A DNA stretch of 64,000 nt from Meghimatium bilineatum (lineage: Eukaryota > Mollusca > Gastropoda > Stylommatophora > Philomycidae), in NCBI GenBank assembly GCA_034231615.1, contig CM067309.1, forward strand, positions 36,235,750 through 36,299,749, in the 5' to 3' direction. The notes below the pieces were generated by a model that saw nothing but the letters and a program-made list of their open reading frames with translations, had not been told where the DNA came from and made no database searches. The translations under genes were made by a program, and so were the position numbers. Each line of letters starts with the position of its first letter. The stretch's first letter is position 1. Shown one piece after another: positions 1-64,000 of this stretch.

Positions 1-700
1 ACAGGCAGGTTTAGAGAACATAGTCACAACAGGCAAAATTGAAGGCAACAGAGACAGTGGGTGACAACGTGAGAAAATATTAGACAGTTTGACAGCCTGG
101 CACGGCAAAGAAACAACAACGACCTTGATACATAATACTGTGAACAGAGAGCTGTTGAGAGACATCGCCAGCCGGCATGGCACCTGATGATGATGATTCT
201 GAAAATAAATTTATTCTTGTGTAATAAATCATTATCAATGGAAGTAAGAAAGAACATACTAAAATGTTACATAGAGCCCATACTTTTATATGGTAGTGAA
301 GCATGGACAATTTACAATATTACAAGAAAACATCTGGAGGCCACAGAGATGTGGTTTTATAGGAGAATGTTGAAAATATCATGGACAGCTAAAAAGAGTA
401 ATGCTATAATTCTACAACTGGTCAACTCAAATAGAGAACTTATTAACTGTATTAGAAGACGACAATCACAGTTCCTGGGTCATGTCATGAGAAGAGTTGG
501 GCTGAAGAATATCGTAACAACTGGAAAGATTGAGGGTAAGTGAGACAGAGGAAGACAACGTGAGAAAATGTTGAATGGCTTGAAAGCCTGGCATAATGCA
601 GAATCATCAGAAACTATATTTAAATGTATAACAAACAGAGGACTGTGGAGAGACATGATCGCCTACGCCGGAAGGCATGGTACCAATGAATGAATAAATT
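1..700 (+). mobile_element. Two consecutive LINE 3' ends (RT C-terminus)
   Basis: 1-200 is the last part of a non-LTR retrotransposon frame (NIVTTGKIEG, then a TGATGATGAT tail). 200-690 is a second copy with LLYGSEAWTI, EMWFYRRMLKISWT, QFLGHVMRR and NIVTTGKIEGK, the typical C-terminal end of LINE reverse transcriptase. The frame is open only at 187-543, and the usual RGRQR run is interrupted by a stop. Both copies are 5'-truncated, as expected of target-primed insertion. Confidence 0.8.
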
Positions 701-814
701 CTGAAAAACCAGTCTGGGCCAGAGCAGTTATAATATGTGTTAAGCATTTCACATTTTGTATTGTAAAGATTAAAAAAAAAAATAAAAAGTCATAATAAAA
801 AATCAATTTAGAAA

Positions 815-960
815 AAGGATAAATTTAGAGAAATCACCAAAATAATACTTAGCTCACAGCTAGAACAAAAACTCACAGTATTTGAAATGAAGTGCATGAG
901 AAGAACACCAGGGAAACAAAAAAAGATAGGGTAAACAATGACACTATAAGAAAATTCTTT
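815..960 (+). mobile_element. Degenerate LINE RT fragment
   Basis: Reads LEQKLTVFEMKCMRRTPGK in one frame, which resembles the EMW..RR segment of the LINE RT C-terminus seen elsewhere in the window. Short and decayed. 960-1600 is otherwise AT-rich and only weakly SINE-like (around 1190-1270). Confidence 0.5.
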
Positions 961-1617
961 CATTTAAAATTCTTCCTGTACTCGTCGTGGCGAAAGCTTT
1001 GGCAAAGCGGCCTTTATTTCCACAGCCTTAAAATCCTCCCTGCTTAACAGGAAAACATGCAGTAACGAAAAAAAAAAAAATTTTTAGTTTTAGAGCTTGC
1101 TCGAAATAAGCTACTGGATTATTTTTTTGGGCATGATTTTTACCTGAAGGCTGGCTGGCCGTGTAATTTTGACAGGTGAGCTGTAGGTTACCTGCCCCTG
1201 GTCTAGAGAATGGAATGCATTGTGCTATGGTTTACAGATTGGCAGAAATATCTGGGTCACGTTGATCCTCTATCAGAGTTTTCTCAACCTTCTTTTGACC
1301 ATGACCTTCTTTTGGAAAAAATTTTCCGCCTGTCCCTTTGTTATGAGTTAGTCAAATGCACCCTCTTATGGTGAGGTATGCTTATGTCAACCGTGGACGT
1401 TAGTCCAATTTTTGTTATGTCAGAATTTGACAACCATCAAAAAAAATTGTAGGTCACAGAGTTGGTAAGCCAATCACCATGACCTTTTACTAATAGCTAC
1501 TTGCTTTCCCCATCTCCCCTGAGATCTTAAAAAAAACAACTATTAAAAATAAATGCAGTGATATTTCTTTAGAAATAGGCAAAGCCATCAAATGTGGTTT
1601 TTTTTCCCACGTTCATT

Positions 1618-1750
1618 CTCAAATTTACAAATTTCCACCAGATCTCTCACATAGTAGAATAATGGTCCTACAAGATTTCTAAAGAACAGAAATGAGACGT
1701 GTTGCCGTTTTATTTTTGCGCCAATGACCCGACACATCCAACTTCAGTGT
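1618..1750 (-). mobile_element. SINE B copy (decayed)
   Basis: Matches the reverse complement of SINE B (see 57299-57463), from CGTTCATTCTCAAA to CGACACATCCAACTTCAG, with an internal deletion around 1672-1690. Confidence 0.65.
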
Positions 1751-1768
1751 ATTTAAGGTTTATTACTA

Positions 1769-1938
1769 CAGTGGAATCCCTCTATAGCGCATTCTTTTAT
1801 AACAAATCTCCTTATATAACAACACTTTTATTTAAATCCCCAGTTATATTTATTCTATATTGTTTTTACTGTATATAGCGAATTTCTGTTATTACATATT
1901 GTCCGTCCAGACCAAGTTGTTATAACAGAATTCCACTG
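1769..1938. mobile_element. Tigger/pogo-like MITE, 170 bp, TA target sites
   Basis: Starts CAGTGGAATCCCTCTATAGC and ends GTTATAACAGAATTCCACTG, flanked by TA on both sides. The termini are inverted repeats and the inside is AT-rich and non-coding. A second copy is at 46630-46804. CAGTG..CTCTATA-type ends are typical of TcMar/pogo-derived MITEs. Confidence 0.7.
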
Positions 1939-1979
1939 TATATGTCTTGCTGATTCAGAAATGAGTATTATTATGGACT

Positions 1980-2305
1980 GCAAAGAATGTTTGGCAACCA
2001 ACAGAGAACTGGTACTGTCAGCAGTCATGTAACTGCAGATATACTCAGGGAGAGATTGGAGCCCTTATGGATGTGTCCTCTTGACAAACTACCATCATGT
2101 GCCCCTCCTCACATTTCTAATTTTGTTTCTCACTGGCTCACTGGCCTCCCTTCAAGTCTTCACTTAGTGGGCCACTTCTCTGTTGGATGGGGTGACAACC
2201 CTATTCCCCGTGTCTTCTTAATCACCTCTTACAACATGCATGGCAGGCCAGTGCTACTCTTCTTTACTCCCCATTCAGGCCGCAGCAACACATGGGCAAT
2301 TCATC
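1980..2305 (-). mobile_element. SINE C copy (decayed)
   Basis: Contains the recognisable C-family stretch reading (+) CTTACAACATGCATGGCAGG, then TTCTTTACTCCCCATTCAGG and GCAACACATGGGC. The open frame at 1987-2322 is SINE sequence, not a gene. Confidence 0.55.
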
Positions 2306-2449
2306 ATATGATAGTTGCGTAAAAAGAAGGAAGCACTTACAAAAACTCTGTTGCAGTTTGCTAAAACCCTGAGACGGTGTTGACAGCCTAAGGCTGACTG
2401 CTACCTCTGTCAGAGTATTCACATGGACATCTTCAATTCAACAAATAGT

Positions 2450-2605
2450 ACAGCCAAAGATGAATGGCCATTGTAGCAAATAAAACGGTGACATAACGCA
2501 TTTCCATTCTCTGGACTACACCCTGCTGGAAATCTAGTAGGACTTCTGTCCTGCTACAAGAGAGAACCAGCGGGGGTTTGAGAATGAATGCTGAATAACA
2601 CATAG
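2450..2605 (+). mobile_element. SINE B copy, just upstream of MED24 exon a
   Basis: Contains GCAAATAAAACGGTGACATA, ACTACACCCTGCTGGAAATC and GAGAATGAATGCTGAA in B-family order. It ends about 100 bp before the exon acceptor. Confidence 0.7.
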
Positions 2606-2700
2606 ATTTATAACACACACATTTTGTTCACTGATACAATTCAGAATTTGAAAAAAAGTCCTTGAGACGCATGATCACTTTATTTCTGATATTTTTTCAG

Positions 2701-2843
2701 TCCCTGGACTCTGATCCTCAAAGAAATTCCGAGTCCCTGGTGAAGGTTCTCACAATCATGTTGCAGGTACACAGCTTTGATATTCTACGTCTAGCAGCTG
2801 CTTGTACCGGCAGACTTCATGAATTCATGAACAAACTTATCAG
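2701..2843 (+). CDS. MED24: MED24 exon a
   Basis: Begins after a TATTTTTTCAG acceptor and ends CAG|GTAATG in phase 2. It encodes about 47 residues beginning SLDSDPQRNSESLVKVL and including LRLAAACTGRLHEFMNKLI, which aligns with the LLAAAAATGKL segment of human MED24. Earlier exons are not in the window; no coding continuation was found in 1-2700. Confidence 0.9.
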
Positions 2844-5800
2844 GTAATGATTTATGTGGTTTTCTCATGGAAGTCCTGTCACGTTTTATTTTGTTATTAT
2901 TTTATTTAATGAAAATTAATGTCTGTTCTAAGGTATTCCATCTATTATAAGGTACTTCACCTGTTCTAATGCATTATTCCATCTATGGTACGTTACTTCA
3001 TCTGTTATAAGGAACTTCATTTCATTAGTTCTATGTATTTTATCTATTGTACAGTACTTCACCTGATCTCATCCATTATAAGGCATTTCACCTGTTCTAA
3101 GGTATTTATTTCATCTATTGTAAGGTACCGGGTACTTCACCTGCTCTAAAGTATTTCATCCATTGTAACATACTATACCTTTTATAAGGTATTTCATCTG
3201 TTATAAGTTACCCCTGATACTGAAAGGCAATAAAGGGTTTAGCGAATAGTAAGTTACTTCATCAGTAATAAGTTACTTCATCAGTAATAAGTTACTTCAT
3301 CAGTAATAAGTTACTTCATCAGTAATAAGTTACTTCATCAGTAATAAGTTACTTCATCAGTAATAAGTTACTTCATCAGTAATAAGTTACTTCATCAGTA
3401 ATAAGTTACTTCATCAGTAATAAGTTACTTCATCAGTAATAAGTTACTTCATCAGTAATAAGTTACTTCATCAGTAATAAGTTACTTCATCAGTAATAAG
3501 TTACTTCATCAGTAATAAGTTACTTCATCAGTAATAAGTTACTTCATCAGTAATAAGTTACTTCATCAGTAATAAGTTACTTCATCAGTAATAAGTTACT
3601 TCATCAGTAATAAGTTACTTCATCTGTTCTAATGTATTTCAACAGCTGTAAGAATTATTTTAATTTGACATCATGCTTCCTACTTGAATTTACTTGCCTA
3701 AGGTCCTTCATCTGTTCTAAGATATTTCATTTCATATGTTCTATGGTATTTCATCAGCTCTAAGTTACTTCATCTGTTCTATGGTATTTCATCAGCTCTA
3801 CTTCATCTGTTCTATAGTATTTCATCAGCTCTAAGTTACTTCATCTGTTCTAAAGTACTTCATCAGTTCTAAGATATTTCATTTCATCTGTTCTATGGTA
3901 TTTCATCAGCTCTAAGTTACTTCATCTGTTCTATGGTATTTCATCAGCTCTACTTCATCTGTTCTATAGTATTTCATCAGCTCTAAGTTACTTCATCTGT
4001 TCTATAGTATTTCATCAGCTCTAAGTTACTTCATCTGTTCTATAGTATTTCATCAGCTCTAAGTTACTTCATCTGTTCTAAGGTACTCCATCATTTCTAT
4101 ATAAGGTAATACTGCGGGAAATGTAACAATAGTACTGAAGTAGAACTCAGGTTAGGACGTTCCACTTGAACATGACAGACTATCACTAAAACTAAGGGGC
4201 TATAAGTGTAAATAAAAAACATACAAATTACAATACACAAGACATTTTCAACATTTAAACCGTCAAGTCTTTCTCAAGAATATACGAGGGGGAGTCAATA
4301 AGTAAGTCACAAATGGCTCTTTAGAAAAAACTGAAGACGATAAAAACCTGAAAACTGTTTATTTTTACACATACATTATCCCTTTACTTCTCAACATAAT
4401 TTCCACCAACATTGATGCATTTATCCCATCGTTTTATGAGTCCTCCCAAACCTGCTGCGTAGAACTGCGTGCTCTGCTTTTTAAGCCACATTTTCACTTC
4501 ACATTCAACTTCTGCGTCAGTCGCGAAATGCTTCCCGCCAAGGTGGGTTTTTAGTGGACCAAAAAGGTGAAAATCTCTAGGGGCTAAATCGGGGCTGTAA
4601 GGAGGATGTTCCAGAATTTTCCAACCAAGATTTGTTATTTTCTCCTGAGTTAATCGAGCCGTATGTGGTCTAGCATTGTCATGAAGGAGTAGCACTCCTC
4701 TAGTCAGCAGCCCTGGACGTTTTCTTCAAATTGCATCCCGAAGCACTGATAGAACTTCACAGTATGATTCAGAATTCACATTGTCACCTTTCTTTTTGAA
4801 ATTGGTTAAAAGCACTCCTTGACAATCCCAGAATACTGTCAGCATAACCTTCCCTGCTGATGGTGTAACCTTGAATTTTTTGACACAAGGCGAAGAAGGA
4901 TGTTTCCATTGCATTGAAGCACGCTTTGATTCAGGCTGGTAGTGATGCACCCATGATTCGTCCCCAGTAATAATCCTGTTCATCATGTCTTCTCCTTCAT
5001 TTGCGTATTGACAGAGATGCTCCAATGATAAGCCTAATCGGTTCATTTTGTGTTCGTCCGTCAATTGTCTGGGCACCCACCTTGAACACACTTTCTTAAA
5101 TTTCAATCGGTCATGCATGATGCTGTATGCTGAACCATGTGAGCACCCTATTGCAGCTGCTACAGCGTCTATCGTTACTCGTCTGTCACCTCGATAAATC
5201 TCCTCAACCCGCTGCACAGATGCGTCTGTTGCAATTTCAACAGCACGACCAGATCGGATTTCGTCAACAATTTTAGAGCGTCCTTGAGAAAATTTTTTTA
5301 CCCAGCTGTGCACCGCTTTACGGGACAAACAATTGTCAGCATAAACAGGAAGCATTTCTTTATGAATGTCTTTTGCAGGCAGTCCTTTTGCCCATAAAAA
5401 ACGCACAACAGCACGTTGTTCATTGATTGTACACTCTGTAAGTACAGTAGCCATTTTGTTTTTTGTGCTGCGCATGCGCAAGGTACAGCTAGCGCCATCT
5501 AGCGAACATAAACATAAAGTTCTATGATGATATCAACTATAAACAGCTTTAGAAACCACCTACTGCATTTTCCTGCCATCCAACATCAATTTGTGACTTA
5601 CTTATTGACTCCCCCTCGTATAAAACAAACTGTGAAAAGCAATGAAAGCAGTAAAAACAATATTAACATCACAGAGACACTAGTTCCATGTGGTATTGGG
5701 TAATAATTTGTTATATCTGATATCATATCCTGTCCCGCCCGTGTGTGGTCGGGCCCTAAAGAGGAGCAAAGAATAGCAACACTGTGTACCTTCCATGCAT

Positions 5801-8800
5801 GTCGTACGAGTCGACTAAGGAGGTTATGGGATGGAGTTGGCTGTTCCATCCTATATAGGGTCCGTGACCCAAAGCCATGCTGAAGTCAGATGTGTCAGGC
5901 AGAAAGGCGTAGATATCGCAGCTTTGCTGTAAACCATGACACAACACATTCCGTTCTCCGGACTACATCCTGCTGAAAAAACTGCTGGAGTTTAAGAACG
6001 AACGCAAAAGAAAGAAAAATATCCAGTCCAATTGTCAACAAAATCCGCTGGCATGACCACATGTTTCCACATACATCATTGTCACCTTGCACTTGTATTG
6101 TTTACAGTCAACAGTGTAATCAAGTGCCTCACTGGTGTTAACATTGTTTTTACTGTTTTCATTGTTTTTCACTGTTTGTTTTATATATTCTTGAGAAAGA
6201 CATGATGGTTCAAAATAATGAAAATGTCTTGTGTATTGTAAATTGTATGTTTTCTTGTTTACACTCAAGACTCCTTAGTTTTAGTGATAGTCCGTCATGT
6301 TCAAGTAGAACTTCCTAAACCTGTGTTCTATGCAAGTACTTTCATCATTTCATCATTACTTCATTTCACCTGTTCTAAGGTACGTTATCTGTTCTAAGAT
6401 ACTTCATTTCACCTGTTCTAAGGTATGGCATCTGTCCTAAGGTACTTCATTTCACCTGTTCTAAGGTACGTTACCTGTTCTAAGATACTTCATTTCACCT
6501 GTTCTAAGGTATGGCATCTGTCCTAAGGTACTTCATTTCACCTGTTCTAAAGTACGTTATCTGTTCTAAGATACTTCATTTCACCTGTTCTAAGGTATGG
6601 CATCTTTTATACGGTATTTATTTTCATCTTTTCTAAGGTACTTCATCAGCTCTAAGTTACTTCACCTGTTCTAAGGTATGTCATCTATTCTAAGGTACTT
6701 CATTTCATCTGTTCTAAGATACTTCATCAGTTCTAAGGTACATCATCTGTCCTAATGTACTTAATTTCATTAGTTCTAAGATAATTCATCAGTTCTAAGG
6801 TACATCATCTGTCCTAATGTACTTAATTTCATTAGTTCTAAGATAATTCATCAGTTCTAATGTACTTCGTCAGCACTGAGATACTTTGCCTATTCTAAGG
6901 TACTTGATAAATTATACAGTAATTAATTGTGTCAGTGTTCTAAGGTAGTTCATAAGTTCTAAGAAACTTTATTTATTATAAGGTCTGCATCAACTCTTAG
7001 GTCACTCTAATCAGTTTTAACCTTTAGCAAGCCAGATTAAAAAATACAAAACGTCTCCCTGCCACCGGATTCTTTTTTGAAAATTTGCGTTATTGATGGT
7101 GACTGTTTTGAAAATGTGCTAATTTTTTGGTTGTTAGAGATATTAAAATAATATTTGCACATATAAATAAAGAATTGAATTATGCATATATTGGTGTAAT
7201 TTATGTACGTGTGTGTGTGACCAGACGTATGAGAAAGTGGTAAAGATGTTTTTCACAAAAAACATATATTTTATAACAAATAAAGAGGAAAAAATAAATA
7301 AAAAAATAACTTACCTTATTTATCGAATTCCTTGGCAACACTGTAAACTAAATCACGCAAATCTGTTGTATTTATGTTCTTTCACTGCAAAATTATCAAA
7401 ATATAGCCGGAGGAACTGTATAAAACATGTAGATTTGCAGTAAAATCCTTCTTTGAGCTTAGGTCTAGTCATTTTTGGTTCCACTTCCACATATTCGATA
7501 TCAAACGTCTACAAGTCTCCAAACCAACACAACATTCTGTATATTCACTGCTGTGAAACTAAATAACTAAATAATTCATGATTCAAGCCACGATTCAATG
7601 TTATTTTATTCTAAATACGATGAAAGAAAGGTCTATAAAAACGGTCAACCATCATGGCATTGTACCGGTATGCAGATGTGGTCAGATTAATTGTTATAAC
7701 ACGCGTATCTTCCACCTCGACATCTTTACAACAATCATTTAGGAAGTGGGAATGTCCCGGCCTCGATTGCGCATGACTAGAACTATATACAAGCGGTAAT
7801 TAGGCTGTGGTAGGCCTATTTCGCATGATGTCTCATTGAGCGAGTGCACTTGACAACAGCAAACAGCAGCCATCTTTTTTTGTCAATCACACTTGACCAA
7901 AGCGCGGTGAAGGTTAAGGTACTTCATCCAAGGTACTTCATATTTTCTGAAGTACTTCATCAATTCTAAGGTAACTTCATCCAGTGTAAAATATTACATC
8001 AGTTCTAAAATACTACAAGGACCCAAGATGCCAAGCACACCAGAGTGCTAGAGATTAGCAACACATAGATAGTAACTACGTATCAGGGTCAGCAAACCAA
8101 AGCTGACCAAGATCCTAGGACACTTTCACGCAGTGGGTCTGGAAACAGGATTAATATAGCTGGACAAGTTCTAGGGATAGAAGAGGGAAGGACAACCCAT
8201 CCATAAAAGTAACCGTGCATAAGTTGGATATGTCGGCCGGAAGGTACAGCATCACAGCAAAGCTGGAAACAGACATAACGCTACAAACGTCCTTTTTAGG
8301 ATGAATGGTGAAGAAGAAATACTACATCAGTTATATGACATCATCAATTGTAAAACATCAAGTACAATACATCAATTTTACATCATCAATTATAAGATAT
8401 TGATTTTATGACATCATCAATTATCTAAGACACAGTGACTTTTACAGGTCTACAAGAAACTCCACTCTGCTTTGTCTGTGGCCATTTTATACATAGTGGC
8501 CAGGACTAATTTATATGCCTTATCTGAAATCTCCACAGTGTTACAGAAGATTGACTTCATTGTTGTCTTCCTGTTATGCTTCATAGCATATCATCGCTAC
8601 AACCCTCCCGTATGTTGCCAGGCCTGAAAGAGGAAGCAAAAAATAGCAACACTGCAGCCATATGTGTCGTGCAACCATACATGTCGTACAACAACATGCA
8701 CCATGAAACCATATGTGTCATGCAACCATACGTGTCGTAGAACGACATATGTCATGCAACCATACGTGTCGTACAACTACATGTGTCATGCAGCCATATG

Positions 8801-11800
8801 TGTCATGAAGCATTTTACAAAAAATATAAAATAATACATCATTATCTCTGAGACATTAGTACTGTGACATTAGTTCTGTGACATTAGTACTGTGACATTA
8901 GTACTGAGACCTTAGTACTGAGACCTTAGTACTGAGAAATTCTAATACACTTCTAATATGTCATAATTTCAAAGTCATCATTGGAAAAAATCTTATCCTT
9001 TAATCAGTTCTAATAGACATCATCAATTCTGGCATTACAATTCCATTATCAGTTTCAAACCATCAATTCTGGCATTACAATTCCATTATCAGTTTCAAAC
9101 CATCAATTCTGGCATTACAATTCCATTATCAGTTTCAAACCATCAATTCTGGCATTACAATTCCATTATCAGTTTCAAACCATCAATTCTGGCATTACAA
9201 TTCCATTATCAGTTTCAAACCATCAATTCTGGCATTACAATTCCATTATCAGTTTCAAACCATCAATTCTGGCATTACAATTCCATTATCAGTTTCAAAC
9301 CATCAATTCTGGCATTACAATTCCATTATCAGTTTCAAACCATCAATTCTGGCATTACAATTCCATTATCAGTTTCAAACCATCAATTCTGGCATTACAA
9401 TTCCATTATCTGTTTCAAACCATCAATTCTGGCATTACAATTCCATTATCAGTTTCAAACCATCAATTCTGGCATTACAATTCCATTATCAGTTTCAAAC
9501 CATCAATTCTGGCATTACAATTCCATTATCAGTTTCAAACCATCAATTCTGGCATTACAATTCCATTATCAGTTTCAACCATCAATTCTGGCATTACAAT
9601 TCCATTATCAGTTTCAAACCATCAATTCTGGCATTACAATTCCATTATCAGTTTCAAACCATCCATTTGGAGACACCTTCACTCATGTGTTGCCTGTGCC
9701 CGGAAGGAAAGCAAAGATTAGCAACACTGTTTACCTTTATGCATGTCATAGAAGGCAACTAAGGTGGCTATGGAGTGGAGTTGGCTGTCTCATCCCATAT
9801 AGGTCAAAGTGACCTAAAAGCTATGCTGAAGTTAGATGTATCAGGAAAGAAGGTGCAGATATTGCAGCAAAGCTGTCTTCTTCTAGGTTCAGGATTATTT
9901 TTTGTCTTGCTAGATCTTCAGGTCATTCGCCAGGAAAAAGTTCCAAGTCTTCTCCAGGTCAGAGTTCCTGCGCCAATGTTTTTGACACAGTTCAGTCCAG
10001 TATGTCTATGTCTTGCAACCAAGCTGTAAACCATGACACTGCATTCCTTCTCTGGACTATATTCTGATAATCTACAGGAGTTTGGGAATAAATGCAGAAA
10101 AGGAAGAATAAAGGTGTAAAAAGGGGGGGGGGACTTTACTATCCAACTTGAAGGACCTATATTCCTACTAGAGTGACTAATATTCCTACTTGAAGGGCCT
10201 ATATTCCTACTAGAGTGACTAATATTCCTACTTGAAAGGCCTATATTCCTACTAGAGTGACTAATAATCCTAATTGAAGGGCCTATATTCCTACTAGATT
10301 GACTAATAATCCTACTTGAAGGGCCTATATTCCTACTAGTGACTAATATTCCTACTTGAAGGGCCTATATTCCTACTAGAGTGACTAATAATCCTAATTG
10401 AAGGGCCTATATTCCTACTAGAGTGACTAATATTCCTACTTGAAGGGCCTATATTCCTACTAGAGTGACTAATAATCCTAATTGAAGGGCCTATATTCCT
10501 ACTAGATTGACTAATAATCCTACTTGAAGGGCCTATATTCCTACTAGAGTGACTAATATTCCTACTTGAAGGGCCTATATTCCTACTAGAGTGACTAATA
10601 ATCCTAATTGAAGGGCCTATATTCCTACTAGAGTGACTAATAATCCTACTTGAAGGGCCTATATTCCTACTAGAGTGACTAATAATCCTACTTGAAGGGC
10701 CTATATTCCTACTAGAGTGACTAATAATCCTAATTGAATGGCCTATATTCCTACTAGATTGACTAATAATCCTACTTGAAGGGCCTATATTCCTACTAGA
10801 GTGACTAATATTCCTACTTGAAGGGCCTATATTCCTACTAGAGTGACTAATATTCCTACTTGAAGGATGTATATGCCTACTTAAAGGACCTTGTGCTATT
10901 TTTGATAGTTGGGTGAGGTTTTATTTTCAATTGTACCATGATTTGTGGGCATGGTAGCCAACCCTGTATCCTCCTTAGTCTACTCTCATGACATATGTAG
11001 AAGGTGACAGTGTTACTATTCTGTTCTTGCCTTTGAGTACTGGAACCATAAGGACATATTTAGCTCAATGTATTACTAGATTAGTAGTTTTCAATATGGG
11101 CCATGATGATGATTCCATGACTTGAGCTATGAAAAATTGGATTAAAGTGAGGGAGAGTCACGCACTGTCGTCAACCTCACTCTCTCGCCCCTGCACATAT
11201 GGTCTCAGTGGCAAGACGAGTCAAGACGACTGAGTGTGTGTCTGGGTGCAGTAGATGACCAGGGTGCCTTACTGTCTCACCGTGCTCTTTGACGCTCTCG
11301 ACGCTAGCTGAATGACGCCTTTCTGTAATTATGTGGGCCATATGGCCCCTGAGACCACTGAGACTTAAAGACCTGTTCAAGAGGCCACAGGAAGGTAATT
11401 ATTTGAACAATAAAAGTAAACAGAAGACGAATGTGTCAAGCTTTTCTCGCAAATAAAACGGCAACAGAACCGATTTCCATTCTCTGTACTATATCCTGCT
11501 GGAAATATAGTATGGCCATTGTTCTGCTACACGAGAGATCTAGTGGGAGTTTGAGAATGAACACTGAAGAAGAAGAAGAACAATAAAAACAAATTATAGC
11601 TTTAATGATTGCAAAAACTTTGGTGACTTGTCAATAACTTTTATTGTTTAGGCATCAGAAGAAAATGTGTTCCAAAATGAGGGTGAAGGGCTAACAAAAT
11701 TTGAGAACCATTGGTTTAAATTAACAAATAGCCGCATGTTCTCTTGTAAAAACAATTGGCACAAACATGTGAATTTTAAAAAAATCTTTTCTTGTAGAAT

Positions 11801-14800
11801 AAATGAACTCACATCACAGACCAGCAGCGAGTCAATGCGTATCCCGAACAGAAGCCAACTTTTTGATGTCACCTTCCTCATGACTATTAGTATCATGCAG
11901 CAGAATGGACTGGAGGTGAGAGAAGCTAGTAGTTATATCCAACATTCCCTATAATTTTTTATCTCATGTGTGCAAATCTGAAGGTGTCTGAGCAGGAAAT
12001 ATTTCAGTATGGAGACTACCATAGATACAAGATTTTATGTCCTTAAAAAAAAAAAGAAACATCATTCAATTATACTTTACATGTGTGGAGATTCTGCAGA
12101 AGATGGATGTGTCAGGCCATTGGTGCAAATAAAACGGTGACACAACGCATTTCCATTCTCTGGACTACATCCAGCTAGAAATCTAGTAGGACCATAAATC
12201 CAGCAGGAGTTTGAGAATGAACGCTGAAGAAGAAGAATATGTGTGGAGACAACTAATTTTTTCATAAATCCTTATTTTTAACAATTTATTTCCGTATTTC
12301 AATTTTAAAAATGTCAGTATTCAGCATCCCTCCTCGATGTGCATGTTAGATTTTATAAAAACAATGTTCGCAATAGCAATAATTACTAGGAAATTTAATA
12401 CCAAATGACCTTTAAAAAAAAACATTATAAAAAAACAACATGGTTTACAGCTTAGCTGAGATATCTGCACCTTTAGGTCTAACACATCAGACTTCAGCAT
12501 GACCTGTATATCACTTTGACCATCTATAGGATGAGACAACTGACTCCGTTCCCTCAAATCTCGTTATTCACTTTGTATGGCATGCCAAGCAGGTAACAGT
12601 GCTGCTATTGCTTGTTCCCTATCAGGTCAGGAACACTTAACTATTGAACTTACGTTCAATAGGTTTCTATTGCTTTCTGAATGTTGAGGTACGGTAATGA
12701 ATAATCGGTTGGCCAAGATACCAAGTTCTTCTTCGTCATCTTCAGTGTTCATTCTCTAACTCCCACTGGATCTCTCTTGTAGCAGGATAATGGTTTTACT
12801 AGATTTCCAGCAGGATGTAGTCCAGAAATTGTAATTGCGTTGAGTCTACATTTTATTTGTGCCAATTGTCCAATACATCTGTCTTTAGCAAGATACCACG
12901 TTCAAACCCCACTGCACATCTGGACTATTCTTGATTCTTGATTAGATAACTGGCCTCACAGCACGTGGGACATTCCCATAAGTGCTCTGCCCTCTGTTCC
13001 AGCAGCCACTCGACTCGATGGTGTTTCAAGTCCAATGCCGCCCAAAACATACGTCGACATCAGGGCACAACTCTGGCCCTCGCGACAGTTTTCTTTGTTG
13101 TTCTGCCCACCCACGCCGTGCCTGTAACTAGGTCAAGCACAACGTCAGCATGTTGGAACAGCATGGTAACTGTTATCGAAGGTTACGACTACGGGATTGT
13201 ATAGATGACGTGCCATGAAGCTTCTATAAGAAGATAACCTCAATATAAAGGCATGTCATCTACTAAGGTTTTCTGTTGCATGGTTGATTTGTCTAGTGAG
13301 CCATTGGTGAGACCCACAGACACAACCGCATGCACATGGACTATTCAGAAAGCAATAACAACCTGTTGAATGGTCCAGGTGCACAGTTGCCTGTGATAGG
13401 ATGTGAACCTGGCTGTCCAGAACATGCTTTGTACCTCTCCCATGCTTTGTACCTCTCCACCACAGAGCCAGATATTTTTTTCGTGAGACAAGTTTTAATG
13501 ATAGTTGTAATAGTGTGCCTGTGGTATAACTAAATTAGATTTGTCCATGTTTGAAAGTGATGTGCCACACTAAAATGCTAAACCCCCCCCCCCCCTATCC
13601 ACCAAGTGTCTATGTTTTTCAGTGTTTGGATTGTCAGTCATGAATCAAATTGACCAAGATCGGACTTGCTCTTTCTGTAAAACACTCTGATAACAGTGTA
13701 ATCCAGTCAACATAGTTGTAGACAGGCTTATTTCATTGATCAAGTGACCTATGATTTTTATGAAAACCCAGTTGGAACACTTGTTTCGTTTTGAGTACAC
13801 ATTAAATCATAAGTACCCAGTTGCCCAGTACCTTCCTCAAAGTTTAATAAATCTGTCTCTATTCCCTGGAGTTATAGCATAGTCATCTTAATAGAACATT
13901 GTTGACTGGGTCTGAAAAGGAAGCTAAGAATAGCGACACTGACATGCATGTTGTAGAGATGACTAAGGAGATTTGAGGGTGGTGTTGACTTTCATCCTCT
14001 AAGTCAGTGACCCAAAAACCAATCTGTACTTGAATGTCATGCTAAAAAGTGCGGATATCACAGCCAATTTAAAAACTATGACACAACACATTCCATAATT
14101 GGGACTACATCCTGTCAAGTGCAAGAGTTTGATAATGAATCTAGTAGATACATACACATTTCTTTATTGCTTCAACCAAAATCTGTCTTACAAATTTAAA
14201 GATCAGGAAATAATGTATTAATGAGATATTTTTTGAACCAACATTTGTACAGAATCCAGGGGGCAAAGTAGCGCAGTGGCTAGCACACTGGCTTCACATA
14301 TGAGTGGTCCTGTGTTCATTTACCAGTTGAAGCGGAAATGTTTTCAGATCGCAACAGTTGCTGGGTCAACCCAGCCTTAATTGGGTACCGGATTAATCTG
14401 GGAAGTAAAGACTATGAGAGACAGGATATGACTACCACCCTCATATAGAGGAGCCACTGAAATGTTAAACAGCTAACATCTCACACCTCTACTGCATTAA
14501 TATATGCTATGGCTTAACTTTACTTTACTTTTCCAGAATATATTTGACTTGATGATCAACATTCTACACAGACTACATTTTACTTGATGTTTTTATGAGA
14601 TTTATTTGGTTGTTAAGTGAGATTGCTAAACAACCTCTATGTGCTAAACAAACATTTAGAAGACAGAAGTGTTGCTTTTGAGATGTGGGTATATAGAAGA
14701 ATATGGAGAACATCATGGAAAGAGAAGAAAACAAACAAAGAGGTTCTAATAACACTTAATCTGAAGAACGAATTATTAAGAGAAATAAAGATCAGGCAAA

Positions 14801-17800
14801 TAAAATATTTTGGGCACATTAAAAGACATGACACCTTGTTGAAGATGAAGACCTTACTTGATGGTAAAGTTGAGGAAAAGCTAGCAACAGGTAGACAGAG
14901 ATACAAGTGGGAGAGTAACATCACAAGATAGAGAGGTTACAGTCTAGCAGAGTGCATTACCAAAACAATAGACAGGGGAAGTTGCAACCAAACCTCGTTG
15001 CAAAGACAACACTTGATGATAAGGATTGAGATTGTGTTCTTGGTTGTTTAGTGAGATTGTGTTCTTGGTTGTTTAGTGAGATTGTGTTCTTGCTTGTTTA
15101 GTGAGATTGTGTTCTTGGTTGTTTAGTGAGATTGTGTTCTTGCTTGTTTAGTGAGATTGTGTTCTTGGTTCTTTAGTTAGATTGTGTTGTTGGTTGTTTA
15201 GTGAAATTCTGTTCTTGGTTATTTAGTGAGATTGTTTTTTTGGTTGTTTGTTTTTTCCAGACAGCTTTGCATTACAAAGACAATGAGTACTCACTTGTGG
15301 TTCAGTGGGCAAAGAGATGGATGCCTGAAGAAGGCAGATATAAAAATTGTGATTTTGGGGTTATTGAAGACCAGGAGAAGATAACTTATATCCTAAGTTT
15401 AATGCTGTCTAATGCTGAAATTGTACCAGGAGGAAAGTAGGTTGTTGTCCCTGTTTTAATGTATGCGTGTTGATATAATGATGTATTATCTGTGTGTTTT
15501 TCCTAGTTTAAAAGGGTTCAAAAGTGATCAGTATTATGTACAGAATATTTTTTTTTAATGTTGTTCTGGGATTTATCTGGTTGTTTAGTGGTTGTTGTTT
15601 TTTAGTTATTGATGAAGTATTATAAACACCACTGAATTTAAATATCGTGGGAACATTTTAACATACTACATAAGAATGGACAGAGAGATCAAGACAAGAG
15701 TTCTTCTTCAGTGTTCATTCTCAAACTCCTGCTGAATTCTCTTGTAGCAGGACCATTGTCCAACTAGATTTCCAGTAGGATGTAGTCCAGAGAATGGAAA
15801 TGCATTGTGTCGCCGTTTTATTTGCGCCAATGTCCCGACACATTCGTCTTCAGCGGAGAGACAAGAGTTCAAAAAGGCAAATATATAAATTATGAACTAA
15901 CACCAATTTTAAAACACAAATATATTCTGATGAAAACCAAAATTCAAATCATACATTTAATTTTCATACCAACATTGTGTTATAAATGTCAGACATGGAC
16001 AATTAACTAGAGAGAAAGCTTACTATTTGTGAAATTAGATGTTTAAGAAAAGCAGCAAATAGAACAAGAAGAAATCATGTGAGGAATGAAGAGATTACAA
16101 GAACTGTTAGAACAACATATGTAGTCAAATATATTGAAAAACAGAGACTGAAATGGTTTGGCCACTTAATGAGAATGAACCCTTATTGGCCAGCGACAAG
16201 AACATATAATATGAAAATGGAAACAGCACGAGGCAGAGGAAGACCATGAAGGAGTTACCAACATTCTGAGACTTCACAATATAACCACATATCAAGCGAC
16301 TAACCATGCGATAGTCCGAAAATCAATCGTTGTTCAAATTCCTACCAGATCTCTCTTATAGCAGAACAATTGTTCTACAAGTTTTCCAGCAGGATATAGT
16401 CCAGAGAACGGAAATGCGTCATATCGCTGTTTTTTTGTGTGCCAATGGTCTAACTTCAGTGCTGGTAATTAATACATTGAGTGTTTTTACCACTTCTCCT
16501 GAACAATGGATGTCTGTAACCATTTCGATAGTATAGTTGGCCAGCTGTACAAGAGTATAGTCAGCCAGCTTTACAAGAGTATAGTCGGCCAGCTGTACAA
16601 GAGTATAGTCGTCCAGCCATGCAAGAGTATAGTCTGCCAGCTGTGGTGCAAGAGTATAATTCGCCAGCCATGCAGGAGTATAGTCGGCCAGCCATGCAAG
16701 AGTATAGTCGGCCAGCTGTACAAGAGAACTGGTTTCCATACCAGTGTGTACTAGTACTGGTCACCATCTATCTTGCATCTATCGTAACAGCCAGACTACC
16801 ACAGTTAGATGTATTAATGGTATTTTGCGTTGTATGTTGTTTGTGCCCAATAGGGGAGCAAAAAATAGCAACAGTTACCTGCCATGCAAATTGTAAGATG
16901 TAACTAAGGTGGTTGTGGTGGTGGCATTGGCTATCCAATCCAATAGAGGGTCTAAGTGATACAGAAGCCATGTTGAAATCACATTTGTCAGCCAGAAAGG
17001 CACAGATATCACAGCAAAGCTGTAAACAATGACACAGTGCATTCCATTTTCCGAACTACATACTGTTAGTCTGCACAAGTAAATTCAAGTAGGAAGCATG
17101 AGGATAAATGAAAATAATTCTTACAGCTGATGGGAATTGTACCAGGTACATTCTAGTGGCACAGAATCGCCTTGTGAACAGCTAGTAAACAGGTTTTCCG
17201 TACTTGACCAACCATATCCCCCAAAAAAGATGTTATCTTGTCAAGACGTTCAACCTGTGTACTCAAGTCACTAAGAACAGACCACTTGAGACAAGAACTA
17301 TTATAACATCAACGAACATCCCGTACAAGTATTTAAGTATCCTCAGCGGCACAAACATAGAACATTCATATTCGTACACAAGGGCCAATAGGTCTTCTTG
17401 TAAACATAAATAACATAGAGACAGAACAATGTTGCTTCAAATAATATCTTATACAAGTAAATTCAAGTAGGAAGCATGAGGATAAAGGAAAATAATTCTT
17501 ACAGCTGATGGGAATTGTACCAGGTCTGTTCTAGCAACACTGAATCGCTTCACAACAAAAGTAAACAGGTTTTCTGTACTTGACCAAACACACACACCCC
17601 CACCCCCCCCCCCCACCCCCCAAATGTGATCTTGTCAAGACATTCAACCTGTGTACTCAAGCTAGATTTGTTCACAGTGATGGCATATCTAGTATTTCCA
17701 AGTGACCTAGGAATATGCCACAAAATGAGAAATGTGCAATCTCCACTAGCCAGCATCTCCTCATTGTTCATGAGGATTGTTTGATAGAAGACAAAAGTAA

Positions 17801-20800
17801 GAAAAGGAGACAAGATGTGACAATGATTTCTTCACAGACAGGTTATCAACCTATCCTCTAACTTAGTTGCCTCCTATGACATGCATGGAAAGAAGACAGT
17901 TTCCCTATTCTTTGTACCCTGAACTAGAAGTCGTGACCCCCGGCTGCCACAAGGCTGGAAATTAAATGATATGATTATACTCCAGATTAACCATTGGTAA
18001 TCAATCTCTACCAGCAAATGTAGAAGGGTATGTTGGCTCCTCATTTTACCCTTTAGGTCCCTCAATCTCTACCAGCAAATGTAGAAGGGTATGTTGGCTC
18101 CTCATTTTACCCTTTAGGTCCCTCAATCTCTACCAGCAAATGTAGAAGGGTATGTTGGCTCCTCATTTTACCCTTTAGGTCCCTCAATCTCTACCAGCAA
18201 ATGTAGAAGGGTATGTTGGCTCCTCCTTCTACCCTTTAGGTCCCTCAATCTCTACCAGCAAATGTAGAAGGATATGTTTGCTCCTCATTCTACTCTGTAG
18301 GTCCCCAGCTTTACTATTTGACTCCACACTAGAAAAATCTCATGATAAAAACATGTCATCGACTAGAGGTTTGCTTTTGTTCTGTGTTTAGTCCAATGAG
18401 ATGAGACCTTCAGTACGTGGGATGTTAGCTGTCAATTATGAGCCATTAAGCTCTTTGTCCTATGTTCTTCTCAACGTTTTGTTCTAACTTATTCATACAG
18501 AGAAATGATTTCTCTAACATTTTATATTATATGTTTATATGTGGTGCTCTCACAGAGTGTCCAGCTGGAAAGAACTCATCATGTTTTTGCCGTATGCTCT
18601 ACAAGAAGTTCTTTATGCTTTAGAACATATGGCCATCAGCTTGGAAAAGGTCAAGGTCAGTAACATTGAAGTGTGACATTTTTATTTACCCCTTATGTTT
18701 TTACTGTTGTGTTCTCGTTAGTTGCAGGAACATACAAACAGGGCACGGCGGTAGATTTTCTCAGTTTAATGCAAGTCTTCAAAATTCTGCCCACCTCCTC
18801 TCATAAATGATTTTTCTTCGAAATGCCTCTCCCAACAATGTATTTTGATTGGTGCTGCCGCCTCTCTGCATAATATCACGGCTCAGCCCTGCATACAAAC
18901 ACCTCACATATACCACATTATACATAACTGATAACAAACTAGATGATGATGATGAAGTAATCCATTCCACTGTGAGCAGGTAGCTCTTGACAGCACATAG
19001 CCTTTCTGACTAAAGAACAGGTCCTTCTCAGTGAGTAACCGAGGCAACACCCAGACTTGTATAAGCTTTATTACCTTAAAGGTATGGTTATGTTATGCAT
19101 ATTTATGGATGCATATGGGGGGGGGGAGAGCTATCAAATTAGTATCCCCCTGTGTCTATTTCTTACTCTTTCCCCTACCACCTCAGCATTACTCATCAAT
19201 AGTGCGCAAATATATACCCACATATTGAAAGCACATATTTTCTCATTTACTGGACATGCATGTCGCAACCTGTACTGGGTAATTATTCTGCATAAAGGAA
19301 ACATTCACTAGTCAACTTAGCTATCAATTTTGTGTGGTTTTGTTTATTTTGAACATTATTAGTTTCTTGAAAAAGATCATATTTGGACTGATATGTGGAA
19401 ATTGTCCTTCTTCTTCTGCGTTCGTTCTCAAACTCCTGCAGATTAGCAGGATGTAGTCAGGAGAACGGAATGCGTTGTGTCATGGTTTACTGCATTGCTG
19501 CGATATCTGCGCCTTTCAGCCTGACCATCCAACTTCAGCATGGCTTTGGGTCACTGACCCTATATGGGATGGGACAGCCAACTCCATCCCATAACCTCCT
19601 TAGTCGCCTTTTACGACATGCGTTGAAGGTAAATAGTGTTGCTATTCTTTGCTCCCCTTTTGGGCCCTGGCAACACACGGGTGTGGAAATTATCCTATTT
19701 TGTTTTATTGTAAGTTTTTTATATACTTTTTTAAAATCTATTTTTATTTATAGTTAGGTTTTTCTAGCTATCTATTTAACTTATTCTGCATTACCATTTA
19801 TTCATTTGGTTACTGCTGCACTCTCCACTTTGTCGGACATCCTCTGACCTTTTAGTTATCTATATAAAAGAAATTGTATAAGATTGGAAAAGAAACGTGA
19901 TCATTGATTGTATTCTTTGTGAGGTTTTAAAAAACGTAGATTTATTTCATTTTATGTGAACTTTTTCAGAGTATCATTGACCACATTCGAAAGCAGAATA
20001 TCAAAAGTCTAATTTTGGTTTGTGTGACCTACTTATGTAGTTATATGAATGTTGTCGGAACCAGTGCCCGGGCTAAACCACTGAAGATGTTGGAGATGTT
20101 TACGATATCTCAGAGTGCAGAAATGTAAGTTTTGTCGGATTTTATTGTCTGTCTGGTTGTGGTCAGCAGTTTTTAAGTGATGTTGAATAAGTTACAGGAG
20201 ATCCCCTGGCATAGTGGTTAAGCCGTTAACTTTGGGCTCTATAGGTCCTAGGTTCAAATCCTGCTCACAATGTCATGATTATAAAGTGGATTTTTTCTGA
20301 AATTTTTGTAGCTAGCCCTTGACAGCCCATAGCCTTTAAGACAAATGTACAGATTCTCAGTTGTGTAACTGAGATGACACCCAGACTCGTATACAGTCTC
20401 AAATTGGATATATAATATGGGGTTTATATGTTTAGTCCCTGAATGGTGGCATTGCAGTGTGTTAGTGTCCCAGGACTACCACGTCCTGCCAGGAGCACAA
20501 GACACACTTCTGTGCTAAATCATCATTCTTCTGTCAGATTTGTTCCATCCACAGTAATGGCACATCTAGCATTCCCCATCACCTAGGAGTCTGCTAAAAA
20601 AGGACAAAGATGTAATGTCCGCTCACCTGTATCTCTCTGTCATCCATGGGGATCTTCTTATTTGATAGAAGATAAAAGTAAGAAATTGAGACAAGATGTA
20701 ACAATGATAATTTTTTCACACAGTTGTTTGCCCCAGCTTTCCTTAGTCGCTTCCAACAGCATGGCCAGAAAGAAAGCAGTGGTCCTATTCTTTGCATCCT

Positions 20801-23800
20801 GATTTAGAATTCCAGGCCCTGGTTGTCACAAGGCCCTGGTTGACAAATGACAGTGGTTAAACATTGAACATATTAGTTACCACATCGAAGTTGGATGTGT
20901 CAGGCCATTTCCACAAATAAAATGATAAATGATGACACAATGAATTTCTATTCCCTGAACTACATCCTGCAGGAAATCTAATAGCACTTCTGCTACAAGA
21001 GAGATCCAGTGGGAGCTTGAGAACATACCCAAAAAAAAACAACTTCCATATGAGTAATTTGATTGTTCTCTGCTATAGAGAAAGCTAATTATAATTGTAT
21101 TTTTCCTTAAAAAGTAGACATTGTATTTGATTTGTGTGTTAATGTGTTATTGTTTATAAAAATTAGTTATTGACATTTCAGGAAACAGCCCATTCAGCCA
21201 ATCATTGATAACATCATATTTGACATCTTGCCCGAGGGTCACCCCCAGAGACCTGTCAGACACTACCAGCTGTCCAGCAAGAAACTGTCAAGTGAAACAA
21301 TGAACGAGACACTCAGAGATTCCTTCTACAGAGGCTGGCTGAACATGGCTTCCTTGCACATTTTGGAACAGCTCTTGGCTTTGAGGGGTCCCGACTGGTT
21401 TTGTGGGGAGATTATTGAGGTTAGTTTGAAAGAACGATATCTTGTAAAACTGATTATTTTTATATTTATGTCTTAAAATAAAGTTGTGGCAAAGAGAATT
21501 GCTTCTTTATTTTTCTGCTTCAGCGTTCACTCTCATATAACCACAACGAATATATCATGTGATTTCCGCCGGGGAGCTGCTTCTTTAAAAAACCACGAAC
21601 AGTGAAAAACGAATCAAGAATTATTAAGAACATTAAACAATGATGAAGGTTAGATCTTAAGCAACTTTATAATAGGAAAGCTGAGGTTATTTGACAGTAT
21701 AAAGAGATATAGCAGCATGGAAAAATTAGTAATGGAAGGAATAGTTGCAGGTAATGGAAAAAGATCCATCCAAGATGATGGTAGACAAAAGGCATTTCTA
21801 GAGTGTCCGTGGCTGCGGCAGATCAACTCGCACAGAATTGTGAGTTTTTCAGAGCATCCATAAAGAAGATAAAATATGTCACATGAATAGTGGAACCGAC
21901 CATTGTAGATCAAGGCCCGCAATGGGAGCAAAGAATAGCAAAAGTGTTTACCTTGAATGCATGTCGTAAGAAGCAATAAAGAAGGTTATGGGGTGGAGTT
22001 GGCTATCCCATATAGGGTCAAAATGACCCAGAGGCCAAGCTGAAGTTGGATGTGTCAGGCTGAAAGACACAGATATCACAATCAGTCAATCAATCAAGTG
22101 TGGTGCCAAATGGCATAGGCGATCATGTTTCTCCATGACTCTCTGTCTCTTGTGTTGTCAATAAGCTTTGTTGGTGAACTTCTACCGTGCCACAAAGTTG
22201 TAAATCATGACACAATGCATTTTATTCTCTGGAATACATCCTGCTAATCTGCTGGAAGAACGCAGAAGAAGAATAGTTTAACATACAGTTGCAATAATGT
22301 TCTGGACTGTCAAAGCGATGCGCTCATTAGAAGGAACTGCAGTTTCAAACTCAATTTCCGCTCAAAGATTTGTTGGTCACTGAATTATTGATCTACTTAT
22401 CTGTAATATTTAGATTCTGCTAAAGTTTGGGATTTCTACTCCATTTGTCCGGCTCTGTAGTGGTGCATCACCAAGTCTGTGATGACCAGGGTACCATGTT
22501 CAAATCCTGCAGCAGCAATTGTGCATCCAGACCATTGAGAAAGGTCAATAGCAAACTACTGAATGTATTTGTTGTCTAGCTTTCAGTTAATAAAGTTATA
22601 ATTTAATATAGATTTCAGTTAATATAGTTATTTTAATATAGATTTCAGTTAATATAGTTATAATTTAATATAGATTTCAGTTAATATAGCTTCTTCTTTT
22701 GTTAGTCTTCTTCAGGTTCTCAAAGATTCCTCAGTTGATCTCCTTGCTAGAAACATGCGTACACAATACGGGAAGTTAATTATACACAGACAGCCTCAGT
22801 TGATCTCCTTGCTATGAACCTGAGTACACACTCTGGGAAGTTAATTATATACCGACAGAACATAACACAATCACTTCATGAGCACTTTAAAAAATGTGGA
22901 TGCAAAACTGCAAGAAGATATGGTTTTATAACTAACAGAATTTGGAATTATCCCTAGTGCCAGCAGAAGGGAGCATTTGAGTGGTTGGTTAAGGAGTGTG
23001 AACCCAGTGAGTGAACTACAGGAACTATTATAGCACGCACAATCTTTGACATGTGCTAGGAGAGACCCGGCACTATGGGTTTGCCCTGAGTACATCAATA
23101 TCGATTTAAGAAACTAAGTTAAATATTGTATAAAAATTTGGTTTTTAATTTACTGAAAGTTAAACACAAAATATTGCAGCTTTGATAACTTTTAATGGTT
23201 GTTTTTATCTGAAGCATTTGCTGAAACAGAGCCACAAAGATGACATCTCACAGTCTCTAAGTCTGGCATTTGCTATCATGCACATGGATCTAGAGCTGTT
23301 GACAATCAGTTTGTTGCGCCGTGTACTGCCCAGATTGCTGGCTACCCCGCAGACAAACTTGCTGACAGACCCTCAGGGCTACAGTCTGCCAAAACTCTGT
23401 GTGTTGTGTATCACTGCTACACATCGGTCAAAGATTGGTCAGAAAGGTAAGTAAGTTCGGAAAATTGATAGGAAGAATGGGATGAGAATATTGTTGGGGA
23501 AGAATGAGCTGAGGAGATATGTTGTGAGGGGTGGGAGTGATTTGAGAAAATTTGCTTTATGGGTGTACGATTGAGATTTAGTGTAAGGGTGATTTGAGTA
23601 TTTATGAATTAATGTCATTGCCCTTGGGGCAGACCTACAGGTGGTAATCATTTTTAGCAGATGGTGACGAGTATATATGCTTATCGTTCCTGTTGCATGC
23701 TTATTTTTTTGTGCGCCTAATTTGACCCATCTCTCATCCTTCTCTGCTTGTCTTCTTATGTTTGATCCCAATTCCTTCAGTCTCTGTAATACTGAATCAT

Positions 23801-26800
23801 CCAATGAGTTTTCATTCTGCACTAGATGATCCATTATTGCATTTATGATCTCACCTTTGTCCGTATTCAGAGTACACACCAAGGAGCTCTTGTAGTCAGT
23901 TTGTCAGCTCGCGCCTTTCCATGCACTCCAGCATGATCTGGACAGTAAATCCATAAAAGATCCAGAAGGGCAGAAGTATCTATGTATGCTGGCTATTCAA
24001 GGTGCAGCTGGACGTTTTGAAACATGACTCAGACTCGGACAGAATAACAGCCTTGTTCAGCGCAATTTCCAAGAGCTATCGTAAGACTTCTGTAACTGCC
24101 TCCACCTCCATTCTCATACTGGAGGTTGTCACATAAACTGCCAAATTTGACCATGATTCTTCCTCTTCCCCTATCAAGACTTGTCTCCATGCCCAAGCCA
24201 AGCCTTCAGATCGCATCCTCACTGCCTGCTGTGTCCTCTATGAGTTGCTTGATCTCAAGTTCTGCCTTTCCATAACCTCACTCTCTGTATTCCCTATCAA
24301 GGATGATTTGAGTAGTTTTATTGTACGGGTGATTTGAGATTTGATGCAAAGGTGAATTTAGATGTGTTGTAAGGTACAATTTAAGGAAATTTGATGAAAG
24401 GTTGAGTTGAAATTGATGCCTAGTTGATGGTGTCACAACTCCTATGAAGAAAAAAAATGAAGTTGAGATTAATGTATTTGATTATATAATTTGATGATAT
24501 AAAATCATATTCTCTTAATAAGGTCTGCTATTTTTTAATTTTTAGAACCATACATCAGACGTCGTCATAAGCGCAGCCTGCCAGACACAGACACAGAGGA
24601 GGTAATATGGGTATAATTGCTTAATCTCAACAATACAAACCCCAGTATTTCTCTTCATATTTTGAAACTGAAATTTGAGCAAGTAAAAAATAGCAGCTGA
24701 GATGGGGAGCACCATGACATTGATAATCTGTTGGATGGGCCTGACATTGAACATCTGTAGGATGGGTGATGAATAAAGTACTGCTTGGTATCTCATCTTG
24801 TACAGCGACCCGGCAGATTATTCTATCAACTGTTTTCCTTCCTGGTTTGATTTCCAGTTAAATCTATGGTTCCTCTATCTCATAGCCCCCTAGGATGTTC
24901 TAGAAATCAGTACACTATGGTACCAGATGACCAAATTCACTCATTGACATGGATCTCATAGCCCCCTAGGATGTTCTAGAAATCAGTACACTATGGTACC
25001 AGATGACCAAATGCAGCCATGGACATGATCTCATAGCCCCCTAGGATGTTCTATAAATCAGTACACTATGGTACCAGATGACCAAATGCAGCCATGGACA
25101 TGGATCTCATAGCCCCCTAGGATGTTCTAGAAATCAGTACACTATGGTACCAGATGACCAAATGCAGTCATGGACATGGATCTCATAGCCCCCTAGGATG
25201 TTCTAGAAATCAGTACACTATGGTACCAGACGACCAAATGCAGCCATGGACATGGATCTCATAGCCCCCATAGGATGTTCTAGAAATCAGTACACTATGG
25301 TACCAGATGACCAAAGACTGATATAGACACTGCAGCTCTATTTTAATTAGCTTGATGGTAGATTCGTCCTGTCTCACAAACTCATAGCCCTTTAGGTTGT
25401 CTAGAAATCAGTCCAATGCAGCATCAGATGGTTGAAGAAACTGCAGCTCTATATTTCATAGTGCTTAAACAATGTTCTCGGCTGAAGCTGGCGTCGTGAG
25501 TTGTCCAGAGCGACCATAAAGAAGACTGCGATTCAACTAAAGAAGAATTCTGTACTATCAACATTACTTTATGGATCGTAATTTTGAACAGAGCAGAACA
25601 TGTCTACACTTTCAGTCTTTCTTCACACAATGTCCTGTTTGGCAACCGGGACCTGGACTTTTTCAGGAAGCAAAGAATAGGAAAAATATCTTCTTTCCAG
25701 GCACGTCATAGGAGGCGACTAAGGAAAGTTTGGGGATAGCCTGACATCCTATCACCTGTGAAAAAAATTATTGCCACATCTTGTCTCAATTTCTTGTTTA
25801 TGTCTTGTATCAAATAATCCCCATGGATAACGAAGAGATTCAAGCCAGACTTTACACCTTTGTTCTTCTGTGGTAGACTCCTAGGAGATGGAGAATGCTA
25901 GATGTGCCAACACTGCGACTGGGTCAAAAAATCTGACAGAAGAATGATGAAATAGATGGCCCAGATGCATGTGCTGTGCCTCTAGCAGGAACTGGTAGTC
26001 CTAGTATATTATCGTACTGGAGTGTCTCCCTTTGGGAACTGAACATGCATCCATAAAATTCTCTGCATATCCATGCCTTGGAGACTTTATATGAGGTGTT
26101 GCCTCAGTAACGCAAATGAGAAGAACTTGTACTTTTGTCAGAAAGACTATGGGCTGTCAAGAGCTATCTCATCATCATCATTTTCCTCTTATGCCAAGCT
26201 TGGCACATAAGGGCAGATGCCATAGCTCTCCATGCTTGTCGATCCAAGCTTGGCACATAAGGGCAGATGCCATAGCTCTCCATGCTTGTCGATCCAAGCT
26301 TGGCACATAAGGGCAGATGTCATAGCTCTCCATGCTTGTCGATCCAAGCGTGGCACATAAGGGCAGATGTCATAGCTCTCCATGCTTGTCAAGCTTGGCA
26401 CATAAGGGCAGATGCCATAGCTCTCCATGCTTGTCAAGCTTGGCACATAAGGGCAGATGTCATATCTCTCCATGCTTGTCGATCAACAGCCAGTTGTTCC
26501 AGATCATTCATTTTCATACCAGCTGTTTGTGATTTCTTTTTTGATAGTTCTTTTCAGTGTTGTTTTTGGTCTTTCCCTTTTTCTCTTGCCACTTGGTGAC
26601 CATGTAAAAACTTGATGTGGTATTCTGTTTTCATTCATTCTGAGTTAGTGACCGATGTATGCGCAATGCCTTTTTCTAATAATGTCTGACGTATTCTTGT
26701 TTTTCTCTTCTCTTCGTGTCTTATTTGACTTAAAATATTTCCAGTTTGTGTTGGTGATTTTCCTGAAACATTTGTTCTATCTAGAAGGCATTTAGTTTGT

Positions 26801-29800
26801 TTTCTAAAGAAGTTGATTTCCAGCTTTCACACCTGTACGTCAAAACATAAATAACACATACATCAAAACAGAAGTAAAACATACATCAAAACAGAAATAA
26901 CATACGTCAAAACTGAAATAACATACATCAAAACAGAAATAACACATACATCAAAACAGAAATAACACATACGTCAAAACTGAAATAACACATACATCAA
27001 AACAGAAATAACACATACATCAAAACAGAAATAACACATACGTCAAAACATAAATAACACATACATCAAAACAGAAATAACACATACATCAAAACTGAAA
27101 TAACACATACATCAAAACAGAAATAACACATACGTCAAAACATAAATAACACATACATCAAAACAGAAATAACACATACATCAAAACTGAAATAAAACAT
27201 ACATCAAAACAGAAATAAAACATACATCAAAACAGAAATAAAACATACATCAAAACAGAAATAAAACATACATCAAAACAGAAATAAAACATACATCAAA
27301 ACAGAAATAAAACATACGTCAAAACTGAAATAACACATACATCAAAACTGAAATAACACATACGTTAAAACTGAAATAACACATACGTCAAAACTGAAAT
27401 AACACATACTTCAAAACTGAAATAACACATACATCAAAACAGAAATAAAACATACATCAAAACAGAAATAACACATACATCAAAAAAGAAGTAAAACATA
27501 CGTCAAAACAGAAATAAAACATACATCAAAACAGAAATAACACATACATCAATAAAGAAGTAAAACATACATCAAAACAGAAATAAAACATACGTCAAAA
27601 CTGAAATAACACATACATCAAAACAGAAATAAAACATACGTCAAAACTGAAATAACACATACATCAAAACTGAAATAACACATACATCAAAACAGAAATA
27701 AAACATACGTCAAAACTGAAATAACACACACATCAAAACAGAAATAAAACATACGTCAAAACTGAAATAACACATACTTCAAAACAGAAATAAAACATAC
27801 GTCAAAACTGAAATAACACATACATCAAAACTGAAATAACACATACATCAAAACATAAATAACACATACATCAAAACTGAAATAACACATGCGTTGAGCA
27901 GTCTTATTGCTGAGTTGTTATAATCTCCAAATATTTGATAATGATTGAATGCATTTGATGACAGAGCAATTCTTGTCATAATTTCTGTACTTGAGTCTCC
28001 ATTTACTGTTATTCTGCTTCCTAAATAAGTGAAATGTTCTGCTTCTTCTTGTATATTGCTATTTATTAAGAGCTACCTGCTCACAGTTAAAGGGATTATT
28101 TCATCATTTTCACGCAATATGTCTCATAAAATCCTGTATGTTTTCTGGTCAAGGACCATCTGTTCTTATATTCTAACTATCTATCTATACGCTGTGTCCC
28201 TTGTTTGCCTTGCAGCATCAGGGGTGGAAGAGTTCTCTGGAGATGGCATTCTTGTGCGCTGTTTGTAAGCTTGTTCCTGTGGCTTCTTTGATTTCTGTGA
28301 TCCATCTTTTACATGGTCTGCCTCTGGCTTTATAACCGTTATATCTATGTGTCAGGGCCATTTGTGGCATGCTATCTGTGGGTTGTCTGGAAGCGTGTGA
28401 AAACCACTTGATCTGTTGTCTTTTGATGTGTTCCAATACTGGTATTGTTTTGGTTATCTGTCTGATGTTATCGTTTCTAATTCTATCTCTTAATGACACT
28501 CCGAGTATTCTTCATAGACATGTCATTTCTATTGTCACTATTTTTCTTTTGTCTTGAGCTGTCATTGTCCAGGTTTGGCACTGGTAACATAGTGATGGAA
28601 TAATAATAGTCTTGTATAATGCAACTTTAGTGTCTATGTTTACATTTTTGTTCTTAAAAATACATGTTATCTGTAGGTTCTGGTCAAGATGGCGGGCACG
28701 TTGGATATCATTACGCCAGCCTCTAGACCGGGTAGTAGTTTTTGGTGTTTCAGTGTATTTCTGATGGAATATGTGATTTCTACATGTGAATGTGATAGAT
28801 TAGAACACTGTTTAACCATTTAGAAACTCTGAAACAACGCTGTGACAGATCTAGCAAATCGACAGCGACGAAACACACTGCTCATAGAAAAAAATGTTCT
28901 TATATTGAAAGTTGAAAATACAAATAAATCAGTACCAAAATTATCCGAATTCTGTTTATCTCAGTGGAAATTACTTTTTTGTCTTCCTGTAGGATTGTGA
29001 GGACAATGAGACATCACCAGCCAAACTACGCAAACTTTCAGAACCCCAACTGACACTTAGCTTGGAGGAGTTTAACCTGGGTATGTTATGAAGTCTGGCT
29101 ATATTTGAGATGTGGTGACAGTACAAAAATTACTTTTCGATATATTACCTGGCCTATTCCACTGATGACCATGCATGCTGTAAGAGGCGGCTAAGTAGAT
29201 TTTAGGGGGGGGGGGAGATGGCTTTCCTACCTCCTAAAGGGTCTAAGTGACTCAGAAGCCATGCTGAAGTCGGATGTGTCAGGCTGAATGGCAAGATATT
29301 GCAGTCAAGCTGTAAGCCATGATACAACACATTTCATTTTCTGAACTACATCATGCTAATCTTAAGGCGTTTGTAAATGAAAGAAGATGCATATATATAT
29401 ATATACAGTTTCTCCATATCTATTTACTTTGAATTATCCTTTCCACCGAAGACGGATATGTCGGGCCATTGATGCACATAAAACGGCGACATACGCATTT
29501 CCATTATCTGGACTACTTCCTTCTGGAATTCTAATAGGACCAAGGTCCTGCTACAAGAGATATCCAGTGGGAGTTTGAGAATGAACGGTGAAGAAGAAGA
29601 AGAAGAATTACCCACAACTGGTACATGTTATGTATTTACATGAAATTTGATAGGATACAGAGTAGTTGCCAAAACATGCACAAATCTCAAAGTAAAATTT
29701 AACTGGGTATTGCCACAGCACATGCAGACTCCTGATTTAGAAGAGTTCAATGAACGGTAAAGAAAATAACTGAAATTGCAAGTCAGCAGAAAGTGTTGAC

Positions 29801-32800
29801 ATTAGTGAAGTAGTGTAAACTTCTGTACATTATACATGTAACCTCATTCACTTTTGAAGATTATTTAGCGTGGGATCATCATCAAGTGCCGTCTCTGCAA
29901 CGAAGGTTGGCTGCAACGTATCTCCAGCATCCCCTGTCTCTTGTCTTGGTGGTGCACTCTGCTAGACTGTAACCTGTCCATCGTGTAATGTTACTCTCCC
30001 ACTTGTATCTCTGCCTACCTCTTGCTCGCTTCCCTTTGACTTTACCCTCAAGTAAGGTCTTCAATAGGGTGCCATGTCTTTTAATGTGTCCAAAGTATTT
30101 TATTTGCCTGATCTTTATTTCTCTTAGTAGTTCTTTCTTCATATTAAGTGTCTTTAGCACCTCTTTATTTGTTTTCTTCTCTTTCCATGATGTTCTCCCT
30201 ATTCTTCTATATACCCACATCTCAAAGGCATCAATTTTGTCTTCTAATTGTTTATTTAGTGTCCATGTTTCTGAGCCATACATTAATATGGAACAGATGT
30301 AGCATTTTATAATTCTCATTTTTAACTTGTTTGTAATTTGTTTAGATATTAATAATTTCCTCATGTCATTGAAGGTACTTTTAGCCATTCCTATTTTCCT
30401 TTTAACTTTTGTTTCACATCTGCCATCATTTGTGACTATGTGTCCAAGATATTGATACTGTTTTACTTGTTGTAGTTTCTCTCCCTGTATGTTTATGTTT
30501 ACCTCCTGTTCTTCTGTGTCTTTGCTGATTATCATGGTTTTTGTTTTTTGAATGTTTATATCCAGTCCATATTCATTACTTGATTTATTGACTTGATCTA
30601 TTAGTCTTTGTAGTTCACCACTAATATACTTCTAGCAGAAAGTGAACATGAACTACAAAGACTAATAGATCAAGTCGATAAATCAAATAATGAATATGGA
30701 CTGGATAAATATCCAAAAAACAAAAACCATGATAATCAGCAAAGACACAGAGGAACAAGAGCTATAAAAACATAAAAATATATGAGAGATACTACAACAA
30801 GTAGAACATTAATACATGATGTCTCGGACACATAATTACAAATGTTGGCAGATTTGAAACAGAAGATAAAAGGAGAATAGGAATATGGCTAAAAGTACTT
30901 TCAATGACATGAGGAAAGTATTAACATCTGAACATATTACAAACAAACTAAAAATGAGAATAAAAAAGTGCTACATCTATCCTATATTAATGTATTAATG
31001 ACACCCTATTGAAGACCTTACTTGAGGGTAAAGTCAAAGGGAAGCGAGCAAGAGGTAGGCAGAGATAGAAGTGGAAGCGTAACATCATAAGATGGACAGG
31101 TTACAGTTTAGCAGAGTGCACCACTAAAACAGGAGACAGGCAGCCAACCTTTGTTGCAAAGACGTCACTTGATGATAATGATGAATATACTTCATTAACC
31201 TTGTTAGAGTTCACTGAAAAACCTTGACTTACACTAAATTTTGTTTAACATTGTTAGATTTCACTGAAAAAGCTTGATTTACACAGAGTTTGAAACCCTG
31301 AACAAGTTTGTGCTCGGTATAGCTACCCCCGACCATGCAGCTGGAAGTTTTATTGTTATTTATGCCAGAAAGTAAAGAAATCCCAAAGCAGAAGACTACA
31401 GTCAATCAAGTGTCATGCCAACTGGCGTAGGCGATCATGTTTCTCCACGACTCTCTGTCTCTTGTGTTGTCAATAAGCTCAGTTGATGAGCTTCTACCGT
31501 GCCACAATACAAGCCCATCTAGTAACTTTTCTCTTTGTCCTTCCCTATCTTGTCTCCCTTTGATCTTTCCAGTGGTTATTAAGTGTTCAAGCTGTGTTCT
31601 TCTCAGCACATGCCCTAGAAACCTAGACTATGATCGATTGATGGACTGAGGATTGATTGATGGACTGAGGATTGATTGATGGATTGAGGATTGATTGATG
31701 GATTGAGGATTGTAGAAGACTACAGTTAAGTTATACTTTCCTTGCTGGCTCAGTACCAGAGTTGATAGACAAATCATATCGCTAACCCAATTCATTAAAT
31801 AGTTGAAGAAACTTGGAACGGGGTAATGAAATTTTGCTAATCACTGGTAACACACACAAATCGATGTTTCGACCAAAAGGTTTTTATCAAGAACACATTT
31901 GCAACATAATACCACAAATAAAAATGACACTATTGACGTTAACATGCGAGGCTAAATATAGATAAAACTCAGATTAGTAAACACTAGAAGGTCAGAGGGG
32001 AAACAGAAAGTTAACAAAACACACTGAAATATCAATAAAACAAATCAAACAGAAAAATTATGCAACAACAGGATATCTACCTGTAGAACTGACAGGTATT
32101 GATCCCAAAGAGCTCTATCATGCCAAATTTATAGATATAACAGTTTTCAAGTGTGTGCTAGTCCGGTCATCATTCATTGAATTAGCTTGTAGTTTTAATG
32201 TGGTCATCCACATAGCAATAGCAATACAATGTGATATATTAGTGGTGCCTACAAATTCAACAATAGTTGTATAGCGATGTAGTGTATAAATTCAACAATA
32301 GTTGTATAGCGATGTAGTGTATAAATTCAACAATAGTTGTATAGCAATGGTCTGTGTACAAATTCAACAATAGTTGTATAGTGATGTTCTGTGCAGAATG
32401 CGCTTAATGCTTAGTTTATTGAGGTTCTTTGTTTTAATCTGCTTTTCTTCTTGCAACAGAGGCCATCACTGATAAAGTGGATGGAGACACCATGCCAACA
32501 TTCGACTTGAAAGATCCATTACATAAAGCATTAGGTAAGGTGACATTGAGGGAAAATAGATTTTGTTCTTTTTATCTTTTTCAAAAATGGGATTTTAATC
32601 ATTGTTAGCAATTAGATGCTTATCCCTTTATTGCAGAGTGGTGTACATGAGTCCTCTTATGTGAATCCCAGTGTTAGCCACTAATCTACACGCTAATGCA
32701 TCACCTTCAGAATTCCTGTATGCAAAGCATCCATGCCATGCTGACTAGGTTCCAACTCCGCTGGAATGGCCACATTGTCCAGACAAGCTTGTCTGGTCAT

Positions 32801-35800
32801 AAGCCAGACAAGCAACTTCCAAAGAGATTATTCTATGGAGAGCTGTGCGAAGGTGAACGTTCAAACGGAGGGCAGAAAAAGCGCTTCAAGGATCACCTAA
32901 AAAAACTCTCTCAAGCACTGCAGCATCGATCCTAGCACCTGGGAGACTACAGCACTTGACCGCTCAGCCTGGCACATTTAGATCACTGCTGGTATCACGA
33001 AATATAAAAAGGAAAGAACACTGTGGGCAATACACAAGCACAAGAAGCGGAAGGACAGAACCGAAGGTTCTCCTACCCCTAACCTTCAGCACTCCTGCAT
33101 GCACCACAATAGAACTTTCCGTGCACGAATCGGACTCAACTGACATCTGCGGGCTCACAAGCCAAATTAGACAGTTGCCAGTTTATTGTTATTATTTTTT
33201 TTTTCATCGCATTAATTTTTTTTTCATGCCATGCTCATCTTCACTCGCGAAGGAGGAACATCATCAAAGCATCACCATCCTGTGCTTCCCGGAAACAGGT
33301 AAATGTGATCAAACTCAGGGTTTTAAAAACTGCAGATGAACTGAGGATTGATTGATTGCTAGCCTATCTTATTCAGGACGTAGCCATCAACCCAGTATTT
33401 TTATTTACTGTAGTGATTTTCTAGGTAATATAAATACGTTCATTAGTTTTCCATTGCTTTCTAAATGCACAATTGCCTGTGTCGGGGATCGAATTCGGTA
33501 CCTTGGCTGTCACTGCTGCGCACTGTACCGCTCCGCCACAGAGCAGGAGAATTAGTTGCAATGAGGTAAACACTATCTCTACCTCTCATTAGCACATCCC
33601 ATAAAGCTTACAACAGTGCACTAAAACACAAGACTAGGAATACCAGTGTTGGTAAAACTCTCAGAGTTCTCACACTTCTTCTTTCGTTCACTTGAAACAT
33701 GTCTATATCTGTAATTCTGTCTCCTGAATAAAACTCAGTCTTTTGTAGTTCATACAGTGGCCCATAGAGCTTTGATTCCAGTGTTGTTTCCTCTGGCCAA
33801 TATGTCTGCCTCCGCGTTTCATGCTCAGAACACTCTTGAAGTATTTGTTTGGCACTCTGTGCTGCCTGTCCACATGGCGTGTTGCCAATCTTGAACTTTG
33901 TATACATGTGACTGCGGAGTCGGTTGTGTCCTGTTCTGAGGCGTAGAATTATAACTTGTTCTGATCTGTTCATAATGTCTTGACACTGAATCCAGTGTTA
34001 TATCACCATCTTACGACATAATGAAGTTTCTATGAAATTCAACTGAGAATGCCTCAGAAGAAGACAACACATGAGATGTGTATTTATCCTGTTGTACAGA
34101 AGACAACACATGAGATGTGTATTTATCCTGTTGTATAGAAGACAACACATGAGATGTGTATTTATCCTGTTGTATAAGCTCTTGCGGGGGATAGAGAATG
34201 GCATTGAAAAATTCAAGTATACATACTGTCTATGGCTGAAGTGTTTATGTTTGAAGACATACTCCAGAATTTAGTTGCCTTTTGTGGCTTAGAATCCACT
34301 ACAAAACTATTTGTTTGTTGATATGTCACCTGCAGTACAGGGGGTGCAAGTTTGTTTATTATAACGTTTTACTATAATGTAAGTACTCTGATGTTTTACT
34401 ATAATGTAAGTACTCTGATGTTTTACTATAATGTAAGTACTCTGATGTTTTACTATAATGTAAGTACTCTGATGTTTTACTATAATGTAAGTACTCTGAT
34501 GTTTTACTTTAATGTAAGTACTCTGATGTTTTACTATAATGTAAGTACTCTGATGTTTTACTATAATGTAAATACTCTGATGTTTTACTATAATGTAAGT
34601 ACTCTGATGCTGGCACTTTCAGTTGGAATGGACCGAGCACTAAATGCCAGAGTACATTAACAATTCTATTCTTTAGTTGGTCTCATGCTCTGTACAAGTC
34701 TGTGGGCTAAAGAGCATGAGCCGCAGGGTCAGCAGCCAACAAACAACAAATCTATGTGGCCTATTACTCCTGAAATTATGCATATGCCGTGTATCTGTAG
34801 TAATCGATCAAGCCCTCGGACCACCGAGGGTTTTTACACTTTCTCAGGTGCGTAGAAAATGGATAAGAATTTTAGATTGGATTCTATCCTTGGATTCTAT
34901 CCTTGGATATGTTAGTTAGTTTGTTCCTTTCGTGCCACAAGCAACACATAGGGCAGAGGTTTTGGTTCTCCATATGATGCGGTCCGCTGCCTGTTTCTGG
35001 AGGGTCTTACAGTTATTAATTCCCCTTCTTTAAGAATGGTGTTTTTAAGGGTTGTTTTAGGTCTTCCTCTTTTTCTTTTACCCTCAGGTGACCACATAAG
35101 GGCTTGTTGGTTTATTCTGTTTACATCTAGTCGTAAAACGTGACCAAGGTATTTCCATCTTTGATATGTGCTCAGCCTCATTTCATGTCATCCCATCTGT
35201 TCAGTCCTTCAGTCTTTTTTCTCCATGTGTTCCCAGGTTTTCCCCAAGGTTCTACGTCATTGATCTTCTACCAATATCTTTTACTGGTTTTCTGAAAATT
35301 AACCCAATCTATCTCACGTGTTCTCTATTTTTTATCTTTGTGTTAACCAGATCTTTTCATATCTAATTTTGTCCTGCTACATTCTTAAACAGCTGAAGAT
35401 GTGTTGGGCCATTGGCACAAATAAAACTGTGACCCAACGTGTTTCCTTTCTCTGGACTACATCCTGCTGGAAATGCAGTAGTGCCATGATCCTACTACAA
35501 AAAAGATCCGGTGGGAATTTGAGAATGAACGCTGCAGAATATTAACAAATGTCTGTAGTTTATGCTATAGTTTAGTTTTCCATTTTTCTGAACCATACAG
35601 CAGTAATTTGTTTATAAAGTATATTTGATTCAATACTGTGAATTTATGTTAGATAATGTTACATCATCCTATGTGATTCAATACTGTGAATTTATGTTAG
35701 ATAATGTTACATCATCCAACAGCTAATCTGTTCTTAATGATGAATGCTATCTTGATGACTCCAACACTGTCACCTCGTACGTGGCTCATCGTGTCCTTCA

Positions 35801-37580
35801 TTCAGGAAGCAATCAAGTGTGGAGGTCAGCATACAAGATTCATTCTTCAATTCATGCCCCAGAGTATGGTGAGTGTTCCACCGACATCAGATATTTACTT
35901 GAACTTTAGAACATGTTTACTTGTTTCACCCCCAGGAGTTATGAGCAGTGACGCTCGTTTCCTGTGTGCAATGGTGGGGGTTTCTCCAGAGCTTTCTTTA
36001 AGACCCAGAAGACTCCAATTTCTAAGAGGTATGCAGTATATTAAGAAGAAGCCTCCAACTGGGGGAGGGGGAAGTTTAATGTGTACGCAGATGGCATGTT
36101 CCATCTTATATTCAGACATCCAATCGCATTCTGCAACTAATTGATAGTACGGTGGGAATCCCTATTTGGGCATATATGTTTATAACAATTTTCCCTATAT
36201 AATAACTCTGTCAAAAACAGGAGGCAACCTCCCTCAGAACTATGTAAAGTAAGGCAACAACCCTCAAAACTATGTAAAGTAAGGCAACAACCCTCAGGCT
36301 CATGTAAAGGGAAGTAAAGTAAGGCAACCTCCCACAGAACTATGTAAAGTGAGGCAACCTCCCTCAGAACTATGTAAAGTGAGGCAACCTCCCACAGAAC
36401 TATGTAAAGTAAGGCAACCTCCCTCAGAACTATGTAAAGTGAGGCAACCTCCCTCAGAACTATGTAAAGTGAGGCAACCTCCCTCAGAACTATGTAAAGT
36501 GAGGCAACCTCCCTCAGAACGATGTAAAGTGAGGCAACCTCCCACAGAACTATGTAAAGTGAGGCAACCTCCCTCAGAACTATGTAAAGTGAAGCAATAG
36601 CCCTCAGACCAGTGTAAAGGGAAGTAAAGTGAGGCAACCTCCCTCAGAACTATGTAAAGAGAAGTAAAGTCTCTGTTAATAAAGGAAATCTATGCAATTT
36701 AAATGGAGAGAATTAAACGGAAACTACAGACCTGAACAAGACAACATTAACATCACATGCTAGATGTGTCGTCTGTCGTAGTGTTGACATCTCACAGGCG
36801 ATCGCTAAATAACTTCAGAGTGTCACCCATTCTCATTTCACCATCTAGCCTTGAACAATAACCTCAGAGTGTCACCCATTCTCATTTCACCATCTATCCT
36901 TGAACAATAACCTCAGAGTGTCACCCATTCTCATTTCACCATCTATCCTTGAACAATAACCTCAGAGTGTCACCCATTCACATTTCACCAACTAGCCTTG
37001 AACAATAGCCTCAGTACGAGGATGAAAATTCAAAAATCTTTACACATTCTATTTATCATTTCACTCTCATCACAAATTTTCATGAATGTTGTCAATCAAT
37101 CTCATAGCAAAATGCACATTTGAAATGTATATTGGTTTTGTAAATGTTTCTTTGTTGCAAATAAAGATTGAGGGGAAAAAACCTAGCCTTGAATAATAGC
37201 CACAGAGTGTCACCCATTCTCAATTCACTATTCAGTCTTGAACAATAGCGGGGAAATTTTTGAATATCTCAATCTGTCTTCTTGCAGTTAAATTAATGCA
37301 TGCTCATACTTATGTACTTTCATCTCACACTCATCTCGATGTACTTCATCTCAGACTCATCTTGATGTACTTTCATCTCACACTCATCTTGATGTACTTT
37401 CATCTCACACTCATCTTGATGTACTTTCAGCTCAACCAGATGATGAAATCACTACCAGGTGTGTTCTCTGATGATCAGATCTTGCGTATCTGTGACTTAA
37501 CTACAGTTTCTGGGAGAAACATAGCTGCCAAGGCCATCTGTAACAATGCACAAACTACACCTTTAGGGCTGTTTGACTAA
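2701..37580 (+). CDS. MED24: Mediator complex subunit 24, C-terminal part (12 exons, 5' part outside window)
   Basis: MED24 is a subunit of the Mediator tail, the nuclear co-activator that links transcription factors to RNA polymerase II. Twelve exons (listed separately) join in consistent phase to 1677 nt, giving 558 residues plus TAA. The order of blocks matches animal MED24: SESLVKVL..LAAACTGRL, then LFDVTFLM, then WMPEEG, then the helical IRKQNIKSLILVCVTYL region, then GWLNMASLHI..DWFCGEII, then the basic RRRHKR linker, then LKDPLHKAL, ILQFMP, and a terminal GRNIAAKAI. Human MED24 is about 990 residues, so roughly the last 55% is present. Introns run from 1057 to 8954 bp and carry most of the repeats in this part of the window. 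No poly(A) signal of the AATAAA type is evident in the 300 bp after the stop. Identification is by family memory and motif order, not by a search. Confidence 0.93.
2900..4115. repeat. Degenerate array of TTCATCTGTTCTAAGGTA-like units
   Basis: About 18-22 bp units built on KACTTCATCTGTTCTAAGGT, heavily diverged. It contains a homogeneous 19-bp core (next entry) and a sub-array alternating GGTATTTCATCAGCTC with AAGTTACTTCATCTGTTC at 3720-4080. The same degenerate unit resumes at 6340-7010 and again near 7915-8420 beyond the fold-back element. Confidence 0.85.
3248..3624. repeat. 19-bp minisatellite, about 20 copies
   Basis: Unit AGTAATAAGTTACTTCATC, essentially perfect over about 380 bp, so much younger than the array around it. 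Confidence 0.95.
4283..5620 (-). mobile_element. Mariner transposon, full length, 32-bp terminal inverted repeats
   Basis: Ends start TACGAGGGGGAGTCAATAAG. The first 32 bases at 4283-4314 are the exact reverse complement of 5589-5620. Flanking dinucleotides are TA at 4281-4282 and TA at 5621-5622, the mariner target-site duplication. It encodes one transposase on the - strand. The perfect end repeats suggest a recent insertion into the arm of the fold-back element. Confidence 0.95.
4384..5481 (-). pseudogene. Mariner transposase with one in-frame stop
   Basis: The frame runs from ATG at 5481 to a stop at 4384-4386 and would encode about 365 residues, normal for mariner. A single TGA at 4726-4728 splits it into 251 and about 113 residues in the same frame; there is no frameshift. 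The N-terminal DNA-binding helices include CLSRKAVHSWVKKFSQGR. The catalytic DD34D triad is complete: D174 in ITGDESW, D268 in LLHDNARPH, and D303 in YSPDLAPRDFHLF, with 34 residues between the last two. The stop falls just before the second catalytic Asp, so this copy should be inactive. A CGA-to-TGA transition is the likely origin (inference). Confidence 0.93.
5731..6012 (+). mobile_element. SINE C copy inside the fold-back loop
   Basis: Begins CCGCCCGTGTGTGGTCGGGC, continues GGAGCAAAGAATAGCAACAC and GGTTATGGGATGGAGTTGGC, and ends GGAGTTTAAGAACGAACGC. This is full-length C order. Confidence 0.85.
6340..7010. repeat. Degenerate TTCACCTGTTCTAAGGTA array, right side
   Basis: Same unit family as 2900-4115, with a local longer period near 6360-6600 (TTCATTTCACCTGTTCTAAG alternating with GGTACGTTATCTGTTCTAAG). 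7010-7900 has no recognisable gene or repeat; the ORF at 7213-7443 is AT-rich and unsupported. Confidence 0.75.
8020..8330 (+). other. Unassigned dispersed-repeat-like sequence
   Basis: Ends AGGATGAATGGTGAAGAAGAAA, resembling the GAA-rich tail of SINE B and C, but the body (CCAAGATGCCAAGCACACCA onward) is not recognised. It may be a 3' piece of another retroposon. Confidence 0.3.
8590..8935. repeat. SINE C head relic followed by two short local arrays
   Basis: 8600-8660 resembles the C head (GAAAGAGGAAGCAAAAAATA). 8660-8815 repeats CATATGTGTCATGCAACCATACGTGTCGTA-like units, apparently grown from the SINE's CATGCATGTCGTA segment. 8860-8935 repeats GACATTAGTACTGT about six times. Confidence 0.6.
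9021..9660. repeat. 40-bp minisatellite, 16 near-identical copies
   Basis: Unit begins CATCAATTCTGGCATTACAA and ends AGTTTCAAAC. 16 copies occupy 639 bp. I saw only two differences: a T for A at 9411 and one deleted A near 9577. Confidence 0.95.
9680..10110 (+). mobile_element. SINE C copy with an internal insertion
   Basis: C head at 9690-9880 (GCAAAGATTAGCAACACTGT, GGTGCAGATATTGCAGCAAA), about 130 bp of foreign sequence at 9885-10015, then the C tail from AAGCTGTAAACCATGACACT. The frame at 9775-10029 is a by-product. Confidence 0.7.
10136..10880. repeat. 42-bp minisatellite, about 17 copies with two variants
   Basis: Unit GGGCCTATATTCCTACTAGA + GTGACTAATATTCCTACTTGAA. Variants AATAATCC and CCTAATTGAA alternate in blocks, suggesting multi-unit duplications. 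Confidence 0.93.
10925..11420. other. MED24 intron 1: SINE C relic and unassigned sequence
   Basis: 10960-11040 matches an internal part of SINE C (- strand; AGTCTACTCTCATGACATAT, CTATTCTGTTCTTGCC). 11041-11420 has no recognisable feature; the - frame at 11177-11380 is not supported by any motif. Confidence 0.4.
11440..11582 (+). mobile_element. SINE B copy
   Basis: CGCAAATAAAACGGCAACAG through GGGAGTTTGAGAATGAACAC and a (GAA)n tail. Confidence 0.8.
11798..11915 (+). CDS. MED24: MED24 exon b
   Basis: Acceptor TTTTCTTGTAG, donor GAG|GTGAGA. The first base completes the split codon from the previous exon and the exon ends in phase 0. It encodes INELTSQTSSES.. followed by SQLFDVTFLMTISIMQQNG, the counterpart of the LLFDISFLM block of human MED24. 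Confidence 0.9.
12095..12240 (+). mobile_element. SINE B copy
   Basis: GAAGATGGATGTGTCAGGCC, ACACAACGCATTTCCATTCT, GGAGTTTGAGAATGAACGCT, GAAGAAGAA tail. Lies in MED24 intron 2. Confidence 0.85.
12450..12628 (-). mobile_element. SINE C fragment
   Basis: Reverse C order: CATGGTTTACAGCTTAGCTG, AACACATCAGACTTCAGCAT, CAGGTAACAGTGCTGCTATT. Confidence 0.7.
12728..12890 (-). mobile_element. SINE B copy
   Basis: (+) TTCTTCTTCGTCATCTTCAG, CTCTTGTAGCAGGATAATGG, CAGCAGGATGTAGTCCAGAA in B order. A piece of the tRNA-like SINE D (TACCACGTTCAAACCCCACT) abuts at 12890-12950. Confidence 0.75.
12945..13335 (-). mobile_element. Element I copy (head shared with element H)
   Basis: Nearly the same sequence recurs at 47430-47785. 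On the - strand the first about 140 bp (13335 to 13200: GTCTGTGGGTCTCACCAATG.., ATAGAAGCTTCATGGCACGT) also begin element H (39147, 61078). The rest is specific to I (CAGCATGGTAACTGTTATCG on +). The frame at 12965-13204 is in the element and not conserved at the second copy. 13330-13490 is a SINE D-like relic. Confidence 0.7.
13905..14150 (+). mobile_element. SINE C copy (decayed)
   Basis: GGAAGCTAAGAATAGCGACA, CATGCATGTTGTAGAGATGA, AACTATGACACAACACATTC in order. Confidence 0.7.
14258..14535 (+). mobile_element. tRNA-like SINE (A-box type head)
   Basis: The head GTAGCGCAGTGGCTAGCACA resembles a tRNA A box region and GTCCTGTGTTCATTTACC a decayed B box. The body ends in the low-complexity TTAACTTTACTTTACTTTT. 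Seen once here, so family limits are uncertain. Confidence 0.55.
14620..15010 (+). mobile_element. LINE RT C-terminal fragment
   Basis: Encodes FEMWVYRRIWRTSWKEKKTN and QIKYFGHIKRHDTLLK, then GRQRYKWESNITR, and ends near CACTTGATGATAAGG. Same family as the inverted pair at 29880-31170. Confidence 0.85.
15024..15245. repeat. 25-bp minisatellite abutting the MED24 exon c acceptor
   Basis: Unit TGAGATTGTGTTCTTGGTTG + TTTAG, about nine copies, the last ones decaying into the functional pyrimidine tract at 15240-15260. Each unit contains a pyrimidine-rich TTTAG. Confidence 0.92.
15261..15436 (+). CDS. MED24: MED24 exon c
   Basis: Acceptor GTTTTTTCCAG, donor AAA|GTAGGT, phase 0 in and phase 2 out. 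It encodes TALHYKDNEYSLVVQWAKRW then MPEEG, the landmark WMPEEG-type motif of MED24, and ends SNAEIVPGG. A 25-bp minisatellite lies immediately upstream of the acceptor. Confidence 0.92.
15630..16315 (+). mobile_element. LINE RT fragment interrupted by SINE B
   Basis: 15640-15700 reads YRGNILTYYIRMDREIKTR (equivalent of the FxYLG..DREIKTR block) and resumes after the SINE. 16040-16250 reads CLRKAANRTRRNHVRNEEIT then YIEKQRLKWFGHLMRMNP and ARGRGRP. Stops are present. Confidence 0.8.
15701..15860 (-). mobile_element. SINE B copy with target-site duplication
   Basis: Flanked by AAGACAAGAG (15691-15700) and AGACAAGAGTT (from 15859), about 10 bp. Full B order including TAGCAGGACCATTGTCCAAC and CCGACACATTCGTCTTCAGC. 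Confidence 0.85.
16335..16465 (-). mobile_element. SINE B copy (truncated)
   Basis: ACCAGATCTCTCTTATAGCA, TCCAGCAGGATATAGTCCAG, GCCAATGGTCTAACTTCAGT. Confidence 0.75.
16528..16724. repeat. 24-bp minisatellite, about 8 copies
   Basis: Unit GTATAGTCGGCCAGCTGTAC + AAGA. 24 bp is a multiple of three, so all six frames stay open and produce several spurious ORFs here. Confidence 0.93.
16845..17085 (+). mobile_element. SINE C copy
   Basis: AATAGGGGAGCAAAAAATAG, GGTGGCATTGGCTATCCAAT, AACAATGACACAGTGCATTC in C order. Confidence 0.78.
17085..17660. repeat. Direct duplication of a roughly 200-bp dispersed sequence
   Basis: 17085-17290 and 17455-17660 share AAGTAAATTCAAGTAGGAAG, ATTCTTACAGCTGATGGGAA and CTTGTCAAGACRTTCAACCT. 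An inverted fragment is at 3643-3692. The second copy carries a CACCCCC simple repeat at 17590-17620. No coding potential recognised. Confidence 0.75.
17820..18320. repeat. 59-bp minisatellite (5 copies) grown inside a dispersed element
   Basis: Array at about 17995-18305: unit TCTACCAGCAAATGTAGAAG + GGTATGTTGGCTCCTCATTT + TACCCTTTAGGTCCCTCAA. A single diverged copy of the same stretch (AAAATGTAGAAGGGTATGCA) occurs at 38555-38640 inside a related element. Related element sequence also lies at 20390-20830. Confidence 0.85.
18556..18655 (+). CDS. MED24: MED24 exon d
   Basis: Acceptor CTCTCACAG, donor AAG|GTCAGT. One base completes the codon begun in the previous exon and the exon ends in phase 0. 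It encodes VSSWKELIMFLPYALQEVLY.. and ends SLEKVK. There is no ATG inside the exon's own frame start, so a simple ORF scan misses it. Confidence 0.85.
18960..19100 (+). mobile_element. SINE tail fragment (same type as 20190-20410)
   Basis: GTAGCTCTTGACAGCACATA, GAGTAACCGAGGCAACACCC, CAGACTTGTATAAGCTTTAT correspond to the tail of the tRNA-like SINE at 20190. Confidence 0.55.
19408..19682 (-). mobile_element. SINE C, full length with target-site duplication
   Basis: 275 bp. Flanked by GTGGAAATTGTCC (19395-19407) and GTGGAAATTATCC (19683-19695), one mismatch in 13. Starts on + with (TTC)n then GCGTTCGTTCTCAAACTCCT and ends CCTGGCAACACACGG. Defines the ends of family C. The ORF 19395-19757 is this element. 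Confidence 0.92.
19970..20124 (+). CDS. MED24: MED24 exon e
   Basis: Acceptor CTTTTTCAG, donor AAT|GTAAGT, phase 0 in and phase 2 out. It encodes SIIDHIRKQNIKSLILVCVT then YLCSYMNVVGTSARAKPLKM and ends ISQSAE. It matches the KVCSLAVCAVAWLVAHV helix and following segment of vertebrate MED24. The join to the next exon is about 20 residues shorter than in human. Confidence 0.87.
20190..20410 (+). mobile_element. tRNA-derived SINE
   Basis: The head CCTGGCATAGTGGTTAAGCC is A-box-like and CTAGGTTCAAATCCTGC is a good RNA polymerase III B box. The tail TTGACAGCCCATAGCCTTTA to ACACCCAGACTCGTATACAG is shared with 18960. It is not a functional tRNA gene: no intact cloverleaf follows. Confidence 0.7.
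20890..21045 (+). mobile_element. SINE B copy
   Basis: GAAGTTGGATGTGTCAGGCC, CTGAACTACATCCTGCAGGA, AAGAGAGATCCAGTGGGAGC. Confidence 0.78.
21182..21419 (+). CDS. MED24: MED24 exon f
   Basis: Acceptor TTGACATTTCAG, donor GAG|GTTAGT, ends in phase 0. It encodes KQPIQPIIDNIIFDILPEGH.. through FYRGWLNMASLHILEQLLAL then RGPDWFCGEIIE. This is the best-conserved block, matching GWVDSRSIHIFDTLLHMGG..WFC of human MED24. Confidence 0.93.
21905..22275 (+). mobile_element. SINE C copy interrupted by a LINE fragment
   Basis: C head 21915-22082 (GGAGCAAAGAATAGCAAAAG to GACACAGATATCACAATCAG), then about 115 bp of - strand LINE 3' end (22083-22197), then the C tail from CACAAAGTTGTAAATCATGA to GCTGGAAGAACGCAGAAGAA. 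Confidence 0.75.
22083..22197 (-). mobile_element. LINE 3'-end fragment inside SINE C
   Basis: (+) GTGGTGCCAAATGGCATAGG, CGATCATGTTTCTCCATGAC, CTCTTGTGTTGTCAATAAGC. Near-identical to 31405-31500. Confidence 0.8.
22450..22600 (+). mobile_element. SINE D (tRNA-like) copy
   Basis: GGCTCTGTAGTGGTGCATCA head, CATGTTCAAATCCTGC B box, then AATAGCAAACTACTGAATGT as in other D copies. A 31-bp AT-rich array (ATAGATTTCAGTTAATATAG units, 4 copies) follows at 22598-22692. Confidence 0.65.
23215..23446 (+). CDS. MED24: MED24 exon g
   Basis: Acceptor TTTTTATCTGAAG, donor AAAG|GTAAGT, phase 0 in and phase 1 out. It encodes HLLKQSHKDDISQSLSLAFA.., then MDLELLTISLLRRVLPRLL and DPQGYSLPKLCVLCITA, matching LDMQQVTLVLLGHILPGLL..DPPGTALAKLAVW of human MED24. 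Confidence 0.93.
23500..24305 (-). mobile_element. LINE 3' part with RNase H, in MED24 intron 7
   Basis: The - strand, with frameshifts, reads an RNase H-like run (SSMRMEVEAVTEVLR, NKAVILSESES, then YCPDHAGVHGKARADKL) followed by the C-terminal EIINAIMDHLVQNENSLDDS, LKELGSNIRRQ and HATGTISIYTRHHLLK. Copies of GGTGATTTGAG occur on both sides (23590 and 24303-24340). Only 23439-23882 is open. Confidence 0.75.
24546..24601 (+). CDS. MED24: MED24 exon h (small basic exon)
   Basis: 56-nt exon after AATTTTTAG, with donor GAG|GTAATA. The previous phase-1 base is completed by AA. It encodes EPYIRRRHKRSLPDTDTEE, equivalent to the KKRHREDIED linker of human MED24, and may act as a nuclear localisation signal (inference). 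Confidence 0.82.
24872..25320. repeat. 76-bp minisatellite, 6 copies
   Basis: Unit CATAGCCCCCTAGGATGTTC + TAGAAATCAGTACACTATGG + TACCAGATGACCAAATGCAG + CCATGGACATGGATCT. A diverged half-copy is at 25380-25430. Confidence 0.93.
25640..26185 (+). mobile_element. Dispersed element with (TCA)n tail
   Basis: SINE C-like start (GGAAGCAAAGAATAGGAAAA, GTCATAGGAGGCGACTAAGG), then a body (TGCCACATCTTGTCTCAATT, TCCCTTTGGGAACTGAACAT, GAAAGACTATGGGCTGTCAA) ending TCATCATCATCAT. The body recurs at 20390-20830 and 17700-17870 (inverted), 47340-48000 and 62060-62330. Confidence 0.6.
26189..26485. repeat. 50-bp minisatellite derived from the LINE C-terminus
   Basis: Unit AAGCTTGGCACATAAGGGCA + GATGCCATAGCTCTCCATGC + TTGTCGATCC, six to seven copies; some lack GATCC or more. 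Each unit on - encodes one repeat of DRQAWRAMTSALMCQAW. Confidence 0.93.
26840..27893. repeat. 23-bp minisatellite, about 45 copies, inside a LINE RT
   Basis: Unit ACATACATCAAAACAGAAAT + AAC with common G/A and C/T variants (ACGTC, ACTG). On - the unit begins GTTATTTCAGTTTTGATGTA, the codons for VISVLMY of the flanking RT. Confidence 0.93.
28993..29080 (+). CDS. MED24: MED24 exon i
   Basis: Acceptor TTGTCTTCCTGTAG, donor CTGG|GTATGT, phase 0 in and phase 1 out. It encodes an acidic segment, DCEDNETSPAKLRKLSEPQL then TLSLEEFNL, matching the DDVQPSKLMRLLSS region of human MED24. Confidence 0.87.
29150..29390 (+). mobile_element. SINE C copy
   Basis: GCATGCTGTAAGAGGCGGCT, GAAGCCATGCTGAAGTCGGA, AAGCCATGATACAACACATT. 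A G run (29209-29216) and a (TA)n tract (29391-29405) are nearby. Confidence 0.72.
29445..29610 (+). mobile_element. SINE B copy
   Basis: CCGAAGACGGATATGTCGGG, ACATAAAACGGCGACATACG, GGGAGTTTGAGAATGAACGG, (GAA)n tail. Confidence 0.85.
29880..30630 (-). mobile_element. LINE RT C-terminal part, left arm of an inverted pair
   Basis: Open for 217 codons (30535-29882): QQVKQYQYLGHIVTNDGRCE, ILMYGSETWTLNKQLEDKID, FEMWVYRRIGRTSWKEKKTN, QIKYFGHIKRH, KGKRARGRQRYKWESNITRW. Upstream bases to 30630 extend the same element. The 3' end is CACTTGATGATGATCCC. It lacks the RT catalytic core, so it is 5'-truncated. Confidence 0.9.
30638..31170 (+). mobile_element. LINE RT fragment, right arm of the inverted pair
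   Basis: Inverted copy of 29880-30625 starting GAACTACAAAGACTAATAGA and ending GACGTCACTTGATGATAATG, with several stops and an internal deletion of about 200 bp at about 31000 (between the YG-W block and the GKRARG block). Confidence 0.88.
31395..31640 (-). mobile_element. LINE 3' end
   Basis: Frame 31609-31406 reads QLEHLITTGKIKGRQDREGQ and RDRESWRNMIAYASWHDT, ending in a TTGATTGA-type tail. A 20-bp ATTGATTGATGGACTGAGG array (5 copies) follows at 31625-31712. Confidence 0.85.
32245..32392. repeat. 38-bp array, 4 copies, before MED24 exon j
   Basis: Unit ATAAATTCAACAATAGTTGT + ATAGCGATGTAGTGT, ending about 70 bp upstream of the exon j acceptor. 31715-32240 has no recognised feature. Confidence 0.85.
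32460..32534 (+). CDS. MED24: MED24 exon j
   Basis: Acceptor TTCTTGCAACAG, donor TTAG|GTAAGG, phase 1 in and phase 1 out. It encodes AITDKVDGDTMPTFDLKDPL then HKAL, matching LHTVNMRDPLNRVLA of human MED24. Confidence 0.87.
32690..33260 (+). mobile_element. LINE ORF2 C-terminus with zinc-finger remnant
   Basis: 32696-32935 reads MLTRFQLRWNGHIVQTSL and [20 protein letters not shown] then QKKRFKDHLKKLSQ. Downstream, in another frame, NRTFRARIGLN..HLRAH is a decayed C2H2 finger, followed by a T-rich 3' region. Same family as 59640. Confidence 0.85.
33352..33560 (-). mobile_element. SINE D (tRNA-like) copy
   Basis: On -: CTCTGTGGCGGAGCGGTACA head, CGAATTCGATCCCCGACACA B-box region, then AGAAAGCAATGGAAAACTAA and TTACCTAGAAAATCACTACA. 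Confidence 0.75.
33605..33985 (-). mobile_element. LINE 3' end (post-RNase H region)
   Basis: Frame reads MNRSEQVIILRLRTGHNRLR, FKIGNTPCGQAAQSAKQILQ, ECSEHETRRQTYWPEETTLE. Parallel copy at 43140-43800, which also retains the RNase H domain. Confidence 0.85.
34064..34172. repeat. 39-bp array, 3 copies
   Basis: Unit GAAGACAACACATGAGATGT + GTATTTATCCTGTTGTATA. Multiple of three; ORFs on both strands here are by-products. Confidence 0.92.
34353..34612. repeat. 27-bp minisatellite, about 9-10 copies
   Basis: Unit ACTATAATGTAAGTACTCTG + ATGTTTT. Each unit contains the donor-like ATGTAAGT and, being a multiple of three, an open frame (FYYNVSTLM repeated). Confidence 0.93.
34912..35225 (-). mobile_element. 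LINE RT C-terminal fragment
   Basis: Reads RWKYLGHVLRLDVNRINQQA, LMWSPEGKRKRGRPKTTLKN and RNRQRTASYGEPKPLP. The order GHVLR / PEGKRKRGRPK / R is the classic LINE RT C-terminal end. Confidence 0.88.
35393..35548 (+). mobile_element. SINE B copy
   Basis: GAAGATGTGTTGGGCCATTG, GGACTACATCCTGCTGGAAA, GTGGGAATTTGAGAATGAAC. Confidence 0.82.
35628..35719. repeat. 46-bp tandem duplication ending at the exon k acceptor
   Basis: GATTCAATACTGTGAATTTA then TGTTAGATAATGTTACATCA occurs twice in succession. Only the second copy continues into CCAACAG, the acceptor. Confidence 0.9.
35723..35868 (+). CDS. MED24: MED24 exon k
   Basis: Acceptor CATCCAACAG with a poor pyrimidine tract, donor ATG|GTGAGT, ends in phase 0. 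It encodes ANLFLMMNAILMTPTLSPRT.. through FIQEAIKCGGQHTRFILQFM then PQSM, matching ANLFLLISSILGSRT..VLQFMPF of human MED24. A 46-bp tandem duplication ends at the acceptor. Confidence 0.9.
36203..36675. repeat. 30-bp minisatellite, about 14 copies
   Basis: Unit GAACTATGTAAAGTGAGGCA + ACCTCCCTCA. A larger period appears at each end (GTGTAAAGGGAAGTAAAGT at 36302 and 36613). The 166-residue - frame is an array by-product. Confidence 0.94.
36810..37015. repeat. 49-bp array, 4 copies, with an outlier at 37180-37245
   Basis: Unit CCTCAGAGTGTCACCCATTC + TCATTTCACCATCTAKCCTT + GAACAATAA. The separated copy is split from the array by about 170 bp of unrelated AT-rich DNA, probably an insertion. Confidence 0.88.
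37311..37436. repeat. 27-bp array running into the last MED24 exon
   Basis: Unit TGATGTACTTTCATCTCACA + CTCATCT, about 4 copies. The final copy reads TGATGTACTTTCAGCTCA, where CAG is the exon acceptor. Confidence 0.9.
37431..37580 (+). CDS. MED24: MED24 terminal exon with stop
   Basis: Acceptor GTACTTTCAG, phase 0 in, TAA at 37578-37580. It encodes LNQMMKSLPGVFSDDQILRI then CDLTTVSGRNIAAKAICNNA and a short tail TTPLGLFD. Human MED24 ends LPLGRQVAAKAIAAL, so this exon adds about 10 residues. The acceptor sits in the last unit of a 27-bp array. Confidence 0.92.
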   Translation, partial: LNQMMKSLPGVFSDDQILRICDLTTVSGRNIAAKAICNNAQTTPLGLFD

Positions 37581-38289
37581 TTATTTCTGTAAACTCAGGC
37601 TTTTTTACAGGCTCACGTCATAAGTTCCATAAGTATCTGTGCTAGAGTTACTATATAGTCAGTTTTACGGAAGAACGCGTGTTCAATAGTTGCTAGGCGA
37701 TTTGGTGCAGTTGAACGGATTGGTTCAATTCCAGTTAGTCTCAAGAATTCCATAGATCCTATGGATTTTGCCATGCAATTTTCAAATCTCAATCTCTAAG
37801 ATATTACTACAGTTTAGTCCATAGATGCTATGGATTTTGCACATCAGTAAATTCTTTTGATGTTTTAGGACCATTGAAAATAAGTTTAGTCAAATTTTAA
37901 ATGTTACAACATGCATGGCATTTTCTTTATAGTCAGGGCCTATTGATAATGCTACTCCTGTTGGCATACCCGAATATTTATGTGATTTTCATTGGTCGCT
38001 GTGTTGACAACACATCACAGTGACAAATGAAAAGCATGGAAACATTCATGTCAAGAGTAGTAACATAGTCAGTCAGTGTGGCTTGAAATCTCAAGTTATT
38101 TGTGAACTAAATGACAATTTCATACTTGTGAAGAATGTTGTGTTCCGGTTGGTCTCTATACAATTGATTTGGTGCACATGGATATCGAAAATTTAGCATT
38201 TCATTGCTAAGAAGATATTTTAAAAACAAGGTGACTATTTACTTTACAATTTTATATTATGTGCAGTTGAATTATTTTTCAGCATTCAT

Positions 38290-38700
38290 TCTCAAACTCT
38301 CACTAGATCTCTCTTAGGACAATGGTCCTACTAGATTTCCAGCAGGATGTAGTCCTGAGAATGGAAATGATTGACCCAGCCACTAGGAGATCATGTACGA
38401 GGACACATGCTCTTGGCCGGTCGAGGAATGGCGCCATTGCTACAAGATGTAGTGCTGAGAATGGAAATGACAATGTGAGATGTAATGTTAGTGAGATTCT
38501 GAGTTATGAACCAACATCATTGCATTCTGGGCAGCCCATAGGTGCTCAGTCTCTCCCAGAAAATGTAGAAGGGTATGCATGTGTTTCCTGTGGCTCGTTA
38601 GTGGAATATGCTCCTATTCTACCTTGTAGGATCCAGCTGTATTGCTTCCACCTTTAACTCTCTACTCCCATCCAGGTCAGGCCTACTGCTATTCTTTCAT
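38290..38700. mobile_element. SINE B fragment followed by a dispersed-element fragment
   Basis: 38290-38370: - strand B (CACTAGATCTCTCTTAGGAC, CCAGCAGGATGTAGTCCTGA). A second short B piece is at 38440-38470. 38520-38700 matches the element at 17900-18320 (CAGAAAATGTAGAAGGGTAT, TAGGATCCAGCTGTATTGCT). 37581-38280 and 38700-39140 show nothing I can identify. Confidence 0.6.
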
Positions 38701-39146
38701 TCCAAACCCGGCCATAAACAACCGACATTGACAATAATTTAAATTATTTGTTTTTCCTGTCTGTGAATACACATGCCTAGTTTAGCCTGCAAAGTAACTA
38801 GCAGTAATAACTGCTTAAATAGCAGTTTTCCCCCAAATCCTTTCTAGCAGATGTGACACTTCCAATCTATGAATTGTTTATTATAGCCTTCAAATTTCTT
38901 CAAATTTTGGTCAGAATGTATCTACATATAATTCAGCTGAGGTCGATATGGAATTTTGAAATGGAATTTTAGAGAATGAGCCAGACATTGATGAGGATTT
39001 AGTTTAGTATTTTGTAGTTGAAAGCAGCAACATTCTGTAGTGTAGGCTTAACTGATGACATGAAGCTCGCTCCTCCACACCCTAGACTTAGTAATGATAG
39101 AAACAGCTTAGCTATGTCAATATTAATCAATTTTATGAGACATCAG

Positions 39147-39745
39147 GTACGCATGTGGTTGCGTCTGTGGGTCTCATCACAATGGCCCAATAGACAAACC
39201 ACCCATGCAACAGAAAACCTTAGTAGATGACATGCCGTTATACTGAGGTTATCTTCTTATAGAAGCTTCATGGCACGTCATCTATACAATTATGCTCCTT
39301 GTGCTGTTATTTTGTTGTTGAATTGTGTTTCATGTTTACTTGAATATATGTATGCAGAGATGTAATATGCAGCACTGGGGAGGAGGAAACTGACAGCACT
39401 GTTTTTTCCTATGGCTGAGACCCATCATAGAGGCGCAGTAACTCAGGACATGACAATCCTTTTGACGTGAATATTTGGTTGCATGCTTAGAGCAATATAG
39501 AAGTTCGGCATAACCAGTAGTCATTTGGTGGCGGGGAATGAGCACAGTGAACCCTATCTTGGCTACAGTGGCTAGGAGCTGTTCATAGGTTTAAACCTAC
39601 CTTCCTGGAGGTGTGATAGTTATTCTCTGGCTCTGTCCCGGGGTGGGCCGAAAATCCACAGACTTCCCAGCAATTTAATGGCATTGGGTCAGAGGGCATG
39701 AGCTCATAGACCACTGGATCAGCAACCAACCAACCAACCATGAGA
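39147..39745 (+). mobile_element. Element H, about 600 bp, (ACCA)n tail
   Basis: Starts ACGCATGTGGTTGCGTCTGT, continues ATAGAAGCTTCATGGCACGT, GAAACTGACAGCACTGTTTT, CTGTCCCGGGGTGGGCCGAA and ends ATCAGCAACCAACCAACCA. A second copy at 61078-61706 is very similar and there is an inverted part at 52785-53140. The microsatellite-like 3' tail suggests retroposition. No conserved ORF. Confidence 0.8.
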
Positions 39746-39831
39746 CATCAGGTCCTACAAGTGACATTGATCCAAATTGCTCTTAGAAGTATTACTCAGA
39801 GCGGAGAAAACCAATGTGTATGCTGGTATCT

Positions 39832-40105
39832 TCTTCATCTACGTTCGTTCTCAAACTCCTGCAGATTAGCAGGATGTAGTCCAGAGAACGGAATGCGTTG
39901 TGTCATCGTTTACAGCATTGCTGTGATATCTGTGCCTTTCGGTCTGGCACATCCGACTTCAGCATGACTGGTCACAATTTGGGTCACTGACCCTATATGG
40001 GATGGGACAGCCAACTCCATCCCATAACCTCCTTAGTCGCCTTTTACGACATGCGTGGACGGTAAACAATGTTGCTATTCTTTGTTCTCCTGGCAATACA
40101 TGGGC
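39832..40105 (-). mobile_element. SINE C, near full length
   Basis: ACGTTCGTTCTCAAACTCCT, GCAGGATGTAGTCCAGAGAA, TATATGGGATGGGACAGCCA, CGCCTTTTACGACATGCGTG, ending GGCAATACATGGGCGAA. Confidence 0.9.
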
Positions 40106-40339
40106 GAAGATAGTATCAAAATTTTAGAAAAGCAAGATTCTTCTTGGAAACCGGTTTCACTAGATAATATCAGTCTTTCTTTATGTGAACTAGACCTATT
40201 TTCATTATAAGAAGAGTTCAAGATGGCTGCTGCCTATTTGAATAGGTTAAAGTGCAGTGTTTATATGTAAATATTATAAGATATACAATACTACTCATTG
40301 TGGATTACACCTGGAGGAAGATATTTCTCTATTTCATCA

Positions 40340-40620
40340 TAAGAATGCCAAAATCGGATGTGCTAGGCCTACAAGGCGCATAACGGTGGCACAACGTAAT
40401 CACGCTCCCGGCGGAAATCGCACGGATATCCGTGATGGTTACAATGGAGCGAACGCAAAACAAACATCATAAGAGAAGTTTCTATAGTGAATAAGTAAAC
40501 AGCGGTGGAGAAGGTAACAAGTATGGCCATGAGCACTTTCCCCCTCAACATCGAAAGGTACATGAGGACAGGAAGAAGAAGAAAAAGAAGACCTATGTTC
40601 AGGTTCATCAGCTACTCTCC
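40340..40620. other. Weakly repeat-like sequence, unassigned
   Basis: AAATCGGATGTGCTAGGCCT and CATAACGGTGGCACAACGTA loosely resemble the SINE B/C shared block, then diverge. 40106-40340 and 40620-40970 show nothing recognisable. Confidence 0.3.
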
Positions 40621-40977
40621 TACTGGAGGGTCTTGGTCTACTGATGAATTGTTGAGTGTGCCTGCAGTGTCAAGTTCAGGAATATATTTGAAAGTATAAA
40701 CAAATAATTTCATCTCAATGATAATTCCAAATTCATGCCAAGGGGACAAGATGTATGGTTAGACCTTCCTCTGATTTTATTCTAACCAAGTCCAAAGAGC
40801 TAATGAAGCATGTACAAGCATTGATAAAGCTATGACAGCTTTTACAAGCAGACTTCAAACAGTAGACCTATATGAAAAACTAACCCGGGGAATTTGGTAC
40901 ACTGCAGATCATCATTCTATGCAGATCTGCATATGACATCTCTATAACTTTTAGCTGTATACTGAATAAACGTCTCC

Positions 40978-41138
40978 TGCCGAAGACAGCTGTGTCAGGC
41001 CATTGGCACAAATAAAACGGCGCATGCATTTCCATTCTCTGGACTACATCCTGTTGGAAATCTAGTAAGACAATTGTCCTGCTACAAGAGAGATTCAGCG
41101 GGAGTTTGAGAATGAACGCTGAAGAAGAAGAAGAATAA
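40978..41138 (+). mobile_element. SINE B, full length
   Basis: CCGAAGACAGCTGTGTCAGG to GGGAGTTTGAGAATGAACGC and (GAA)n. AATAAAC precedes and follows it (short target duplication). Confidence 0.88.
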
Positions 41139-41267
41139 ACAGGTCAAATATGGACTTGGGTATGTCATGCTGCGTAAGGGAAACATTTTTAGTTGTTAAT
41201 TTGAACAGCTATCGGCAAAGAAATTGAGACAAGCGAAGCAGACATGATACTGGTGCTCATTTGATTT

Positions 41268-41365
41268 CCTCTGTTCCTCTGGCTTGTTACATGACAAGGG
41301 TTAATGAAGCAGTTTCCTCTCGCTTGTTACATGACAAGGGTTAATGAAGCAGTTTCCTTTCGCTT
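41268..41365. repeat. 41-bp repeat, 2.5 copies
   Basis: TCGCTTGTTACATGACAAGG then GTTAATGAAGCAGTTTCCT repeated. Confidence 0.85.
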
Positions 41366-41439
41366 GTTCATTGTTATTTATGCCAAATGATTATTCTCAT
41401 ATCTTGTTTAACAATTACATATTGATCATGTCGAAATTA

Positions 41440-41730
41440 TGTTGCCACCTTTTTTTTTCTATTTTAATTATTGAGGGGTAAAAAAGGAGTATGTTGTTAG
41501 CATCTTTTTTTTTTGCTATTTTTTTCTATATATATTTCATTTTATTTTTTAATTAATTTTTATATTTATTTTTTTAAAAATTTTATTTTTAAAAATTTTT
41601 TTTATTATTTATTTTATTTTTTTATTTATTTTTATTTATATATATATTTTTTCTATATTTCTTTTTTTTCTATTTTAATTTTTGAGGGGTAAAAAAGGGA
41701 GTATGTTGTTAGTATTTTTTTTTTAAATGA
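41440..41730. repeat. T/A low-complexity block flanked by a direct repeat
   Basis: About 180 bp of almost pure T and A. The left (41449-41500) and right (41665-41718) borders both read CTATTTTAATTWTTGAGGGG then TAAAAAAGGRAGTATGTTGT. Confidence 0.88.
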
Positions 41731-41855
41731 GCACAAAATACAAGTAACAAATGAAACAGCATTTATGAACAGAGACTACACAGCTAGGAATCCATTGTGA
41801 GTCTTTTGTGTGATAGACTTTTCATGCAGATTTTTGTCGTTTGTTCTTTTAATCT

Positions 41856-42095
41856 GTGAAAGTTAACATTTTCACACTTTTTATGGAAAATGTTACCAAA
41901 ACACTTAACAAACGATACGAAAACAGTCGACCTATTGGACGCCCTCGTAAAAGGTGGATAGATAGTGTATTAGAGACACTCGGAAATATAACAGCAGAAG
42001 AGGCAAATAGAAGGACAAAAGACTGTACACTCACTCTCCCATCAACACCGAAAGTTTTTTATGAGGACAGAAAGAAGAAGAAGAAGAAGGTAGTT
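41856..42095 (+). mobile_element. LINE RT C-terminal fragment
   Basis: NSRPIGRPRKRWIDSVLETL then ITAEEANRRTKD is the GRPRKRW..A..A.DR end of a LINE RT. It ends in GAAGAAGAAG. 42100-42590 shows nothing clear. Confidence 0.75.
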
Positions 42096-42594
42096 CTACT
42101 GTAAGCTCACCTTTTGTGTATTAGATACTAATTCTTTGTCAAGTCAAGTTTCTTGGTCTTTTCTCTAAATATTACAGAATTATTTCTGCAGTGCCTCTAG
42201 ATGTCACCGATCTTTTTTTTATGTATCTCTCCTTACATCTGTTTTTAGGCAATTTTCTCCATGGCATCAAGAGTCAATGTCCTTCATCTTAACCTCTCTT
42301 GTCTCTTTTTGTCAATGTCTTTCGGTTGATGTCTTTTATTGTCCCAAGTTTCCCAGGACTTGATTCCATTTTATACAAAGTATCTTTTATAAAATGTAAC
42401 TTGGGTTAAGCACTGATGGTGAATCAAGATTCATCGCAGTGATGGCTGCCATGATAAGATTAACCACAATTTGGAAAGCAGGATCACCACTTGTGTTAAA
42501 ATTAATTTATATAAATATTTGGTTTGTTAATATAATTGCATGGCTGCGAGACCTGGACTATAACTGCGAACTGTGAAAGAATAATACAGGCATT

Positions 42595-42990
42595 TGAAAA
42601 CAAATGCTTTAGTCGTGTGTTGCAGTATTTGTTACCGTGAACATAAGACCAATGGGTTTGTGCATGACAGAATTAATTAATTGGCTGGTCCAACAAAAAT
42701 CACCATTGATGGTGGTGAAACATTGTAAACTCCGATGGTATGGGCACGTTTCCAGACTTTTTTTTATGACAAAGTCTGTTCTTCAGGGTGTAATCGAATG
42801 GGGAAGAAGATGTGGAGGCCAGAAGACGACTTGATTGGACAATATCAAGGAATAGGCTATATGAAGTATCTGAACTCATCAGAGAGGTAGAGGATAGAGA
42901 TGTTTGGAGATCTTTCTGCATGAAATGTCTCAATGTGACACCCTGTCACTTTCTGTAATGCGTTATGGGTTTTATTATTAGGTTCTATCC
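42595..42990 (+). mobile_element. LINE RT C-terminal fragment with 3' UTR
   Basis: CKLRWYGHVSRLFFMTKSVL then GRRCGGQKTT, frameshift, then REVEDRDVWRSFCMKC at about 42880-42925. The 3' part GTGACACCCTGTCACTTTCT is also seen (diverged) at 50870-50925. Confidence 0.8.
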
Positions 42991-43134
42991 CAGATCTTGT
43001 GCCTACTTTGTTGTTCTTTTATCTACGTTTATCATTTATTAATTTCAATATTAATTTAATTAGGATTATTTATATAAAACACAACTTCCCTAACCCTAAA
43101 TAAATAAATATTTAAATTAATTCTTCTTCTTCTT

Positions 43135-43800
43135 TCGTTCACTTGAAACATGTCTATATCTGTAATTCTGTCTCCTTAATAAAACTCACTGTCTTTTGTA
43201 GTTCATACAGTGTCCCATAGAACTTTGATTCCAGTGTTGTTTCTTCTGGCCAATATGTCTGCCTCAGCGTTTCATGCTCAGAACACTCTTGAAGTATATG
43301 TTTGGCACTCTGTGCTGCCTGTCCACATGTACACATGGCAGTGTTGCCAATCTTGAACTTTATATACATGTGACTGCGGAGTCAGCTGTGTCCTGTTCTG
43401 AGATGTAGAATTATAACTTGCTCAGATCTGTTCATAATGTGATAGTCATCTTGTGTTGGTGTTTGTGGCTTTCTTATTGACTTGATCATCTGTTTTTTCT
43501 GATGGTAGGTGATTGGTATATCTGGTTGGTCTTCGGCAGCACCTTCCTTAGCCAGTTGGTCTGCTTTTTCATTTCCTGGTATTCCACAGTGAGAGGGTAT
43601 CCACTGCATGGTTACCCTATACTGATAAGACAATTCGCTAAGTAGTTTTTTCAAGTCTCCTAGTTTTTTTTTCTAGACTGGAGAGCATGAAGCACTGACC
43701 TTGCATCTGTCAGGAATACCACAGGCTTCCTGTGAGAGTTGGAGTTCAGCAGTTGTTTAGCTGCTACACTATTTGCCTGGATTTCTGCATTATAATTATA
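43135..43800 (-). mobile_element. LINE 3' part with RNase H domain
   Basis: From 43790 down: EIQANSVAAKQLLNSNSHRK, FLTDARSVLHALQS (RNase H acidic motif), a stop/frameshift near 43665, then QWIPSHCGIPGNEKADQLAK (diagnostic SHCGI.GNE.AD.LAK), NRSEQVIILHLRTGH, and QECSEHETLRQTYWPEETTL. RNase H after RT is typical of I/Jockey-type LINEs. Confidence 0.9.
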
Positions 43801-44113
43801 TTTAAATTAATAAATGATAAACATATGGTAATCTGATACAGGAAACTGAACATAGCCAAGTGAAATAATCAAAACAACAATAAGGTAGGGAATGGACACA
43901 ACAAGAATTGACCTATTATTATATAAAGTATCATGTGTAAATGTCTTCTCAAATGCAGATTGTGATCTACAAGATTCCATAATATTTCCTATCCTCTACG
44001 TGGGTCTTATGGTGAGGTTCTTAGTCTCATAACCACCTCCTTGAGGGGACGGGTAGATGATTTAGTCACTTTTCAGTGACCAAAAATGTCATAGCTACTC
44101 CTTAGTTTCAAAC

Positions 44114-44275
44114 TTCTTCTTCTTCAGCGTTCATTCTCTAACTTCTGCTGTATCTCTCTAGTAGCAGGACCATGATCCATTCTATATTTCCAGCAGGATG
44201 TAGTTCAGAGAATGGAAATGCGTTGTGTCACCGTTTTATTTGTAACAATGGCCCGACATATCCGTCTTCGGCGGG
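44114..44275 (-). mobile_element. SINE B, full length with target-site duplication
   Basis: 162 bp flanked by AGTTTCAAAC at 44104-44113 and 44276-44285 (perfect 10 bp). Confidence 0.93.
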
Positions 44276-44289
44276 AGTTTCAAACAATA

Positions 44290-44815
44290 ATCCTCAGGGA
44301 CATAAAACAAAATGCACTTGTTAGCAAGACATTGTTACAGCCTGCAAGCTTTTGATGTCAGGGCAAATGGCTTAATCAAGGAGATCCCCCATATCAATAG
44401 TAGTAGGCACCTTTCCATCTTTCCAGATGATAGTATTATTGTTTATTATTACAAAATAAACAATCTACGATACATGGTGATGAAGGATATGACTCACAAG
44501 ACAATCTGAGCCACAAGTGCCTGCCAGAGTATGTACAAGGAATCACAGGCCTGCTTGTATCATCGTGTGTTGTGTGTTTTCTTAGACGTGCAGCCCTTGA
44601 ACAAACTGCTATCACTTTCACCTCTATCTTTATACCATTCCTGATCTTTCCCTTCCAGGCAACACAATCTATGGCATCTCTTGTTCTCATGATTCCATAT
44701 CAATGCCCGTGTCATGCATATTATATTTGTATACGTCTTTGTACTAAAGTAGAGGTCAACCCCAAGATCTTTTCCAGACTAATTTTCCATAAAGTAGATC
44801 CTTCGGTATTCTGTC
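44290..44815. other. Unassigned intergenic sequence
   Basis: Short frames on both strands but no motif, family resemblance or splice context. The (TCC)-rich part leads into the next array. Confidence 0.3.
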
Positions 44816-44816
44816 A

Positions 44817-45312
44817 TCTTCCATCCTCCTAGTGTGTCCCAGACATCTTCCATCCTCCTAGTGTGTCCCAGACATTTTCCATCCTCCTAGTGTGTTCCAG
44901 ACATCTTCTATCCTCCTAGTGTGTCCCAGACATCTTCCATCCTCCTAGTGTGTCCTAGACATTTTCGATCCTCCTAGTGTGTCCTAGACATCTTCCATCC
45001 TCCTAGTGTGTCCTAGACATTTTCGATCCTCCTAGTGTGTCCCAGACATCTTCCATCCTCCTAGTGTGTCCCAGACATCTTCCATTCTCCTAGTGTGTCC
45101 CAGACATCTTCCATCCTCCTAGTGTGTCCCAGACATCTTGCATCCTCCTAGTGTGTCCCAGACATCTTCCATTCTCCTAGTGTGTCCCAGACATCTTCCA
45201 TTCTCCTAGTGTGTCCCAGACATCTTCCATCCTCCTAGTGTGTCCCAGACATTTTCCATCCTCCTAGTGTGTCCCAGACATCTTCCATCCTCCTAGTGTG
45301 TCCCAGACATCA
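44817..45312. repeat. 29-bp minisatellite, about 17 copies
   Basis: Unit CCATCCTCCTAGTGTGTCCC + AGACATCTT with C/T and A/G variants. Confidence 0.95.
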
Positions 45313-45380
45313 GAGTCTGCATAGACCAAGCATAGAAATCACTGTGGTATTGCTTTTTCTTCCCAATACATCAGTGTTAG

Positions 45381-45534
45381 TTCTTCTTCAGCGTTAATTC
45401 TCAAACTTCCGCTGGATGTCCCTTGTAGCAGGACCATTGTTCTACTAGATTTCCAGCAGGATGTAGTCCAGAGAATGAAAATGCATGGCACCGTTTTATT
45501 TACGACAATGGCCCGACACATCTGTCTTCGGCGG
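45381..45534 (-). mobile_element. SINE B with target-site duplication
   Basis: Flanked by ATCAGTGTTAG at 45370-45380 and 45535-45545 (perfect 11 bp). The host sequence AATACATCAGTGTTAGTGAC itself recurs at 45573. Confidence 0.92.
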
Positions 45535-45599
45535 ATCAGTGTTAGTGACTATCGTATCTATCAACTCTTCCAATACATCAGTGTTAGTGACTATCAACT

Positions 45600-46185
45600 A
45601 AATGGAAGCCTCGATAGAGAGATAGAGATGAGATGTCAAAAGGCAAATGCAGTAGCATACCAACTGTCACCACTGCTCCTTCATCCCAAGATCTCGAGAT
45701 GGAAGTTAAAAGACAAATGATCTACAGTATATTCCTACCAACACTGTGTTTGTTACCAGTGCCAAACCTGGTCTCTCTCATCTTCACATTACAGAAAGTG
45801 ACATGTGAGATGAAATGCTTTAGGAAAGCCGCAGTGGTCACCAGGCTTGATAGACTTAAAATGAAGATATCAGGGAAAGAACAGGTATAATACCTTGCAC
45901 AGAATACATAGAAAGGCAGCAGATCAAGTGGTTTGGCCACATTATGAGAATGCATCACGACAAGTTGCTCGTACAGGCATATAACCAAATGAGATCAGGG
46001 TACAAAAACAGAGGAAGACCATGAAAAAGATGGATAGAAAACGGCAGGGACATCTTGAACAAACACGGTCATAGCACAGCTGAGGCCACACATCTGGCTC
46101 TAGAACGGGGGCTCGAGCTCCAATCACCCCTACGCTTAACGGCAAGAGTGGATAACAAACCAGCTGGGGAAAGACAATAAATAAT
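45600..46185 (+). mobile_element. LINE RT fragment
   Basis: CQKANAVAYQLSPLLLHPKI and MEVKRQMIYSIFLPTLC, then EMKCFRKAAVVTRLDR, then (other frame) EYIERQQIKWFGHIMRMHHD and GYKNRGRP. Frameshifted and stopped. Related to 15630-16315. Confidence 0.82.
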
Positions 46186-46629
46186 AAAATCTTCAAAAAA
46201 AACAACAATACATTAATATTGAGTCATATTTTACTGAATTATTCAATCCTGTAACTATTGCAGTCAACTAATAAATGAATACAAAAAAGTATATCACATA
46301 AAGATATGTTTACACTGATCATAAAAACAAGTCATCAAGACCACTGATCAATCAATAACATGACAGAGTACAATAAAACTCAACTGGGGCCTAAGATTCA
46401 ATGAATTTGATCAGTCATCCTAAGCATTATTTTTCTGTTTACATTTTAAATAAACAAAACATGAAATAAATATTTTTTTGTACAAACAAAAATATATCCT
46501 TGCCAGAAAATGATCCAACAATTATGTACGGCTCACAGTAACAAAGTAATTATATTGAACAAGTAAATCTTGTAACACAAACACAAATATTTTATCTGTA
46601 GACAAGAAGTTTTGTCTCGTAATATTATA

Positions 46630-46804
46630 CAGCAGAATTCCTCTATAGCACATTCTGTTTATAACATATTTTTCAATATAACAACACTTTTCAAAATCCC
46701 CAATTATATTTATTCTATATCGTTTGTACTGTGTATAGTGAATTTCTGTTATTGCAAACATATTTTGTCGGTCCGGACCAAGTTGTTATAATGTGATTCC
46801 ACTG
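46630..46804. mobile_element. Tigger/pogo-like MITE, second copy
   Basis: 175 bp, CAGCAGAATTCCTCTATAGC to GTTATAATGTGATTCCACTG, TA flanks. Inner match to 1769-1938 includes CCAATTATATTTATTCTATA. 46190-46630 and 46810-47340 hold nothing recognisable. Confidence 0.72.
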
Positions 46805-47419
46805 TATTGAAGTTCTGTATGAAATACTGATCACAGCATGTGTCTATTCATTTGTTAGTAGAGCGGATAGTGAACCTAGTCGGTAGATCTTTCATACTGC
46901 CCACCTCTGTGGCAAAATTAATTTGCATGATGTGATGATATAACTAACAGAAGGAGGCAACAGGACTCACTAAACAGTTATCATACTCACACCATACACA
47001 GCGGGTGACGGGAACTACCCACATGTGGACCATGGTGTGGATACACAGATGAAAGCTGCAGACTGAGAACAATTGGACAAAAGACAGTTCAGGTGGTAGA
47101 GGTAAAGTGTAGATGGAATACTTGAGCCAGATACAGCTCATGGGTAGGACACCCAAGCAGAAAGTAGTCCACCAAAGTTGAAGCAGAGCCAGTTTTTGTG
47201 GTGTGGAGTAATCGGTTGCTCACGTTTTCCCTCACAAAAGCGAGGAACACTGAATGCAAAGAGCCATTGCCTTCTTTCCTACAGTGTTTTATTAAATAAC
47301 TCCCATTTATGACAAAGATATGCAGACTAGAGTATATTGCATCTTTGTTCTTTTATGTCAGACTGTAAGTAGTGAGAAATGATAGATGTACCATCAATGC
47401 AGATAAGTCAACAGATCTG

Positions 47420-47785
47420 ACAATGATTCTTGATTAGAAACTGGCCTCACAGCACATGGGGCGTTCCCATAAGTGCTCCGCCCTCTGTTCCAGCAGCCAT
47501 CCGATTCGATGGTGTTTCAAGTCTAATGCCGCTGAAACAGACGTCGACATCAGGGCACAGCTCTGACCCTTGCAGCAGGTTTCTTTGTTGTTCTGCCCAC
47601 CCACGCCGTGCCCATAACTAGTTAAAACACAACATCGGTCTGTTGGAACAACATGGTAACTGTTATCGAAAGTTACGACTACGGGATTGTATAAATGACG
47701 TGCCATGAAGCTTCTATAAGAAGATAAGAAAAAGGCATGCCATCTACTAAGGTTTTCTGTTGCATGGTTGATTTGTCTGACAAAT
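47420..47785 (-). mobile_element. Element I, second copy
   Basis: Matches 12945-13290 (CTGGCCTCACAGCACATGGG, AGCAGCCATCCGATTCGATG, CATGGTAACTGTTATCGAAA) and includes the head shared with element H (CTATAAGAAGATAAG, TCTACTAAGGTTTTCTGTTG). Confidence 0.75.
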
Positions 47786-47789
47786 GAAT

Positions 47790-48010
47790 GATGAACTAGT
47801 TGGTTCAGAAATATATACTATGCTCTGGCAGGGCATAAGGATACTGCCACACTGGAATCTCTCTCTTTGGGGACTAAACATGCATCCTTAAACTCCCATA
47901 ACACAACCATGCTTCCGAGAACAATACTTAGAATAGTTTGGGTATCACCATGGTTACTCACCTGAGAACACATGCTTTTGTCAAGAAGGCTGAACTACCT
48001 ACTCACAGTT
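47790..48010 (+). mobile_element. Fragment of the (TCA)n-tailed dispersed element
   Basis: ATCTCTCTCTTTGGGGACTA, AAACATGCATCCTTAAACTC, ATGCTTTTGTCAAGAAGGCT parallel 26010-26160 and 62140-62310. Confidence 0.6.
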
Positions 48011-48017
48011 AAAAGCA

Positions 48018-48397
48018 GCTGAAGATGGATGTGTCAGGTCATTGACATAAATAAAAAAGTGACACATCGCATTTCCATTTTCTGGACTACATCCAGCTGG
48101 AAATCTAGGAGGACCATTGTCCTGCTGCAAGAGATATCTCTGGACTACATCCTGCTGGAAATGTAGGAATATTGTCCTGCTACAAGAGATATCTCTGGAC
48201 TACATCCAGCTGGAAATCTAGGAGGACCATTGTCCTGCTACAAGAGATATCTCTTGACTACATCCTGCTGGAAATCTAGAACCATTGTCCTGCTACAAGA
48301 GATATCACTGGACTACATCCTGCTGAAAATCTATTAAGACCATTGTCCTGCTACAAGAGAGATCCAGCGGGAGTTTGAGAATGAATGCTGAAGAAGA
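48018..48397 (+). mobile_element. SINE B with internal 5-fold amplification
   Basis: Head 48018-48130, then the segment CTGGACTACATCCTGCTGGA to TGCTACAAGAGATATC repeated five times (units 55-58 bp), then the normal tail GAGATCCAGCGGGAGTTTGA. Confidence 0.92.
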
Positions 48398-48479
48398 CAG
48401 CTAAAGGGATTACTTCAACATCTTGTGAACTAAAGCAGAGGTAGCACAATGTTTATTACTTATGGATTCCTATTCTGGT

Positions 48480-48720
48480 TTCTTCTTCAGCATCTCAAAC
48501 TCCTGCTGATTAGCAGGATGTAGGCGGAAGAACTGAGTGTGCTGTGTGAAGGTTGACAGCTTGACTGCACCTTTTGGCTTCACACATCCATCTTCAGCAT
48601 GTTTTTTGGATCAATGACAAATGGGGTCATATACCCTGCAATCACCTATTACAAGATGCATGGCAGGGCACAGTATTGTGATTCTTTACTCCCCTTTCAG
48701 GCCCCAGCAACATGTGCATA
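48480..48720 (-). mobile_element. SINE C copy
   Basis: TTCTTCAGCATCTCAAACTC, TGATTAGCAGGATGTAGGCG, ATTACAAGATGCATGGCAGG, CTTTACTCCCCTTTCAGGCC. Confidence 0.82.
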
Positions 48721-48756
48721 ATTTCAATTATAATATTTTCAACAATGATCTTTAGT

Positions 48757-48970
48757 GGGGAAGAAATATCAGATGTCACCGCCCCTGCTTGTGTGGAAGG
48801 AATATCAGATGTCACAGCCCCTACTTGTGTGGAAGAAATATCAGATGTCACAGCCCCTGCTTGTGTGGAAGGAATATCAGATGTCACAGCCCCTGCTTGT
48901 GTGGAAGAAATATCAGATGTCACAGCCCCTGCTTGTGTGGAAGGAATAATAGATGTCACAGCCCCTGCTG
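48757..48970. repeat. 33-bp minisatellite, 6 copies, 3' of MVP
   Basis: Unit GAAATATCAGATGTCACAGC + CCCTGCTTGTGTG. Multiple of three, so five overlapping open frames appear on both strands; none has other support. Confidence 0.94.
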
Positions 48971-49043
48971 AACTATTTATTTGTTTTAAAAACTTATGAT
49001 AATTGTGTAAATAAATGAAGTAAATTGTCATGAGCAATGATAT

Positions 49044-49049
49044 TTTATT
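49044..49049 (-). promoter_or_regulatory. Candidate MVP poly(A) signal
   Basis: AATAAA on the - strand, about 225 nt beyond the MVP stop, in AT-rich DNA. It is the nearest clear candidate, but the region is AT-rich enough for chance matches. Confidence 0.35.
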
Positions 49050-49273
49050 AGCATAAATAAAATAATGACAGTAATATTTGTAAAACAAATTCTCAAATGT
49101 TACAGAAAACTATGAAATAATTGTACAAAAAAAAAAGCTAACATAAACTTGAAACTATTACTTCCCCTGAGATCACTCTCTGTGAAATGAATCATGGAAA
49201 TTACAACAGAAAAAGTATTTTTTTAAAACATGTACTATGAGAAAGATCTCGGATCGAGTTTTGTTAATTTGGT

Positions 49274-49423
49274 TTACAGTGGATCATCTTCTGTGTCATC
49301 GTGGCGACGTTTGGATGGAACCAATCCTCCAATCAAGCCAGATGCTGTGGTGAACAAGTTGATTGGGGAAGAGCCGTCTGTAATGAGAGTTGACTTCAGA
49401 CCTAACGCTTGCAGCATGCGTAC
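49274..49423 (-). CDS. MVP: MVP terminal exon with stop
   Basis: Acceptor TTCTCTTCTCCAG, phase 0, TAA at 49274-49276. It encodes [20 protein letters not shown] then [20 protein letters not shown] and an acidic tail. [22 protein letters not shown] is the human cap-ring equivalent. The + strand also has an open frame across this exon; that is a shadow. Confidence 0.95.
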
Positions 49424-52400
49424 CTGGAGAAGAGAAGATTATGTATGACTGCTGGTGTGAACATTCTAAACGTATAACACACTATGGGGGACATTTCATG
49501 AATCATTCTGTATGGTGCAGACCTGGAAATAAATGGATGAGAATGATATCTATCTTTGATAAGTAAGAAGATAGGGTCATAAAACAAAATGGATAAGAAA
49601 TATGAAGGAGTACTAAACAAAGCAGAATAAATGTGAAAGTGGATCTAAGAGGACAAATACGAAATACAGCCCCTAACAGGATGAATAAGAAACACAGTCC
49701 CTAACAGGATGAATAAGAAACACAGTCCCTAACAGGATGAATACGAAACACAGTCCCTAACAGGATGAATAAGAAACACAGTCCCTAACAGGGTGAATAA
49801 GAAATACAGTCCCTAACAGGGTGAATATAAGAAACACAGTCCCTAACAGGGTGAATAAGAAACACAGTCCTTAACAGGATGGATAAAAATATAGCCCCTA
49901 ACATGATGGATAAAAATATAGTCCCTAACAGGAGGAATTAGAATTACAGCTTCTAACAGGATGAATAAGAAATATAGCCCCTAACATGATGGATAAAAAT
50001 ATAGCCCCTAACATGATGGATAAAAAATATAGTCCCTAACAGGATGAATTAGAATTACAACTTCTAACAGGAAGGATAAGAAATGTAAAAGAGCATCTAA
50101 CATGGACAATGAATGTAAAAAAGATAACAGATAAATTGTAAAAATATAAAGGCATCTAATAAATGTAAACGTCCACCTAGCATGATGGTTAGTCTAGTGA
50201 GGCAGTACAATCCCAGCAGAAGATAATACATTTTTTGTGAAAAGTGAAATAAAATAAATATCAAGGGTTAGGAAATTTTCATGATGGATAGAAAACTAGA
50301 ATGCAGACCTTGCAAACGATGGATTACAGAAATAAAAGTCTAACAAAAACAAACATATGAAGCACACAAAAAACAATCTTCAGAGAACGCATCAACCCTT
50401 TACGCTGCAAAGCATAAAAAGGTATAAAGCAAAAAAAAAAGATAATTAAACATCAGTGGTTGGAGGTCAAGATATTTTATTAAAGAGGGTTGTATGGGTG
50501 GGGTGCACATCTTTGCATCTGGCAGCACTCCTCGCAATTGTAACAGACTTAATTCATCTCTAACAAACTTACGATTACTTTAGCCTTGTATCTAGGACTC
50601 AGCCGGCAGTCAGTGATATCACAAACTTAAACAAAGTTTTGGAACCGCACAAATTAGATAAAAAGTTAGATCGTAGTCCCATCTGTTGGAATGTGATCTG
50701 GTGAAAACCTCACCTATAGTCCATCGTTACTTATAATGTTCAAGGAACAGTTGAAGGCGAGGGAAGAGGCTGTGAAAGAAAATAACAGATTTACAACAAG
50801 GAATGCTTTGGTCATGATTTTCAACACTCATCCAGATGACTTTTTGAAGAGATTTTTGAGTTGATGTCTCCATGTGACACCCCTACAACCCTGATGGGTT
50901 ATGGGTCTTATTTTCATGTTTTCCCTCAAGTGTCATGATGTTCATCATTCCTCTCTTGAATAGAGTGATGTTCATTATTCCCCTCTTGAATAGAGTGATG
51001 TTCATTATTCCCTCTGGAATAGAGTGATGTTCATCATTCCCCTCTTGAATAGAGTGATGTTCATTATTCCCCTCTGGAATAGAGTGATGTTCATTATTCC
51101 CCTCTGGAATAGAGTACTCACATAAATCATGACATTGCATTTTGCCATAGAACACAGGTCCTATGATCTGTCCAAATCATACAAGATATTATTGGTTGTA
51201 CTCAAATGTCTATCACTTGGTAGGGGAAAGAAAAACAAATGCTCGCAACCCAAAGGTATAGGATAAGTAAATTCAGATGATCAGATGGCATATCACATGA
51301 ACAAGATGTATCCAAACATCTACAAACATTCATACAAACCTGCAGATCAGGTCCAGCAGTAGACATAGCCAACAAAGTGTTGGGTCCAATTGCTTCCACC
51401 ATTTCCTTGAACTTGTTAACTTCAATGCTTGAAATCTCTGTTGTTTTTTCCAGCTCCATTTTGTTTTGTTCTGACAGATATTTCAGCTCAGCCTCTCTGG
51501 CATGTGTCAGACGTTCCAGATCTGACTCCTAATAAATTTATACAAACAAGATCATATGAATGCATTTATAAAACACTGATGGTATGAAAATATATTACTG
51601 TTTCACTCCACTGAGGTTAATGTGGACATTTATAAAATAATAATGGCATGAAAGTATCGGGTATAGTACCGTTTCACTCCACTGAGGTTAATGTGGACAT
51701 TTATAAAATAATAATGGCATGAAAGTATCGGGTATAGTACCGTTTCACTCCACTGAGGTTAATGTGGACATTTATAAAATAATAATGGCATGAAAGTATC
51801 GGGTATAGTACCGTTTCACTCCACTGAGATTAATGAGGACATTTATAAAACAATAATGGCATGAAAGTATAGTACTGTTTCACTCTACTGAAACTAATGA
51901 ATTTATACAAACAATATCATATGAATGCATTTGTAAAATAATAATGATATGAAAAAATAGTACCTTTTTTACTCCGCTAAGATTAATGAGAGCATTTATA
52001 AAATAATAAAACTTTTGTTATAAAATAATAATGGTATGAAAGTATAGTAACGTTTTACTCCACTGAGATTAATGAGACAACACAGTGTTAGGTCTGCATT
52101 CTTCTGTGAGTCAAGAGCTGCATTACTGAAATATTGATCATTCACCGGCTGATCAGAGAACATTTTCTTCTTTAATTTGTTTGCAATGTGCTTACATCTA
52201 AAGTTTTGTCTCTGATAAATTTGTTTGCAATGTGATTACATCTAAAGTTTTGTCTCTGATAAATTTGTTTGCAATGTGATTACATCTAAAGTTTTGTCTC
52301 TGATAAATTTGTTTGCAATGTGCTTAAATCTAAAGTTTTGTCTCTGATAAATTTGTTTGCAATGTGCTTAGATCTAAAGTTTTGTCTCTGATGAATTTGT

Positions 52401-55400
52401 TTGCAATGTGCTTACATCTAAAGTTTTGTCTCTGATAAATTTGTTTGCCATGTGCTTAAATCTAAAGTTTTATCTCTGATAAATTTGTTTGCAATGTGCT
52501 TACATCTAAAGTTTTGATTCTGATAAATTTGTTTGCAATGTGCTTACATCTCAAGTTTTATCTCTTGATAAATTTGTTTGCAATGTGCTTACATCTAAAG
52601 TTTTGTCTCTGATAAATTTGTTTGCAATGTGCTTACATCTAAAGTTTTGTCTCTGATAAATATTTACTGGTTTGTAACGCATACAGAGGGATATCTGTTG
52701 AGTTTTTCATCCACGGTTGTTTCTCTGGTCAAATACTGGGCAGTTTCATTATACCACACAGGCTAGGCAATTTCTTGACAAAAACTGGCAATAGAACTTC
52801 TCTATTGCTCCAGGCATGCAACCAAATGTTCAAGTCAAAATGATTGTCACGTCCTGCGTCACTGTGCCCCTATGATGGGTCTCAGCTATAGGAAAAAACA
52901 GTGCTGTCAGTTTCCTCCTTCCCAGTGCTGCACAGTACATCTCTGGCTCCCTTCCAACCACAGAGGGTGCATACATATATACATATATATTCAAGTAAAC
53001 ATGAAACACATTTCAACAATAAAATAAAAGCATAATTGTATAGATGACATGCCATGAAGTTTCTATAAAAAGATAACCTTAATATAAAGGCATGTCATGC
53101 ACCAAGGTTTTCTTTTGCATGGTTGGTTTGTCTAGTGGAGGCAAACATACATTATGTGTATACAAAATAGATTTAGTGATGCATGACATCCTGGCTATAA
53201 ATAAAAAGCATAGCTTTTCAACACTAAACAGTTTGCCATAGCAACAAGTAACATAAAACTAGCATACACAAACTTACTGCCTCAATCTTGCTGGCTTGTG
53301 CCTTGAGCCTGGCCTGTTCTACAGCAGCCTCTCCTTCAATCCTTGCTGCCTCTGCTCTACTCTGGGCCTCTGCCTTCGCTTGACCGGTACTCTCTACAGC
53401 AGCACTGTTAGCCTGTAATTCCAACAATTCCTTGCGGGCCTTCTCAGCTTCAGCTTCATCTGTAATCTTTTGACGTTCAAGTCGACCCTTAGCCTCCTGT
53501 TCCAGACGCTCCGCCTCATGCCTGTCAATCATGATGATTTATTATAACCCACATTTACCTTACAATTTTTTTTTCTGGTAAAAAAAAGTAAGTACAAATC
53601 ATTAGGAACATTTTTAGGGATGCTGATTTGTCAAATTCAGAAAATGTATTGACAAATTGTGAGGCAAATATGTGCCAGCTGAAAGGACCTGGTTGTGAGG
53701 CAAATATGTGCCAGCTGAAAGGACCTGGTTGAAATCTGATCTGTTGCCTTCTGTTATTTTCTATAAATGCTCTATGCTTCCTACATATATTATTCATTGT
53801 GAGGGTGAATGATGAAGGTCAATACTCTATATATAAAATTATGTTTCAACAAGAATGAACTTTTTCAGTATTTTTGTAGTAGTTTGGGTAAAAAGATAAG
53901 CCAAATCTTCTGCATTGACTCTCTGACTCCTGAAGATTGGCAGAATGGTACATGTTGTCAAGGTTTACAGCTTGGCTGCAATATCTTATAATATGTATGG
54001 CAGACCAATGTAGCTATTCTTTGTTTCCCCTTCACACAAATATCCACAAAACTTAAAAATGCAGAGAGGATTAGCTTAATTGTTCTCTGGTTTCTCTATA
54101 TGTAATCTAGCAGAGCAGCATGTTGCCTGCCAAGTGTATCACCCAAAAAATGTAACTCAAGTGATAGTCACCATGAACCTCCAAGAATGTCTTCATTCTT
54201 TCTTTTCTTCAATCTTTTCCACTGTTACTATATTCTTCAAGCTTTCATCTCCCTTAAAATGGTCAAATAATAAAGAATCTTTCTGATGTAAGTAATCCCT
54301 GTTTTGTATTGACCCTTACAGCACATCCTCACTTTTTCTAGTTGTCCATTGTACAGTTAGAACTCTTCTACAGAACTATGTCTTTACGCACTCTATTGTC
54401 CATGATTGACATCAATATGATAGAATGTGTTATGTATCTCTTAAGAACTCTCTTCCTTGCATAGAATTTGTGTTATGTATCATTTAAGAACTCTTCCTTG
54501 CATCCAATGACAGGGACATATTACAAAGTATGATCATTGAAAAAATAATGAAAATAAAGATAAGAATTGTAAATACAATGGAAAGTGACCTTGCTGTGGC
54601 TTCCTGAGAGTTTGTGGTGATTTCGATAGCCAATTGGACAGACTTTTGCAAGGCATCACGGGTTCTTTGATCAACAGGCTCGACTGATTGGATGTCAATG
54701 CTGGTGATTACCAAGTTGTTTTGTGGGAAAATAAATGTGTCCTTCACCTTACTGTTGGCATCGATGCCAAACACAGATGCTCGAATAATTTTAGCAGAAT
54801 TCTGAAATGAGATATAATCGAAGCAAAAAAATGAAATAGTGGGACATTGTGGTCTATTAACTGGGGAAGAAAATATTACAGAATCACTGCAAGAATGTTT
54901 ACAAAATAGATCTATGGAAGGTTGTGAGGCTCTAGAATTCATTTCTTGTAAAATAGATCTATGGAAGGTTGTGAGGTTCTAGAATTCATTTCTTGTAAAA
55001 TAGATCTATGGAAGGTTATGAGGTTCTAGAATTCATTTCTTGTAAAATAGATCTATGGAAGGTTGTGAGGTTCTAGAATTCATTTCTTGTAAAATAGATC
55101 TATGGAAGGTTATGAGGTTCTAGAATTCATTTCTTGTAAAATAGATCTATGGAAGGTTGTGAGGTTCTAGAATTCATTTCTTGTAAAATAGATCTATGGA
55201 AGGTTATGAGGTTCTAGAATTCATTTCTTGTAAAATAGATCTATGGAAGGTTATGAGGTTCTAGAATTCATTTCTTGTAAAATAGATCTATGGAAGGTTA
55301 TGAGGTTCTAGAATTCATTTCTTGTGCGTAGTATCTATTATAATACAGGAAACACTTTAGGATTTTTGGTATCATATCCTTTCCAGGACATAGCTATCAA

Positions 55401-58400
55401 CCCATCATGTTTTGGCTGTGGTAATTTTATAGACAATATAAATATGTTCAGTAGTTTGTCATTGCTTTATAAACGGTCCGGATGCTAAAATGCTTGTGAT
55501 GGGGATTGAACTCAGTAACTTGGCCATCACAGACGTGCTCTGTACCACTTTGCCACTTTAGGATTACAACGCAATTATATCAATTTTTTGGCTGTGGTAA
55601 TTTTTTTTAGACAATATAAATATGTTTAGTAGTATCCCATTGCTTTATAAACGGTCCGGATGCTCAAATGCCTGTGATGTGGATTGAACTCAGTAACTTG
55701 GCCATCACAGACGTGCTCTGTACCACTTTGTCACTTTAGGATTACAACGCAATTATATCAATCACTATATCTGCAATTTGCACGTCTCTGATCATCTTGA
55801 TCTTATAGCTTGGTTAGAACAAGAACTACAAGAGTTAACAGTAAAGTTGGAACAAGTTACGAGCAAACGCAGAATAGAAATCAACACAGAAAAGAACAAG
55901 ATGTTGGTTAACAGCAGAGACATGGAAGTACAGACCAACATCATCATGAATGGGGATAAACTGAAATGTATTATACATAGGATCCTGCATAAAAATTTTC
56001 TGACCACCAAATATTCATATGGATATTACACTGGAGTTAAAGTCGTAGAATAATGTATATTGCCTTTTAAAACTATTTGAGAACCCCTCTACTAAAACAT
56101 ATGTTAACCCATTCAATCCATTAATGGTAGAAACCGTTAGCTGCAAATACATTACCATAGCGGCCATTCTTGTCGGATTGACACACTGTCATTTCAATTG
56201 ATGTCTGTTACCTGTTCCATGCGAATAGACATGCTAAATTTAGCGATGGCAAAAAAAAGTACTTCTTGCATTTATCTATTAATTGGACTTTGAATCATAA
56301 AAATTCATTGCAAATTGTATTTCATAATAATTGTCATGTACAATCACATCTGATTTGTGAGGAGTTATTCCCCTTACCCTGGGAATTGAGACTGGAGTTT
56401 TTCCTGAACGTCTTGGATTGAAAGGGTTAATCACCAATAACTATAATTCAGTGATTCTCATATTAGTCTGAAAGTGGCTCCAAGTCACACTGAACTCACC
56501 TTGTGAAAATCATCAAACTGAACCTGAGCAACCGCTCCTCTGATACGAGATGCAATAGCCTTACAGGCATCACCTGTGAAGTCTGGAACGCTGAACAACT
56601 TGGCAGCTTCAGCGGCAGTTCTCTCAGTCACTGCAAAATGCCTGGACATGATAAATAAATAAATATGAATACAAGTGTGCACTTCTGTCAAATGTTAATC
56701 AGAGCAAGACCTGTTTTTGAAACATGGAAATAACTCTCATAAAATTCACAGATTTCAGTTTTGCTGAAGTACATTCACAAAGTAAACATATTTTTATTAA
56801 AAACTTCCAAAGGGAATATTCTATATTTAAGCACAAAATAACCTCAAATTATGTGTAAAATACTTTATTAAAATAACCTCAAATTATGTGTAAAATACTT
56901 TATTAAAATAACCTCAAATTATGTGTAAAATACTTTATTAAAATAACCTCAAATTATGTGTAAAATACTTTATTAAAATAACCTCAAATTATGTGTAAAA
57001 TACTTTATTAAAATAACCTCAAATTATGTGTAAAATACTTTATTAAAAGTAAATACTAAAAGCCAATATGGACATTCAATGAAACCTGAATATATTCTGT
57101 ACAAATACAGCAAAATTGATGAGAAAAAACTGAACTCTACTTTTTGTTTTTGTCTTTTTTTAATCACCGGTAATGTTCTACCCTGTTCAAAATATTTAAT
57201 ACTCACTCTGATATGACTATCTCAGGTTGAATGATCAAGAGCTGTGGTTTCCTAAAAGCTTGAGTCAGTCCTGCAGTACTTGAGAGATATCTTCATACTT
57301 TCTTCTTCTTCTTCAGCGTCCATTCTCAAACTCCCGCTGGATTTCCCTTATAACAGAACCATGGTCCTACTAGATTTCGAGCAGGATATAGTCCAGAGAA
57401 TGGAAATGCATTGTGTCGCCATTTTATTTGCGCCAATGGCCCGACACATCCGTCTTTAGCGGCATATCTTCATACAGTTCACCATAGAATAGTCTCTTTG
57501 GAAGACATTCACCTGGCATACGAACAACGTGACAGGCCCAGTGAAGTTGAGACCTGGTCAACTAAGCGTAGGTGCTTTCTATCTTAGTTAAAGTCGATTA
57601 ACCACACATGACGCAACTCACCAGTTATATGAAACTTGAAGAGACAAACGGGCATGGTCAGCTGTTTCGACAACAATGATATCTGTGCAGAAATCTGGTC
57701 CCAGCAGCAGACACAGGGATTTAATCATGTTTGGTTTTTTAGGCTTTCCTCCAGATAAGCTCAGCTGTGTGAACTGCTCATCTGGACCTAACATCACCAA
57801 CTCTGGCCCGAAGACAACTCTGCATTAAGGGAAGTAGGAAATAAAATCACATTTAAAACTAAAATAATACAAGTATTACAAAGAAGATTAAAAAGTACTT
57901 ATCCTCACAAACACAGTAAATCTGTTTTATCTTGGACATACATTTGTTCATCTGTCATTAATGATATACCATAGTAAGTCAAGTAATGATATACCATAGT
58001 AAGTCAAGTAATGATATACTATAGTAAGTCAAGTAAGGATATACTATAGTAAGTCAAGTAATGATATACCATAGTAAGTCAAGTAATGATATACCATAGT
58101 AAGTCAAGTAATTATATACCATAGTAAGTCAAGTAATGATATTCTATAGTAAGTCAAGTAATGATATACTATAGTAAGTCAAGTAATGATATACCATAGT
58201 AAGTCAAGTAATGATATACTATAGTAAGTCAAGTAATGATATACTATAGTAAGTCAAGTAATGATATTCTATAGTAAGTCAAGTAATGATATACTATAGT
58301 AAGTCAAGTAATGATATTCTATAGTAAGTCAAGTAATGATATACTATAGTAAGTCAAGTAATGATATACTATAGTAAGTCAAGTAATTATATACTATAGT

Positions 58401-60447
58401 AAGTCAAGTAATGATATACTATAGTAAGTCAAGTAATGATATACCATAGTAAGTCAAGTAATGATATACCATAGTAAGTCAAGTAATGATATACCATAGT
58501 AAGTCAAGTAATGATATACTATAGTAAGTCAAGTAATTATATACTATAGTAAGTCAAGTAATGATATACTATAGTAAGTCAAGTAATGATATACCATAGT
58601 AAGTCAAGTAATGATATACCATAGTAAGTCAAGTAATGATATACCATAGTAAGTCAAGTAATGATATACCATAGTAGGTCAAGACTCCCTTACTCATGCC
58701 TGAGCACTGGTTAATTACTTTATTAGGCAGAAAATTTTCATTGACCAACAGCATGCAGCCGATGATGTATTCTCTCTCTTCTACACTCTCCTGTTTGTTT
58801 GTCAGTCATTGTCTAGTTATTTTTTTAACTTATTTACATCTCAGCCTTACTTCCAACACCGTTTCTTCAATTATCACATTCCCGATGGTCTATACCTGAT
58901 TCGAATAAAACAGTTTTTATTTTATTTATTTTATGATCCTCGTTTCATTTTGCTTACATATTCATGTCTATTTTGTATTTTCCTTGTGTATTGTATTTTC
59001 TCTACATGTAACCACACAAATTCCTGTTCTTCTCGTCTCACGTCATCTTTTTTTTTCATTCCTGACATGTCAGCTCCCACGGGGCTGACATGTAATCTCT
59101 GCTTGGCTTAGCAGTGTCCTATTCTGTTTGTTTCTTCTTTTTCTTTATAAATACCTTTTTGTAGCGGGGATCAAACTCGGTACCTTGGCCATCACAGAGC
59201 CGGACTACATCTTTCTCTGGACTACATCCTGCTAATATGCAGGAGTTTTAAAACCAACACAGAAGAAGGTTTTCCAACTGGTAGCTACTGTGATCTGACA
59301 CTGGCAGGTCTGAGTTCTTCATTAGTCACTTACGTGTATACTTTGTGTTTTCTTCTTCTTCTGCGTTCGTTCTCAAATTCCTGCAGATTAGCAGGATGTA
59401 GTCCAGAGAACGGAATGTGTTGTGTCATGGTTTACAGCATTGCTGTGATAACTGTGCCTTTCGGCCTGACACATCTGACTTCATCATGGCTCTGGGTCAC
59501 TGACCCTATATAAGATGGGACAGCCAACTCCATCCCATAACCTCCTTAGTCACCTTTTACGACATGCGTGGAAGATAAAGTGTTGCTAATCTTTGCTCCC
59601 CTTTTGGGTCCGGCAACACACGGGCGATACTTTGTGTTAATACTTATGAAGGCGCAAGCACGCTGGGCAGGCCATCTTGTGCGTATGGAGAACTCGTGTT
59701 TGCCAAAACAAATATATTATGGAGCACTCAAGGCAGGTTTTTTAAAAGCTGGTGGACAGAAAAAGCGCTTCAAAGACACGCTCAAGTCATCACTGAAACT
59801 TCTTAACATTGATGTAGGCGCTTGGGAGAGCCTCGCTCAGGATAGAACAGCATGGCGTTACAGCATTAGAACGGGAGCACTAGCGGCGGAAGAGTCCAGA
59901 CAAGATACTGCAAGACAGAAGCGGGCACGTAGAAAAGAAAAAAACATCTCAACCTCACATAGATACCCTCTATTGTTGTCATTTCTGTAAAAGAACATTT
60001 TGTGCGCGCATTGGATTTGTTAGTCATTTAAAAACGCACTATTAACTTTATTATTTTTATTACTTATTATTATTATTATTATGGTTGAGTTTTTTGGTCA
60101 TCGTCGATTACGACGGACGAACATTATCATACTTTGTGTAACCAGCTAATGAGAAATTTTAAAGAAATGTGCGTTAGATTGAAGTATTTTAGCCAAAGTT
60201 CTTTCCCTTACCTTGCCTTCTTTTCCTTATAATCATAAATCTGAACTGCTGCATTGTGGGGTACACGAAACGTAATCACTTTCGTCTTATCTCTGGATTT
60301 ATCAGGCTTTGAGGGATCAATTTTACGATCACTGCGTTCTGCAAGGTGGTCAATGCTTAGAAGATTTTCAACTGCAGAAGGTAGCTCTTTCTGCCATAGT
60401 TCTTCATCGTGGTTCAACATGTAGGTCTCACCTTGTACAGCTCGCAC
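49274..60447 (-). CDS. MVP: Major vault protein, C-terminal half (7 exons, 5' part outside window)
   Basis: MVP polymerises into the shell of the cytoplasmic vault ribonucleoprotein. Seven exons join in consistent phase to 1371 nt, giving 456 residues plus TAA. In order they encode: the end of the vault-repeat region ([10 protein letters not shown] to [13 protein letters not shown]), the SPFH-like shoulder ([16 protein letters not shown] to [10 protein letters not shown]), the long charged cap-helix ([18 protein letters not shown] onward) and the cap ring ([20 protein letters not shown]). Human MVP is 893 residues and the matching part is about the last 457. The tail differs from vertebrates: after [12 protein letters not shown] it ends in an acidic DDTEDDPL. 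Introns are 980-2392 bp, each with its own repeats. The N-terminal vault repeats should lie beyond 64000. Confidence 0.95.
49655..50080. repeat. 28-bp minisatellite, about 15 diverged copies (MVP last intron)
   Basis: Unit CTAACAGGATGAATAAGAAA + CACAGTCC, with a second variant GATGGATAAAAATATAGCCC in the distal part. Confidence 0.9.
50160..50930. other. MVP intron: possible LINE 3' remnants
   Basis: 50275-50420 vaguely resembles the LINE end at 28218 (CTTGCAAACGATGGATTACA). 50395-50425 resembles 60560-60595 (ACGCTGCAARGCATAAAA). 50865-50925 resembles the LINE 3' UTR at 42930. Nothing coding. Confidence 0.35.
50938..51122. repeat. 30-bp minisatellite, 6 copies
   Basis: Unit GTGATGTTCATTATTCCCCT + CTTGAATAGA. 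Confidence 0.94.
51340..51528 (-). CDS. MVP: MVP exon f (cap helix to cap ring)
   Basis: Acceptor AATTTATTAG, donor CAG|GTTTGT, 63 codons, phase 0 on both sides. It encodes [20 protein letters not shown] then [20 protein letters not shown] and [27 protein letters not shown] and AGPDLQ match the AIGPSTIRDLAVAGPEMQ block of human MVP. Confidence 0.93.
51598..51860. repeat. 71-bp array, 3-4 copies plus decayed ones to 52075
   Basis: Unit TTTCACTCCACTGAGGTTAA + TGTGGACATTTATAAAATAA + TAATGGCATGAAAGTATCGG + GTATAGTACCG. Confidence 0.9.
52170..52662. repeat. 44-bp minisatellite, 11 copies
   Basis: Unit TAAATTTGTTTGCAATGTGC + TTACATCTAAAGTTTTGTCT + CTGA. Confidence 0.94.
52785..53140 (-). mobile_element. 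Element H, partial inverted copy
   Basis: GGCATGCAACCAAATGTTCA, AACAGTGCTGTCAGTTTCCT, CACAGAGGGTGCATACATAT, TCTATAAAAAGATAACCTTA in reverse order relative to 39147 and 61078. It lies in the MVP intron just before exon e. Confidence 0.82.
53278..53521 (-). CDS. MVP: MVP exon e (cap helix)
   Basis: Acceptor GATTGACAG, donor GCA|GTAAGT, ends in phase 0. It encodes the Ala/Glu/Arg-rich cap-helix coiled coil: [60 protein letters not shown], then KAQASKIEA. Heptad-like spacing continues in the next exon. Confidence 0.95.
53655..53735. repeat. 38-bp tandem duplication
   Basis: TTGTGAGGCAAATATGTGCC then AGCTGAAAGGACCTGG twice in the intron between exons d and e. 53900-54040 downstream is a decayed SINE C relic. 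54040-54480 is unassigned. Confidence 0.85.
54590..54801 (-). CDS. MVP: MVP exon d (shoulder end)
   Basis: Acceptor TCTCATTTCAG, phase 0 in and phase 2 out. It encodes [60 protein letters not shown] and [10 protein letters not shown]. The donor AAG|GTCACT is non-consensus, but it is the only position that keeps frame with the next exon. Confidence 0.93.
54897..55328. repeat. 47-bp minisatellite, 9 copies
   Basis: Unit CTAGAATTCATTTCTTGTAA + AATAGATCTATGGAAGGTTA + TGAGGTT. About 95 bp upstream (5' side on -) of MVP exon d. Confidence 0.94.
55375..55762 (-). mobile_element. SINE D (tRNA-like), tandemly duplicated
   Basis: Copy 1 is about 55412-55590 and copy 2 about 55591-55762, almost identical including the flank GGATTACAACGCAATTATAT. 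On - the head AGTGGCAAAGTGGTACAGAG is A-box-like and ACTGAGTTCAATCCCCATCA B-box-like. Confidence 0.82.
55765..56060 (+). mobile_element. LINE RT palm fragment
   Basis: [40 protein letters not shown] and NGDKLK match the region after the catalytic YADD of LINE RT (dLq.L...GL.iN..KTK). Earlier catalytic blocks are absent. Confidence 0.8.
56060..56480. other. MVP intron, no identified feature
   Basis: No repeat match, motif or splice-bounded frame found. Confidence 0.4.
56500..56641 (-). CDS. MVP: MVP exon c (shoulder)
   Basis: Acceptor CATGTCCAG, donor AAG|GTGAGT, ends in phase 0. It encodes [20 protein letters not shown] then [20 protein letters not shown] and FDDFHK, nearly identical to human MVP in [20 protein letters not shown]. 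Confidence 0.95.
56815..57047. repeat. 35-bp minisatellite, about 6.5 copies
   Basis: Unit AAAATAACCTCAAATTATGT + GTAAAATACTTTATT, essentially perfect. Confidence 0.95.
57200..57565 (-). mobile_element. LINE RT fragment interrupted by SINE B
   Basis: 57555-57476 on - reads [20 protein letters not shown] then YGELYED. After the SINE it resumes near 57286 with LSSTAG-type sequence equal to the KKLSQALQ region of the LINE at 32690. Same family as 32690 and 59640. Confidence 0.75.
57299..57463 (-). mobile_element. SINE B, reference copy with perfect 12-bp target-site duplication
   Basis: 165 bp. ATATCTTCATAC stands at 57287-57298 and 57464-57475. In element orientation it runs GCCGCTAAAGACGGATGTGT, CCATTGGCGCAAATAAAATG, CCATTCTCTGGACTATATCC, ends GAGTTTGAGAATGGACGCTG and a (GAA)n tail. 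No clear A/B boxes were seen. Confidence 0.95.
57622..57819 (-). CDS. MVP: MVP exon b (shoulder start)
   Basis: Acceptor CTTAATGCAG, donor ACTG|GTGAGT, phase 2 in and out. It encodes [40 protein letters not shown] and [11 protein letters not shown], the start of the SPFH/stomatin-like shoulder domain of MVP. Confidence 0.95.
57955..58682. repeat. 25-bp minisatellite, about 29 copies
   Basis: Unit AAGTCAAGTAATGATATACC + ATAGT with C/T and G/T variants, in the MVP intron between exons a and b. 58690-59150 has AT-rich, T-rich sequence with no supported feature. Confidence 0.95.
59155..59270. mobile_element. SINE D fragment joined to SINE B/C tail
   Basis: GTAGCGGGGATCAAACTCGG then TACCTTGGCCATCACAGAGC (D, - strand) runs directly into CTCTGGACTACATCCTGCTA and a GAAGAAGG end (B/C tail, + strand). 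Confidence 0.65.
59350..59626 (-). mobile_element. SINE C, full length with perfect 12-bp target-site duplication
   Basis: 277 bp. ATACTTTGTGTT at 59338-59349 and 59627-59638. Element ends are CGCCCGTGTGTTGCCGGACC and (GAA)n. The site lies at the 5' border of the next LINE fragment. Confidence 0.95.
59640..60130 (+). mobile_element. LINE ORF2 C-terminus with C2H2 zinc finger
   Basis: [46 protein letters not shown], then after a one-base frameshift [22 protein letters not shown] and stop: a C2H2 finger with C-x2-C and H-x4-H spacing. The 3' UTR has TGGTCATCGTCGATTACGAC. It lies just 5' (on +) of MVP exon a, in its intron. Confidence 0.9.
60212..60447 (-). CDS. MVP: MVP exon a (end of vault-repeat region)
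   Basis: Acceptor TTATTTCTAG, donor CAAG|GTAAGG, out in phase 2. It encodes [30 protein letters not shown], and [20 protein letters not shown] then YKEKKA, closely matching human [20 protein letters not shown] and [19 protein letters not shown]. The codon at the exon start is GTG (Val), internal and not a start. Confidence 0.95.
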
Positions 60448-60599
60448 CTAGAAATAAATCACATGGTTTAAATGTATATTTTAATTATCAAAATGTTGTT
60501 CTATAATTATAGATTTTGGTCCATATTTTCAAATCATATGTTTTGCCTGTAATGTGAGTCCTGACGCTGCAAGGCATAAAAGGGTATAAATCGAAAAGA

Positions 60600-60965
60600 A
60601 AGAAAGAACAGATGTGGTTCTACAGAAGAATGCTTAGAATACCATGTACTGACAGAAAAACTAATGTGGAAGTGTTGAAAGAGTCATATGCGAGACTGAC
60701 GTTAATCAAAAATATAAGGAAAGGACAATCTTCATCTTTTTGCCATGTTATGGGACAGGAAAGTTTGGAGAACATAGTTACAACAGGCAAGATTGAAGCA
60801 AGAGAGACAGAGGGCGACAATGTGAAAAAATATTAGTTTAACAACCTGAAACCTGACATGGCAAGGAGTCGACAATGATCCTACGACATTCTACTAAAAA
60901 TAGAGATCTGTGGCGATCCATGATCTCCTACACCAGCCAGCATGACACCTGATGATGATGCCTGT
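60600..60965 (+). mobile_element. LINE 3' end, upstream of MVP exon a
   Basis: MWFYRRMLRIPCTDRKTNVE, SLENIVTTGKIEARETEGD, ending GACACCTGATGATGATG. Same family as 1-690. It is followed by a SINE C-like scrap to 61078. Confidence 0.85.
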
Positions 60966-61077
60966 GTTGCAGAGCCTGAACAGGAAGCAGAGAATAGCAA
61001 CATTGTTTACCCTCCATGCATATCATAGGAAGTGACTCAGGAAAGTTGGGACAGACAAGCTGATAACCTATCATATG

Positions 61078-61706
61078 TGAAACGCATGTGGTTGCATCTG
61101 TGGGTCTCACCATTGGCCCACTAGACATACCACCCATGCAACAGAAAATCTTAGCGGATGACATGCCGTTATATTGAGGTTATCTTCTTATAGAAGCTTC
61201 ATGCACGTCATCTATACAACTATGCTTTTATTTTGTTGTTGAAATGTGTTTCATGTTTACCTGAATATATATGTATGCACCCTCTGTGGTTGGGAGGGAC
61301 CAGAGATGTACTGTGCAGCACTGGGGAGGAGGAAACTGACAGCACTGTTTTTTCCTATGGCTGAAACCCATCATAGAGACACAGTGACTCATGACGTGAC
61401 AATCTTTTTGACTTGAACATTTGGTTGCATGCCTGGAGCAATAGAGAAGTTTGGCATAACCAGTAGTCAATTGGTGGTGGGGAATGAGCACAGTGAACTC
61501 TATCTTGGCTACAGTGGCTGTGAGCAGTGCATAGGTTGAAACCTATCTTCCTGGAGGTATGATAGTTATTCTCTGGCTCTGTCCCGGGGTGGGCTGAAAA
61601 TCCACAGACTTCCCAGCAATATATTGCCATTTCATGGCATTAGGTCAAAGGGCATGAGCTCATGGACCGCTGGATCAGCAACCAACCAACCAACCAACTA
61701 AATGTT
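61078..61706 (+). mobile_element. Element H, full copy
   Basis: AACGCATGTGGTTGCATCTG, ATAGAAGCTTCATGCACGTC, GCACCCTCTGTGGTTGGGAG, TGACAGCACTGTTTTTTCCT, ending ATCAGCAACCAACCAACCAA. The head matches element I. Confidence 0.82.
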
Positions 61707-61794
61707 ACATATTGTAAATGTTAACAAAGGAACAACTTTGCTATTTTTCATTTACAACATTTTAATATTCCATATTTAATATAGTTAATTAGCC

Positions 61795-62005
61795 GCATAT
61801 CCTATTCAGGTGTATCCCATCAGCCTAGAATTTTTTTGCTGTAGTTATTTTCTAGGCAATATAAACAGACAATAGTAGTTCAGTAGTTTGCCATTGCTTT
61901 CTGAATGGTCCAGATGTAAAAATGCATGTGGCGGGGATTGAACTCGGTACCTTGGCCATACAGACGTGCTCTGTACCACCACTCTGCCACTGAGCTGGAC
62001 ACTAT
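61795..62005 (-). mobile_element. SINE D (tRNA-like) copy
   Basis: On -: AGCTCAGTGGCAGAGTGGTG (A-box-like), ACCGAGTTCAATCCCCGCCA (B box), CCATTCAGAAAGCAATGGCA, ending AATAGGATATG. The best tRNA-like head in the window. Confidence 0.8.
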
Positions 62006-62059
62006 AGTTAATAAAGTATATTATCCACAGTATTATCACATCTTATTTTTGTTACTGCA

Positions 62060-62335
62060 GCGCTCTCAAGTTTGTTGGATATCCTCTGGCACTTTAATTA
62101 TTATTTTTATACGCTCCTGGCAGGACATGATTATCTTGTGTCACTCCACTCTAGGATTCTTCCTTTGGGAACTAAATATGCATCCATAAACCCTCTCTAA
62201 CACAACCATGCCTTTGGGACAACAAACCTATAATGAGTTTGGATGTAACCTTGGTTGTTCAACTTACAAAGAGATTGTGCTTTTGTCAGAAAGGCTATCG
62301 GCTGTCAAGCTTATTTCATCATCATCATCATCATG
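62060..62335 (+). mobile_element. (TCA)n-tailed dispersed element
   Basis: TCTTCCTTTGGGAACTAAAT, ATGCATCCATAAACCCTCTC, GTCAGAAAGGCTATCGGCTG, (ATC)n tail. Parallels 26010-26185. Confidence 0.65.
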
Positions 62336-62505
62336 TATGTTGTAAGAGGCAACAAGGTTTTGGTGTGGAGTTGACTGGCTCATCCTATGTAGCGTCAAAT
62401 TGATCCAGAAGCCATGCTGAAGTCAGATGTGTCAGGCTGAAAAATTTGGATATTACAGCTATGCTATAAACCATGACACAACACATTCTGTTCACTGAAG
62501 ACAGA
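62335..62505 (+). mobile_element. SINE C fragment
   Basis: ATGTTGTAAGAGGCAACAAG, CCATGCTGAAGTCAGATGTG, AAACCATGACACAACACATT. 62505-62735 has a LINE 3' UTR-like scrap (GACGGGTTATGGGTTTATGG) and short CAACAGTCCTCAAGGAAAA repeats. Confidence 0.7.
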
Positions 62506-62744
62506 AATAACTAGAAGACATTACTGTGTTGATGCATCCAATCTCATATGATCCAGACGGGTTATGGGTTTATGGACAGATGGATCATCATTGGAGTTTA
62601 TATCTTCTTATAGTTTTTTTCTCAAATGGAACTGGCCTACAAAAATGTTAAGCTTTCTCTGATTTGTGCATGCACAGTTGTCAAGGAAAACAACAACAGT
62701 CCTCAAGGAAAAAACAGTCCAGAAAACAACAGTCCTCAAGGAAA

Positions 62745-63805
62745 AATGAGAATGTGATGGAGAGACAACATATAAGCCAAGATTCAAGACCTTCATGAAG
62801 GCACGAGTGTTATGGAGGGACAACATAGAAGCCAGGATTCAAGACCTTCATGAAGGCCAGAGTGTGATGGAGGGACAACATAGAAGCCAGGATTCAAGAC
62901 CTTCATGAAGGCCAGAGTGTGATGGAGGGACAACATAGAAGCCAGGATTCAAGACCTTCATGAAGGCCAGAGTGTGATGGAGGGACAACATAGAAGCCAG
63001 GATTCAAGACCTTCATGAAGGCCAGAGTGTTATGGAGGGACAACATAGAAGCAATGATTAAAGACCTCCATGAAGGCACGAGTGTTATGGAGGGACAACA
63101 TAGAAGCCAGGATTCAAGACCTCCATGAAGGCACGAGTGTTATGGAGGGACAACATAGAAGCCAGGATTCAAGACCTCCATGAAGGCCAGAGTGTTATGG
63201 AGGGACAACATAGAAGCCAGGATTCAAGACCTTCATGAAGGCCAGAGTGTGATGGAGGGACAACATAGAAGCCAGGATTCAAGACCTTCATGAAGGCCAG
63301 AGTGTGATGGAGGGACAACATAGAAGCCAAGATTCAAGACCTTCATGAAGGCCAGAGTGTGATGGAGGGACAACATAGAAGCCAGGATTCAAGACCTTCA
63401 TGAAGGCCAGAGTGTGATGGAGGGACAACATAGAAGCCAGGATTCAAGACCTTCATGAAGGCCAGAGTGTTATGGAGGGACAACATAGAAGCAATGATTA
63501 AAGACCTCCATGAAGGCACGAGTGTTATGGAGGGACAACATAGAAGCCAGGATTCAAGACCTCCATGAAGGCACGAGTGTTATGGAGGGACAACATAGAA
63601 GCCAGGATTCAAGACCTCCATGAAGGCACGAGTGTTATGGAGGGACAACATAGAAGCCAGGATTCAAGACCTCCATGAAGGCACGAGTGTTATGGAGGGA
63701 CAACATAGAAGCCAGGATTCAAGACCTTCATGCAGGCACGAGTGTGATGGAGGGACAACATAGAAGCCAGGATTCAAGACCTTCATGAAGGTCCGAGTGT
63801 GATGG
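62745..63805. repeat. 55-bp minisatellite, about 19 copies, with 440-bp higher-order period
   Basis: Unit GATGGAGGGACAACATAGAA + GCCAGGATTCAAGACCTTCA + TGAAGGCCAGAGTGT, with CTTCAT/CTCCAT and GGCCAGA/GGCACGA variants. A rare variant GCAATGATTAAAGACCTCCA occurs at 63051 and 63491, exactly eight units apart. Confidence 0.95.
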
Positions 63806-63922
63806 GCCCGACAATGCATTTCCATTCTCTAGACTACATAATGCTGTAACTCTAGTAGGACCATTGCCCTACTATAAGCGAGATCTAGCGGGAGTTTGAG
63901 AATGAATGCTGAAGAAGACGAA
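63805..63922 (+). mobile_element. SINE B copy (head lost in the array)
   Basis: GGGCCCGACAATGCATTTCC, ACTACATAATGCTGTAACTC, GGGAGTTTGAGAATGAATGC, GAAGAAGA tail. The 55-bp array runs straight into it. Confidence 0.82.
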
Positions 63923-64000
63923 TAGCAATACCCTGTACATGATATGCTTCAATTATTATTTACAATAAAAAATATAAAGATTTCAAAAAATATAATATAA

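Follow-up and report, generated by a model that had tools for sequence, protein, structure and literature searches.

Minisatellites born from transposable elements (TEs), and hotspots for them within such elements, are already known. Among human tandem repeats derived from TEs, minisatellites come from segments of TE copies, with hotspots in two AluS and two LTR12 regions (Ahmed and Liang 2012; PMC3389668); as described there, these repeats are multilocus and vary in unit number, a minority have direct repeats at their flanks, and inheritance may account for the LTR12 hotspots. Minisatellites have also been described from Alu, B1 and MaLR elements, including two mouse loci in transposon-like LTRs (PMC6947457), and in soybean the Gmr9/GmOgre retrotransposon has polymorphic minisatellites, in five interleaved families, near the 3′ end of its coding region (PMC3305785). 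Haber and Louis (1998) proposed, on the accounts given in PMC6947457 and PMC3389668, a model in which a motif flanked by short repeats can first be duplicated by slippage or by unequal crossing-over.

The locus described here resembles the human repeats as PMC3389668 presents them in that its arrays come from TE segments, a hotspot lies within the element and unit numbers vary; it differs in that the source is the 3′ end of a LINE, about one-fifth of the sampled copies are expanded and the junctions are varied. With the Alu, B1 and MaLR cases given in PMC6947457 it shares the birth of minisatellites from one TE family, whose sources are SINE or LTR sequences there and the coding end of a LINE here. 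It shares the position near the coding 3′ end with Gmr9/GmOgre, where the minisatellites are, on the account in PMC3305785, part of an LTR retrotransposon family, whereas most copies sampled here have a single unit. In the literature searched we recognised no comparable case in a LINE, and make no claim that none exists.

Results

An old LINE fragment carries two minisatellites

The window, by which we mean the whole stretch of 64,000 nucleotides analysed, is C12:36235750-36299749 of a 1.61-Gb genome of 32 contigs. Arrays with periods of 10–100 bp make up 20.0% of the window; in 36 other loci, which were picked by TE hits and not at random, they account for 7.9% of 126,674 bp. In a genome so rich in minisatellites, two arrays within one LINE are less surprising than they would be elsewhere. 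The features of the locus, with the evidence for each in brackets, are:

25640-26169, unstranded: left part of the dispersed repeat R1, the LINE's insertion target (genomic copies, mostly 73–79%)
26159-26169, plus strand: left copy of the target-site duplication (TSD), AAGAGCTATCT (sequence; flank overlap in R1 copies)
26170-28067, minus strand: old 5′-truncated LINE fragment (R1 empty sites; family copies)
26194-26484, minus strand: 50-bp minisatellite, six units of 45–50 bp, derived from the terminal codons of the LINE ORF (TRF; unit split)
26485-26835, minus strand: unexpanded LINE segment between the arrays, query for other copies (genome search)
26836-27890, minus strand: 23-bp minisatellite of 46 units, derived from the part of the LINE that encodes CVISVLMY (TRF; unit list)
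27891-28067, minus strand: part of the LINE lying upstream of the 23-bp array, with the 5′ truncation at 28067 (translation; segment present in many family copies)
28068-28078: right copy of the TSD, AAGAGCTACCT (sequence; R1 copies)
28068-28107, unstranded: right part of R1, starting with the second TSD copy (R1 copies)
28154-28677, minus strand: younger, different LINE fragment, unconnected with the arrays (scored genomic copies; own TSD)

The insertion lies within R1, a dispersed repeat unrelated to the LINE, and has the hallmarks of a LINE: a TSD of 11 bp with one mismatch around the whole fragment, 5′ truncation and a simple-repeat 3′ tail, read from the sequence as GATGATGATG. Thirteen of 14 R1 copies have an empty site, running from window position 26169 to 28068 with the flanks adjacent or overlapping and some with small indels; the exception (L039) has 88 bp between the two flanks. 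Minus both arrays, the LINE fragment amounts to about 0.6 kb. The preliminary description had assigned positions 26186-28045 to the reverse-transcriptase region of one LINE. A single LINE fragment it is, with true limits at 26170-28067, the earlier end at 28045 falling slightly short. The minus-strand flanks of the arrays read like the C-terminal end of a LINE protein, and the reverse-transcriptase label stands on this resemblance to LINE C-terminal regions; five stop-free peptides, fragments only and two of them from the younger LINE, gave no Pfam match at E 1. That younger LINE sits just upstream of the old fragment, has its own TSD (TTCTGGTCAAG at 28143-28153 and 28678-28688) and has 39 other scored copies at 94–96% over about 28172-28684.

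Both window arrays are far above chance. TRF reported 46.0 copies with 91% matches (score 1655) for the 23-bp array and 6.0 copies with 93% matches (score 477) for the 50-bp array, which lies 351 bp further 3′ in the same TSD-bounded fragment, in agreement with the roughly 350 bp given beforehand. Split by unit, the 23-bp array has 46 units, mostly of 23 bp and of 17 sequence types; their mean divergence is 7.9%, so this array need not be young. Higher-order structure within it comes to a weak signal at lag 2 and nothing more, and its flanks match weakly (ACGCA vs ACGTA, 4/5, one period apart). The six 50-bp units differ by 2.7%, and 24 bp separate their site from the LINE 3′ end.

Both units are segments of the LINE

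We searched the whole genome with the 351 bp between the arrays plus short edges. This gave 2088 first-look candidates, and 40 were scored at 85–100%, the window included. Our first sample consists of 29 other copies of 85–89% identity, which are the best matches to this middle segment and not a random draw.

On the minus strand the translation enters the 23-bp array as ...NNSAIRLLNACVISVLMY and leaves it as ...YRCESWKST; the other copies agree with the translation that the array sits at CVISVLMY with the LINE continuing on both sides, as first described. Where the 23-bp segment is intact in the 29 copies it is single and at the equivalent point (in some, e.g. L048 and L074, it is broken or cut off), a second unit was found in 0/29, and the more distant relative L041 reads through the site with one unit (ASVIPSLIYVCESWKS). 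A 50-bp-type unit stands at the equivalent point in 29/29 copies, whole or partial, once or repeated. Thus the question of how many units other copies carry has a different answer at the two sites: never more than one at the 23-bp site in these 29 copies, and one, two or many at the 50-bp site. A consensus LINE without the units at these points, the case that would speak against a LINE origin, was looked for in the 29 copies, and both units were present there as a LINE segment. We conclude that both units came from the LINE, each being one segment of it at the matching point in other copies.

The window units have their own variants. The triplet CCG occurs in 19/29 other copies and in 0/46 of the window's 23-bp units; the CTG form of these units is also found in 3/29 copies, so the CTG change need not be private to the window array. 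The 50-bp segment reads DRQAWRAMTSALMCQAW because an extra A (CACATAAGGG) is present in 6/6 units; most other copies have CACATAGGG without it, and a like extra A occurs in L055 alone among the 29. By our reading of the sequence, the frame without the extra A would be DRQAWRAMTSALCAKLGIRGK, followed by a stop. The 50-bp unit does repeat coding sequence of this LINE, as had been proposed, but the proposed frame reflects the extra A.

The 50-bp site is a recurrent hotspot of the family

Two first-sample copies of equal layout on one contig (L067 and L068, C5) were counted once, leaving n = 28 for the 50-bp site. Twenty-one of the 28 are single and seven have arrays with periods of 44–49 (L061, 12 units; L067, 3.1; L069, 9.1; L070, 16; L071, 13.1; L073, 2; L074, 2). 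Inside the middle segment of the first-sample copies, TRF found two-copy traces only (L074, L075). The arrays are spread unevenly, with 0/14 among the copies nearest the window and 7/14 among the others (P = 0.006, post hoc), and array and non-array copies diverge alike from the majority sequence (5.9% and 5.5%; P = 0.63).

A second sample was drawn by the intact right edge of the 50-bp segment, which has 135 genome matches, 100 of them listed, including the window's. It comprises the first 40 listed matches, on C1–C9; an exact right edge was required, and the draw is not random. At least two units were present in 8/40 (L119, L120, L121, L123, L127, L128, L135 and L140), some with a 35-bp period; the other 32/40 are not multiple, several being truncated or altered within the segment. 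Pooling both samples gives arrays in 15/68 copies (22%, 95% interval 13–34%). As a complementary approach we searched for the exact head-to-tail junction of the 50-bp unit, which has 451 matches in the genome; a reversed control has 0. The 100 listed of these 451 matches fall, by our grouping, into 30 loci. In 26 of the 27 further array loci that we fetched, the array is flanked by at least a portion of the LINE middle segment; L089 is the exception.

Periods at this site are 35, 44, 46, 47 and 49–50 bp, with differing junctions, and different periods need different breakpoints. These data show that the 50-bp site is a recurrent hotspot of the LINE family. The preliminary description had one element seeding two independent expansions. 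The element does host two; the 50-bp expansion is an instance of a common hotspot event, and the 23-bp expansion was seen in this copy only, among the copies sampled.

As a separate observation, array loci are fewer on the two largest contigs than loci found by the right edge (2/29 vs 16/38; P = 0.0017, post hoc). Five of the 38 edge loci are themselves array copies, and moving them gives 2/34 vs 16/33 (P = 0.00008, post hoc). Array and edge loci also differ in their distance to the contig end in Mb (medians 7.0 vs 13.0; P = 0.001) and do not differ in relative distance (P = 0.18). We regard this contig-position bias as a lead only.

Bounding arms, junctions and folding

Two short, related arms, CCAAGCTTGG and CCATGCTTG, flank the 50-bp unit; they match at 8/9 bp and are about 36 bp apart. 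The 35-bp junction, CTCCATGCTTGGCAC, is by eye the product expected of slippage between these arms (L119, L120, L128). In the commoner 44–50-bp classes both arms are retained and TGTC(GATC) is joined to (GC)CAAGC, with 0–2 shared bases at most breakpoints by eye, against the 5–10 bp of the usual slippage model. Taken with the 23-bp array, the 44–50-bp junctions have bounding repeats of at most 5 bp by eye, and it is the 35-bp class that fits 5–10-bp repeats. Of the classes found here, only this one therefore fits well the Haber and Louis model as it is described in PMC6947457 and PMC3389668.

Units with CCAAGC contain a perfect palindrome (TGCCAAGCTTGGCA), and some copies have CCTAGC instead. 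A first count favoured the A form in arrays (arrays 16:0, singles 29:13; P = 0.012), but it was a manual count that omitted rows with other letters, and it scored arrays by their inner units. Scored by the LINE's own 3′ end, within the genomic portion that the listed junctions span, arrays were no less frequent at T-type ends, with 3/13 against 2/51 (P = 0.053), the 2/51 counting exact-junction arrays only; adding L119 and the end next to L128 makes this 4/51 (P = 0.14). Junctions inside arrays are nearly all A-type (451 vs 7), and the exact 3′ ends number 125 A-type and 26 T-type. Single-stranded DNA folding of four single-unit segments was unremarkable (z 1.0, 0.4, 1.3 and −0.1) and lends a hairpin no support as the cause; stronger folding was seen in two segments from array edges (window, z −3.1; L071, z −1.4), as a repeated palindrome would give. 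An explanation by palindrome or hairpin is thus not supported, though arrays consist almost solely of A-type units.

Independence and timing of the duplications

We built a tree of 47 copies (26 array, 21 single), leaving out copies with less than 180 bp of the segment as well as L068, L084 and L089. The tree is star-like, and none of its branches is strongly supported. Array and single-unit copies are intermingled; array or single state changes 14 times and junction type 19 times. Different junctions are found at one site in copies that do not group as one clade, the branches being weakly supported and the arrays uneven by similarity.

The window LINE diverges by 6.6% from the majority of sampled copies, against the 2.7% among its six 50-bp units. 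Both window arrays are most simply read as having expanded after insertion, once this copy had begun to decay, since the window units have changes in common that occur rarely or not at all in most other copies.

Discussion

We consider that the arrays probably arose by tandem duplication in place and expansion at the DNA level, with a hotspot at the 50-bp site and many independent births. The LINE 3′ end would have been copied into R1 and then decayed; two of its segments would have been tandemly duplicated in place and expanded, presumably by replication slippage or unequal exchange. At the 50-bp site first duplications would have happened independently many times, with breakpoints spread over about 10 bp at either arm, and the arms may be the reason for the hotspot.

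That unrelated minisatellites landed in the LINE, or that the arrays are assembly artefacts, is barely conceivable. The genome is rich in minisatellites and the copy numbers are those of the assembly, but the unit is LINE sequence found precisely where the LINE has it, and in other copies the LINE extends to either side of it, which already contradicts an unrelated origin. Inheritance deserves more weight and is still very unlikely as the general explanation: a few source LINEs that already had two or more units would have passed their arrays on by retrotransposition. The 47-bp junctions (GCC, GAC) are common, near-identical and recur in many loci, the lack of arrays in the 14 sampled copies nearest the window is what subfamilies might give, and the L067–L068 pair shows that DNA duplication does copy arrays. 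Against this stand at least five period classes and the scatter of array copies among singles on the tree, albeit one whose branches lack strong support; this speaks against one source element in which the array was already present, and inheritance may have operated within the 47-bp class.

The first duplication could instead have happened during insertion, the reverse transcriptase slipping or jumping in the first 25–75 bases so that the last segment was copied twice, with DNA slippage lengthening these seeds later. We think this unlikely, although the hotspot's closeness to the LINE 3′ end fits it and first duplications in the family look early by a weak test. In 11/14 multi-unit copies this test found no private change present in every recovered unit (29-bp core), and 5 shared changes were observed vs 12–13 expected under uniform duplication times (P = 0.02–0.03); a looser unit finder gave 12/14, and the two units of L119, L121 and L135 differ by eye about as much as expected since insertion. 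The signal vanishes with a lower mutation yardstick (P = 0.32), however; the unit finder recovered several arrays incompletely and L074 not at all, and three single copies were unscorable. The window 50-bp array, L071 and L140 moreover have changes common to all units found, and early DNA slippage with the arms intact predicts the like. In its broadest form, which we hold to be equally doubtful, the LINE 3′ end would be a maker of minisatellite seeds: the enzyme would slip on the last 44–50 bases in target-primed reverse transcription, leaving two-unit seeds in about one-fifth of new insertions, to be lengthened later by DNA slippage and exchange. Were this true, minisatellite birth would be partly a by-product of retrotransposition.

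The window array itself is ordinary. What is notable is the rate, about one-fifth of copies in these samples, together with the many natural replicates. How a minisatellite is first duplicated has long been an unsettled question, and a hard one since the single-copy ancestor has in most cases disappeared. In this LINE family one segment whose ancestor is known occurs as single units, doubles and long arrays, with junctions that differ and flanks that can be dated; with so many copies of known ancestry, the rates, breakpoints and timing of the first duplication are measurable.

Tandem arrays in the window and at other loci

Tandem arrays with periods of 10-100 bp occupied 20% of the window, compared with 7.9% across 36 other genomic loci, which had been chosen for their TE hits. 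Besides the array-bearing LINE, the window contains two additional LINE fragments, the second a relative of that element with a single unit at the hotspot (the 50-bp-unit site near the LINE 3' end) and a tail differing from that of the array-bearing LINE (ACTAACTAAC).

Arrays and LINE fragments
Window 30278-30502, minus strand: additional LINE fragment
Window 34900-35152, minus strand: additional LINE fragment, relative of the array-bearing LINE
C9:12982850-12984400, partly within locus L099: long hotspot array of 49-bp units, from exact junction matches
L039:1065-1486 (C10:10821564-10821985): 47-bp array of nine units in a copy of R1, the dispersed repeat that received the array-bearing LINE

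Among the matches listed, exact junctions alone covered ∼1.5 kb of the C9 array. Two loci on contig C5, L068 (566 kb) and L067 (695 kb), carry the same LINE copy with a three-unit array in identical layouts, which points to either a segmental duplication or a stretch that the assembly contains twice. At C2:11118733 and C9:10030079, the 3'-end pattern was matched twice, with spacings of 38 and 44 bp, which suggests extra duplications that took in tail-adjoining sequence and had different breakpoints. Judged by its unit, which corresponds to a segment of R1, the 47-bp array is a TE-born minisatellite outside the LINE family.

Distribution of hotspot arrays

In a post hoc comparison within the first sample of other LINE copies (L047-L075, with L067/L068 counted once), hotspot arrays were present in none of the 14 copies most similar in sequence to the window copy and in 7 of the remaining 14 (P = 0.006). 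Distribution over contigs, also compared post hoc, was uneven: among the matches listed on C1-C9, the two largest contigs held 2/34 hotspot-array loci versus 16/33 non-array edge loci, i.e., exact right-edge matches (P = 0.00008). This scarcity on the two largest contigs is possibly linked to recombination rate.
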